NCBI GenBank assembly: GCA_020831625.1
Contig: JAFIGD010000044.1
Location: 1 to 43,595, forward strand
Direction: 5' to 3'
From: Verrucomicrobiota bacterium
Lineage (GTDB): Bacteria > Verrucomicrobiota > Kiritimatiellia > SS1-B-03-39 > UBA6053
DNA: 43,595 bases
Below the pieces are notes generated by a model. It was not told the DNA's origin. It ran no database searches and saw only the letters and a program-made list of their open reading frames with translations. Below are positions 1 to 43,595 of this stretch, in pieces. Each line of letters opens with the position of its first letter. The first letter of the stretch is position 1. Position numbers and translations under genes: made by a program.

Positions 1-377
1 GACAAGCACGGGGGCGGCGATTCGGGCTTATGGTGACGTTTCGGGCACAGAGTCATTGCTCCCCTCCGACAAGCGGAGGGGTGGCAAACACACCGGAAAA
101 CCCGATTTCACGTCTGCGGATATCCCTTAGCTTGACGCGTATGCCCTCCGGGGTTACGGGAAACCTTAAGTTAGTGTCATTCCATAGCATCCGTGGTCTG
201 TCATCCGTGGTCTTTTTCCAACCCTGCCCCACAGCATCCACGGTCTTTTATCCGTGGTCTTTTCCCAATCAGCATCCGTGGTCTTTTATCCGCGGTCTTC
301 CCGCTCTTAGGCCGCCTCCAGCCCTCCATGCCACGGTTTTCATCCGTATCGAATTGACTTCCCACATCCCCTGGCAC
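1..377. other. Non-coding left edge with short repeats
   Basis: I see no convincing gene here. The stretch has a short hairpin near position 60 (cccctcc...ggagggg) and, from about 186, a cluster of degenerate units related to the dispersed repeat found near 34.3, 35.5, 42.6 and 43.4 kb. A reading frame is open from position 30, but its first ~116 codons are low-complexity repeat translation. I treat only its end as coding. Confidence 0.6.
186..298 (+). repeat. Cluster of ATCCGTGGTCT-type repeat units
   Basis: About six degenerate copies of the unit CATCCGYGGTCT occur within some 110 bases, separated by pyrimidine-rich spacers, one of which contains CCCTGCCCCACAG. The same words in the same order make up the core of the larger dispersed repeats at 34316, 35387, 42441 and 43413. 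This copy looks like a degenerate or internally expanded member of that family. Function is unknown. Confidence 0.7.
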
Positions 378-623
378 ATGGTTTCAACCTCAAACCCATC
401 GGCCAACCCCGTTATGGATACTGTGCTTGAAATCATCCTGGAAACTCTGGTGTCCATCCTCTGGTGGATTCTGTTGTTTCCTGTGATTCTTCTGGCCGCA
501 ACGCCTTTTATCCTCCTCGTTTCTCTGATTGGCAAACCTGAACATACCTCAAAACGGATTGCTGACAATTACCGCCTTGTTTTCGAGTTCTGGGCGGAAT
601 GGGGTTTATTTATCTTTCCCTGA
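378..623 (+). CDS. Small hydrophobic membrane protein, unknown function
   Basis: I do not recognise a family. The product is 81 residues from the ATG at 378, or 69 from the in-frame ATG at 414; neither has a clear Shine-Dalgarno. From the second methionine it has an amphipathic start, then a long hydrophobic stretch (roughly residues 24-50) that could form one long or two short membrane segments. The tail is charged and aromatic, ending in WGLFIFP. It ends 12 bases before the first GTPase gene on the same strand, so it may be the first gene of that operon. The open frame extends upstream into repeat DNA, which I exclude. The sequence shows a plausible membrane polypeptide; that it is a real gene is inference from composition and position. 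Confidence 0.45.
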   Translation: MVSTSNPSANPVMDTVLEIILETLVSILWWILLFPVILLAATPFILLVSLIGKPEHTSKRIADNYRLVFEFWAEWGLFIFP

Positions 624-635
624 TCACACCCTGTC

Positions 636-1781
636 ATGCACCCATCCAATCCCGACACCGTCCTGAAATCCGCGGAGGCACTGGCTCCGGTCATCTGGCT
701 GCTGGGCAAGGCCCAGGCGGGCAAGACCAGCGTGGTGGCGGAACTGACCGGCGCGGCGCGGGAGGATATCGGGAACGGCTTTCAGGCGACCACCCGACAG
801 GCCCGCGTCTACGCCTTTCCGCCGGAACTGCCGGTGGTCCGCTTCCTGGATACCCGGGGTCTTGAGGAAGGCGCGGCCTATGATCCCGCCGAGGACATGG
901 CGTTCGCGGAACAACAGACGCACTTGCTCCTGGCCGTGGTCCGCGCCGAGGATCAGGTGCTCGACGGCCTGTACGGAACCCTCCGCGCGGTGCGGCGGCG
1001 TCATCCGGACTGGCCGGTGCTGATCCTTCAAACCCGGGTACACGATCTCTATCCGCGCGGGGCGGATCATCCGGATCCCTATCCCTACTCCGGCACAGAG
1101 GAGGATCTGAACCGGGCGGACCTTCCGGAGGCGGCGCGACGGGCCCTGCGCGCGCAGCGGAAAGTCTTTTCCGACCTCCCCGGCGCGGCGGCGCGCTTTG
1201 TGGTGGTGGATTTCACCGCGCCGGAAGCCGGCTTCACCCCGGTCAATTTCGGGGCCGAAGCCCTCTGGGACGCCCTGGAGGCGGTGCTGCCGGAGGTGCA
1301 TGCGCGTCTCTTCCGGGGCGGGGATCCCGGCGAGGCGGCCCGGCGGCAGGTGATCCTGCCCTGGTCCCTCGCGGCGGCGGCGGCGGACGCGGTGCCGCTC
1401 CCCGTTTTGGGCGGTCTGGCCTCCTCCGGCGTACAGGCGCGCATGGTGGTGCTCATCGCGGAGCGCTTCGGGCTGCGCAGTGACCGCGAAATCTGGCTGC
1501 GGTTCATCCGGCTGCTCGGCGGCGCCTTCGCGCTGCGCTACGCGGCGAAATTTCTGATCCGCCAGGCCCTGAAGCTGATTCCGGGCGCGGGGAGCGCCGC
1601 CGTGGCCGTGTGGAGTTTCGGCGTGACCTATGCCCTGGGCGAGGCGGCGGTGTATTTTTGCCGGGAAGTCTCAAAAGGGCGCGAACCCGACCGGGAGACG
1701 CTGCGGCGCACCTACGCGGAACAATTGGCGAAGGCACGGGAGGTTTGGGCCGAGCGTTCCAAACAGGAGGGCGGCATATGA
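636..1781 (+). CDS. GTPase with C-terminal DUF697-like membrane domain
   Basis: The 381-residue protein has a P-loop at residues 24-32 (GKAQAGKTS) and a G3-type DTRG at 72-75. The expected N/TKxD G4 motif is missing; at that place it has QTRVHDLYP, similar to the TxxHxxYP variant I associate with this group of GTPases. The C-terminal part (about 235-360) is Ala/Gly-rich and hydrophobic with a GAGSAAVAVW stretch, resembling the DUF697 domain of YcjF-like proteins. It should be a membrane-associated GTP-binding protein; the cellular role is not known. Its stop overlaps the next GTPase start (ATGA), indicating translational coupling. The start has no obvious ribosome binding site but may be coupled to the small gene upstream. 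Confidence 0.8.
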   Translation: MHPSNPDTVLKSAEALAPVIWLLGKAQAGKTSVVAELTGAAREDIGNGFQATTRQARVYAFPPELPVVRFLDTRGLEEGAAYDPAEDMAFAEQQTHLLLAVVRAEDQVLDGLYGTLRAVRRRHPDWPVLILQTRVHDLYPRGADHPDPYPYSGTEEDLNRADLPEAARRALRAQRKVFSDLPGAAARFVVVDFTAPEAGFTPVNFGAEALWDALEAVLPEVHARLFRGGDPGEAARRQVILPWSLAAAAADAVPLPVLGGLASSGVQARMVVLIAERFGLRSDREIWLRFIRLLGGAFALRYAAKFLIRQALKLIPGAGSAAVAVWSFGVTYALGEAAVYFCREVSKGREPDRETLRRTYAEQLAKAREVWAERSKQEGGI

Positions 1782-3253
1782 CCCTGCGCGGCGGCGTCTA
1801 CTGGTGGCGCGAGGGCCTGCTGGCGTTTGCCTGGCTGCTGCCGCTGCTGGTGCCGTACGGCGCGGGCCTCTGGTGGCTGTACCAGGAGAACGCCCTGCTG
1901 GCATGGATGGGGGCGATGGCCGGAATCTCCCTCATCCTTTGGGGAATCGGTCGCCTCAGCCGGCGGCGGGGCAGCGGCGTGGTGATGCAGGCGACGGATA
2001 TCAATGCGGCGGAGGCGGAACGGCGGGCGCGGGAGGGATTAAGCGAACTCATGGAATCGGTGCGGGCGGAGGATTTGGCCAACACCCGCACGGTGGAGCG
2101 GCTGGTGCGGGAAAGCCTTGTCTGTGTGGCCTCGGCCTGGCATCCGGGCCGCAAACGGGCGGAATTGCGTTTCACGGTTCCGGAGGGCCTGGCCCTGCTC
2201 GAACATCTGGCGGGCCGTCTCCAAATCGCCATCCACGAGGATCTGCCCGCGCTGGAACAGGTGAAAATTTCACACGTGGTGGGCGTGCAGGATCACCTGC
2301 GCCCGGCGCGGTCTCTGTGGAATCTCTATCGCGCGGGACGCTTTCTGTTCAATCCGGTCGGCGCCACCGTGGTGGAACTGCGGCGGGGGGTGCTCCAGGC
2401 CATGACCCCGCTGCTGATGGATTCGATGAAACGCACCGCCGGCGCCCTGTTGGTCCGCGAGGTGGGCGAGGCCGCGATTCTGCTCTACTCCGGCCGCTTG
2501 TCCACCGTGAATCGGGACCACCATCAGCGCATGCGGACCGCGCCGGAGGTGGAGACGGGGCCGCTGCTGGTGATGCTGGCGGGTCAGGCCAATTCCGGCA
2601 AATCCAGTGTGATCAACGCGCTCTCGGGCCGCGACCGGGCGGTCACGCATTCCCTCCCCTGCGCGGAGGGCTTTCAGGCCTACGCCCTGGAGGAGGAGAC
2701 GGCGGGAGAGCTGCTGCTGGTGGATTCGCCCGGCCTTCCCGCGGTTGCAGACAAAACCTGGCTGCGGGAAGTCAGCCGCGCGGATGTGATCCTCTGGGTG
2801 GCGGCCGCGCACCGGGCCGACCGACAGCGGGACGAGGAGGGCATGCGGGCCCTGCACAAGGTGTTTGAGCAGGCGGTGCGCCGCCGCAGACCCCCGATTC
2901 TGGGCGTGTTGACCCATGTGGACCGTCTCGACCCCGCCCGCGAATGGGATCCGCCCTATGATGTCGAGCGGGGCGAACGCCAGAAAGAACAGAACATGCG
3001 GACCGTGCGCGCGGATCTGGCCGAAAAACTCAATCTCTCCCCGGACGCCCTGGTGTGCATGATGACCGAATCCCCGGACACCGCCTGGAACGTCGCCGAA
3101 TTCTGGAAACGACTCTACCAGGAGCTGCCCGCCGCCGGACAAAGCCGCCTCGAACGCCTCATCCACCACCGCTCCCATGTCCGCGGATTGCGCAAAGCGG
3201 CTCGCACCGTGCCCGGAATCGTCCGCCAGGCCCGGCGGCTTCTGAAGAAGTGA
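1778..3253 (+). CDS. Membrane-anchored GTPase (second of a pair)
   Basis: I start this 491-residue protein at the ATG at 1778, which overlaps the previous stop and follows AGGAGG at 1766. Two membrane segments (about 12-35 and 40-58) form an N-terminal hairpin. A long charged region follows, then an Era/TrmE-like G domain: P-loop 269-277 (GQANSGKSS), DSPG at 316-319 and THVD at 379-382 as a G4 variant. The tail is basic (Arg/Lys-rich to residue 491). The arrangement suggests tethering to the inner membrane with the GTPase in the cytoplasm. Together with the preceding GTPase it may form a hetero-oligomeric pair. Function is unknown; a dynamin-like or stress-response role is possible but unsupported by the sequence. 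Confidence 0.8.
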   Translation: MTLRGGVYWWREGLLAFAWLLPLLVPYGAGLWWLYQENALLAWMGAMAGISLILWGIGRLSRRRGSGVVMQATDINAAEAERRAREGLSELMESVRAEDLANTRTVERLVRESLVCVASAWHPGRKRAELRFTVPEGLALLEHLAGRLQIAIHEDLPALEQVKISHVVGVQDHLRPARSLWNLYRAGRFLFNPVGATVVELRRGVLQAMTPLLMDSMKRTAGALLVREVGEAAILLYSGRLSTVNRDHHQRMRTAPEVETGPLLVMLAGQANSGKSSVINALSGRDRAVTHSLPCAEGFQAYALEEETAGELLLVDSPGLPAVADKTWLREVSRADVILWVAAAHRADRQRDEEGMRALHKVFEQAVRRRRPPILGVLTHVDRLDPAREWDPPYDVERGERQKEQNMRTVRADLAEKLNLSPDALVCMMTESPDTAWNVAEFWKRLYQELPAAGQSRLERLIHHRSHVRGLRKAARTVPGIVRQARRLLKK

Positions 3254-3279
3254 GACAGGAGCGCGGATCTCCGTATCTG

Positions 3280-4038
3280 CTAAACGGCCCGGGCGAGCCA
3301 TGACACAAAGAGCAGGCTGACCGCGATTTCGGTCCATCCGACGTGTTTGGGCGATTTAACCGGCAGAAAAGACCAAACACCCGCGCGCAGGGCCAGAAGA
3401 AGAAACAGAACCACCGCGCCGGGCGGCGCCTCCAGTACCAGGAGGGCGGACGGGATCGCGGCATGCAGGAAGATCATTTCATCGCGGCGGTGGACTCCAC
3501 CGGTATATCTGCGGATTTGACAGCGCACAAACAGGATGGCGGATACACTCTTGAGGGCAAGCAGTCCCGCCAGCAGCCAAGCAAGTCCCCGGGCATGTCC
3601 GCCGGCAATGACGATGGCGGCGGTTGGGCTGGCGAGAGCGATTGCGGCCGCCAGTTCGGGTGCCAGTGTGCGTGTGTGTCCCTGATCCTGCTTCCATAAT
3701 GTCCACATCACAAGCGGCGCGGCGTAAAGAAAGGGCAGGAATGCGGTCGGGGGGACCCACAAAAGCGCGATGAAAAGAAAAATCGCGCCGGTCAGTCCGG
3801 TGATGAACACGAAGCGGCGCACGCGCTGCCCTTCGGGATCGGGATGACGGACACGGCGGGCGCGGAGCAGCCGCAAAGCCGGAGTTCGCAAAAGAAACCC
3901 GCAAAAAGAAACCACCGCAAGACAGAAACCGCCCAAAGTTGGCCCAATCAGAAGACCCAGCAGCAGAGGCTCTGCAATCATTCCCCAGCTTCCATGTTCG
4001 GCGGGAAGCAAAACGCCGCGGGTTTTTTTCGCAGGCAT
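3280..4038 (-). CDS. YwiC-like multi-pass membrane protein
   Basis: The 252-residue protein carries the family hallmark near the N-terminus, PAEHGSWGM at residues 12-20, followed by about seven hydrophobic segments. This matches YwiC-like proteins (Pfam YwiC), whose molecular function is not established. In Bacillus subtilis the family member lies beside nitrate-respiration genes. Here the gene overlaps the stop of an Rrf2 regulator by one base (TGATG), so the two are co-transcribed and the regulator probably controls this gene. A role tied to anaerobic or redox physiology is inference from that pairing. Confidence 0.85.
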   Translation of the reverse strand: MPAKKTRGVLLPAEHGSWGMIAEPLLLGLLIGPTLGGFCLAVVSFCGFLLRTPALRLLRARRVRHPDPEGQRVRRFVFITGLTGAIFLFIALLWVPPTAFLPFLYAAPLVMWTLWKQDQGHTRTLAPELAAAIALASPTAAIVIAGGHARGLAWLLAGLLALKSVSAILFVRCQIRRYTGGVHRRDEMIFLHAAIPSALLVLEAPPGAVVLFLLLALRAGVWSFLPVKSPKHVGWTEIAVSLLFVSWLARAV

Positions 4039-4493
4039 CAGTCTTTCCTCTCCACCCGCAGGGCCTGCAGGAAGGCTTCTTCCGTCTCAATGCGCCCGGC
4101 AATGTCGGCCAGGCTTTCACCGCTGAACATGTTTAAGATACAAGCCCGGGCCGCCTCCCACTGCGAATGAAGGGCACAGGGTGCAAGGCTTGAACACGCG
4201 TCAAATCCAAGAACACAGGAACGCAGGAAATGAGGCCCCTCCAGTGCGTCAATCACCAGAAGCGCATTCAGTTCAGACGCGGGTCTTTGCAGCGCAACCC
4301 CGCCGGCCGCTCCCCGGGAGGAGATGAGGATGTCCGCTTTGCCCAAATCATGGAGAATTTTGGTGAGAAAATGAAAAGGGATGTTCAGCCGATCCGAAAT
4401 TTCCTGAATCGGCGTAAAGGCCCGGTCGGAATCATGAAGAGCAAGATACAGAACCGCCCGGAGACCGTGAAGACAGCGCTTTGATAAAAACAT
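4038..4493 (-). CDS. Rrf2-family transcriptional regulator
   Basis: The product is 151 residues with an N-terminal winged helix (about 10-65, including the SSRGAAGG wing), typical of IscR/NsrR/RirA. Three cysteines, C93, C100 and C106, are spaced C-x6-C-x5-C, close to the iron-sulfur ligand pattern of Rrf2 sensors, so a redox- or NO-sensing [Fe-S] cluster is likely. The start is supported by GGGGGA about 4-11 bases upstream. A perfect 13-bp inverted repeat containing a TATAAT box lies 34-67 bases upstream and is the obvious autoregulatory operator. The gene precedes ywiC in the same transcript. The signal sensed cannot be told from the sequence. Confidence 0.92.
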   Translation of the reverse strand: MFLSKRCLHGLRAVLYLALHDSDRAFTPIQEISDRLNIPFHFLTKILHDLGKADILISSRGAAGGVALQRPASELNALLVIDALEGPHFLRSCVLGFDACSSLAPCALHSQWEAARACILNMFSGESLADIAGRIETEEAFLQALRVERKD

Positions 4494-4526
4494 ATCCCCC
4501 GATTACACCAAAAAGGAATGAAGAAC

Positions 4527-4560
4527 AATTATATTCAGACTTTTTTATCTGAATATAATT
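4527..4560 (-). promoter_or_regulatory. Operator/promoter of the Rrf2-ywiC operon
   Basis: Two perfect 13-bp arms (AATTATATTCAGA at 4527-4539 and its complement at 4548-4560) flank an 8-base T-rich spacer. The gene-proximal arm contains TATAAT on the minus strand (4529-4534), a good -10 box giving a leader of about 30 bases before the ATG at 4493. Rrf2 proteins bind such dyads, so repression by occlusion of the -10 is the simplest reading. No good -35 is visible. Confidence 0.7.
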
Positions 4561-4589
4561 TTCCCGAAATTTACGCCTTAACAGGACAC

Positions 4590-4730
4590 TCAATCCAGAT
4601 ACGGCACATCATACTGCCGAATCAGCCGGTCATACGTGATGACTGCGGCACCCACCTGAAAAGCTGTCGCCACAATCAGTCGGTCAAACGGATCCGCGTG
4701 ATGGTCCGGCAAACGGGAGGAGGACTCAAA
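4590..4730 (-). pseudogene. Remnant of a VapC-type PIN toxin (3' end only)
   Basis: The last ~44 codons read RLPDHHADPFDR, then an Ala-rich helix, then VITYDRLIRQYDVP. This is the characteristic C-terminal third of VapC PIN-domain RNases (H-x-D-P-F-D-R and T-x-D motifs). The N-terminal two thirds, with the first catalytic Asp, are absent, and upstream sequence switches directly to the intergenic repeat at 4749-4812. No antitoxin partner is present. It is a decayed toxin gene whose 5' part was lost by deletion or repeat insertion. Confidence 0.75.
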
Positions 4731-4748
4731 ATTAACCTCACAGGAACA

Positions 4749-4812
4749 GAAATTTTCGACCGGATAACAGGATGGCCAGGATCGTGCCTCTTTCATCATG
4801 TTGATCTGAAGT
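4749..4812 (-). repeat. Intergenic repeat, copy 1 (inverted to 5028-5090)
   Basis: Read on the minus strand this contains AGATCAACATGAT, then CATCCTGTTATCC and GTCGAAAA. The same order of words occurs on the plus strand at 5028-5090. The two copies are imperfect and in opposite orientation, and similar strings are common intergenic repeats in many genomes. This copy abuts the broken vapC remnant. Confidence 0.6.
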
Positions 4813-5027
4813 CTCAAGGATCCGCCCTTTATTAGATTTTGCCTTTTTCTTTAGAAAGTAAAGAAGCTGTCCTGCATGTATACCAAGGTTTTCCGAGGTT
4901 TCTCAGGTGCTCGTTCGTCCATCTTGGCGATACAAAAGGCATTATGCAAATTTTAAACTCAAGTCAGCCGATCAGCAAACAAAATATCCGCACCCAAGGC
5001 CGACATATTTCCAGTAATGTTTTTTAG
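4813..5027. other. Spacer without recognised genes
   Basis: This AT-rich stretch lies between the two inverted repeat copies. Short open frames on both strands have no recognisable protein character and no ribosome binding sites. I see no tRNA fold or terminator. Confidence 0.5.
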
Positions 5028-5090
5028 ATAAACATGATAAGATCCCGATCATCCTGTTATCCTGTCAAAAAATGGGGAAAGTCCTGTTTT
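5028..5090 (+). repeat. Intergenic repeat, copy 2
   Basis: Contains AGATAAACATGAT, GATCATCCTGTTATCC and TGTCAAAAAATGGGG, and pairs as an imperfect inverted copy with 4749-4812. It sits about 75 bases before the polyamine operon start. Confidence 0.6.
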
Positions 5091-5165
5091 TCTCACGGTG
5101 TGTGAATCCGATTCGCCACAAGGATTTGATAGACGGCGGGGAGGGTCTTTGCTAAAGAATGCATT

Positions 5166-6377
5166 ATGAACCCTGAACCCAAACATGTCCTGATCATCGG
5201 CGCCGGCGGCGTCGGCCGTGTCGTCGTCCACAAATGCGCCCAGGTGCCGGAGGTCTTCGGCAAAATCACCCTGGCCAGCCGCACCAAAGCCAAGTGCGAT
5301 CAAATCGCGGCGGAAATCGATTACCCAATCGATACACGCGCGGTGGATGCCGACAATGTCGCCGAAACCGTGGCCCTCATGCGGGAAATCAAACCCGATC
5401 TGCTCATCAACGTCGCCCTGCCCTATCAGGACCTCACCCTGATGGAGGCCTGCCTCGAAGCCGGGGTTCACTACATTGACACCGCCAACTACGAGCCGAA
5501 AGACGAAGCCCGCTTTTCCTACGAATACCAGTGGCCCTACCATCAGCGCTTCAAAGATGCCGGCCTCATGGCCCTCCTCGGCAGCGGCTTCGACCCAGGG
5601 GTCACCAACGTCTTCAGCGCCTACGCCCTCAAACATTACTTCGACGAAATTCACTACATCGACATTCTCGACTGCAACGCCGGCGATCACGGGCTGCCCT
5701 TCGCCACCAACTTCAATCCCGAAATCAACATCCGGGAAATCACCGCCAAAGGCCGCTATTGGGAGGCGGGGGAATGGAAAGAAACCGACCCCCTCGAATG
5801 GCACCGCCCCTATGACTTCCCGGTTGTCGGCGAAAAAGAAATCTACCTCCTCTATCACGAGGAAATGGAGTCGCTGGTCAAACACATCCCCGGCCTCAAG
5901 CGCATCCGCTTCTGGATGACCTTCGGACAGAAATACATCACCCACCTCAACGTTCTGCAGAATGTGGGCATGACCTCCATCGAACCGATCGACTTCCAGG
6001 GTCAAAAAATCGTTCCCATCGAATTTCTCCGCGCGGTGCTCCCTGATCCGGCATCCCTCGGTCCGCTGACCAAAGGCAAAACCGTGATCGGCAACATCAT
6101 CGAGGGCATCAAGGACGGCAAAAAACGGAAGATTTACATCTACAACGTCTGCGACCACGAGGAATGCTACGCGGAGGTGAAATCGCAGGCCATTTCCTAC
6201 ACCACCGGAGTCCCGGCCATGATCGGCGGCAAAATGCTCGCCACCGGCGCCTGGATGAAACCGGGGGTCTGGAACATGGAGCAAAATGATCCCGATCCGT
6301 TCATGGATGCCCTCAACCAACACGGCCTGCCCTGGGAGGTTGTGGAACTCGATCCCGATTCGCCCCCGGTCTGGTAA
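5166..6377 (+). CDS. Carboxynorspermidine synthase (saccharopine dehydrogenase family)
   Basis: The 403-residue protein has the N-terminal Rossmann motif IGAGGVG (11-17) and the family landmarks INVALPYQDL, HYIDTANYE and GSGFDPGVTNVF. It matches bacterial carboxynorspermidine/carboxyspermidine dehydrogenases, which reductively condense aspartate semialdehyde with a diamine using NAD(P)H in the cytoplasm, in an S-adenosylmethionine-independent route to (nor)spermidine. Length is normal for the family. It opens a run of six genes ending with the potABCD polyamine importer, strongly supporting a polyamine role. The decarboxylase that completes the pathway (nspC) is not in the window. No Shine-Dalgarno is evident at the ATG; a GGGAGG at 5138 is too far away. 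Confidence 0.9.
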   Translation: MNPEPKHVLIIGAGGVGRVVVHKCAQVPEVFGKITLASRTKAKCDQIAAEIDYPIDTRAVDADNVAETVALMREIKPDLLINVALPYQDLTLMEACLEAGVHYIDTANYEPKDEARFSYEYQWPYHQRFKDAGLMALLGSGFDPGVTNVFSAYALKHYFDEIHYIDILDCNAGDHGLPFATNFNPEINIREITAKGRYWEAGEWKETDPLEWHRPYDFPVVGEKEIYLLYHEEMESLVKHIPGLKRIRFWMTFGQKYITHLNVLQNVGMTSIEPIDFQGQKIVPIEFLRAVLPDPASLGPLTKGKTVIGNIIEGIKDGKKRKIYIYNVCDHEECYAEVKSQAISYTTGVPAMIGGKMLATGAWMKPGVWNMEQNDPDPFMDALNQHGLPWEVVELDPDSPPVW

Positions 6378-6386
6378 TCCCGCGTC

Positions 6387-7913
6387 ATGACCCCGCGCCC
6401 CGCGATTCAACAGAACATCCTGATCCTGTCGATCGCGGTCACGGTGATTCTCTTGCTGCTGAGCGGCTCGCTGGCCGCCTGGTCCGCCCAGCGCGAGCGC
6501 ATCTCCCGCTTCCGGACCGTCCTCGAACGCGCCGCCGGCACCCGAACCGAAGTCCCCGAAGCCTCCGGTTCCCGGGATGCCGAACCACAACTCGAAACCC
6601 TCCTGACCGCCTACACCTCGGTCGATGAGGTTTCCGCCTCCCGAAACCGCCGGTTTTTCTGGGGGGCGGTGCTTTCCCTCCTCGTCGGCGCACTGACCTG
6701 GTCCCGGCTCAGAGCCCTGACCGCCCCCCGGCAGGAACTCCTCGACGCCAACGAACGCGTGCAGAAAGGCGAAATCCGGAATCCGATTTTCCTTCCCGCC
6801 GGACATCCCTTCCTGCCGGTCGCCGAAACCGTCAACCGCCTGATCGCGGGCCTCGAAAACCAGTCCCGCATCATTTCCGAACAGCATCACCGCCAGCAGA
6901 TTCTCCTCAACAGCATCTCCGAAGGCATTCTCGTTCTCGACAACGATCTCAACATCACCGGCATCAACCCCGTCGCCGCCCAGTGGCTGGAAACCGGAAA
7001 CCCCATCCGCGCCCAGGGCAAACCGCTCTATAAACTCTGCCGCAACCCCACCCTGCTGAGCATGACCGATGATCTCCTGGCCGGGGGCGACATGAAAGAG
7101 GCCCACCTTCGCCTCGAGCGAAATGGCGAGGAGGACCGGATCGTTCAACTCCGCGGGTCGCTGCTGATCGACCGCGACCAGACCGAGGGGGTCATCATTC
7201 TCATGCAGGATGTCACCACCCTCCGCCGCCTCGAAACCCTGCGGCAGGACTTTGTCGCCAACGTCTCCCACGAACTCCGCACCCCCCTCACCTCCATCAA
7301 AGGGTATGCGGAACTGCTGACCGAAGAAACCGACGATCCGGCCGCCGTCCAAAAGTACTGCGACCGTATTCTCATGCAGTCCGAGCGCATGGTCAACATC
7401 ATCGATGACCTCCTCTCCCTTACCCGCATCGAAAGCGCGCACGGACCCGAAAGCGTCACCCGCTGCGAAATCCGTCCCCTGCTGGAGAACGTCGCCGCCC
7501 TCGTCGAGGATGCCGCGCAGCGCCGCAATCTCACCCTGATCCTCGAGGCCGAAGAAGATCTCAGCGCGGTTCTTCATGCGCCCCTCTTCGAGCAGGCGGT
7601 GCTCAATCTGGTGCAGAACGCGGTCAAATACACCCATCCCGAAACCCGCATCACCCTCAAGGCCTATCAACAGGGCGGCGACGCGGTCATCGAAGTGATC
7701 GATCAGGGCCCCGGCATCGCCCCGCAGCATCACGCCCGCCTCTTCGAACGCTTCTACCGGGTGGACAAGGCCCGCAGCCGCGCCGTCGGCGGCACCGGCC
7801 TCGGCCTCAGCATCGTCAAACACATCGCTCAACTCCACCACGGCACTGTTGACATCGAAAGCGAACTCGGCAAAGGCACCCGCTTCCGCCTGAAAGTTCC
7901 GATGGAAGGATAA
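6387..7913 (+). CDS. PhoR-like sensor histidine kinase within the polyamine operon
   Basis: The 508-residue protein has two membrane segments (about 10-32 and 90-106) enclosing a short periplasmic loop. A linker/HAMP-like stretch, a PAS domain (about 170-280), the HisKA box with phospho-acceptor His295 (VSHELRTPL) and a HATPase domain with GTGLGLSIVKHI follow. This is the PhoR/WalK architecture. It starts 9 bases after the carboxynorspermidine synthase and ends 8 bases before potA, so it is almost certainly co-transcribed with them. No response regulator is adjacent; its partner must be encoded elsewhere. Sensing of polyamines, or of an envelope condition linked to them, is inference from context. 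The periplasmic region is only about 55 residues. Confidence 0.9.
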   Translation: MTPRPAIQQNILILSIAVTVILLLLSGSLAAWSAQRERISRFRTVLERAAGTRTEVPEASGSRDAEPQLETLLTAYTSVDEVSASRNRRFFWGAVLSLLVGALTWSRLRALTAPRQELLDANERVQKGEIRNPIFLPAGHPFLPVAETVNRLIAGLENQSRIISEQHHRQQILLNSISEGILVLDNDLNITGINPVAAQWLETGNPIRAQGKPLYKLCRNPTLLSMTDDLLAGGDMKEAHLRLERNGEEDRIVQLRGSLLIDRDQTEGVIILMQDVTTLRRLETLRQDFVANVSHELRTPLTSIKGYAELLTEETDDPAAVQKYCDRILMQSERMVNIIDDLLSLTRIESAHGPESVTRCEIRPLLENVAALVEDAAQRRNLTLILEAEEDLSAVLHAPLFEQAVLNLVQNAVKYTHPETRITLKAYQQGGDAVIEVIDQGPGIAPQHHARLFERFYRVDKARSRAVGGTGLGLSIVKHIAQLHHGTVDIESELGKGTRFRLKVPMEG

Positions 7914-7921
7914 TCATCACC

Positions 7922-9097
7922 ATGGCGTTTTTAGAGTTTCAGAACATCAGCAAAACCTTTGACGGCATTCCGGCCGTTGACGATGCCAGCCTGGAAATCC
8001 GGAAAGGGGAGATTTTTTCGCTGCTGGGTCCAAGCGGCTGCGGGAAAACGACCCTGCTGAGGATGTGCGCCGGGTTTGAGCGGCCCAACGCGGGTCGCAT
8101 CATTCTGAACGGCACGGACATAACCGATCTGCCGCCAAACGAGCGCAGGGTGAACACCATTTTTCAGAGCTACGCCCTGTTTCCCCACCTGACAATATTT
8201 GAAAACATCGCCTTCGGTCTGCGCGTGGCCCGAAAACCGGACGTGCAGGTGCGTGAAGAGGTGGAGAAGATGCTTCAGATCATGCAGCTCAAGGGCCACG
8301 AACAGAAAAAGCCGCATCAGATCAGCGGCGGACAAAAACAGCGGGTGGCCATCGCCCGCGCCCTGGCCAACAAACCTGAAATCCTGCTGCTCGACGAGCC
8401 CCTGGCGGCACTGGATCTCAAGTTGCGCCAGCGGATGCTGGTGGAGCTCGACGCGATCCACGACGAAGTGGGCATCACCTTTATCATGGTCACCCACGAT
8501 CAGACCGAGGCCATGGGCATCAGCGACCGCATCGCGGTGATGAACCGCGGAAAAATTCAGCAGGTCGGCCGCCCCGCCGAAATATACGAGACCCCGCTGA
8601 CCTCTTTCGTGGCCGCCTTTATCGGGGACACCAACTTTTTTGTGGGTCAGGTCGCCCCGGCCGAGGATGCCGACTACTGCACCCTGCGGATTGAGGGGTT
8701 CGATCCGGTGCTCTGCTTTAATGACAAAAAGCTTCAGCCCGGTCAGACCGCCTATGTCAGTGTCCGCCCCGAAAAATTCCGGATCCACACCGAGGTGCCG
8801 GAAGGCCATAGCCGCCTGAATGTCTTGCGGGGTAAAGTGACCGATGTGATCTATGAAGGCGGGCACACCGACTACTGGGTGGACGGCCCCGGCGGCTACC
8901 GCATTTCCGTGACCCGCTCCCACCAGCGCTTCGGCCTGGATGAAGCCCCCATCACCTGGGGGGCGGATGTGTGGCTGTCCTGGCACGCGGACGACGGCTA
9001 TATGCTGGAACAATACCGTGAGGACGACGAGGGTCTCCTGCGTCTTCCCTCCCCGGCGGATGCATCGCTGCTTACGGAGCTGCCCGATGAAAGCTGA
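7922..9097 (+). CDS. potA: Spermidine/putrescine ABC transporter ATPase PotA
   Basis: The 391-residue ATPase has Walker A GPSGCGKT (36-43), a signature ISGGQKQR (134-141), Walker B ILLLDEP (154-160) and the H-loop histidine 192. The C-terminal ~150 residues form a TOBE-type regulatory domain, as in PotA/MalK proteins. It drives polyamine import with the PotBC permeases and the PotD binding protein encoded immediately downstream. The next gene starts inside its last codons (11-base overlap). Substrate assignment rests on family similarity plus the carboxynorspermidine synthase upstream. Confidence 0.93.
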   Translation: MAFLEFQNISKTFDGIPAVDDASLEIRKGEIFSLLGPSGCGKTTLLRMCAGFERPNAGRIILNGTDITDLPPNERRVNTIFQSYALFPHLTIFENIAFGLRVARKPDVQVREEVEKMLQIMQLKGHEQKKPHQISGGQKQRVAIARALANKPEILLLDEPLAALDLKLRQRMLVELDAIHDEVGITFIMVTHDQTEAMGISDRIAVMNRGKIQQVGRPAEIYETPLTSFVAAFIGDTNFFVGQVAPAEDADYCTLRIEGFDPVLCFNDKKLQPGQTAYVSVRPEKFRIHTEVPEGHSRLNVLRGKVTDVIYEGGHTDYWVDGPGGYRISVTRSHQRFGLDEAPITWGADVWLSWHADDGYMLEQYREDDEGLLRLPSPADASLLTELPDES

Positions 9098-9947
9098 CCC
9101 TGTCCGCCGTGAACGCCTCGTCGAGGTTTTCCTCACCGCTCCCGGGTTTGTCTGGCTGCTGCTTTTCTTTCTGCTCCCCACCTTCAATGTGCTGCTGATC
9201 AGCTTCCGCCCCTCCACCCTCACCGGCGGCATCGGGGAGGGATGGACCCTGGACACCCTGCAGCAACTCCGCAACCCCGACTATCCCGGCATCCTCTTTC
9301 GAACCCTGTGGGTGAGCCTGGCCATTACCGTCTCCTGCCTCCTGCTCTCCGTGCCGGTCGCCTACTTCCTCGCCCGCTGCTCCCAACGATGGAAAACGCG
9401 GCTGTTGCTGCTGATCATGATCCCGTTCCTGACCAATTTCATTATCCGCGTTTTCGCATGGAAAGTTATTCTGCATCCCGAGGGATGGCTGGCGTCGGTT
9501 CTGGCGTTTGCAGGTCTCATCCCCCCGGGGACGCAGTTGCTTTATAACGTGCGGGCGGTGATTCTGGTTTCGGTGTACACCTATCTTCCTTTTGCTCTCC
9601 TGCCGGTGTACGCGGTGGCGGAGAAGTTCGACTTCGCCCTCATGGAGGCGGCGATGGATCTGGGCTGCAACCGCATACAGGCCTTCTTCAGAGTGTTTGT
9701 TCCCGGGATTTCCCGCGGACTCTGGACCGCGACCCTGCTGGTGCTGATTCCCAATCTGGGGGCCTATGTTGTGCCGGACATCGTCGGGGGACACAGCAGC
9801 TCCATGCTCGGGAACGTCATTGTCCGCCGTTTGTTTTCCGACCGGAACCTTCCGCACGCCGCCGGACTCTCCTCCGTGCTCACGGTTTTGGTTCTGCTGC
9901 CGATGATTGTCGTCATCCTCCACCGCCGCCGGAGGGAGGCGCATTGA
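9087..9947 (+). CDS. potB: Polyamine ABC transporter permease PotB
   Basis: I place the start at the ATG at 9087, overlapping the potA end by 11 bases; the longer open frame upstream is potA read out of frame. The 286-residue product has about six membrane segments and the cytoplasmic coupling loop EAAMDLGCNRIQAFFRVFVPG (EAA motif, around residue 188). It forms the inner-membrane channel with PotC. The stop overlaps the potC TTG start. Confidence 0.92.
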   Translation: MKADPVRRERLVEVFLTAPGFVWLLLFFLLPTFNVLLISFRPSTLTGGIGEGWTLDTLQQLRNPDYPGILFRTLWVSLAITVSCLLLSVPVAYFLARCSQRWKTRLLLLIMIPFLTNFIIRVFAWKVILHPEGWLASVLAFAGLIPPGTQLLYNVRAVILVSVYTYLPFALLPVYAVAEKFDFALMEAAMDLGCNRIQAFFRVFVPGISRGLWTATLLVLIPNLGAYVVPDIVGGHSSSMLGNVIVRRLFSDRNLPHAAGLSSVLTVLVLLPMIVVILHRRRREAH

Positions 9948-10717
9948 AACGCAGCCGCTTTCCTCTGGTTGTCACCGTCCTGGTGATGCTGTTTTTCTAT
10001 CTGCCGGTGCTGGTGCTGGTGGTGAACTCGTTTAACCGCTCCCGCTCCTCCGGGCCCTGGACCGGCTTCACACTGGACTGGTATGTCCGGCTCTTCGGCC
10101 GGCGGGACATCTGGGAGGCGTTCGGAAACACCCTCATCATCGCCGTGTCCGCCTCCGCCGCCTCCATGCTTCTGGGCACCCTGGCCGCCTTCGCGCTGCA
10201 CCGCTACCGCACCCGCCTGCAGGACGCCCACTACACCATGGTGTACACCCCCCTGGTTGTCCCGGAAATCCTGCTCGGCATCAGCCTGCTCCTGCTCTTC
10301 GTGGCCCTGGGCGTCGAACGGAACCTCACCGTGCTGTTTATCGGTCACACCACCTTTTGCATCAGTTACGTGACCATGGTGGTGCTGGCCCGTCTGCAGG
10401 ATTTCGACTTCGCCATGGTCGAGGCGGCCCAGGACCTCGGCGCGGGCCCCTGGACCATCGCCCGCAGAGTCATCATCCCGCTTCTGGCTCCGGGCATTTT
10501 CGCGGGAGGTCTCCTCGCCTTCACCCTGTCCATCGACGACTATGTGATCTCCTTTTTCCTCAGCGGTCCCGGCACCACCACCCTGCCCATTAAAATCAAC
10601 GCCATGATCCGCCGCGACGCTCCCGCCTTGATAAATGCCCTTTCATCCATCATGCTGTGTGTGACCTTCCTGCTGGTGGGTCTCAGTCAAAAACTCAACA
10701 AGGAAAACCGAACATGA
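9944..10717 (+). CDS. potC: Polyamine ABC transporter permease PotC
   Basis: The start is a TTG at 9944 that overlaps the potB stop (TTGA) and is preceded by GGAGGGAGG at 9931, a strong ribosome binding site that settles the choice. The 257-residue product has about six membrane segments and an EAA loop (EAAQDLGAGPWTIARRVIIP). SIDDYVISFF near the C-terminus is highly typical of PotC. It overlaps potD by an ATGA. Confidence 0.93.
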   Translation: MKRSRFPLVVTVLVMLFFYLPVLVLVVNSFNRSRSSGPWTGFTLDWYVRLFGRRDIWEAFGNTLIIAVSASAASMLLGTLAAFALHRYRTRLQDAHYTMVYTPLVVPEILLGISLLLLFVALGVERNLTVLFIGHTTFCISYVTMVVLARLQDFDFAMVEAAQDLGAGPWTIARRVIIPLLAPGIFAGGLLAFTLSIDDYVISFFLSGPGTTTLPIKINAMIRRDAPALINALSSIMLCVTFLLVGLSQKLNKENRT

Positions 10718-11751
10718 AATTCCGCCTCCTGAACCTCGCCGCCGCGCTCATGCTGATCCTCGGCTTCACCGCCTGTGGGAGCCGCAAACCCGTTCTCCGC
10801 ATCTACAACTGGGCCGAATACCTCTCCGATGAGGTGATCGAAGCGTTCGAAAAAGAATTCAACTGCCGGGTGATCGTCGATGTATTCGATTCCAACGAAG
10901 CCATGTACGCCAAACTCAAAGCCGGCGGCGGCGGATACGACATCGTGGTTCCCAGCAGCTATCAGGTTGTGCGCATGGCCCGCGAAGGCATGCTCCTCGA
11001 ACTGGATCACAGTCAGCTCCCCAATCTCGTCCATCTCGACCCGATCGCCGTAAAATTCACCCAGGACCCGGAACACCGTTACAGCGTGCCCTATCTCATC
11101 ACCTCCGCTGTCATCGGCTACCGCGCCGACCGCATGGATACCGGCCCCGACTCCTGGGCCGTGTTTGCCGACGCGTCGCTCCGCGGACGCATGACCCTGC
11201 TCAACGACCAGCGGGAGACCCTGGGTGCCGCCCTTAAATTTCTCGGGTTCAGTCTCAACACCGTCAACCCTGAAGAAATCAACGCCGCCCGCGATTTACT
11301 CATCGAATGGAAAGCCAATCTCGCCAAATTCGAATCCGAACAATTCAAAAACGGTCTCATGTCCGCCGAATTTCTGGTGGTTCACGGATACAGCAGCGAC
11401 CTCCTGCAAGCCATGGAGGAGGACGAAAATATTTCCATCGCCCTCCCCAAAGAAGGCCTCTCAATCGCGCTCGACGATTTGGTGATCCTTGCCGACGCCC
11501 CCAATCCACAACTCGCGCACGCCTTCATTAACTTCATGCACCGCCCGGAAGTCGCAGCGGAAAACATGGAATGGGTCATGGCCATGTCCCCCAATCTGCC
11601 CGCATATGCCTTGCTTGACGACGCGTTCAAGGCCGACGAGCGCATTTTCTTCAGCGAGGAGATTTTCGCCAAATCCGAAACCATTTTCGACCTTGGCGAA
11701 AACGACCAGCTCTACATTAACGCCTGGAATGAAGTCAAAACCGCGCCCTGA
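10714..11751 (+). CDS. potD: Polyamine-binding periplasmic (lipo)protein PotD
   Basis: The start is the ATG at 10714, overlapping the potC stop. The 345-residue product begins with a signal peptide ending in FTACGS; the cysteine suggests lipoprotein processing, although the residue at -3 is not ideal. The mature protein opens with RIYNWAEYLSDEVIEAFEKEF, the hallmark start of PotD/PotF solute-binding proteins. VPYLITSAVIGY and the LDDLVILADAPNP region match the family. It delivers spermidine or putrescine to PotBC. It is the last gene of the operon, followed by an imperfect hairpin region. Which polyamine it binds cannot be told from the sequence. Confidence 0.93.
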   Translation: MKFRLLNLAAALMLILGFTACGSRKPVLRIYNWAEYLSDEVIEAFEKEFNCRVIVDVFDSNEAMYAKLKAGGGGYDIVVPSSYQVVRMAREGMLLELDHSQLPNLVHLDPIAVKFTQDPEHRYSVPYLITSAVIGYRADRMDTGPDSWAVFADASLRGRMTLLNDQRETLGAALKFLGFSLNTVNPEEINAARDLLIEWKANLAKFESEQFKNGLMSAEFLVVHGYSSDLLQAMEEDENISIALPKEGLSIALDDLVILADAPNPQLAHAFINFMHRPEVAAENMEWVMAMSPNLPAYALLDDAFKADERIFFSEEIFAKSETIFDLGENDQLYINAWNEVKTAP

Positions 11752-11774
11752 TCCACAGAGCGCCCCTCCGAAGG

Positions 11775-11888
11775 ACCCCGATTATTAGAGCCGTGAAGGC
11801 GGTTCTGGCCTCTGGGACGAAGTCGGCGGAATCGAAAGTCTGGACTTCCGTAAAAGGTCAGTTTCTCCGACTTTCGAATGATCGGGGT
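11775..11888 (+). repeat. Large imperfect hairpin after potD
   Basis: ACCCCGATTATT at 11775-11786 pairs with AATGATCGGGGT at 11877-11888 (12 bp, one G-U). CGAAAGTC at 11833-11840 pairs with GACTTTCG at 11869-11876, directly next to the outer arm. A further small hairpin (AAGTC/GACTT) lies inside. There is no T-run, so it is not a standard terminator. It may be a small palindromic repeat or a 3'-end stabilising structure. Confidence 0.45.
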
Positions 11889-11901
11889 TTGGAATTTTAG
11901 C

Positions 11902-11928
11902 GTTTTTTAAAGTTGAACTTTAAAAAAC
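11902..11928. promoter_or_regulatory. Perfect 27-nt palindrome upstream of the AAA ATPase gene
   Basis: Thirteen-base arms GTTTTTTAAAGTT and AACTTTAAAAAAC flank a single central G. The palindrome ends 18 bases before the ATG at 11947. Its AT-rich symmetrical form and position suggest an operator or a cruciform-prone site. Its core (AAAGTTGAACTTTAAA) resembles the imperfect dyad before the methyltransferase gene at 28542. Confidence 0.6.
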
Positions 11929-11946
11929 ACACGATACCATAATTCC

Positions 11947-13134
11947 ATGAGCGACACATATTCATCCAAAGACTGGATCCCGCGTCTGTTGGGCGATAAA
12001 GTGCGGGAGGCCTCAGGGCAGTATCCGGTCGTCACGGTGACCGGCCCCCGGCAATCCGGAAAAACCACCCTGGTTCGGTCCTGCTTTCCGGAATACACCT
12101 ATTGCAATCTGGAAGATCCGGAATCCAGGACGCTGGCCAATGAGGATCCGAAAGAATTTCTACACCGACATCCGCCGCCCCTCATCCTGGATGAAATCCA
12201 ACGTTCACCGGATCTGCTGAGTCAAATCCAGGTGCGGGTAGACGGAGAGCCCCGAAGCAAAGGCCAATTCATCCTGACCGGATCCCATCAACCCCAGTTG
12301 AAAGCGGGAATTTCTCAATCTCTGGCGGGTCGAACGGCCTTGTTCCGCCTGTTGCCGCTCTCCATCCGCGAATTGGCGGACCATGGTGTGTTTCAAGACA
12401 GGGACGACTGGCTCTTCAAGGGGTGTATGCCGCGGCTTTATCAGGAAAACCTCCCGCCCACAGGATTATATCGCGGTTACTATGAAACCTACATCGAACG
12501 GGACGTGCGGCAACTCATTCAGTTAAAGCATCAGCAAGCCTTCGAATTGTTTATGAAATTACTGGCCGGCCGGGTGGGACAGGTGGTGAACCTGCATGCC
12601 TTGAGCGGTGAGGTGGGTGTCAGTTCCCCCACTCTAAAAGAATGGCTGTCGGTGCTGGAGGCCTCTTTCGTGATTTTCCGTCTGCAGCCCTACTATGAAA
12701 ATTTTGGTAAACGCTTCATCAAATCTCCCAAACTGTATTTCACCGAACCGGGATTGGCGGCATATCTGCTGGAAATCCGCAGTCCCGAACAGGTCTCCAG
12801 GGATCCGCTGCTGGGAGGACTGTTCGAAAATCTGGTTGTGGTCGAGGCCTTGAAAGCGCGCTGGAACCGAGGTGAGGACGCGGATCTCTACTATTTCCGC
12901 GATCAAAAGGGTTTCGAGATTGACCTGCTCTATTCCCGCCACCGCAAACTGATCCCCATGGAGATCAAAGCCGCCCGAAGTTTCAACCGGGACTTTCTCA
13001 AAAACCTACGCCAATTTTCCACCTGGAGCGACCGCATTCTGCCCGGCGCCCTGATTTACGCGGGCGAGTCTCGGCAAAAAGTCGGTGAAGTTCAACTGTT
13101 GCCTTTTACGGACGTGAACGAAGTATTGGATTGA
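11947..13134 (+). CDS. AAA-family ATPase with C-terminal DUF4143
   Basis: The 395-residue protein has a P-loop GPRQSGKTT (33-41), Walker B LILDEIQ (79-85) and a sensor-1-like ILTGSHQ near 109-115. Its C-terminal half has the winged-helix plus nuclease-like fold region of DUF4143 (LAGRVGQVVNLHALSGEVGV; then the FYFRDQKGFEIDLL-type segment). The AAA_14/DUF4143 family is very widespread, often horizontally transferred and present in many copies per genome; its biological role is unresolved. It is a single-gene unit behind a perfect palindrome and before the pyrE promoter. No ribosome binding site is visible at the ATG. Confidence 0.88.
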   Translation: MSDTYSSKDWIPRLLGDKVREASGQYPVVTVTGPRQSGKTTLVRSCFPEYTYCNLEDPESRTLANEDPKEFLHRHPPPLILDEIQRSPDLLSQIQVRVDGEPRSKGQFILTGSHQPQLKAGISQSLAGRTALFRLLPLSIRELADHGVFQDRDDWLFKGCMPRLYQENLPPTGLYRGYYETYIERDVRQLIQLKHQQAFELFMKLLAGRVGQVVNLHALSGEVGVSSPTLKEWLSVLEASFVIFRLQPYYENFGKRFIKSPKLYFTEPGLAAYLLEIRSPEQVSRDPLLGGLFENLVVVEALKARWNRGEDADLYYFRDQKGFEIDLLYSRHRKLIPMEIKAARSFNRDFLKNLRQFSTWSDRILPGALIYAGESRQKVGEVQLLPFTDVNEVLD

Positions 13135-13160
13135 AAAAGTCCCCGCCATAGCTTGACCTG

Positions 13161-13188
13161 TTGACAGAAACCTGAAAAGGCATATTTT
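13161..13188 (+). promoter_or_regulatory. Candidate sigma-70 promoter for pyrE-guaB-guaA
   Basis: TTGACA at 13161-13166 is followed after 16 bases by TATTTT at 13183-13188, giving a leader of about 20 bases before the pyrE ATG at 13213. The -10 is weak. I see no attenuator or riboswitch in the short leader. Confidence 0.45.
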
Positions 13189-13212
13189 TTCTTTTTTATA
13201 GGATTTTTCTCT

Positions 13213-13794
13213 ATGATTTCATCAGACGATATGCTCTCCCTGCTTAAAGAAGTCGGTGCCCTCAAAGAGGGCCACTTCAAACTGGCCAGCGGACGCCACA
13301 GCGGTCACTACGTCCAGGTTGCCCAGCTCAGCCAGTATCCGGCCCGGCTCATGCCCATGCTTCAGAAGGCCCGCCCCGCGCTCGAGGCCCTCGGCCCGAT
13401 CGACACCGTTTTCTTTCCCGCCATCGGCGCCCTGCCCGTCGGCCAGCTTGTCGGCTGCGCCCTCGAAAAACGCTCCATTTTCGCGGAGCGCAACGCGCAA
13501 AACGAAATGGAGCTGCGGCGCGGCTTTGAAATCAAAGAGGGGGAAAACCTGCTGCTGGTCGAAGACGTGATCACCACCGGCGGCACCCTCTTCGAAATCA
13601 AGAAAATGGCGGAGGCGAAAAACGCTCGCATTCTGGGTGTCTTTTGTATAATTAATCGATCCGGCTCGGAAACCTGGGACGGATTGCCGCTGGTGTCGCT
13701 GCTGAACATTCAGTTTCCCACCTATGCGCCCGACGACGTTCCCGCGGCGTTGGCGGCAATCCCCGTCTACCGGCCGGGAACCAAAACCGTTTAA
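13213..13794 (+). CDS. pyrE: Orotate phosphoribosyltransferase
   Basis: The 193-residue enzyme converts orotate and PRPP to orotidine monophosphate in pyrimidine synthesis. The PRPP-binding loop LLLVEDVITTGGT lies at 113-125, the N-terminal part has the substrate region FKLASGRHSGHYVQ, and length is typical. It is followed by guaB after 15 bases that contain a GAAGG ribosome binding site. The arrangement groups a pyrimidine salvage/synthesis step with the GMP branch of purine synthesis; all three enzymes handle nucleotide precursors, and pyrE and the purine route both depend on PRPP. Confidence 0.95.
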   Translation: MISSDDMLSLLKEVGALKEGHFKLASGRHSGHYVQVAQLSQYPARLMPMLQKARPALEALGPIDTVFFPAIGALPVGQLVGCALEKRSIFAERNAQNEMELRRGFEIKEGENLLLVEDVITTGGTLFEIKKMAEAKNARILGVFCIINRSGSETWDGLPLVSLLNIQFPTYAPDDVPAALAAIPVYRPGTKTV

Positions 13795-13809
13795 AAGAAG
13801 GTCCCCGAC

Positions 13810-15270
13810 ATGTCAGCCCCCATTCCCGAAGGTCTAAGTTACGACGACGTTCTCCTCGTCCCTCAGCGCAGCGGCGTCCTGCCCGCCAACGCTGATGTCC
13901 GCTCACGGGTCACCGCCGGTATTCCCCTCAATATTCCCCTGATTTCCTCCGCAATGGACACGGTCACCGAAGACCGGCTGGCCATCGCCCTCGCCCGCGA
14001 AGGCGGTCTCGGCGTCATCCACCGCAACAACACCATCGACGAACAGGTTCAGATGGTTATCCATGTCAAGCGCAGCGAGAACATCATCATCGACAAACCG
14101 ATGACCACCTCGCCGGACACAACCCTCGCCGCTCTGCTCGACATCATGGACCAGCGCGGTGTCAGCGGCTTTCCGGTCGTCGATGACGACAACCGCCTCA
14201 TGGGCATTGTCACCAGCCGCGACATCGGCTATCACGACAACCCCCGCGGCATCAAAGTCCGCGAAGTCATGACCCCCCGCGAAAAGGTCATCACCGGCAA
14301 ACCCGGCTACAGTCTCGAAGACGCCCGCGCCGTCCTCTACAAACACCGCATCGAAAAACTTCCCCTCGTCGATGACGAGGACCGCCTCGTGGGCATGATG
14401 ACCGGTGCCGACATCGAAAAAAGCACCATGTACCAGAACGCGGCCAAGGACGATCAGGGCCACCTCCTGGTCGGCGGCGCCATCGGGGTAGGTCCCGACG
14501 CGATCGACCGCGCCGCCGCCCTGCTCGACGCCGGATGCGACGCGCTGTTCATCGATGCCGCCACCGGCCACACTGAAACCACCCTCGGCGTGCTCGACCG
14601 CATCAAATCCCGCATTCCAGGCGCGATTGTCGTCGCCGGCAATGTCGTCACCGCCGAAGGGGCCAAAGATCTGATCGCCGCCGGTGCCGCCGCCGTCAAA
14701 GTCGGGGTCGGCCCCGGCTCCATCTGCACCACCCGCGTCATTGCCGGGGTGGGCGTGCCCCAGTTCACCGCCGTGCAAACCGTCGCCCCCGTCTGCCGAG
14801 AAGCCGGAATTCCCCTCATCGCCGACGGTGGCCTCCGCTATTCCGGCGATATCGTCAAAGCCCTCGCGGGCGGCGCCGACATCGTCATGGTCGGCTCCCT
14901 CCTCGCCGGCACCGACGAAAGTCCCGGTGCCCTCGTCCGCATGCAGGGCCGGAACTACAAGGAGTACCGCGGCATGGGCAGCACCGGCGCCATGCGCAAA
15001 GGCAGCGGCGACCGCTACGGCCAGAACTCCTCCGGCAAGCTCGTCCCCGAAGGCGTCGAGGCCCGCGTCCCCTACAAAGGCTCCCTCGCTCAAGTCGTCT
15101 TCCAGCTCATGGGCGGCCTCCGCTCCGGCATGGGATACGTCGGCGCCAACAATCTCGACGAACTCCGCGAACGCGCCCAGTTCGTCCGCATCACCGCCGG
15201 CGGCCTCCGCGAAAGCCATCCGCACGATATTTTCATGACCGAAGAACCGGTCAACTACAGCGCCTCCTAA
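13810..15270 (+). CDS. guaB: Inosine-5'-monophosphate dehydrogenase
   Basis: The 486-residue enzyme oxidises IMP to XMP with NAD, the committed step to GMP. The catalytic loop [11 protein letters not shown] carries Cys306, the flap contains [10 protein letters not shown], and the N-terminus begins with the canonical [12 protein letters not shown]. Two CBS domains occupy about 95-205, the usual nucleotide-sensing insertion. It lies between pyrE and guaA in one apparent operon, 27 bases before guaA. Confidence 0.97.
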
Positions 15271-15297
15271 GCCCACCCCTCTTCCCAAGGTTTTCCC

Positions 15298-16812
15298 ATG
15301 GACGTTCAAATCGCCGTTCTCGATTACGGTTCCCAGTATTCCCAACTCATCGTCCGCCGCGTGCGCGAACTGGGCTACTACGCCAAACTCTACTCCCCCG
15401 AAAAACTGGTCGAACTCACCGGCCTTGCCGGCGTGATCCTCTCGGGCGGACCCAACAGCGTCACCGAACCCGATGCGCCCGACGTCGATTTCGCCGCCCT
15501 CCAGGCCCTCGACGTCCCCGTCCTCGGCGTCTGCTACGGCATGCAGCTGCTCAACCAGAAGTTCGGCGGAAACCTCAAGCCCGGCACCACCAGCGAATAC
15601 GGCCCCGCCCGGCTCTGCGTGGAGGACGACAACACCCTCTTCGCCAACATCACCAACGAATCCCAGGTGTGGATGAGCCACAGCGACACCGTCTCCCGCC
15701 TGCCCGAAGGCGCCACGGTCATGGCCCGCAACGAGGACGGCGTCCCCATCGCCCTCCGCTTCTGCAAAAACTGGTACGGCATTCAGTTCCATCCCGAAGT
15801 CACCCACAGCCACGAGGGCCGCGGCATTCTTCAGAACTTCCTCAAACAGCTCAACGCCGAACCCGGTTTCGACGTGGAGGCCTTCAAGAAAGAAGTCATC
15901 CGCGACATCATCAAAGAAGTCGGCGACCGCGAAGTGGTCTGCGGGGTCTCCGGCGGCGTGGACAGCACTGTGCTCGCGGTGCTGCTGCACGAGGCAGGCG
16001 TCAAAGTTCATCCCATCTTTGTCGACACCGGCATGCTGCGCAAAGACGAGGCCGTCGAGGTCCAGAAACAGTTCGCGGAAGTCGGGGTTGACATCGAAAC
16101 CATCTACGCCGAAGACCGCTTCCTCGACGCCCTCAAAGGCGAAACCGACCCCGAAAAGAAACGCAAAATCATCGGCAACCTCTTCCTCGACGTGTTCTTC
16201 GACCACGCAGGCCAGGTCGAACTCTTCGCGCAGGGCACCCTGTATCCCGACGTGATCGAAAGCGCCACCAGCGGCTCCATCGCCTCGGTCATCAAAACCC
16301 ATCACAACCGGGTGAACCGCATTCTCGAACTCAAAGCCGAAGGCCGGGTGCTCGAACCGCTCGCGGAACTCTTCAAAGACGAGGTCCGCGCCCTCGGCAC
16401 CTCGCTCGGGATTCCCGCCTACGCCCTCAACCGCCATCCTTTTCCCGGCCCCGGACTCGCGGTGCGCTGTCCCGGCGAAGTCACCAAGGAGAAACTCGAC
16501 ATCCTCCGGGAGGCCGACCACATCTTTATTACCGGACTCCGCAAGCACGGCTGGTACGACAAAATCTGGCAGGCCTGCACCACCCTGCTGCCCGCGAAAT
16601 CCGTCGGTGTCAAAGGCGACGTCCGCGCCTACGAATACCCCATCGCCCTCCGCGCCGTGATCAGCGAGGACGCCATGACCGCCGACTGGGTGGAGATCCC
16701 CTACCCCGTCCTCCGCGAAATCTCCAACAAGATCCTCAACGGCGTCAAAGGCGTCAACCGCGTTCTCTACGACATCTCCACCAAGCCCCCTGCCAGCATT
16801 GAGTGGGAATAA
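15298..16812 (+). CDS. guaA: GMP synthase (glutamine-hydrolysing)
   Basis: The 504-residue enzyme aminates XMP to GMP. The N-terminal class I glutamine amidotransferase domain has the triad Cys79 (GVCYGMQ), His165 and Glu167 (QFHPEVTHS). The ATP-pyrophosphatase domain has SGGVDS at 218-223, and the C-terminal dimerisation domain ends normally in PASIEWE. The upstream AAGG is a modest ribosome binding site. Its last 84 bases recur as a separate copy at 17407-17487, after the hicBA module, indicating that foreign DNA joined at this gene's 3' end. Confidence 0.97.
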   Translation: MDVQIAVLDYGSQYSQLIVRRVRELGYYAKLYSPEKLVELTGLAGVILSGGPNSVTEPDAPDVDFAALQALDVPVLGVCYGMQLLNQKFGGNLKPGTTSEYGPARLCVEDDNTLFANITNESQVWMSHSDTVSRLPEGATVMARNEDGVPIALRFCKNWYGIQFHPEVTHSHEGRGILQNFLKQLNAEPGFDVEAFKKEVIRDIIKEVGDREVVCGVSGGVDSTVLAVLLHEAGVKVHPIFVDTGMLRKDEAVEVQKQFAEVGVDIETIYAEDRFLDALKGETDPEKKRKIIGNLFLDVFFDHAGQVELFAQGTLYPDVIESATSGSIASVIKTHHNRVNRILELKAEGRVLEPLAELFKDEVRALGTSLGIPAYALNRHPFPGPGLAVRCPGEVTKEKLDILREADHIFITGLRKHGWYDKIWQACTTLLPAKSVGVKGDVRAYEYPIALRAVISEDAMTADWVEIPYPVLREISNKILNGVKGVNRVLYDISTKPPASIEWE

Positions 16813-16822
16813 AGGGCGGAGG

Positions 16823-16882
16823 TCAACGCCGCCGCCGACAGGAATTGGAGTTTGAAGGAGCAAGACCCGGCGGCGGCGTTGA
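16823..16882 (+). terminator. Long GC hairpin after guaA
   Basis: A perfect 15-bp inverted repeat (TCAACGCCGCCGCCG at 16823 and its complement at 16868-16882) encloses a 30-base loop. It starts about 10 bases after the guaA stop. No T-run follows, so intrinsic termination is uncertain; it could protect the 3' end of the mRNA. Confidence 0.5.
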
Positions 16883-16923
16883 TGGGGTGTTGTGTAATGC
16901 GTTAATGTATTAAAATGGTCAAA

Positions 16924-17130
16924 CTAGATGTCGTCTTCGGTGAGATCGGCAATTTTCATCAACGATTTCAGCAATCCGGCTTTCAGGGGGCGTGACCCGT
17001 GGATTGGAATGACGATTCTTTCTGACCTGCCATCCTTGACAAAAATATGATGGCTGCCTTTTACTCTTGCAAACTGCCATCCGTTCTTGGCCACGGCTTT
17101 TGCGAGTTTCTTTCCAGAGACCTCCTTCAC
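16924..17130 (-). CDS. hicA: HicA-type mRNA interferase toxin
   Basis: The 68-residue protein is a compact HicA/YcfA fold. GSHHIF at 25-30 contains the catalytic histidine, a basic strand follows, and IPIHGSRPLKAGLLKSLMK is the dsRBD-like helix. HicA toxins cleave mRNA independently of the ribosome and are neutralised by HicB. The start overlaps the end of the hicB gene by four bases (ATGA). Here the antitoxin gene is first, the reverse of the common hicA-hicB order but well known for this subfamily. The module lies between guaA and a duplicated guaA tail. Confidence 0.93.
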   Translation of the reverse strand: MKEVSGKKLAKAVAKNGWQFARVKGSHHIFVKDGRSERIVIPIHGSRPLKAGLLKSLMKIADLTEDDI

Positions 17131-17330
17131 ACCGCCATTTCCAGAACTTCCGATTCATGCTGGTCGAACGGCTGGTCTTCACCGGTTTCGAGCCATAGCT
17201 CAATAGCTTCGCGAATGTTATCGCGAACCTCAACCATGGTTTCGCCCTGGCTTACACAACCAGGCAAGGCGGGAACTTCCGCCCAGAACCCGCCTTCTTC
17301 AGCTTTATGAACAATAATTTTAAGCTTCAT
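17127..17330 (-). CDS. hicB: HicB-type antitoxin
   Basis: From the ATG at 17330 the product is 67 residues; a GTG at 17348 would add six. It has the partial RNase-H-like HicB fold with [17 protein letters not shown] and a helix with [11 protein letters not shown], but no DNA-binding extension, so repression would need another domain or protein. It is coupled to hicA by an ATGA overlap. A run of eight G on the coding strand (C8 at 17351-17358) lies about 20 bases upstream of the ATG; such a tract could vary in length and alter expression. Confidence 0.9.
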
Positions 17331-17406
17331 GATTGTTACTTTTACCACAGCCCCCCCCTACTGGCAATCTCTATGTACTTACTTGGATTTAGATACCTGT
17401 GATTTT

Positions 17407-17487
17407 AAGATCCTCAACGGCGTAAAGGGCGTCAACCGCGTCCTCTACGACATCTCCCCCCCCCCCGCCAGTATTGAATGGGAATAA
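17407..17487 (+). repeat. Second copy of the guaA 3' end (direct repeat)
   Basis: This 81-base segment repeats the last 84 bases of guaA (16729-16812), in the same orientation and still ending in the TAA stop. Over the comparable codons it differs by five third-position changes, all synonymous (GTC/GTA, AAA/AAG, GTT/GTC, AGC/AGT, GAG/GAA). One codon is lost where ACC-AAG-CCC-CCT has become a run of eleven C. It looks like the displaced or imported tail of a diverged functional guaA, left when DNA carrying hicBA joined here. Confidence 0.9.
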
Positions 17488-17504
17488 CGTCAGGGGTTGA
17501 CGGT

Positions 17505-17765
17505 CTATGTTTCTTTCAGATCGCCCTCCACATACTGATGGATCAGGCCGGAAATCAGTGCTTGATACGGGATTCCTTTCCGCGAAGCTTTTCGTTGAAT
17601 CCCTTCCAGGTCGTGGTGACTGAGACGGATATTGATCCGCTTGTCCTTGCGGAAGGTGTTTTCTCCCGCCTCGCGGAGAAGGGCCAACAATTCCGGGTCA
17701 GGATCGGCCAATTGCACCTCTCCCCGGTCAAAGGCATCGGAAATCATCTGTTCTTCAGAGTCCAT
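17505..17765 (-). CDS. CopG/BrnA-like antitoxin
   Basis: The 86-residue protein has an acidic N-terminal half (toxin-binding in such families). A ribbon-helix-helix-like C-terminal half starts at RINIRLSHHDLEGIQRKA and ends GIPYQALISGLIHQYVEG. This layout is typical of antitoxins encoded directly after BrnT-like toxins. It overlaps the upstream toxin remnant by 11 bases. Since the toxin is 5'-truncated, this may now be an orphan antitoxin able to neutralise related toxins. Confidence 0.75.
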   Translation of the reverse strand: MDSEEQMISDAFDRGEVQLADPDPELLALLREAGENTFRKDKRINIRLSHHDLEGIQRKASRKGIPYQALISGLIHQYVEGDLKET

Positions 17766-17994
17766 CTTGTTTCTCCTTCAAATTCTGTTTCGTCGCTTTT
17801 CGGTTAGGGAAAGCGGTTTTCAGGAAAATCACGTCTTTTTCGATCACAAAAGGCACAAAGTAAATGTGGCGGTCAATCGGCACCAGGAAAACCTGTTGAT
17901 TTGGGTAAGTCTCCGGGTTCGGAGGCTCCTGCCCACCGGACGAGAAGCATCCCGCCACGGACTCTTCCTTAAACGTTCGAAGTTGGACGTTCAA
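17755..17994 (-). pseudogene. BrnT-like toxin, 5'-truncated
   Basis: The C-terminal ~55 codons (PETYPNQQVFLVPIDRHIYF, then VPFVIEKDVIFLKTAFPNRKATK) match the end of the toxin that normally precedes such CopG-type antitoxins, where NQ-RYPGQ-IF-V and FLKTIIPSRKATK are conserved. The usual N-terminal half is missing. Instead the frame runs into GTTCGA-type repeat DNA at about 17970-18010. The remaining open frame is probably not a functional toxin. Confidence 0.65.
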
Positions 17995-18010
17995 TGTTCG
18001 ACGTTCGTTT
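17972..18010 (+). repeat. Degenerate ACGTTCGA-type tandem repeat
   Basis: The words ACGTTCGA, GACGTTCAATGTTCGACGTTCG follow one another with slight variation, followed by a T/C-rich tract. Strings of this kind occur as short intergenic tandem repeats. It marks the breakpoint of the truncated toxin gene. Confidence 0.55.
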
Positions 18011-18106
18011 TCTTCTTTCTCCCTTATCCCTTCTCCAGTGGTTTCGCCCCGCGCTTGTATGAGATCCGGTGTGATGGGCTTCTGTTTTGGTGTTGTGATG
18101 GAACAA

Positions 18107-18300
18107 ATGCAGGGCCAAGGGCCCGACTTTACACAGCCCGGTCCGTCAGGACCGGGTTTTTAACCGAAAATCAAGGCAGAGCACTGAAGGTGCGGCTCAA
18201 TCAGTACGAGGCAATGGCCGGAATTGAGCCGGGCCGTTGGCCCTCTCTGTGTGTTTCGGAATACCTGTTCCCGGCCCTCACGGGCCAGGCTGGGATGAGC
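18107..18300 (+). repeat. REP-like cluster of GC hairpins
   Basis: Four short hairpins are arranged in series: GGGCC-aag-GGCCC, CCCGGTCC-gtca-GGACCGGG (18137-18156, followed by five T), GGGCC-gtt-GGCCC and GGCCC-tca-cGGGCC. The second resembles an intrinsic terminator, but no plus-strand gene precedes it. No REP-associated transposase gene is in the window. Confidence 0.6.
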
Positions 18301-18323
18301 CGGCCCGTTGGACCTGATTTCAT

Positions 18324-18357
18324 ATTCCATATATAAAATATATTTTATATATGGAAT
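18324..18357. repeat. Perfect 34-nt AT palindrome
   Basis: The arms ATTCCATATATAAAATA and TATTTTATATATGGAAT are exact complements with no spacer, so the site could extrude a cruciform. On the minus strand the remnant of a toxin reading frame (ATG at 18383) runs into the palindrome and stops within it, making this a likely rearrangement junction. It could also have been a dyad operator or a hairpin end of lost DNA. Confidence 0.85.
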
Positions 18358-18512
18358 TTTACACTACATTCCAGTGGTTTCATGAGAAACTCATTTCCGG
18401 GCAGTGCTTCGCCAGAATCGCCCGGGTTCGAAGATCGCCATGCTGTGCATCGGGCATATCGGGAGGCGTGTCCGCGAAACGCTGCAAACGAAGCAGAGCC
18501 GCCGAGGCTTCC
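18345..18512 (-). pseudogene. Probable distal part of the Phd-type antitoxin and truncated toxin start
   Basis: Immediately left of the IS21 element the minus strand has a 43-codon open end (EASAALLRLQRFADTPPDMP onward, ending CPEMSFS and TGA). It could be the severed C-terminus of the antitoxin whose N-terminus lies right of the element. Its stop overlaps an ATG (ATGA) that starts a 12-codon frame ending inside the palindrome at 18324-18357, as if a downstream toxin gene had been cut off there. Joining the two sides in frame needs a one- or two-base adjustment, so this is inference. Confidence 0.4.
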
Positions 18513-18589
18513 TGTCAGCGGGCGGGCAAAATGTACCAGGGATGGGCGGGTTAAAATGTACCACTTTGCATAACGGCAAAACGGTGGAA

Positions 18590-18612
18590 TCTCCGGGGAT
18601 CAACCCCGGAGA
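18590..18612 (+). promoter_or_regulatory. Hairpin sequestering the istA ribosome binding site
   Basis: TCTCCGGGG (18590-18598) pairs perfectly with CCCCGGAGA (18604-18612) around an ATCAA loop. The GGAG in the right arm lies 9 bases before the istA ATG at 18621, so it is the Shine-Dalgarno and is buried in the stem. This would limit transposase translation, particularly on read-through transcripts from outside. Confidence 0.7.
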
Positions 18613-18620
18613 CTCCAACC

Positions 18621-20162
18621 ATGGCCAACCATGCAAAAATGGATATAATCACAACGATACAAGCCCTATACGAAAAAGAATGGACCCAGCGGCGGATTGC
18701 CCGCGAGTTGGGCATCCACCGCCGCACCGTTCGGCGGTATGTCGAGGAACTCCTTGCCGAGGAGTCAAAAGGTACCAACCCGCCCCCCGGCGATTCGGAG
18801 GGTGGTTCTTCAAAAGGTACCAAACCCGCCCCCCGGGATCTGTCGGGTCCGCCCAGCAGTTGCCTTCCTTGGCGGAAGTTCATCGAAGACGCCTTGGAGC
18901 AGGGTCTGAGTGCCAAGCGGATTCATCAGGATCTCCGCGGGCATTCGGATTTCCAGGGCTCCTATGACGCGGTGAAGCGCTTCGTTCGCCGTCTGCGGGT
19001 GGCGGAACCCAAGCGATTCGAGCGCGTGGAGGTGCCCCCGGGAATCGAGGCGCAGGTGGACTTCGGGACCGGCAACTGGGTGGAGGAGCCCGGCGGCAAA
19101 AAACGACGCACCCATGTTTTCCGCGTGGTGCTGGGCAACTCCCGCAAGGGATATTGCGAGGCCGTGTTCCACCAGGATACCGAGACCTTTCTGCGCTGTC
19201 TGGAAAACGCGTTCCAGGCCCTTGGCGGCGTGCCGGAAACCCTGGTGCCCGACAACCTGAAGGCGGCCATCCCCAAGGCGGACTGGTACGATCCGGAGGT
19301 GCATCCCAAGCTGCGAGACTTCGCGGAGTATTACGGGGTGGCGATCCTGCCGACCAAGCCCTACCATCCCCACCACAAGGGAAAGGTGGAGCGGGGTGTG
19401 GGATACGTGAAAGACAATGCGTTGAAGGGCAGGATCTTCCGTTCACTCGCCGAACTCAACGCCCACTTGCGGGACTGGGAGACGCACGTGGCCGACCAAC
19501 GCATCCACGGGACCACTCGCAAACAGGTGGGCGCGCAGTTCCGGGAGGTGGAGGCGCCCGCGCTCCAGCCGTTGCCTCCCATGCCGTTCCCGGCCTACGA
19601 GGAGGGCGAGCGGTCCGTGCACCGGGACGGCTATGTCGAGGTGAAAAAGGCCTATTATCAGGCTCCCCCGGAATACGTGGGGCGCACCGTGTGGGTGCGC
19701 TGGGATGCCCGCACCGTGCGGCTGTTCAACCACCGCATGGAGGAGGTCCGGGTACACGCGCGGGTGGAGCCGGGGAAGTTCGCCTCCACGCCGGGCGCGA
19801 AGAGCCCCTACCAGGCGACCCGATCCTGCGCCCATTTGATCAAGTCGGCCGGGAAGGTGGGGCACTGGTGCGGCGTCTGGGCCGAAAAGCTCGTGTCCCA
19901 AAGAGGCGCCGAAGCCTACCGCCCCCTGCTCGGCTTTCAGAGCCTGACCCGCAAGCATCCCCCCGAAGACCTGAACCGGGCCTGTGAAAAGGCCCTGGCA
20001 TACGGAGCAACGCGCCTCAGGGACCTCCGCCGAATCATGGAGCAAGGAGCCGATCCCCAGCAGGAACTCGCCTTCCTCCAGGAACACCCTCTCATCCGCG
20101 ACCTGACCGAATATCAGGTCCACTTCACCCAACCCAACCCGAAAGGAACAAACCCATGCTGA
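18621..20162 (+). CDS. istA: IS21-family transposase IstA
   Basis: The 513-residue transposase has an N-terminal helix-turn-helix (about 18-45, WTQRRIARELGIHRRTVRRY) and an rve-type DDE catalytic core with Asp147 (QVDFG), Asp211 (VPDNLKAAI) and Glu257 (HKGKVERGVGYVKDN). The C-terminal beta-barrel region is KAYYQAPPEYVGRTVWVRW. A linker at residues 49-72 contains a duplicated SKGTNPPP/SKGTKPAP peptide, encoded by a direct DNA repeat at 18765 and 18809. It overlaps istB by seven bases. All catalytic residues are intact, so it is potentially active. Confidence 0.96.
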   Translation: MANHAKMDIITTIQALYEKEWTQRRIARELGIHRRTVRRYVEELLAEESKGTNPPPGDSEGGSSKGTKPAPRDLSGPPSSCLPWRKFIEDALEQGLSAKRIHQDLRGHSDFQGSYDAVKRFVRRLRVAEPKRFERVEVPPGIEAQVDFGTGNWVEEPGGKKRRTHVFRVVLGNSRKGYCEAVFHQDTETFLRCLENAFQALGGVPETLVPDNLKAAIPKADWYDPEVHPKLRDFAEYYGVAILPTKPYHPHHKGKVERGVGYVKDNALKGRIFRSLAELNAHLRDWETHVADQRIHGTTRKQVGAQFREVEAPALQPLPPMPFPAYEEGERSVHRDGYVEVKKAYYQAPPEYVGRTVWVRWDARTVRLFNHRMEEVRVHARVEPGKFASTPGAKSPYQATRSCAHLIKSAGKVGHWCGVWAEKLVSQRGAEAYRPLLGFQSLTRKHPPEDLNRACEKALAYGATRLRDLRRIMEQGADPQQELAFLQEHPLIRDLTEYQVHFTQPNPKGTNPC

Positions 20163-20893
20163 CACCACAGCTCGAGCACAAACTCACCCGCCTCCGCCTC
20201 GGAGGTCTCAAACACACCCTGCCCATCCGACTCCAGGAAGCCGCGGCCTCCCAGCTCAGCCATCTGGAGTTCCTGGAGCTGATCCTCCAGGACGAGGAAC
20301 TGGTCCGCAAGGACCGCAAACGCGAACGCCGGGTCAAAGCCGCCGGCTTCCGCGAAATCCGACGCTTGGACGGCTTCGACTGGAGCTTCAACCCGCAAAT
20401 CGACCGCAAGGCCATCTACCAACTGGCCGCCGGACGATACCTCGCCGAGGGCCGCGACGTGCTCATGGTCGGCCCGCCCGGCGTTGGAAAAAGCCATCTC
20501 GCACAGGCGCTCGGCTACGAGGCCATCCTGCAAGGCAAGACCGTCAAATACCGCTCCATCTTCGATCTGGTGGGCGACCTCAACGAGGCCGGGGCCCTGC
20601 AGGAGAGCGCCAAACGCATCGCCACCTACCTCAAGCCCGATCTGCTGATCATCGACGACATGGGCATCAAGCATCTGCCCCCCAACGCCGGAGAGCACCT
20701 CTTCGAAGTGGTGATGCGACGCTACGAGCTGCGCTCCACCCTGATGACCTCCAACCGGCCCATCGAAGAATGGGGCAAACTCATCGGCGACGTGCCCGCC
20801 GCCGGGGCCATCCTTGACCGCTTCCTGCACCACGCCGAGATCCTCGAAATGCCAGGACGAAGCTACCGGCTCAAAGACAGGAGAGGGAAATGA
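20156..20893 (+). CDS. istB: IS21-family helper ATPase IstB
   Basis: The 245-residue AAA+ protein has Walker A GPPGVGKS at 106-113, Walker B LLIIDDMG at 163-170 and the IstB signature region MTSNRPIEEWGKLIGDVPAAGAILDR. IstB decamers remodel target DNA and recruit IstA, stimulating transposition. It is DnaC/DnaA-related. The start lies within the end of istA, preceded by GAAAGGA. Intact, ending 134 bases before the right inverted repeat. Confidence 0.96.
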   Translation: MLTPQLEHKLTRLRLGGLKHTLPIRLQEAAASQLSHLEFLELILQDEELVRKDRKRERRVKAAGFREIRRLDGFDWSFNPQIDRKAIYQLAAGRYLAEGRDVLMVGPPGVGKSHLAQALGYEAILQGKTVKYRSIFDLVGDLNEAGALQESAKRIATYLKPDLLIIDDMGIKHLPPNAGEHLFEVVMRRYELRSTLMTSNRPIEEWGKLIGDVPAAGAILDRFLHHAEILEMPGRSYRLKDRRGK

Positions 20894-21027
20894 GGTCCAC
20901 CGAAATCGGTGCCCATGGCCAACTCATTCTTGCAAAATCCACCCTTTTGCGCTACCTCAACCTCAACCCGCGAGGTGGTACACTTTGACCCGCCCACAGG
21001 TGGTACACTTTAACCCGCCCGCTGACA

Positions 21028-21210
21028 CTCAGGGGTCCTTGCAGCCTTTTTCTGCATTTCCCGGTAGGCCTCCTCCGAAATCAAAACCGAAGCGTCATGA
21101 CCGCGCCGCGTAATCCTCACCGCTCTTCGGCTGGACCGCCCCAGAACTTCTCCAAAGTGCGTTTTAAAATAGGATGCATTTACGGAGTCCATATCCATAC
21201 AATCGCACAA
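21028..21210 (-). pseudogene. Phd/YefM-type antitoxin interrupted by IS21
   Basis: The first ~61 codons contain NASYFKTHFGEVLGRSSRRA, VRITRRGHDASVLISEEAY and REMQ, a standard Phd/YefM antitoxin N-terminal domain (DNA-binding and dimerisation). The frame then reads into the inverted repeat of the IS21 element and stops seven codons later (TGTCAGCGGGCGGGTTAA). The toxin-neutralising C-terminus has therefore been replaced; a candidate for the lost end is on the far side of the element at 18380-18512. Several start codons are possible (21210, 21198, 21192). The remaining fragment might still bind its operator. Confidence 0.75.
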
Positions 21211-21319
21211 TTTGTGCGACTAAGTTAAGCGGTTCTTTTTATAAAAGGGGGCATTAAAAAGGTCAGTATTAAAATACCAATCATTTAAAGCTCACTCACC
21301 AGCATTTGGTTGAGTATCC

Positions 21320-21643
21320 TTATTCCGCAGCGTGGGCCAAGGTGTCATGAACCAGTGCATTCAAGCTTTTCCGTTCCTTTCTGGCCCGGATGGCCAGCAT
21401 CTTGTGGAGTTCAGGTTCAAGTCTCAACATAAATTTTCCCGAATAGGGTTTATCCGGAGACTCTCCGCGTTCCGCGCAAAACTCCAGATAATCATCCACA
21501 GATTCCTCAAACGCTTTTCGCAGTTCCTGTACGGAGGATCCCTGGAAGGTCACGACGTCACGGAGGTTGATGACTTCGCCATGAAAAATGTTCGCGTCGT
21601 CGTCAAACTCAACCTGTCCAACATATCCTTTATATTCCATCAT
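21320..21643 (-). CDS. hicB: HicB-family antitoxin (second module)
   Basis: The 107-residue protein starts MMEYKGYVGQVEFDDDANIF and continues through GEVINLRDVVTFQGSSVQEL to FEESVDDYLEFCAERG. This is the classical HicB fold of the long type; the C-terminal PYSGKFMLRLEPELHKML plus KSLNALVHDTL is a ribbon-helix-helix DNA-binding domain. It neutralises HicA and represses the operon. The start overlaps the hicA stop (ATGA). Gene order is hicA then hicB, opposite to the module at 16.9 kb. The open frame continues upstream but is hicA in another phase. Confidence 0.93.
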   Translation of the reverse strand: MMEYKGYVGQVEFDDDANIFHGEVINLRDVVTFQGSSVQELRKAFEESVDDYLEFCAERGESPDKPYSGKFMLRLEPELHKMLAIRARKERKSLNALVHDTLAHAAE

Positions 21644-21894
21644 GTTATCACCTCGGCTTCGGTTAAGAATCTTCTCATCGAGCTGACGGCACCTTTGTCC
21701 GTTACTCTTTCCGGATGAGGCCGGTGGAAGACGGCTCGTACCCCATTCAAGTGGATCCGCACCCGTGAACCGCGACCTTCCATAACCTCGCCACCCAGCG
21801 CAATGATCAGTCGCTCGATATCCCTCCAAGGAATATCCGACCGTTCTGGTCGCTCGTTAATCCTGCTAAGAGTGCGTTGGTTTTTCTTATTCAT
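21640..21894 (-). CDS. hicA: HicA-family toxin (second module)
   Basis: The 84-residue protein contains RDIERLIIALGGEVMEGRGS and VRIHLNGVRAVFHRPHPE, then VRSLRRFL-like AVSSMRRFLTEAEV. This matches the COG1724 HicA subfamily found with long HicB proteins. The His of the GSHH motif seen in the first module is Arg here (GSRVRIHLNG), with histidines in HRPHPE instead; this is common in the subfamily. A promoter with direct repeats precedes it. It appears intact. Confidence 0.9.
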   Translation of the reverse strand: MNKKNQRTLSRINERPERSDIPWRDIERLIIALGGEVMEGRGSRVRIHLNGVRAVFHRPHPERVTDKGAVSSMRRFLTEAEVIT

Positions 21895-21903
21895 TCAACC
21901 GAA

Positions 21904-21931
21904 ATGATACCATGTTACGATACCAAGTCAA
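21904..21931 (-). promoter_or_regulatory. Promoter and likely HicB operator of the second hicAB module
   Basis: On the minus strand TTGACT (21931-21926) is followed after 16 bases by TATCAT (21909-21904), about 10 bases before the hicA ATG at 21894. The spacer and -10 contain two direct copies of TGGTATC 13 bases apart, a plausible binding site for the RHH domain of HicB. The ATG would be close to the transcription start. Confidence 0.55.
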
Positions 21932-21965
21932 GCGACTCACGTCCGATTTATCCCCACTCAACGTC

Positions 21966-22583
21966 TCAGTCCACCGGACCGCGTACTCGCGGTTCGGTGC
22001 GACTGATGGTTGAAATTCGTTTTTTATAAATGATCTTGCCTACTATAAAGACGATAAATGTCATGCTTAAAGTTATCCCGTACGTTTTAATTTGCTCCTT
22101 TCTATACAATTTTCTGCAATGAAACACGCGGGACTCATGGTCCCATGAATTTAGATCGTCTTCATCTTCGCCATAGGTGTTTGACACTTTGTCAGGACCA
22201 CGCAAATAAAAGCCATAACCAGTTACGGAGCCGGGTCTTTCTGTAATTTGCGGGGGAAGATCCCAATAGTTGGATATATGTTCACTTTCGTCTATAATCA
22301 GATTTAGAAGCCAATCAGAGGTGTACTCTTTTACCTCTTCAGATGGCTGGTAGTAACCAGAAAGCCATTTCTCATCCAGAATCTTATTTATATACTTCAC
22401 ATCAATGCTGTATGACTGGTTTTGAAGTTTTATTTGAAAAGCATGTTGCTCCAACCCACGTAAGACGGTTTGCATTCTGGAGTAGCGGTGATCTCCCATT
22501 GTCGATGTTAACGCCTGATAGAAAATCGATATTGTTACATATACCAGCGCGACAAACAACAGGTGGATTCCAAAAGATTTCAT
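21966..22583 (-). CDS. Unrecognised membrane protein with pseudopilin-like segment
   Basis: I do not recognise the family. The 205-residue product has an N-terminal membrane segment (about 6-26), a soluble middle of ~140 residues, a second membrane segment (about 170-188) and a basic tail with KKRIS. The middle contains GPDKVSNTYGEDEDDLNSWD, reminiscent of the calcium-binding C-terminal loop of type II secretion major pseudopilins (GPDG...DD..SWD). The other pseudopilin features (prepilin cleavage site, Glu5) are missing. It is clearly more AT-rich than chromosomal neighbours, suggesting transfer, and stands alone beside the second hicAB module. Confidence 0.55.
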   Translation of the reverse strand: MKSFGIHLLFVALVYVTISIFYQALTSTMGDHRYSRMQTVLRGLEQHAFQIKLQNQSYSIDVKYINKILDEKWLSGYYQPSEEVKEYTSDWLLNLIIDESEHISNYWDLPPQITERPGSVTGYGFYLRGPDKVSNTYGEDEDDLNSWDHESRVFHCRKLYRKEQIKTYGITLSMTFIVFIVGKIIYKKRISTISRTEPRVRGPVD

Positions 22584-22767
22584 TTATATTTTTCAACAAG
22601 TGCTTGTCAGAAAATCTGATAGCAACCGGATTGGGGTGGATATCGAAATGGAATTCGACTTAAATTAACCGAAACCACTTCATTGATTCGTTTAGTTATC
22701 CAGTAAATCATTTTCTTTTCTTCTTCGCAAATCAAATATCTCAAAGACGGATTCTCCGACGGTCGGA

Positions 22768-22801
22768 AAATGAACGTCTCGCATTTCCGACAGCCGGAAA
22801 A
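22768..22801. repeat. Short TTTCCGAC/GTCGGAAA palindromes
   Basis: GTCGGAAAATG pairs with CATTTCCGAC, and TTTCCGACAGCCGGAAAA is itself a hairpin. The latter is nearly identical to TTTTCCGACGGCCGGAAAA just after proA (about 35628-35646, minus). This is a small palindromic repeat near gene ends; the surrounding 250 bases between genes hold nothing else I can name. Confidence 0.5.
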
Positions 22802-22833
22802 CGTCGACAGGGGGCATCCCCGGATGATAGGGT

Positions 22834-23778
22834 TTACAGCGCCCAAAGCAGCAGCACCGGGACGGTCACCACCGCGAAGAGATGCGTCACCAGGAGGGAG
22901 GCGGCGATAAATTCCGAATCGCCGTTGAACCGCTCGCTGAAAATCAGGCTGGTGACCGCGGCGGGCATGACCGCCACCACGCAGAGCACGCCCCGGGCGG
23001 TTTCTCCCAACTGCATCCGGTTCAGCAGAAGGATGGCCAGAACCGGAATCACCACAAGGCGCAGTGTGGACACCAGCCACACCTGCGGATCCTGAATAGA
23101 CGCGGGCCGCAGTACCGAAATCCGGCTTCCAGCCACAATCATCGACACCGCCACCGTGGCCCGGCCGACGGTGGTGACCCCGAACTCCAACAGTTCGGGC
23201 AGCCGGGAGAGCGCTCCGGGCAACGGCACGGTAAAACCCGTAAGATCCCGGATAGAAATCCAGAGAATGGAAATCAGCATGGCAATCAGCGGCGGTCCGA
23301 ACATGATCCGCAAGCCCTCGGTCACCCCGCGCACCCGGTTGAAAAACAAGACCCCCACCGACCAGACGGTCAGTTCAAAGCCCATCGCGGCGAAGACGAG
23401 GAGAGACAACCCTTCCTGACCAAAGCGGAGCGCCACCAGCGGAAGGGGCAAAAACAAATAATTGTTGATGGTACTTTGAAACAGAAACGCTCCGGCCCGG
23501 GCGGTATTTTCCGGTTTGATGCGGCGCAGGGTGATCACGCCCAGCACCAGCCCAAGTCCGGCGATCAGCAGCGTCATGGCGGGCATAACCCGGTTGTCCC
23601 ACAGTTGCGTCACGGTCATGCGCGTGATCGAATCAAAAATCAGTGCCGGATAAAAAATCACCACCAGGATACGCGCCAGGTCACCGGTGCCCTGACGGCT
23701 CAGCATACCGCGCCGCCGGGCGAATCCGCCCAGTGACATTAGAAAAAAGACCATCACAATCTGCAGCAGCGTGTCCAT
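22834..23778 (-). CDS. AEC-family transporter (auxin efflux carrier type)
   Basis: The 314-residue protein has about ten membrane segments in the two five-helix bundles of the AEC/BASS-like fold. Family landmarks include FYPALIFDSI in the first half, the FQSTINNYLFLPLPLV crossover region with conserved Asn-Asn, and LRLVVIPVLAILLL plus VAVMPAAVTSLIF in the second. Bacterial AEC proteins export or import small organic anions such as malate; the substrate here is unknown. It has no operon partner facing the same way within 150 bases, so it appears to be a single gene. Confidence 0.88.
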   Translation of the reverse strand: MDTLLQIVMVFFLMSLGGFARRRGMLSRQGTGDLARILVVIFYPALIFDSITRMTVTQLWDNRVMPAMTLLIAGLGLVLGVITLRRIKPENTARAGAFLFQSTINNYLFLPLPLVALRFGQEGLSLLVFAAMGFELTVWSVGVLFFNRVRGVTEGLRIMFGPPLIAMLISILWISIRDLTGFTVPLPGALSRLPELLEFGVTTVGRATVAVSMIVAGSRISVLRPASIQDPQVWLVSTLRLVVIPVLAILLLNRMQLGETARGVLCVVAVMPAAVTSLIFSERFNGDSEFIAASLLVTHLFAVVTVPVLLLWAL

Positions 23779-23936
23779 ACTTCAGCCTTTAATAAGATTC
23801 AACGGCCCGAGCCGGTCGAAGTGACCCCTAGAGGGATTAAAATACGGATTAAAATACCTGTCATTTTTGATTCCTTGTGGCGGCGGAACCCCGGTCAATT
23901 ACCCACTGCCGCGAAGACTTTTCGACCACTCGACCG

Positions 23937-24764
23937 TTAATATGGCACTTGGGGACCAAACGATTCGGGAGGCAGGGGCTCGCGTCGGGTTTTGCCGCAG
24001 AGTTTCCGGTAATCCTTGTAGATGCCCTTGTTGAAGGCGGCTTCGGGCAGGGCCCGAAAAAAGGCCTCATAGCTAATGACTGCACCCTCCGTATCGCCGC
24101 TGAGGGTACGCACCCTTGCCTGGAGACCGAGGAGGCCCGCGTCCTCCGAAACGGCCAGGACCTTCTCAAGGACGGCTTCGGCGGCATCATATTTTTTCCC
24201 GTGCATGTAAAGCCGGACCAGTGAGGCGGCGGGGAGGGTGGAGCGGTTGGAAATTCGCAGGGCACTGCGGAAATGCTCTTCGGCGAACTCCAGGTCGCCC
24301 TCGAATTCGGCCCAAAGGCCTTCGCAGACCCGGTGGGCGTACTCGCAGTTCGGCTGTTGCCGCAGGGCCGCGACCAATAATTTAATGTAGTTTCTCTCCC
24401 CGAAAGCCAGCAGAATGTCCAAAGCGCCGCCGATCTCGTTCACGCAGTCCGCCGGTTGACCGTCCACGTCCACAGTATTCCGCCCGGCCAGAAGCGCGGC
24501 GAGGGCTCTATCCGTCGCCCCCTTAAACCGCGCCCGTGTCGACTCCACGTCTGAAAAAGGAAGGGAGTGGGCCTGCTTGCAGGACTTGCATTCGTGAAAG
24601 ATTTGTAGCTTGCCCCCCATGGGGATGAGCGGAAGCCAGTATACATGCCCCCAGCGCCGCCCACTGTAGCTTCGCTGCGGACCGTAGACTCCGCATTTTT
24701 CGCAGGTGCCGAAATAGGCAATCAGGTCTTTTTTGCCGTAGACACGGGAACCGTAGATGATCAT
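23937..24764 (-). CDS. Zinc-ribbon and TPR-repeat protein
   Basis: The 275-residue protein starts with a zinc ribbon, C21-x2-C24 and C59-x2-C62, separated by a WGHVYWLPLIPMGG segment that could dip into the membrane surface. The rest is helical with tetratricopeptide-like pairs (GDLEFAEEHFRSALRISNRS, KKYDAAEAVLEKVLAVSEDA, GDTEGAVISYEAFFRALPEA). Proteins of this zinc_ribbon plus TPR kind are common and uncharacterised. A scaffold role is the usual guess; no enzymatic residues are visible. It is a single gene downstream of a terminator. Confidence 0.7.
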   Translation of the reverse strand: MIIYGSRVYGKKDLIAYFGTCEKCGVYGPQRSYSGRRWGHVYWLPLIPMGGKLQIFHECKSCKQAHSLPFSDVESTRARFKGATDRALAALLAGRNTVDVDGQPADCVNEIGGALDILLAFGERNYIKLLVAALRQQPNCEYAHRVCEGLWAEFEGDLEFAEEHFRSALRISNRSTLPAASLVRLYMHGKKYDAAEAVLEKVLAVSEDAGLLGLQARVRTLSGDTEGAVISYEAFFRALPEAAFNKGIYKDYRKLCGKTRREPLPPESFGPQVPY

Positions 24765-24828
24765 GAAGATCTTCCTATGCAGAGGAGCGGTTCTGTCAAT
24801 CCCCGGGTGATTTGCATTGAAGGGTCCA

Positions 24829-24861
24829 AAAAACGAGCGGGATTTCTCCCGCTCGTTTTAA
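24829..24861 (-). terminator. Rho-independent terminator of the DUF4168 gene
   Basis: AAAACGAGCGGGA pairs perfectly with TCCCGCTCGTTTT around a TTTC loop. On the minus strand the stem is followed by a T-run (TTTTTTGG), and it begins about 21 bases after the stop of the secreted protein gene. The flanking A/T tracts make it potentially bidirectional. Confidence 0.9.
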
Positions 24862-24881
24862 GGTTAGAAGGTCGTTAAACC

Positions 24882-25358
24882 TTATCCGCCGGCCTGCTGT
24901 TCCTGGAGCATTTCCAGAAAGCGGTTCCGGACGGTTTCGTCCTGCGTGACCACATTCATGACCTCTTCATACTGCGCGGGAGCCATGCCGGCTTCCTGCA
25001 CCGCTTCGATCATGTCAGTCCGGGCCTGCGTGACCGCCTCCTCAATCACCGCCTGGTCATCAACACCGGCAAGCTGTTCCTGGACGCGGGTCTGAATTTC
25101 ACTCACGGAAATATACGCCGTGACCGCCTGCTCCAGCTGCTGATCCGTCACCTCCGGTGTGGCCGGCTGCGCGGGTTCCATTTCCATCGGCTGGGCCTCC
25201 TGCGGCTGCGCGGGCTGAGCCGGCTGCGTCTGAGGGGGCTGTTGCGGCTGCGCGGGCTGTTCAGGCTGCTGCGGCATTTGCGCAAAGGCCGTTCCCCCCG
25301 CCAGCGCGGTTCCAAGAGCGATCCATTTCATTCGTTTGGTTGTAATCTGATTCTTCAT
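24882..25358 (-). CDS. Secreted DUF4168-domain protein
   Basis: The 158-residue product has a clear signal peptide (basic start, hydrophobic core, cleavage after AFA at about residue 26). A Pro/Gln-rich flexible linker (about 28-66) follows, then a DUF4168 helical domain with EQAVTAYISVSEIQTRVQEQ and MAPAQYEEVMNVVTQDETVR. DUF4168 proteins are small exported helical proteins of unknown function. A strong ribosome binding site (AGGAGAAAT) precedes the ATG, and a strong terminator follows, so this is a well expressed single gene, divergent from the two-component pair to its right. Confidence 0.85.
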   Translation of the reverse strand: MKNQITTKRMKWIALGTALAGGTAFAQMPQQPEQPAQPQQPPQTQPAQPAQPQEAQPMEMEPAQPATPEVTDQQLEQAVTAYISVSEIQTRVQEQLAGVDDQAVIEEAVTQARTDMIEAVQEAGMAPAQYEEVMNVVTQDETVRNRFLEMLQEQQAGG

Positions 25359-25400
25359 TCTTATTTCTCCTTTATCATTTCGAGTTTGTTCATACTTACA

Positions 25401-25417
25401 CGATCATGACTTGATCG
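25401..25417. promoter_or_regulatory. Small dyad in the divergent intergenic region
   Basis: CGATCA (25401-25406) and TGATCG (25412-25417) flank five bases, about 45 bases upstream of the DUF4168 start. It could be a regulator site, for example for the NtrC-like protein encoded to the right, but there is no second copy to support this. Confidence 0.3.
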
Positions 25418-25528
25418 ATGCTTTTTTAATATGCAGATGGGATGCCAACCTGTGTCTTTTTTAGAAAAAAATTCATAAGTTATTCATAAACAGTTATTTA
25501 AAAAATAAAACTTCCTTAAATTCTTCAT

Positions 25529-25557
25529 TTGCAATGCGGGGAAAATGTGTGTATTAT
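25529..25557 (+). promoter_or_regulatory. Candidate promoter of the two-component pair
   Basis: TTGCAA (25529-25534), a 17-base spacer and TATTAT (25552-25557) would start transcription near 25564, exactly at the ATG I choose for the kinase. If real, the mRNA would be leaderless. The alternative ATG at 25534 lies inside this promoter. Confidence 0.4.
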
Positions 25558-25563
25558 TTACTC

Positions 25564-27072
25564 ATGCGTATAATAATCACTCAAAAGATTGCCCGCGTCC
25601 TGTTTTCACGGAAAAGCCTGGGAACCTCCATTTTCCTGTATGTGCTTTTGCCGCTCGCGGTCCTTTCGGCGGGAATCGCCTGGTGGGCGCTCCAAACCTT
25701 TGAACGTCAGGTTGAAGCCCAGATGCGCCGGGATTTGGAACTGGTGGCCTCCGCCATTGAACGCCCGCTCAGCCACGCCATGCTCCGCGAACGCGAAGGC
25801 GGAATCGCCGAAGCCCTCAGAGCCGCGTTCGATATGAGTGAAGTCTACGGCGCGTACCTCTATGATGCGGACGGCCGCCCGATCTCCGAGAGTGCCGAAT
25901 CCCCGGAACCCATGGATCGCGAACAGGTCACGCATCACGCCGCCGAGGGCCGATCCCACGGCGCTTTCGGAGAGGCCGGCGGCCGCGATGTGTACTCGCA
26001 TTTTGTGCCCCTCACCGACGCCGGCGGTCACATTACCGGTCTTCTCCAGCTCACCCGGCGCCGCAGCGAATTTTCCCGCAACGTGCGCGCCCTCCGGCTC
26101 CGCGGCAGCCTGCTCTTTGCCGGTCTCTTTCTGGGGCTTTCCCTGACCGTGCTCGGCGGCCACCACCGTGCGGTGGGCCGCCACATTCAGTCCCTGTGCG
26201 ACAGCATGACCCATGTGTCCTCCGGGAACCACAGCCATCGCCACACCCCTTCCGGCTCCCGCGAATTCCAACTCCTCGGCAATCAGTTCAACCAAATGCT
26301 CGACACCCTGGAAAACGCCCGGCACGAGATCGCCGCCCGCCGGGAATCCGAAAAAGCTCTCGAGGAACGCCTTCTCCACGCCGAAAAACTGGCCGCCATC
26401 GGCTCCCTCGCCGCCGGGGTCGCCCACGAACTCGGTACCCCCCTCTGCACGATTGACGCCCGGATGCAGCGCGAACTCCGCCGCACCGATCTCTCCGAAC
26501 GCGACACCACCACCTTCGAAGCCGTCCGCGCCGAAACCGCGCGCATGGAACACATCATTCGCCAGTTGCTGGATTTCAGCCGCCGGAATCCCTCGCAATT
26601 CCGCACCGTCAACGCCCCGGATCTCCTCCGCGCCTCTCTCAAGACACTCGCCCCCGAACTGAAAGCCTCCGGCACCTCCGTGCATCTGGAATCCGAACCG
26701 GCCGACCTTTACGTCCATGCCGACCCCCTCCGCATCGAACAGGCCCTCAACAACCTGCTTCGAAACGCCGACCAGGCCTGCCCCGGCGGAAACATCGAGG
26801 TCGGATTCGAACCCTCCGAAACCAACGTCGCCATCCGCATCCGGGATCACGGCCCCGGCATTTCGCCGGAACACGCCTCCAAAATCTTCGAACCCTTCTT
26901 CACCACCAAGGCCGTCGGCGAAGGCACCGGTCTCGGTCTGGCGGTGGTTCACGGCATCGCCACCGACCATGGCGGCGAGATCGAACTCCGTCCGAATCCG
27001 GCCGAACCGGGCTGCACCTTTCTTCTTCACCTTCCCAAACCCCCGAACACCTCCGCCGGAGCCCCCTCATGA
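25564..27072 (+). CDS. NtrB-like membrane sensor histidine kinase
   Basis: From the ATG at 25564 (30 bases inside the longest frame) the protein is 502 residues. A basic N-terminus leads into membrane segment 1 (about 22-43), a periplasmic sensor region of ~135 residues, segment 2 (about 181-198), a HAMP-like linker (to ~253), HisKA with His288 ([12 protein letters not shown]) and a HATPase domain ([32 protein letters not shown]). The H-box HELGTPL and FEPFFTTK are typical of NtrB/AtoS-type kinases paired with sigma-54 activators. It overlaps the response regulator gene by four bases. The signal is unknown. Confidence 0.9.
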
Positions 27073-28433
27073 GCCCGACCTCCTCCCCCGCGTCCCGCGT
27101 CCTGATTGTCGAAGACCATCCAGGCCTGGCCGAACTGCTGACCGAAGAACTCGGCGAACAGGGCTGCAAGGTCCGTCACGCGCCCACCGCCGAAGATGCT
27201 CTTCCATTGATCAAAACCTTTCGTCCCGATCTGATTGTGAGCGACCTGCGCCTGCCCGGCATGGACGGCATCGCGCTGCTCAAAACCGTGCAGAACACCC
27301 CGGCCCCTCCCGGATTTCTCATCATCACCGCCTTCGGCACCGTCAACCAGGCCGTGGCCGCGCTCAAGGCCGGCGCGGACGAATTTCTAACCAAGCCGCT
27401 CGATCTCGACCACTTCACGCATGTGGTTCACCGTATTCTCGAAACCCGCGCCCTGCGCCGCGAAGTCGCCGACCTCAGAGATCCCGGAAACCGGGACGGG
27501 TTTCACGGGATGGTCGGCGCCCACAAATCAATGCGCACCCTTTATCAGCAGATCGAGCGCATTGCCCCCGCCGGGGGCCCGGTGCTGATTCTCGGCGAGA
27601 GCGGTTCAGGAAAAGAACTCGTCGCCGCCGCCCTCCACACCCTCAGTCCCCGCAAAGACAAACCCTTTCTGGCCGTCAACTGCGCCGGCATCCCGGAGAC
27701 GCTGATGGAAAGCGAATTCTTCGGACATGTCGAGGGCGCCTTCACCGGCGCGGGCGCGGGACGGGAGGGCATCTTTCAGGCCGCCAACGAGGGAACCCTC
27801 TTCCTCGATGAAATCGCCGAAATGCCCATGGCCCTGCAATCCAAACTCCTGCGGGTCCTCCAGGAGGGCAAAATCCGCCGGGTGGGCTCCAACGAGGAGG
27901 AGACCGCGGATCCCCGCATCATCGCCGCCACCCACAGCGCCCTCGAAACCGCGGTGAGTGAGGGCCGCTTCCGCGAGGACCTGTTTTACCGCCTCGAAAC
28001 CTACACCCTCCGGGTGCCGCCCCTCCGGGAGCGCGGCGAGGACATCGAACGCCTCGCCCACCGCTTTCTTTCCGAATTCAACCGCCAGATGAACAAAAGC
28101 ATTCAGGGATTCAACTCCGCCGCCCTCGACCTGCTCCGGGCCCACAGCTACCCCGGCAATGTCCGCGAGCTGCGGAACGCGGTGGAGCGCGCGGTCACCT
28201 TCTGCGACGCCCGGCGCATCCAGCCCGCCCACCTCCCGGCCCGCATCCGCGCCAACGCCCCCTCCCCCGCCGCCGCCAACGCCCAAACCGCCTTCCCGAT
28301 CCCGCCGATTCCGCTCGCCGAAATGGAAAGCAAATACATCCGCCACGTCCTCGACCACACCGACGGCAACAAGAAAAAAGCCGCCGACCTCCTCGGCATC
28401 ACCCGCAAAACCCTCTACAACAAAATCACCTGA
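27069..28433 (+). CDS. NtrC-family sigma-54-dependent response regulator
   Basis: The 454-residue protein has a receiver domain (phospho-acceptor Asp59, conserved Lys109) and an AAA+ domain with Walker A GESGSGKE (176-183) and an intact sigma-54 contact loop GAFTGA (223-228). The sensor region FREDLFYRL and a C-terminal Fis-type helix-turn-helix (NKKKAADLLGITRKTLYNKI) follow. Phosphorylated by the kinase encoded just upstream, it should activate sigma-54 promoters. I found no convincing -24/-12 promoter in the neighbouring intergenic regions, so its targets are probably elsewhere. The C-terminus is short, ending right after the recognition helix. Confidence 0.93.
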   Translation: MSPTSSPASRVLIVEDHPGLAELLTEELGEQGCKVRHAPTAEDALPLIKTFRPDLIVSDLRLPGMDGIALLKTVQNTPAPPGFLIITAFGTVNQAVAALKAGADEFLTKPLDLDHFTHVVHRILETRALRREVADLRDPGNRDGFHGMVGAHKSMRTLYQQIERIAPAGGPVLILGESGSGKELVAAALHTLSPRKDKPFLAVNCAGIPETLMESEFFGHVEGAFTGAGAGREGIFQAANEGTLFLDEIAEMPMALQSKLLRVLQEGKIRRVGSNEEETADPRIIAATHSALETAVSEGRFREDLFYRLETYTLRVPPLRERGEDIERLAHRFLSEFNRQMNKSIQGFNSAALDLLRAHSYPGNVRELRNAVERAVTFCDARRIQPAHLPARIRANAPSPAAANAQTAFPIPPIPLAEMESKYIRHVLDHTDGNKKKAADLLGITRKTLYNKIT

Positions 28434-28537
28434 TCAGCCCGCAGCTTTCCGGAAAACTCCAACTACCCCCTCCAGACTTCTTTAAAGTTTCTGCTATTTT
28501 ACTTCCTGTCGGGTTAACAATTTAATTTGCATACAAA

Positions 28538-28568
28538 TTGAGGCTTTATAAGGTTGACCTTTAAAGCC
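28538..28568 (+). promoter_or_regulatory. Promoter/operator of the restriction-modification operon
   Basis: GGCTTTA (28542-28548) and TAAAGCC (28562-28568) are complementary, and an inner AAGGT/ACCTT dyad surrounds the centre TG with one-base asymmetry. TTGAGG (28538) and TTTAAA (28560) with a 16-base spacer form a weak promoter overlapping this dyad. The site ends 20 bases before the methyltransferase ATG. Binding by a regulator or by the methyltransferase itself is plausible; no C-protein gene is visible. Confidence 0.45.
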
Positions 28569-28588
28569 ACTGTCTTTATGTATGTTTT

Positions 28589-29575
28589 ATGATCATCCCA
28601 AACACCTCAAGTTTAACCTGTGTTGAAATCTGCGCCGGCGCGGGGGGACAGGCGCTTGGCTTGGAACAGGCCGGTTTCGAGGCAAAGGCCCTTGTTGAAA
28701 TTGACAAACATGCCTGTGAAACGCTTCGGTATAACCGCCCCGGCTGGAATGTGATCGAAGGTGATGTCCGAAATTTCTCAGCAGAACCCTATAAAGGGGT
28801 AGATCTGTTAGCCGGAGGAGTCCCCTGCCCCCCTTTCTCCAAAGCCGGAAAACAACTGGGGCCCGGAGATGACCGTGATTTATTTCCCGAAGCTCTTCGA
28901 CTGGTCCGTGAATGCCAACCCAAAGCCGTCATGTTGGAAAACGTTCGCGGTTTTCTGGACGCCGTTTTCTCAGACTATCGTCTGGAACTGAAAGCGGCCC
29001 TGAACAATATGGGCTATCAGACAAGTTGGCACTTGCTCAATGCCTCTGATTTTGGCGTGCCGCAGTTACGGCCCAGAGTGGTGGTGGTTGCGATTCAGAA
29101 ACAATTTGCGTGTGATTTTCTGCCTCCGATCCCCTTAACGGACGGAATTCCCCCTAAAACCGTGGGGGAAACACTGATTGATCTCATGTTGGAAAACGGA
29201 TGGGAAGGCGCATTAGCCTGGGCCGCCCAGGCAAACGATATCGCCCCGACTTTAGTGGGAGGCTCTAAAAAGCACGGCGGAGCCGACCTGGGACCAACCC
29301 GGGCGCGGAAAGCATGGGCAAGCCTTGGCGTGGAGGGGCGAACATTGGCGGATGCTCCTCCGCCAAAAAACCACACAGGCATGCCCAGACTGACCGTAAA
29401 AATGGCGGCCCGGATTCAGGGGTTTCCGGACGAGTGGATCATCCGGGGGCGCAAAACAGCGGCCTACCGCCAGGTGGGGAATGCTTTTCCTCCGCCGGTG
29501 GCAAAAGCGGTTGCCGATAAAATACGCTTTGCGTTAGTCTCGGCTAAGGATATCCGGAAAAAACAAAACCAATGA
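28589..29575 (+). CDS. DNA (cytosine-5) methyltransferase of a type II system
   Basis: The 328-residue enzyme has the C5-methyltransferase motifs in order: I (EICAGAGGQALGLEQAGF, 13-30), IV with the catalytic Cys80 (GGVPCPPFSKAG), VI ENV (117-119), VIII QLRPR (159-163), a target-recognition region (about 190-285) and X (YRQVGNAFPPPVA). It methylates cytosine at C5 within the recognition site, protecting host DNA from the endonuclease encoded next (ATGA overlap). By association with a NaeI-family nuclease the site may be GCCGGC. No ribosome binding site precedes the ATG. Base composition is lower in GC than the chromosomal genes around it. Confidence 0.94.
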   Translation: MIIPNTSSLTCVEICAGAGGQALGLEQAGFEAKALVEIDKHACETLRYNRPGWNVIEGDVRNFSAEPYKGVDLLAGGVPCPPFSKAGKQLGPGDDRDLFPEALRLVRECQPKAVMLENVRGFLDAVFSDYRLELKAALNNMGYQTSWHLLNASDFGVPQLRPRVVVVAIQKQFACDFLPPIPLTDGIPPKTVGETLIDLMLENGWEGALAWAAQANDIAPTLVGGSKKHGGADLGPTRARKAWASLGVEGRTLADAPPPKNHTGMPRLTVKMAARIQGFPDEWIIRGRKTAAYRQVGNAFPPPVAKAVADKIRFALVSAKDIRKKQNQ

Positions 29576-30399
29576 CGCATCCGGATTCAGCTCTTTACAA
29601 CTCTGAGAACGATGGCCCCCTCTCTTTGGTCCTCGAATACTTCCTCAGAAAAACAGGTTTTCATGAGCAGGCGGCGGAAACACTGCGTAGAGCCCTGGAC
29701 GAGGTGATTGACGGTATGCGCACGGGAAGATGGTCTGTCGATTCCCTTGAGAAAACCGAAAAAACATACATCGGCACCAAAGTGGAGATCCTCTTTAAAT
29801 TTGATTTTGAGCTTCCCGACGGCCAAAAACTGGACACAAAAATCGAAGGACAGGACGTGGATATAAAATGCACTGTCCTCCGCGATTGGATGATTCCGAA
29901 AGAAGCCGTTGGCGAAATTTGCCTGCTTGTCAGAATCGATGACCATCGCTCACGGTTTTGGATTGGCTTGGTCCGTGCCCACCCCGACCTGTTGCGGACG
30001 GGTAAAAACCGTGACGGAAAAACGTCGATCAGCGCAACCGGCAAACAGTCGATTCATTGGATTGTTGAGGCTGGAAAACTCCCTTCAAATTTTCTCGCGG
30101 AACTAGATCCGGATGTTCGGAACATAATTTTTTCACACCGCGGAGGGCAGTCCCGTGTGAATGAACTATTCAGACAGGTACAACATCGCATCATTCCCCG
30201 AGTCGCCATCGAAACGGTTGCGAGGCAAAAGGACCCGATGAAAAGAGTGCGCGATGCCAGAAAAGCTCTTCTGAGCGAAGGGATTTCTATTCTGGGCCAT
30301 CAGGGTAACGATCCGGAACAAGCCCGAAGCCTCGGGCTGCCTGTTCCCCAAAAAGGTGAAATGATCTCAACAGACCTCCTGAAACCTTCCTCTAAATAA
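29572..30399 (+). CDS. NaeI-family type II restriction endonuclease
   Basis: The 275-residue protein aligns by eye with NaeI over most of its length. Catalytic residues Glu72, Asp88, Asp97 and Lys99 (in QDVDIK) match NaeI Glu70, Asp86, Asp95 and Lys97 with a constant offset of two. The ligase-like x-x-D-G-x-R segment of NaeI is present as VIDGMR at 45-50, with Val45 where NaeI has Leu43. Downstream landmarks include GKNRDGK, RVNELFRQVQHRIIPR, VARQKDPMKRVR and ISILGHQGNDPEQARSLGLP. NaeI is a type IIE enzyme cutting GCCGGC after binding a second effector site. The C-terminus is about 40 residues shorter than my recollection of NaeI. Recognition of GCCGGC is inference. Confidence 0.9.
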   Translation: MTHPDSALYNSENDGPLSLVLEYFLRKTGFHEQAAETLRRALDEVIDGMRTGRWSVDSLEKTEKTYIGTKVEILFKFDFELPDGQKLDTKIEGQDVDIKCTVLRDWMIPKEAVGEICLLVRIDDHRSRFWIGLVRAHPDLLRTGKNRDGKTSISATGKQSIHWIVEAGKLPSNFLAELDPDVRNIIFSHRGGQSRVNELFRQVQHRIIPRVAIETVARQKDPMKRVRDARKALLSEGISILGHQGNDPEQARSLGLPVPQKGEMISTDLLKPSSK

Positions 30400-30484
30400 A
30401 AACCCGTTTCAATCGTTCGCAAAAAGGGCCCGTGAATTTTAATATTTCGAAAAAAGATGGTTAAAATGCATGGCCCCCGCAGCC

Positions 30485-30901
30485 TCACCCCGCAACCTTC
30501 CGCCCGCCCCACATGCCCGCCAGCATTGCGATCACAAACACCACCACCCGCTCATCCCAAAACGCCAGCCGCACCACCGCCGGACCGGGACAAAACCCCG
30601 CCAGCCCCCATCCGATGCCGAACAATGCCGACCCGAGCACCAACGCCTTCACATTCCCCAGTCCCGGCGACCTCTCGCAGGCCCAGGCCAGCCTGCCGTT
30701 CCTGCGCTTCACATTAAAGCCCAACACCGCCGGAATCAGCGCCCCGCCCATCACAAACGCCAGCGACGGATCCCAGTTTCCGGTGATGTCCAGAAAACCG
30801 ATCACCTTCGCCGGATTCGTCATGCCCGACAAACTCAAACCGATTCCGAACACCGCGCCCGCGATCAGCGCGCCGAGCGCCGGAGAGATGACCCGTTTCA
30901 T
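30485..30901 (-). CDS. YeeE/YedE-family sulfur transporter, second half
   Basis: Starting at the ATG at 30901, which overlaps the preceding gene's stop (ATGA), the product is 138 residues with about four membrane segments. It has GLSLSGMTNPAKVIGFLD and the cysteine motif GWGLAGFCPGPAVV, as in the DUF6691/YedE half-proteins. Single-chain YeeE (TsuA) imports thiosulfate through cysteines; here the two halves are separate polypeptides that should pair in the membrane. The upstream in-frame extension belongs to the partner gene in another phase. Confidence 0.88.
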   Translation of the reverse strand: MKRVISPALGALIAGAVFGIGLSLSGMTNPAKVIGFLDITGNWDPSLAFVMGGALIPAVLGFNVKRRNGRLAWACERSPGLGNVKALVLGSALFGIGWGLAGFCPGPAVVRLAFWDERVVVFVIAMLAGMWGGRKVAG

Positions 30902-31308
30902 AACCACATCCCCCGAAGAAACACCGTGATCATCCCCGCCCCCATAAACGTGCAGGTCGCCACCAGCGAACGCTTCGAAAACCGGCCCAGACCGCAGATT
31001 CCGTGACCGCTGGTGCACCCGTTGCCCACCCGCGTTCCCACACCCACCAACAGACCCGCCGCCACCAGCAGCGGCATCGGCGCCGTGATCACCGCCACCG
31101 GCTCACTGCCTGTCACGAAGCGATAGATTAAACCGCCCAACGGCAGTCCCAGCACAAACAAGCCAGCCCACAACGGAAACGGCGGACGCAGCAATTGCCC
31201 AATTATCCCGCTGATTCCGGCATATTTCCCCGTACACGCGAACAGAATCCACACCGCCGCTCCGATCAGCAGACCGCCATATAAGGCATGTAAATAATCA
31301 GGGTTCAT
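30898..31308 (-). CDS. YeeE/YedE-family sulfur transporter, first half
   Basis: The 136-residue product has about four membrane segments and the diagnostic motif GNGCTSGHGICGLGRFSKRS at about 104-123, with conserved cysteines that relay thiosulfate or related sulfur species in the family. A GGAGG ribosome binding site lies about 10 bases upstream. It is followed by the second half with a 4-base overlap. Such pairs are often near sulfide or rhodanese genes; here the neighbours are a META-domain protein and an ABC-F ATPase, which give no extra hint. Confidence 0.9.
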   Translation of the reverse strand: MNPDYLHALYGGLLIGAAVWILFACTGKYAGISGIIGQLLRPPFPLWAGLFVLGLPLGGLIYRFVTGSEPVAVITAPMPLLVAAGLLVGVGTRVGNGCTSGHGICGLGRFSKRSLVATCTFMGAGMITVFLRGMWL

Positions 31309-31334
31309 CTTAAACGTCCTCCAAAGAAATCCTG

Positions 31335-31799
31335 CTATTCCGCGCGCTCAGGAGCTTCTGTCTCCACCACTTTCACAAGACGGACCCTGGGTTTGTCCTC
31401 CTCGTCCAACAAAATCAGCACCGTATCCTCCTCCTCCAGCCGATACAGCGTAACCTCGGAAAGCGCTTCGCTGAAGCGGTTTTCCTGATCCATCAGCACC
31501 TCCTCACACGCCATGCGGGTCATCATCAGCGGACCAAACCTCAGCGTGCCCTCTCCCAGCTCCACCGCGCCGCCGATCCGGTTGCACCCCACCGTGGCCG
31601 CCACCCGTCCCTGCTCAAAGAAACTGAACTCGGTGCGCGAGCCCTCCACCACCGGCTCGCCGTCAATCGCCTCCACCCGCCACACAATCTTCAGCAACTC
31701 ATGCTCCCGGACCGCCTCCGCCTCCGACACAACCGCCTCGTCTGCGGACAGATTCAGAACACAGGCAACAAACAACATAAGAATAGAACGGATTTTCAT
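31335..31799 (-). CDS. Exported META-domain (HslJ-like) protein
   Basis: I choose the ATG at 31799 (MKIRSILMLF), giving 154 residues with a signal peptide; FVAC at 10-13 could make it a lipoprotein. The META domain is marked by VGCNRIGGAVELGEGTLRFG and MMTRMACEE, whose two cysteines probably form a disulfide. The domain occurs in HslJ and other envelope stress or protease-inhibitor-like proteins. The C-terminus adds an acidic tail. It precedes the YeeE/YedE pair by 26 bases and follows the ABC-F gene by 47 bases on the same strand. Confidence 0.82.
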   Translation of the reverse strand: MKIRSILMLFVACVLNLSADEAVVSEAEAVREHELLKIVWRVEAIDGEPVVEGSRTEFSFFEQGRVAATVGCNRIGGAVELGEGTLRFGPLMMTRMACEEVLMDQENRFSEALSEVTLYRLEEEDTVLILLDEEDKPRVRLVKVVETEAPERAE

Positions 31800-31846
31800 T
31801 CCGCCATTCTGCATCGAAACCCGATTTTTGCAACTTTTTAACTGCT

Positions 31847-33766
31847 TTAACCGCCCACCGCCTCCTGCAGCGCCTCGATCTCCTCGCCGACCCGGATCCA
31901 TTCGCGGGTCTCCGCCTGAATCCCCCCCTGCAAAGCCGACAGCGCCTTCTGATGTTTGGCAAAGTCGCTCACCTCTCCCCGCGCCATCGCCCCCAGCAGG
32001 GTCTGCTGCTCCTCCTCCAGCCGCGCGATCTCCGCCTCGTGTTTCCCAAGCACACCCTCCAGCCGCCGAATCCGCTTCTGCAGCTCTTTCCGCTCCCTGC
32101 CGCCCATCACCGGCGCGGCCTCGGGCGCGGCCGACTTCGCCGCCGGCGCCGAATCCAGCGACTGAAGGCCCCCGGTTTTCTCCAGAAAATAATCGTACCC
32201 GCCCAGCCAGCGCTGAATGCCCGACGGCGCCACCGCCAGAATGCCGTTGGCCACGTTCCGCACAAAACTGATGTCATGGCTCACCAGACACACCGTTCCT
32301 TTATACGCCGTGAGCGCCTGTTCCAGCGCCTCCCGCCCGGCAATGTCCAAGTGCGTCGTCGGTTCATCCAGCACCAGCAGATTCGGCGGCCGCGCGAAAA
32401 TCCGCGCGAAGGCCAGCCGGATTTTCTCACCCCCGCTCAACACCGAGGTCGGTTTTTCGATGTCCTCGCCCCGGAACCCGAAGCCGCCCAGCAGCGAACG
32501 GATCTGCTGTTCGGTCGCGTTCGCCGGCGCCGCGTCCTTCACAATCCGGTACGCGCTCTGCTCCCCCGGCATGGTGTCGGCAAACTCCTGCGACTGATAC
32601 CCCAGCACCGTATGATGCCCCAGCACCCGCCGTCCCTCCGCCGGCGGCATCACCCCCGCCAGAATCTTCAGCAGGGTCGATTTTCCCATGCCGTTGTACC
32701 CCACCAGCGCCAGCCGGTCACCCTTCTCCAGCCGCAAATCCAGTCCGCGGAACACCCAGGGTCCGTCCCCGTACCGGTGCCCCAGTCCCTCCACGCGGAT
32801 CAGCTCTTGCCCCGAATCCGGCGGCGGCGGAATCTTGATCAGATTCACCGTCGATTCCTGCTCCAGCTCCGGCAGCGGCTCCATCTTCTCCAGCATCTTG
32901 ATGCGGCTCTGCACCTGCGCCGCCTTCGTCGCCTGCGCCCGGAAACGGTTGATGAACGTCTCCATCTCCTCCCGTTTCTTCGCCAGCGTGCGGTACCGCG
33001 CCTCCTGCTGACCAAACCGCGCCTCGCGCTCCGTCAAATACGCGTCATACCCGTTCGCATACCGCGTCACCTGACCCCGCCGCACATCCAGAATATCCTT
33101 CGCCAGCGTGCGCAGCAAATGACGGTCATGCGAGATCAGCAACAGCGTCCCCGCATAGCCGCTCAGAAACCGCTGCAGCCACTCCACCGCCGGCAAATCC
33201 AGATAGTTCGACGGCTCGTCCAGCAACAGAATGTCCGGCTGCGCCACCAGTGTCCTTGCCAACTGCGCCCGCATCTGCCATCCGCCGCTGAACGAGGCCA
33301 GCGGTTCCCCGAACCGACTCTCAGCGAAGCCCAGTCCCCCCAGCGCCTGCGCCGCGCGCGTGTGAACCTGATACCCGTCCCGGTGCTCGAACTCATGCTG
33401 CACCTCCCCCAGCTGATGCATCAGCGCCGGATCCGAATTCTCCGCCACCGCCTCCTGCAGCCGGTGCAGTTCCGCCTCCAGCGCCAGCACCTCCCCGCAG
33501 CCCTCCAGCACAAACTCCAGCAAACCGACCCCCTCCGCGCTTTCCGGCACCTGCTGTTTCAGATACCCGATGCTCAGCCCCTTCGGCACAATCACCTCCC
33601 CGCCCTCGATGTCCTCCTCGCGGACAATCAGCCGGAAAATCGTGCTCTTCCCCGCCCCGTTCGGCCCCACAATGCCCACCCGCTCCCCCGGATTGACCGT
33701 GAACGAAGCCTCCCGCAGCACATCCTGTGGACCGTATTGTTTTGTAACCGTATCAAAAATAATCAT
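31847..33766 (-). CDS. ABC-F family ATPase (Uup/YheS-like)
   Basis: The 639-residue soluble protein has two ABC domains and no membrane segments. P-loops are GPNGAGKS (34-41) and GYNGMGKS (356-363), the first signature is FSGGW (159-163), the second LSGGEKIRLAFARI. The inter-domain linker with charged helices (about 240-325) is the P-site tRNA interaction motif. The C-terminus has a coiled coil (ERKELQKRIRRLEGVLGKHE, about 570-635) that binds nucleic acid in Uup-like members. ABC-F proteins rescue or tune ribosomes at difficult sequences or protect against antibiotics; which applies here cannot be seen. It heads the minus-strand group ending in the sulfur transporter. Confidence 0.9.
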   Translation of the reverse strand: MIIFDTVTKQYGPQDVLREASFTVNPGERVGIVGPNGAGKSTIFRLIVREEDIEGGEVIVPKGLSIGYLKQQVPESAEGVGLLEFVLEGCGEVLALEAELHRLQEAVAENSDPALMHQLGEVQHEFEHRDGYQVHTRAAQALGGLGFAESRFGEPLASFSGGWQMRAQLARTLVAQPDILLLDEPSNYLDLPAVEWLQRFLSGYAGTLLLISHDRHLLRTLAKDILDVRRGQVTRYANGYDAYLTEREARFGQQEARYRTLAKKREEMETFINRFRAQATKAAQVQSRIKMLEKMEPLPELEQESTVNLIKIPPPPDSGQELIRVEGLGHRYGDGPWVFRGLDLRLEKGDRLALVGYNGMGKSTLLKILAGVMPPAEGRRVLGHHTVLGYQSQEFADTMPGEQSAYRIVKDAAPANATEQQIRSLLGGFGFRGEDIEKPTSVLSGGEKIRLAFARIFARPPNLLVLDEPTTHLDIAGREALEQALTAYKGTVCLVSHDISFVRNVANGILAVAPSGIQRWLGGYDYFLEKTGGLQSLDSAPAAKSAAPEAAPVMGGRERKELQKRIRRLEGVLGKHEAEIARLEEEQQTLLGAMARGEVSDFAKHQKALSALQGGIQAETREWIRVGEEIEALQEAVGG

Positions 33767-33922
33767 ACAACCCCTTTACCCGAAACCCCGGCATCATGAC
33801 AGCATGATATCACATCTAACAAACGCCTCCATCAAATTCTTGATCGACTCGTTTGGGCAACATACAGCCCCAACCAAGCAAGAATCCAAGTGTTTTTCGC
33901 GGATTGGCAACAACCTCGCCCC

Positions 33923-34163
33923 TGTCGCGTAGCGACATCCGACGCATAGGCGTGGATTTCAATCCACGTGCGCAACGGTCGCAAAGGATTTTGCGCCGCG
34001 TAGCGTCGCCTGAAGGACATGGGGATTTTAATCCCCGCCATCCCGGAACGGGGGTTGAAACCCCCGGGTCCGTGAACCGTCGCTACGCGACGATAGCCGA
34101 TGTTGTGGCCCCGGAACGTGGATTGAAATCCACGTCTATGCGTAGGTCCGTCGCTACGCGACG
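33923..34163. repeat. Composite array of REP-like hairpins
   Basis: Seven hairpins stand in series: TGTCGC-gta-GCGACA (33923), CGTGGATT-tc-AATCCACG (33951), GGGGATT-tt-AATCCCC (34021), CGGGGGTT-ga-AACCCCCG (34049), CGTCGC-tac-GCGACG (34078), ACGTGGATT-ga-AATCCACGT (34116) and CGTCGC-tac-GCGACG (34149). The outer ~46 bases of each side are also inverted copies of each other, so the whole is a nested inverted repeat of about 240 bases. It resembles BIME-type mosaics. No REP-associated transposase is near. Confidence 0.85.
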
Positions 34164-34315
34164 CGTTGTTCCCCAGCCCATGCATCCTTCCCACGGTGCC
34201 CGTGGACTCAGAGTCGTGTCCAGAAGAATTTGTGTTTAAAGAGCAGTGCTTGCCGCGCGGATGAGCATCACCTTCAGCTTCTTTTCCTGCCGGGTATTCA
34301 ATATTTTTTTTATTG

Positions 34316-34457
34316 CCTTCTGTTCAAAATACCCTTGCCCCACAGCCCGCCTGCGGCGGATAAACATCCGTGGTCTTCCATCCGTGGTCTCACCCTAATC
34401 CTGCCCCACAGCCCCCTGCCTCTCCTTGATGCCAAAGGCATCACAGTCTTCAGCAAA
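34316..34457 (+). repeat. Dispersed intergenic repeat, copy A
   Basis: Begins CCTTCTGTTCAAAATACCC, continues through TTGCCCCACAGCCCGCCTGC and two ATCCGTGGTCT units, and ends near GCATCACAGTCTTCAGCAA. It matches copies B (35387), C (42441) and D (43413) in order and orientation. It contains no gene. Confidence 0.88.
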
Positions 34458-34472
34458 TGCCAACGGCCCGGC

Positions 34473-34721
34473 TCATATTGACCAAAGCAACCAGACCAAA
34501 GCGCAAAGGCCCAAACCGGAGAAAAGTGTGATCACATGGGATTTGTTTCGGCTCCAGTCCCAGGTGCGGAACACGTCGATGATATAAAGAATTCCCGTTT
34601 GATCCAAAATCAGGATAATCCACCAAAAAGGACCCGAACACCCTTTCGTGCGGTCCGGTTTTCCGAACTCCTCCAACCATTTCGCCTGCATCAGAAGCCA
34701 ACCCGTCAACACGAGGATCAT
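34473..34721 (-). CDS. Small membrane protein, unknown
   Basis: From the ATG at 34721 the product is 82 residues with three hydrophobic segments (about 1-12, 32-50, 62-80), the middle one beginning PFWWIILILDQTGILYIIDV, and a charged loop DRTKGCSGP. I do not recognise it. It begins 25 bases after the stop of the broken TPR-like gene on the same strand and may once have been expressed with it. There is no clear ribosome binding site, so it may be a fragment. Confidence 0.4.
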   Translation of the reverse strand: MILVLTGWLLMQAKWLEEFGKPDRTKGCSGPFWWIILILDQTGILYIIDVFRTWDWSRNKSHVITLFSGLGLCALVWLLWSI

Positions 34722-34746
34722 TCCCGTGAGATATTCTCTTTTTACT

Positions 34747-35222
34747 TCAGTATAATAAATTTCCCCCGAATTCAGGAATTTCGCCGTTCTTAACCGCGGC
34801 GGTCCATTCTGAGAGCTTCTTCTCACCCATCTTCCAAAAGATGCCGCACCGATTGAAGTATTCCAACACAACATCACGCTCGCCTGTTTCCAACAGAGCC
34901 TTTGCCAGTTTCATATTCGGCCCGAAAGAGTTCATTTGCGGTGACCCCTCGCTGTCGGCAGAGGCGAGCAGCCGTTTCTTCGCCTCCTCAACATCATCCT
35001 CCGCCAACGCGATCAATCCGAGCACCTGATTCGCATCCTGAACCGCGTTGCCGTAATTCCAGTCATTCTTATAATTCGGCAGGAGGTTTTCCAATTCGGT
35101 CGCGAGTGTCCGGGCTTTTTTCTATTTCTCCTTCTTTCAAAGCATTTTTCGCCGCACGGTTCAATGCGTAGAACCGTTCATTCTCATGTTTCGCTTCATT
35201 CGATTTGTCTCCTTCTATCGTT
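34747..35222 (-). pseudogene. Frameshifted TPR-like conserved hypothetical gene
   Basis: Two frames together encode one recognisable protein. Codons for NEAKHENERFYALNRAAKNA run to a run of six A (35116-35121), and the next frame continues RTLATELENLLPNYKNDWNY, then GNAVQDANQVLGLIALAED and ends EIPEFGGNLLY. Removing one A joins them as EIEKARTLATELENL, which fits the helical, TPR-like family I recall with this exact order. The 5' side also lacks a start codon and a stop lies just upstream. It is thus a 5'-truncated, frameshifted pseudogene, unless the A-run is a sequencing error. Function of the intact family is unknown. Confidence 0.7.
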
Positions 35223-35386
35223 CAAACAGGTTCCCGAATATATCTCAAACCAGTATTCAGAATAAACATACCGTTTGACAAGCCAAATCACCCTTCGTCC
35301 GACCTTCCCCACCCTTGCGGCGCTGGTGGAAAGATTACGGTTGAAGAATCGACAGCGTATTGTCTGTTGGATTGAGCATTATGAAA

Positions 35387-35610
35387 TTTACAGAAGGAAA
35401 GGAAGGAAACGAAGGCTTTGGGCAGTTTACCACGCGGAACACGTGGGAGAATGCGGAGGAGATGCTTTGTTTTCTTTGTTACCTTCTGTTCAAAATACCC
35501 TTGCCCCACAGCCCGCCTACGGCGGGTAAACATCCGTGGTCTTCCATCCGTGGTCTCACCCTCACCCTGCACCACAGCCCTCTGCCTCTCCTAGAGGCCA
35601 ACGCCTTCAA
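35387..35610 (+). repeat. Dispersed intergenic repeat, copy B
   Basis: This longer copy starts ACAGAAGGAAAGGAAGGAAAC, then GAAGGCTTTGGGCAG, ACGCGGAACACGTGG and GATGCTTTGTTTTCTTTGTT, before the core shared with copy A. It is collinear with copy C (42441-42680) over about 220 bases. It separates the pseudogene from proA. No gene is present in 35223-35663. Confidence 0.9.
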
Positions 35611-35663
35611 AGTCACAACACACTTTCTTTTCCGGCCGTCGGAAAACCGGCAGGCTGCTGAAA

Positions 35664-36917
35664 TCAGCGGGTCTGTCCGGTTCCGAGGACGTGATACTTG
35701 TAGGTGGTCAGTTCCTCCAGGCCCATCGGCCCGCGGGCATGGAGTTTGTCGGTGCTGATGCCGATTTCGGCGCCGAGGCCGAATTCGTTGCCGTCCGTAA
35801 AGCGCGTGCTGGCGTTCACATACACCGTGGAACTGTCGACCTCCTGCAGGAATTTCTTCTGCGCGGTTTCATTTTGGGACAGAATCGCGTCGGAGTGTTT
35901 GGAGCCGTGACGGTTGATGTGCTCGGTGGCCGCGCCGACCGATTCCACCACCTTGACCGACAGAATCAGATCCAGATATTCCGTGTCCCAGTCCGCGTCG
36001 GTCGCCGCCTCCGCCTCGGGAATGTGCTTGCGCGTCTCCGCGTCCCCGCGAATCACCACATTCTTGCCGATCAGCCGGTTCGCCATCATCGGCAGAAACG
36101 TTTCGGCCACCTCCTGATGCACCAGCACGGTTTCCACCGCGTTGCACACCCCCGGCCGCTGCGTCTTGGCGTTGTCCACAATCTCCACCGCCCGCTCCAG
36201 ATCCGCGTCTTTATCCACATAGATATGGCAGATACCCTTGTAATGCTTGATCACCGGCACCGTGGCCTGCTCGGTCACCGCGCGGATCAGGCTTTCGCCG
36301 CCCCGCGGCATCACCAGATCCACAATTCCGTCGAGCTGCACCAGATCCTTCACCGCCGCGCGGTTGGTGGTCTGCACCAGTTGCACCGCGTTTTTGGGCA
36401 GGCCTTTTTTCTCGCCGCCCTCCTGCAGCGCCAGCGCCAGCGCCCGGTTGCTGAACACCGCCTCCTTGCCGCCGCGCAGGATCGTGGCGTTGCTGGATTT
36501 GAAACACAGCACCGCCGCGTCCACGGTCACGTTCGGACGGGATTCATAAATAATCGCCACCACCCCGATCGGCACCCGCACCTTGCGGATCTCCAGTCCG
36601 TTGGGCCGCACCCAGGAACTCAGCACATCCCCCACCGGATCCTTCAGCGCGATCACGTCGTGAATGCCTTTGACCATGGCATCAAAGCGGGCGTCGTTCA
36701 ACACCAGCCGGTCCACCATGGCCTTGCTCAGGCCGGCGCGCTCCGCCTCCTCCACATCTTTGCGGTTGGCGGTCTGGATCTCATGCCGCCGCGCCTCCAG
36801 CTCCTCGGCCATTCCTTCCAGAATGGTGTTTTTCTTACGACTGCTCAGCAGGGCCAGTTCCCGCGAGGCCTTCACCGCGCGTTCGCCCATCTCTAAAATT
36901 TCTTTATTTTTCATCAT
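35664..36917 (-). CDS. proA: Gamma-glutamyl phosphate reductase
   Basis: The 417-residue enzyme reduces gamma-glutamyl phosphate to glutamate semialdehyde with NADPH, the second step of proline synthesis. It has the family motifs IYESRPNVTVDAAVLCFKSS (NADP/substrate region, 123-142) and the catalytic Cys258 in KTQRPGVCNAVETVL, plus GSKHSDAI and the typical end RGPMGLEELTTYKY. Length is normal. The start overlaps the proB stop by four bases, so proB and proA are translationally coupled. A TTTTCCGACGGCCGGAAAA palindrome just after the stop may mark the transcript end. Confidence 0.97.
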   Translation of the reverse strand: MMKNKEILEMGERAVKASRELALLSSRKKNTILEGMAEELEARRHEIQTANRKDVEEAERAGLSKAMVDRLVLNDARFDAMVKGIHDVIALKDPVGDVLSSWVRPNGLEIRKVRVPIGVVAIIYESRPNVTVDAAVLCFKSSNATILRGGKEAVFSNRALALALQEGGEKKGLPKNAVQLVQTTNRAAVKDLVQLDGIVDLVMPRGGESLIRAVTEQATVPVIKHYKGICHIYVDKDADLERAVEIVDNAKTQRPGVCNAVETVLVHQEVAETFLPMMANRLIGKNVVIRGDAETRKHIPEAEAATDADWDTEYLDLILSVKVVESVGAATEHINRHGSKHSDAILSQNETAQKKFLQEVDSSTVYVNASTRFTDGNEFGLGAEIGISTDKLHARGPMGLEELTTYKYHVLGTGQTR

Positions 36918-38077
36918 GTGAGTGACTCCTTTTCATGGAGAAGGACCATATTGTCCCGGTGAATGACTTCTGTCGAGACCGCAGGGCCCAGAAGTTCGAT
37001 GATCTGCAGGGAGCTTTTTCCCTGAATACGGCCGAGATCTTCGGACGAAAACTGACAAAGTCCAGCGGCGAGCAGCGTTTCATCGCCGTCGAGAATATGC
37101 ACCAGCGCTCCGGTGGAGAACGTTCCCCGCACCTCCCGCACGCCCGCCGCCAGCAAACTCCGCCCTTTTTCGAGCAAAGCCCGCCGCGCCCCGTCGTCCA
37201 CCACCAAAAACCCCGAAGGCCGGTGAAAAAAGGCGATCCAGTGCTTGCGTTTGCCCCGAATCCGCTCCGTATCCCCCGCCGGCGCCAGCAATGTTCCCGT
37301 GTTATCCCCCTTCAGCACCCGCAGCAGTGTGTCCGTCCTGCGCCCGTCCGCGATCACCGACGGAATCCCCGCCCGATACGCCATCCGCGCCGCCTCCAGC
37401 TTGGTGGCCATCCCCCCCGTCGACAGTGCCGAGCCCTTTCCGAACACCAGATCCAGCTCCGACTGGGTGATTTTCGATAAAAACGGCACCCGCACACTCC
37501 GCCCGCCGCTTCCCGGCGCCCGCAGCCCGTTCACACTCGTGCACAGCACCAGCGCGTCCGCGTCCACCAGCACCGACACCAGTGCCGCCAGAAAATCGTT
37601 GTCCCCCAGCCGGATTTCCGCCACCGACACCACATCATTCTCGTTCACAATCGGCACCACCCGCCGGTGCAACAAGCCCAGCAGGGTGTTCCGCGCGTTC
37701 AAATGACGGTTCCGCTGCTTCAGATCATCATGATTCAGCAACACCTGCCCCACCGTGATGCCCTTTTGCGCGAAGCGCTCCGCATACATCGACATCAGCC
37801 GCGTCTGCCCCACCGCCGCCGCCATCTGCAGGCCCTCCAGTTCCGTCGGCCGCGTCCGGAATCCCAGCGGATCCAGCCCCGCGCCCACCGCCCCCGAGGA
37901 CACCATCACCACCTCCCGACCCTCCGCGTGCAGCGCCGCCACCTGATCCACAATCGCCTGAATCCGCGCCGGACTCGGCCGCCCGCGGCTGTCCACCAGC
38001 ACCCGGGTGCCGAACTTAATCACCACCCGCTTCGCGGTGCGCAACAAGGCGCGCTGATCCTGAGCATCCGTTTTCAT
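36914..38077 (-). CDS. proB: Glutamate 5-kinase with PUA domain
   Basis: The 387-residue enzyme phosphorylates glutamate, the first and feedback-inhibited step of proline synthesis. The amino-acid-kinase domain shows VIKFGTRVLVD at the start, VSSGAVGAG, NENDVVSVAEIRLGDND and GTGGMATKLEAA-like STGGMATKLEAARMAY. The C-terminal ~110 residues are a PUA domain (about 275-370), as in Escherichia coli ProB. It starts 18 bases after the ffh stop and overlaps proA by four bases, so ffh, proB and proA appear to be one transcript. Confidence 0.96.
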   Translation of the reverse strand: MKTDAQDQRALLRTAKRVVIKFGTRVLVDSRGRPSPARIQAIVDQVAALHAEGREVVMVSSGAVGAGLDPLGFRTRPTELEGLQMAAAVGQTRLMSMYAERFAQKGITVGQVLLNHDDLKQRNRHLNARNTLLGLLHRRVVPIVNENDVVSVAEIRLGDNDFLAALVSVLVDADALVLCTSVNGLRAPGSGGRSVRVPFLSKITQSELDLVFGKGSALSTGGMATKLEAARMAYRAGIPSVIADGRRTDTLLRVLKGDNTGTLLAPAGDTERIRGKRKHWIAFFHRPSGFLVVDDGARRALLEKGRSLLAAGVREVRGTFSTGALVHILDGDETLLAAGLCQFSSEDLGRIQGKSSLQIIELLGPAVSTEVIHRDNMVLLHEKESLT

Positions 38078-38095
38078 CGTGGTAAATATCCCGGA

Positions 38096-39424
38096 CTAAA
38101 ACCGCGGCATCCGTCCGCCGCCTTTGAACTGTTTCAGTTTTTTGGTCATTTTCTGCGCCTGCTGGAACTGCTTCAGCAGATCGTTCACATCCTTCACCCG
38201 CGTGCCGCTCCCCGCCGCGATGCGCTGACGCCGCTTGGCGGTGATCAGTTTCGGATTCCGCCGCTCTTTCGGCGTCATGCTCAAAATCACCGCCTCGAAT
38301 TTTTTACTTTGCCGCTCGCCCGCCGTCGCCGCTTTTTCCTTCTGCTCCTTGCTCACACTCGGCATCCCCGGCATCATATCCATCAACTGCGTCATCGACC
38401 CCAGCTTTTTCATCTGCCGCAACTGCACCAGAAAATCCTCCAGATTCATCTTGCCGCTGAACATCCGCTTCTGCAGACGCTCCATTTCATCCTCGTCCAC
38501 CGAAAGCTGTGCTTTTTCCACCAGACTCACCACATCGCCCATGCCCAGAATCCGGTTTGCCATCCGGTCCGGATAGAACGGCTGCAGGTCCTCCTGCTTT
38601 TCCCCCGCGCCGATCATCAGAATCGGACACCCCGTCACCGACCGCACCGACAACGCCGCGCCCCCGCGCGCATCCCCGTCGAGCTTCGTCAAAATCAGAC
38701 CCGTCAGTCCGCAGCGTTCGTTAAACGTTTCCGCGACGCTCACCGACTCCTGGCCCATGGCCGCGTCGATCACCAGCACCTTGTTCCGCGCCCCGGTCAT
38801 TTGCGTCAGATCCGCCACCTCCCGCACCAGTTCATCATCAATCTGCAACCGCCCGCCGGTATCGTAAATCACCGTGTCGTATCCATGCAGCATGGCGTGA
38901 TTCTTGGCGCGGACCCCCAATGCGGTTACCGTTTCTCCGGTATTTGGGCCCAGCATATCCACCCCCGCCTCCGCCGCCAGCACCTTCAACTGCTCCACCG
39001 CCGCCGGCCGCCGGATATCGCAGCCCACCACCAGCACCTTTTTGCCCTCGTTCTTAAAGCGACGCGCCAGTTTCCCGGTGGTCGTCGTTTTCCCCACCCC
39101 GTGCAGACCCAGCATCACAATCATCATCGGATGCGCCGACTTGTCGAAATCCACCTTGCGCTCGCCCAGCAGCGCCTCCAACTCGTCATGCACCCGCTTG
39201 ATGAACTGCTGACCCGGCGACACACTGTTGAGCACATCCTCGCCCATCACCTGTTCGCGGACCTTCTTCACAAAGTCCTTCACCACCTGGAAATGCACAT
39301 CCGCCTCCAGCAGGGCCATGCGCACCTCGCGGAGCGCCTCCTGGATATTTTCCTCGGACAATTTTCCCTGTCCGCGCAGATTTTTAAAGGTTTTTTGAAG
39401 GGATGTGGTCAGCTGATCAAACAT
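38096..39424 (-). CDS. ffh: Signal recognition particle protein Ffh
   Basis: I start at the ATG at 39424 (MFDQLTTSLQ, the usual Ffh beginning, with AAGGGG upstream) rather than the GTG two codons earlier. The 442-residue protein has the N domain, a G domain with P-loop GLHGVGKTT (106-114) and LTKLDGDARGGAA, and a Met-rich M domain (about 310-440) with MTQLMDMMPGMPS and SGTRVKDVNDLLKQF. It binds 4.5S/SRP RNA and signal sequences and docks with FtsY. The G3 motif is DTGGR (188-192) instead of the near-universal DTAGR, an unusual but conservative change. Confidence 0.96.
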   Translation of the reverse strand: MFDQLTTSLQKTFKNLRGQGKLSEENIQEALREVRMALLEADVHFQVVKDFVKKVREQVMGEDVLNSVSPGQQFIKRVHDELEALLGERKVDFDKSAHPMMIVMLGLHGVGKTTTTGKLARRFKNEGKKVLVVGCDIRRPAAVEQLKVLAAEAGVDMLGPNTGETVTALGVRAKNHAMLHGYDTVIYDTGGRLQIDDELVREVADLTQMTGARNKVLVIDAAMGQESVSVAETFNERCGLTGLILTKLDGDARGGAALSVRSVTGCPILMIGAGEKQEDLQPFYPDRMANRILGMGDVVSLVEKAQLSVDEDEMERLQKRMFSGKMNLEDFLVQLRQMKKLGSMTQLMDMMPGMPSVSKEQKEKAATAGERQSKKFEAVILSMTPKERRNPKLITAKRRQRIAAGSGTRVKDVNDLLKQFQQAQKMTKKLKQFKGGGRMPRF

Positions 39425-39587
39425 GCACACCCCTTAGCCTCTGCCCGCCCCCCCTATCAAGCACGATCTGAATCTCAGCTGCGGGTTTGTCTGACCTCTG
39501 CCCTCTCCTCCCCCCGAAATCATTGACATGTTCCAAAGATAATCTAAACCTGTACAATCTTTCCCACCCCCACCCGGAGAAAAACGA

Positions 39588-42236
39588 ATGTTTGGCGGAC
39601 TCACACAACCCTGGATGCTTGGCGACACCCCCATGCGGCGCGATCTGCGCCTCCTCTGCCGCTTCCTGCGTCAGGAACTCATCCGCGACGGCCACGCCGA
39701 CCTCTGGCCCGAGATCAACCAGCTCCGCACCCTCGCCCTCCAGCACGAAACCGGCAGCGCCGCCGCCGACAGCGCCCTCAAAACCCGCTTCCGCGACACC
39801 TCCCCCGCCCACCTCGACCTCCTCCTCCGCGTCATGGGCCTCTTCTTCGACTTCGCCAACGTCTCCGAGGAACTCCAGCGCGAACGCGTCGTCCGCACCC
39901 GCCGCGCCGAAAAACGCCTCTCCGACGGCCTCGAAGCCCGCCTCAAAGCCCTCAAAGCCACCGATCTACCCGCCAAAGAACGCCATAAGCTCCTCGACAA
40001 CCTCCAGGCGGAATTCGTGCTCACCGCCCACCCCACCGAGGCCAAACGCCAGACCATCCGCCGCATTCTCGACCGCCTGCGCCGCACCCTCCGCCGCCTC
40101 TCCGATCCGGACATGACCCGCGCCCGCCGCGCCCCCCTCCTCCGCTCCCTCCGCGAAGACGTCCGCGCCCTCCTCCGCACCGACCCCCTTCATCCCCTCC
40201 GTCCGGAAGTCCTCGAGGAACTCGACCGCGCACTCTACGTCAGCCAGGCCCTCTGGAACGCCGCCCCCCGACTGCTCGCCCCCCTCGAACGCGCCCGCGG
40301 CGGCGCGCTCCAACCCCTCAAATTCGGCTGCTGGATCGGCGGCGACCGTGACGGACACCCCCACGTCACCGTCGAGGTCACCCGCGAAACCCTCCGGCGC
40401 CTCCGCCTCCGCGCCGTCAGCTTCCACCTCGGGGAATGCGCCCACCTCCTCGACCGCCTCCCCATGCTCTGCCGCACCCCCGAGGCCGTCGAACACCTGC
40501 AGCACATCGTCTCCCGCGCCCCCGCCGATCTCCAGGAGGAGGTCCTCAACCGCAGCCACGCCAACGAATACTTCCGCCGCGCCCTCCGCATCATCCGCGC
40601 CCGCCTCCGCCAGGAAAACGGCTATCCCGACGGTCAAACCCTCGACACCGATCTCGCCGATCTCGAATCCGCCCTCCGCCTCGAGGCCCTGCAGGGACAA
40701 ATCCTCAACCGCCTCCGCGCCTGGCGCCGCCGCACCCGCGTCTTCGGCCTCCACTTCATGCGCCTCGACCTCCGCGAAAACTCCAAAGGCTACCGCACCC
40801 TCATCCGCGAACTCCTCCCCCTCCTCGATCAGAACCCCGAACGCGCCAAAACCGACAACTTCGACGGACTCTGGGACACCGACCTCCCCGAACCCGCCGC
40901 CGGCCTCCTCAAAGAAAAACTCTCCGAACGCAGCTGGGATCTCCTCCAGGTCACCCGCCTCATGCAGGAACAGTCCCCCGAAGCCGTCGGCGCCAACGTC
41001 ATCAGCATGACCCACTGCGTCGGCGATGTCCTCTGGGTCCTCTGGATTCACAAACTCATCGCCGCCTGGCGCGGGGATGATCAGGTCACCATGCCCATCT
41101 CCCCCCTCTTCGAAACCATCGACGACCTCCACAAAGCCGGCGACATGCTCACCACCCTCTTCCGGCATCCGCAATACCGTCAGGTGCTCGACCAACAGGG
41201 TGGCCGCCAGATCGTCATGGTCGGCTACTCCGACAGCGCCAAAGACGGCGGCTACCTCGCCGCCTGCTGGGCCCTCCACACCGGACAGGAGGCCATGCAG
41301 CGCGTCGCCGACCGCGAAGGCGTTCAGCTCACCGTCTTCCACGGCCGCGGCGGCGCCCTCGGACGCGGCGGCGGACCCGCCGCCCGCGCCATTCAGGCCC
41401 TGCCCCCCGCCCTCGGCGAAGGCCACATCCGCATGACCGAACAGGGCGAAGTCATCGCCGACCGCTTTGCCGATCCCTACCTCGCCCACCGCCACATGGA
41501 GCAAATCCTCGGCGGTCTCCTCCTCCACGCCTCCAGCGCCCCCCCCGCCAAAACCGAATGGCGCGCCGCCATGGAGGAATTCGCCACCCGCGGACGCGAA
41601 GCCTACCTCGACCTCTTCCATCACGAGGGCTTCACCGACTACTTCCGCCAGTCCACCCCCATCACCTGTATCGAAAGCCTCCCCATCGGCTCCCGGCCCA
41701 GCCGCCGCCACGGCGCCGCCACCCTCGAGGACCTCCGCGCCATTCCCTACACCTTCTCCTGGACCCAAAGCCGCCAGCTCATCAACGCCTTTTACGGACT
41801 CGGCACCGCCTGGACCCGCCTCAACCGCGCCCAGCGCCTCCTCGCCATCCGCATGTACCGCGAATGGCCCTACTTCCGCTCCATGATCGACAACGCCGAA
41901 CTCGCCCTCACCAAATGCGACCCCGTCATCGCCCGCGAGTACGCCGGCCTCGTGCGGGACCCCGTCATCCGCGAACACTTCGGCAGCGCCGTCACCCGCG
42001 AAATGGAACTCACCCGCAACGCCATTCTCGCCATGACCGAGCGTCCCTCGCTCATGGCCGACACCGCCTGGCTCCGCCGCAGCGTCGAAATCCGCAAACC
42101 CTTCATCGACCTCCTCAACCACATCCAGATCGAACTCCTCCGCCGCCAGCGCGACACCCCCGACGACGAAAACCTCCGCCGCTCCCTCCGCCTCTCCGTC
42201 CAGGGCATCGCCGCAGGGTTGCGGACGACGGGTTGA
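39588..42236 (+). CDS. ppc: Phosphoenolpyruvate carboxylase
   Basis: The 882-residue enzyme carboxylates phosphoenolpyruvate to oxaloacetate, an anaplerotic reaction. Catalytic motifs are VLTAHPTE with His148, GYSDSAKDGGYLA, FHGRGGALGRGGGPAARAI, and a C-terminus LRTTG equivalent to the family's -NTG end, which is catalytically important. A GGAG ribosome binding site lies 9 bases before the ATG. It is divergent from ffh. Third codon positions are almost entirely C or G, so long open frames on the opposite strand are artefacts. It is somewhat shorter at the N-terminus than plant enzymes but usual for bacteria. Confidence 0.97.
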   Translation: MFGGLTQPWMLGDTPMRRDLRLLCRFLRQELIRDGHADLWPEINQLRTLALQHETGSAAADSALKTRFRDTSPAHLDLLLRVMGLFFDFANVSEELQRERVVRTRRAEKRLSDGLEARLKALKATDLPAKERHKLLDNLQAEFVLTAHPTEAKRQTIRRILDRLRRTLRRLSDPDMTRARRAPLLRSLREDVRALLRTDPLHPLRPEVLEELDRALYVSQALWNAAPRLLAPLERARGGALQPLKFGCWIGGDRDGHPHVTVEVTRETLRRLRLRAVSFHLGECAHLLDRLPMLCRTPEAVEHLQHIVSRAPADLQEEVLNRSHANEYFRRALRIIRARLRQENGYPDGQTLDTDLADLESALRLEALQGQILNRLRAWRRRTRVFGLHFMRLDLRENSKGYRTLIRELLPLLDQNPERAKTDNFDGLWDTDLPEPAAGLLKEKLSERSWDLLQVTRLMQEQSPEAVGANVISMTHCVGDVLWVLWIHKLIAAWRGDDQVTMPISPLFETIDDLHKAGDMLTTLFRHPQYRQVLDQQGGRQIVMVGYSDSAKDGGYLAACWALHTGQEAMQRVADREGVQLTVFHGRGGALGRGGGPAARAIQALPPALGEGHIRMTEQGEVIADRFADPYLAHRHMEQILGGLLLHASSAPPAKTEWRAAMEEFATRGREAYLDLFHHEGFTDYFRQSTPITCIESLPIGSRPSRRHGAATLEDLRAIPYTFSWTQSRQLINAFYGLGTAWTRLNRAQRLLAIRMYREWPYFRSMIDNAELALTKCDPVIAREYAGLVRDPVIREHFGSAVTREMELTRNAILAMTERPSLMADTAWLRRSVEIRKPFIDLLNHIQIELLRRQRDTPDDENLRRSLRLSVQGIAAGLRTTG

Positions 42237-42294
42237 TTTTTGGAGGAAGGAGTTCCATCCCTACAGGATGGGGATGATTGTGAAATCCAATCCG

Positions 42295-42349
42295 GGGGCG
42301 TTGCCCTGACGAGTATACACATTTTTTTGAACAGGAGATAACGGAGAGA
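42295..42349 (+). repeat. Exact 55-nt repeat, copy 1
   Basis: The 55 bases from GGGGCGTTGCCCTGACGAGT to GATAACGGAGAGA recur without a mismatch at 43541-43595, where the window ends. In both places it lies next to the larger dispersed repeat. It codes for nothing recognisable. Confidence 0.95.
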
Positions 42350-42440
42350 GCAGAGGGAAATGCGTTGGATTTGCTCTGTTTTCTCTGCCACCTCCTGTTT
42401 AAACCCCTCTTTCATTCCTCCCTTTCCAATCCGCCGAGTT

Positions 42441-42680
42441 TTTTACAGAAGGAAAGGAAGGAAACGAAGGCTTTGGGGCAGCTTGGCACGCGGAACACGT
42501 GGGGGCATGCGGGCGAGATGCTTTGTTTTCTTTGTTACCTTCTGTTCATAATACCCTTGCCCCACAGCCCGCCTGCGGCGGGTAAACATCTGCGGTCTTC
42601 CATCCGTGGTCTCATCCTCGCCCTGCCCCACAGCCCTCTGCCTCTCCTTGTTGCCAACGGCATCACACTCATCAGCAAGG
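42441..42680 (+). repeat. Dispersed intergenic repeat, copy C
   Basis: Starts TTTTACAGAAGGAAAGGAAG and runs through ACGCGGAACACGTGG, GATGCTTTGTTTTCTTTGTT, the CCCCACAGCCCGCCTGCGGC core, ATCCGTGGTCT units and CATCACACTCATCAGCAAGG. It is nearly collinear with copy B for its whole length and with copies A and D for the distal part. It forms the left boundary of the vapBC-type module. Confidence 0.92.
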
Positions 42681-42734
42681 AGCATCCCCTCTGGATAAAG
42701 TAACAATCCGATAATTTCATGCTATATTTTAACA

Positions 42735-42771
42735 TTGACATACGTCCATAATACCACATTTTATACGTATG
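42735..42771 (+). promoter_or_regulatory. Promoter/operator of the vapBC-type module
   Basis: TTGACA at 42735-42740 is followed after 17 bases by ATTTTA (42758-42763), placing the transcription start at or next to the ATG at 42769; no Shine-Dalgarno is present. CATACGT (42739-42745) and ACGTATG (42765-42771) form an inverted repeat spanning the promoter and start codon, a likely site for antitoxin autorepression. Confidence 0.5.
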
Positions 42772-43017
42772 AAATCAAAACTAACACTTTCATTGCCTGA
42801 GAAAACCATCTCAGAAGCCAAACAAATTGCGAAGCGGCGCCACACCACTGTTTCCGCTCTTTTTGCGGAATCGATTCATCACTGGCAGATTGGCGCGGGA
42901 TCCGCATCCTCCCCTTCAACCGATTTCCCAATAGAAATGTCTGATTTGCTGGGAGTTTTGTCCCCTCAGCCTCCTTTCGACGCCCGCTCCAAGCACATAA
43001 GAGAAAAGCATGGATAG
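42769..43017 (+). CDS. VapB-like antitoxin (DUF6364 type)
   Basis: The 82-residue product begins MKSKLTLSLPEKTISEAKQI, continuing AKRRHTTVSALFAE, a ribbon-helix-helix DNA-binding domain of the DUF6364/CopG kind. The C-terminal half (from about 40) is Ser/Pro-rich and ends in a basic stretch, consistent with a disordered toxin-binding segment. It overlaps the PIN toxin gene by eight bases. It should repress its own promoter alone or with the toxin. The start is directly within an inverted repeat. Confidence 0.82.
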   Translation: MKSKLTLSLPEKTISEAKQIAKRRHTTVSALFAESIHHWQIGAGSASSPSTDFPIEMSDLLGVLSPQPPFDARSKHIREKHG

Positions 43018-43414
43018 GCTCTTTTTTGACACCAATGTTCTCCTGGATGTGCTCGAAAAACGTTCCCCGTGGTTTCCGGAATCCGCAGAATGCCTGGCCC
43101 GGGTCCGGCGGGGTCACTGCGTCGGAGCCCTTTCAGCCTTGTCCCTCTCCGATATTTCATACATTCAGAAATCAGCTTCCACCGCAAAACTCTATGAAAG
43201 TTTCCGGCTTTTAAGGGAATTTCTGGACATCGCACCCTTGGACCCGGACACGGTCGATGCAACCCTGGCACGCCAACTCCCGGACATCGAAGACGGATTT
43301 CAACTCGAGGCCGCCCTCAAGTGGAAAGCCACCCATCTCCTCACCCGCAACGTCAAAGATTTTCCGCTGGACGGATCCATTATCATCCAAACCCCTGCCG
43401 AATACCTGCAATAA
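43010..43414 (+). CDS. VapC-like PIN-domain toxin
   Basis: The 134-residue protein has the PIN-fold start LFFDTNVLLDVLEKR with Asp7, an acidic DIEDGFQLEAAL segment near 92-103 and TRNVKDF with Asp117, forming the metal-binding RNase site. The usual second acidic residue in the ALSLSDISY helix is not obvious, as is common in this subgroup. VapC toxins cleave tRNA or rRNA; the target is unknown. It overlaps the antitoxin by eight bases and ends directly at the next copy of the dispersed repeat. Confidence 0.88.
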   Translation: MDRLFFDTNVLLDVLEKRSPWFPESAECLARVRRGHCVGALSALSLSDISYIQKSASTAKLYESFRLLREFLDIAPLDPDTVDATLARQLPDIEDGFQLEAALKWKATHLLTRNVKDFPLDGSIIIQTPAEYLQ

Positions 43415-43540
43415 ACCCTTGCCCCACAGCCCGCCTGCGGCGGGTAAACATCCGCGGTCTTCCTTCCTTGGTCTCATCCTCGCCCTGCCCCACAGCCCTC
43501 TGCCTCTCCTTGTTGCCAACGGCATCACAGACTTCCGCAA
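43413..43540 (+). repeat. Dispersed intergenic repeat, copy D
   Basis: Starts CCCTTGCCCCACAGCCCGCC at the very end of the toxin gene and is collinear with the distal part of copy C through TGCCAACGGCATCACA. It lacks the 5' half (the ACAGAAGGAAAGG part). It runs directly into the exact 55-nt repeat. Confidence 0.92.
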
Positions 43541-43595
43541 GGGGCGTTGCCCTGACGAGTATACACATTTTTTTGAACAGGAGATAACGGAGAGA
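43541..43595 (+). repeat. Exact 55-nt repeat, copy 2 (window edge)
   Basis: Identical to 42295-42349. The window ends exactly at the last base of the shared stretch I can compare, so the true repeat may be longer. Confidence 0.95.

Follow-up and report, generated by a model that had tools for sequence, protein, structure and literature searches.

Introduction

NsrR is a nitric oxide (NO)-sensing repressor of the Rrf2 family with three conserved cysteines (PMC1274295; PMC4432287; PMC5411485). Its targets in other bacteria include nirK, nnrS and hcp, and its published motif is gATGyAT-N5-ATrCATc (PMC1274295). The Streptomyces protein has Cys93, Cys99, and Cys105, with Asp8 as the fourth ligand of the cluster, and the ligands of IscR are Cys92, Cys98, Cys104, and His107 (PMC5411485). 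This histidine of IscR is described as not conserved in NsrR (PMC4432287). Beyond the classical NsrR lineages, Rrf2 genes have also been found beside clade II nosZ clusters and denitrification genes (PMC6264515).

Here we analyzed a stretch of 43,595 nucleotides from a Verrucomicrobiota bacterium (hereafter the window; genomes and loci are given as G and L numbers), in which an Rrf2-family regulator is encoded together with the membrane protein YwiC. The group of regulators to which the window protein belongs resembles NsrR in its Rrf2 fold and three conserved cysteines, and in having operator-motif sites in front of nirK (six of the nine nirK loci), nnrS and nrfH, in relatives but not in its own genome. 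It differs from NsrR in the spacing of the cysteines (C-x6-C-x5-C, against Cys93, Cys99, and Cys105), in its motif (approximately TTnAGAy-N6-rTCTnAA, which does not correspond to the NsrR operator), in lacking an aspartate at position 8, where the Streptomyces protein has its fourth ligand, and in its score of 43.6 bits with the NsrR equivalog model NF008240 (cut-off 182). Because of the model score, the operator and the missing Asp8 we do not class the window protein as NsrR. With IscR it shares the Cys3-His set, present as C-x6-C-x5-C-x2-H in 23 of the 24 complete members of the group, whereas the spacings in IscR are x5, x5, and x2; the IscR models TIGR02010 and NF008110 gave 55.1 and 34.6 bits (cut-offs 207.55 and 275), and, unlike in IscR, the motif sites of the group precede nitrite and NO genes. 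The Rrf2 regulators of PMC6264515 are similar, by their description, in that they adjoin denitrification genes. Judged by sequence, the regulator would thus work like NsrR with ligands that look like those of IscR.

No paper on this group of regulators or on the function of YwiC was found in the open-licence literature. For a little-studied bacterial group this would provide a regulator of the nitrite/NO type whose operator can be read, making targets predictable genome by genome. Wiring that resembles NsrR's but uses another operator, and probably another fourth ligand of the cluster, bears on the origin of NO sensing in the Rrf2 family.

The Rrf2-ywiC Operon and Its Regulator

The genes and upstream elements of the operon are the following:

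3280–4038, − strand: ywiC, membrane protein of 252 aa (PF14256, E 4e-21)
4038–4493, − strand: Rrf2-family regulator of 151 aa with Cys93, Cys100, Cys106, and His109 (PF02082, E 3.7e-25)
4527–4560, no strand: perfect dyad, proposed Rrf2 operator (from the sequence; single copy in the genome)
4528–4533, − strand: TATAAT, the −10 box of an earlier note on this DNA (from the sequence)
4531–4556, − strand: 26-nt match to the operator motif, which was trained on the upstream regions of 23 relatives without the window
4552–4557, − strand: TATATT, candidate −10 box (from comparison with relatives, where the box abuts the motif)

The regulator belongs to the Rrf2 superfamily, with 89 bits for PF02082 (cut-off 30) and 90.3 bits for TIGR00738 (cut-off 73.3), and its partner is a YwiC-like protein (PF14256, 76 bits, cut-off 25). 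The three cysteines described in the earlier note are present as C93-x6-C100-x5-C106, followed after two residues by His109. The same note rightly named YwiC as the only other product of the operon: ywiC is the sole gene downstream of the regulator, and a convergent + strand ORF beyond it ends at position 3253. The Rrf2 stop codon and the ywiC start codon overlap as TGATG, suggesting that their translation is coupled.

Relatives of the regulator were collected by searching 58 related genomes with the window protein, aligning 11 proteins and running the resulting profile against 345 genomes of the class. This yielded 25 places scoring at least 131 bits; the next-best scores were 120.7 bits, for a second and incomplete copy in G023, and 110.6 bits. 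The member in G001 is a fragment, and the remaining 24 are complete. The columns of Cys93, Cys100, and Cys106 hold cysteine in all 24 of these, His109 is found in 23, and none has an aspartate at position 8. In a tree the window protein clusters with those of G003, G007, G008, and G010 (support 99/99), the last three of which carry a nirK cluster. The 24 members do not fall cleanly on one side of any branch, and two long-branch paralogues stand, with weak support, beside G099. In G001, which is of the same genus as the window, the regulator is reduced to a C-terminal fragment (L090, 6746–6964) near moaA, and ywiC is located elsewhere, without an operator.

A Perfect Dyad in the Promoter Region

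The perfect 13-bp dyad that had been reported upstream of the Rrf2 gene was recovered in full. Its arms (4527–4539 and 4548–4560) are complementary at 13 of 13 positions and enclose an 8-nt loop, giving 34 bases in total, and it lies 33 nt from the gene on the upstream side. In the genome of 4,885,981 bases (4.89 Mb) it has a single copy, allowing up to three mismatches over 20 arm bases, which disposes of the concern that the dyad might recur as a repeat at many unrelated sites.

The earlier note had the dyad overlapping the −10 box of the operon and took this box to be TATAAT, which does occur within the dyad on the − strand (4533 to 4528). The overlap holds for either candidate, as TATATT also falls inside the dyad, in the other arm (4557 to 4552); judged against the relatives, it may be TATATT instead that serves as the −10 box. 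A promoter consensus scan of the dyad region returned no promoter and no good −35 hexamer for either box, and TTGAC is absent from the 130 nt upstream of the window Rrf2 gene.

A Proposed Operator Motif Shared With Relatives

The pattern AGA-N8-TCT was first noticed in the window, G007, and G010, after which all 24 upstream regions were read. Of the 23 relatives, 10 have it within 130 nt of the start, compared to 193 of 9600 stretches drawn at random from these loci (P about 1e-11 on the assumption that the regions are independent, which the close relatives G007, G008, and G010, and likewise G089 and G091, are not of one another). Leaving out G007 and G010, where it was first seen, the pattern is found in 8 of 21.

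The upstream regions of the 23 relatives, 16 of which gave a site, yielded the palindromic consensus given above. The dyad, although excluded from training, was the top match to this motif in the window, at 29.3 bits against 12.3 bits for the next; the maximum over 200 shuffled windows was 24.4 bits. No motif site was found in the upstream regions of 7 of the 23 relatives, including G003 of the same genus, and the sites of the relatives are mostly imperfect dyads. TTGAC with a −10-like box 16–18 nt downstream, a loose pattern, was observed in 11 of the 24 upstream regions, the boxes of G008 and G010 being poor. In several relatives the −10-like box abuts the motif, an arrangement as repression would want it.

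Motif Sites at Nitrite and NO Genes of Relatives

In 249.6 kb of sequence around the 24 other members (G001 fragment included) we found 36 motif sites of at least 19 bits, compared to one in 390.6 kb of control loci. Fourteen lie at the regulator's own start, i.e., in the training region, 15 lie near labeled genes and seven are unlabeled. Genes were labeled by family assignment and, for other members, by phmmer searches with the proteins so assigned. NirK was identified by a TIGR02376 match above the cut-off.

Sites precede nirK at six of the nine nirK loci (L082, L083, L084, L087, L125, and L128); at the other three (L085, L089, and L134) there is no site of at least 19 bits before nirK. No nirK was found within 4.2 kb in 15 of the 24 regulator neighborhoods. 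In L087 a further site lies before a cytochrome P450 gene, L091 and L132 have sites before hemerythrin genes, and in L124 one site precedes nrfH and two precede nnrS (31 and 152 nt off). Apart from the L124 site at 152 nt, the centers of the sites at labeled genes are 10–51 nt from the approximate start.

In L082, L083, and L084, nnrS and a P450 gene are divergent, and a single motif site in the interval is shared by both (11529–11554, 3751–3776, and 8563–8588, respectively). The P450 may have a part in NO handling. L091 and L124 have Prismane genes close to the regulator. As no 19-bit site was found directly before these genes, control of hcp is not claimed.

The association of the group with nitrite and NO genes sharpens the redox-sensing circuit proposed in the earlier note. 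An operator over the promoter is backed by the motif of the relatives, and the sensing is probably of NO or nitrite.

Search for Further Sites in the Same Genome

A genome-wide search for a regulon, as suggested in the earlier note, was performed with patterns, and motif scoring was applied to the places found (two of the 12 below are without a locus). With one mismatch allowed, a degenerate pattern gave seven places, against five for its reversed control, and TTCAGA-N8-TCTGAA gave 12 against two. The best-scoring place besides the dyad (L138, 23.2 bits) is inside a short-chain dehydrogenase frame, and three others are likewise inside frames: L139 (20.4 bits; a short, doubtful frame), L143 (19.6 bits; a long one) and L011, an exact TTCAGA-N8-TCTGAA of 13.3 bits. 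L140 (19.7 bits) lies between genes, ahead of a 378-aa frame, and remains a candidate. The pattern searches were convincing for the dyad alone and gave no regulon beyond the ywiC operon.

Searches for nirK and nnrS in this genome gave no match; neither had a positive control, so that absence is not shown. The genome does contain nrfH, as well as an nrfA match whose aligned part includes two stops; 4.3 kb of this locus hold no motif site. Going by these searches, the circuit here seems reduced to the regulator itself and ywiC.

Distribution, Neighbors and Fold of YwiC

ywiC is rare in the class, with four clear genomes and one weak match containing a stop among 345. Among the four, only the genome of the window has the Rrf2 gene beside ywiC, and the flanks of 23 ywiC loci from other genomes contain no Rrf2 resembling the window protein. 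A conserved Rrf2-ywiC pairing is therefore ruled out by these four genomes and 23 loci.

A query set of nitrite and NO genes was searched over the 23 loci (346.6 kb). Nitrite reductases were found in four of them and nothing from the set in the other 19; control loci (175.6 kb) gave no match with the same set. In L029 (contig of G007, Kiritimatiellota) nrfHA is followed directly by ywiC, in L050 (Planctomycetota) ywiC is followed directly by nrfHA, and in L045 (Anaerolineae, Chloroflexota) ywiC directly follows nirK, the multicopper oxidase of this locus being NirK, with a Crp-type regulator further upstream. In L030 (contig of G005) nrfHA is 1.9 kb from ywiC on the other strand. A fifth such context is the window itself, where ywiC stands behind a regulator of the nitrite type. 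The neighborhoods, which tie YwiC to nitrite reduction in three phyla, suggest that it probably serves this process. The earlier expectation that the circuit could reveal the role of YwiC thus gains support from its neighbors in three of the 23 loci, and at 1.9 kb in a fourth, and not from the pairing with Rrf2. For other phyla, ywiC neighbors were scanned by Pfam in 20 of 126 cases, and a search for ywiC on plasmids gave no match. In Bacillus subtilis, ywiC is located near the nar genes. A set of VTC-domain, DUF4956, and HlyD-like genes precedes ywiC in L021 of G001, and such a set adjoins the regulator in L127; the HlyD-like gene is also present in L136.

Structural modeling of YwiC from a 23-sequence alignment gave a helical protein (mean pLDDT 91.8). 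The top structural matches of the model are UbiA homologs (4od4, probability 1.00, E 0.034), and Foldseek returned no match at E 0.001 or better. Superposition on 4tq4 gave a Z of 12.2 (rmsd 5.2, 232 aligned residues), a value that helical bundles reach by chance, and soluble prenyl synthases follow closely (Z 10–11). Profile comparison was weak, at 18% with 28 UbiA proteins, 1.1% with one subgroup and 0.1–0.6% with controls. UbiA prenyltransferases carry two Asp-rich metal-binding motifs. YwiC, although like these enzymes in the model, differs from them in lacking such motifs and has only three isolated aspartates (67, 118, and 186). The UbiA-like fold is thus a lead from modeling, and offers a fold to test.

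Proposed Mechanism and Alternatives

The best explanation, which we hold to be likely on the sequence comparisons above, is an autoregulated repressor of the Fe-S type that controls Rrf2-ywiC in answer to NO or nitrite, with the dyad as its predicted operator. Binding, repression, the Fe-S cluster, the signal and the role of YwiC are what we infer. The regulator would be a dimer with an Fe-S cluster, probably held by Cys93, Cys100, Cys106, and His109, that occupies both half-sites across the promoter and represses the two genes of its own operon. NO, or nitrite by way of NO, would damage the cluster and release the dimer from the dyad, and regulator and YwiC would then be made together through coupled translation. 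YwiC may be an accessory membrane protein in nitrite reduction or in tolerance of NO. Regulators of this kind would act in relatives at the sites before nirK, nrfH, nnrS, P450, and hemerythrin genes, and in this genome the clear site would be limited to the ywiC operon. A wider version, put forward tentatively and a little short of probable, is that these proteins form a separate Fe-S regulator subfamily of the Kiritimatiellota class, with an IscR-like Cys3-His set, its own operator and targets of the NsrR kind, shrunk here to one target, and that YwiC has a UbiA fold without the catalytic aspartates and works, in three phyla or more, with a dissimilatory nitrite reductase, either NrfHA or NirK.

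The same operator and repressor could instead answer to oxidative stress or to the status of iron or Fe-S, in the manner of IscR and RirA, the nitrite genes of the relatives lying downstream of such a signal. We consider this unlikely. In its favor, IscR has the same Cys3-His set, with a His107 that is reported as not conserved in NsrR (PMC4432287), and the IscR model outscores the NsrR model (55.1 against 43.6 bits, both far under their cut-offs), but the sites of the relatives precede nirK, nrfH, nnrS, and hemerythrin genes, and another Rrf2 of this genome (L008) precedes what appears, by eye, to be a SUF cluster.

That the dyad is a transcription terminator or RNA hairpin instead of a DNA operator is very improbable. 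It does fold stably on both strands (−17.2 and −13.6 kcal/mol; z −6.0 and −4.9), yet a terminator search of the region found none, and its core matches a DNA motif of the relatives whose sites are mostly not perfect dyads. We give marginally less credence still to a chance palindrome or the remnant of a mobile element. Dinucleotide shuffling of the window produced at least one perfect repeat of this size in 5 of 200 trials, so that, judged window-wide, the presence of the dyad is only moderately surprising; shuffling of the local 106 nt alone (34% GC) produced none in 5000 trials. Against an origin by chance or from a mobile element stand its single copy, its position at the promoter of the regulator and its top rank with a motif learned elsewhere.

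Other Features of the Window

Inverted repeats whose arms pair perfectly over 13 nt or more, with loops of 3–20 nt, are found at three distinct places of the window: at 4527 (the dyad), at about 18324–18355 and at 24830–24859. A C-terminal remnant of a PIN-domain protein (4590–4835, − strand) ends at 4590, just upstream of the dyad, and scores 23.2 bits with PF01850, below the cut-off of 23.6. Two adjoining frames at 18621–20893 on the + strand have, by eye, the appearance of an IS21-type transposase pair.
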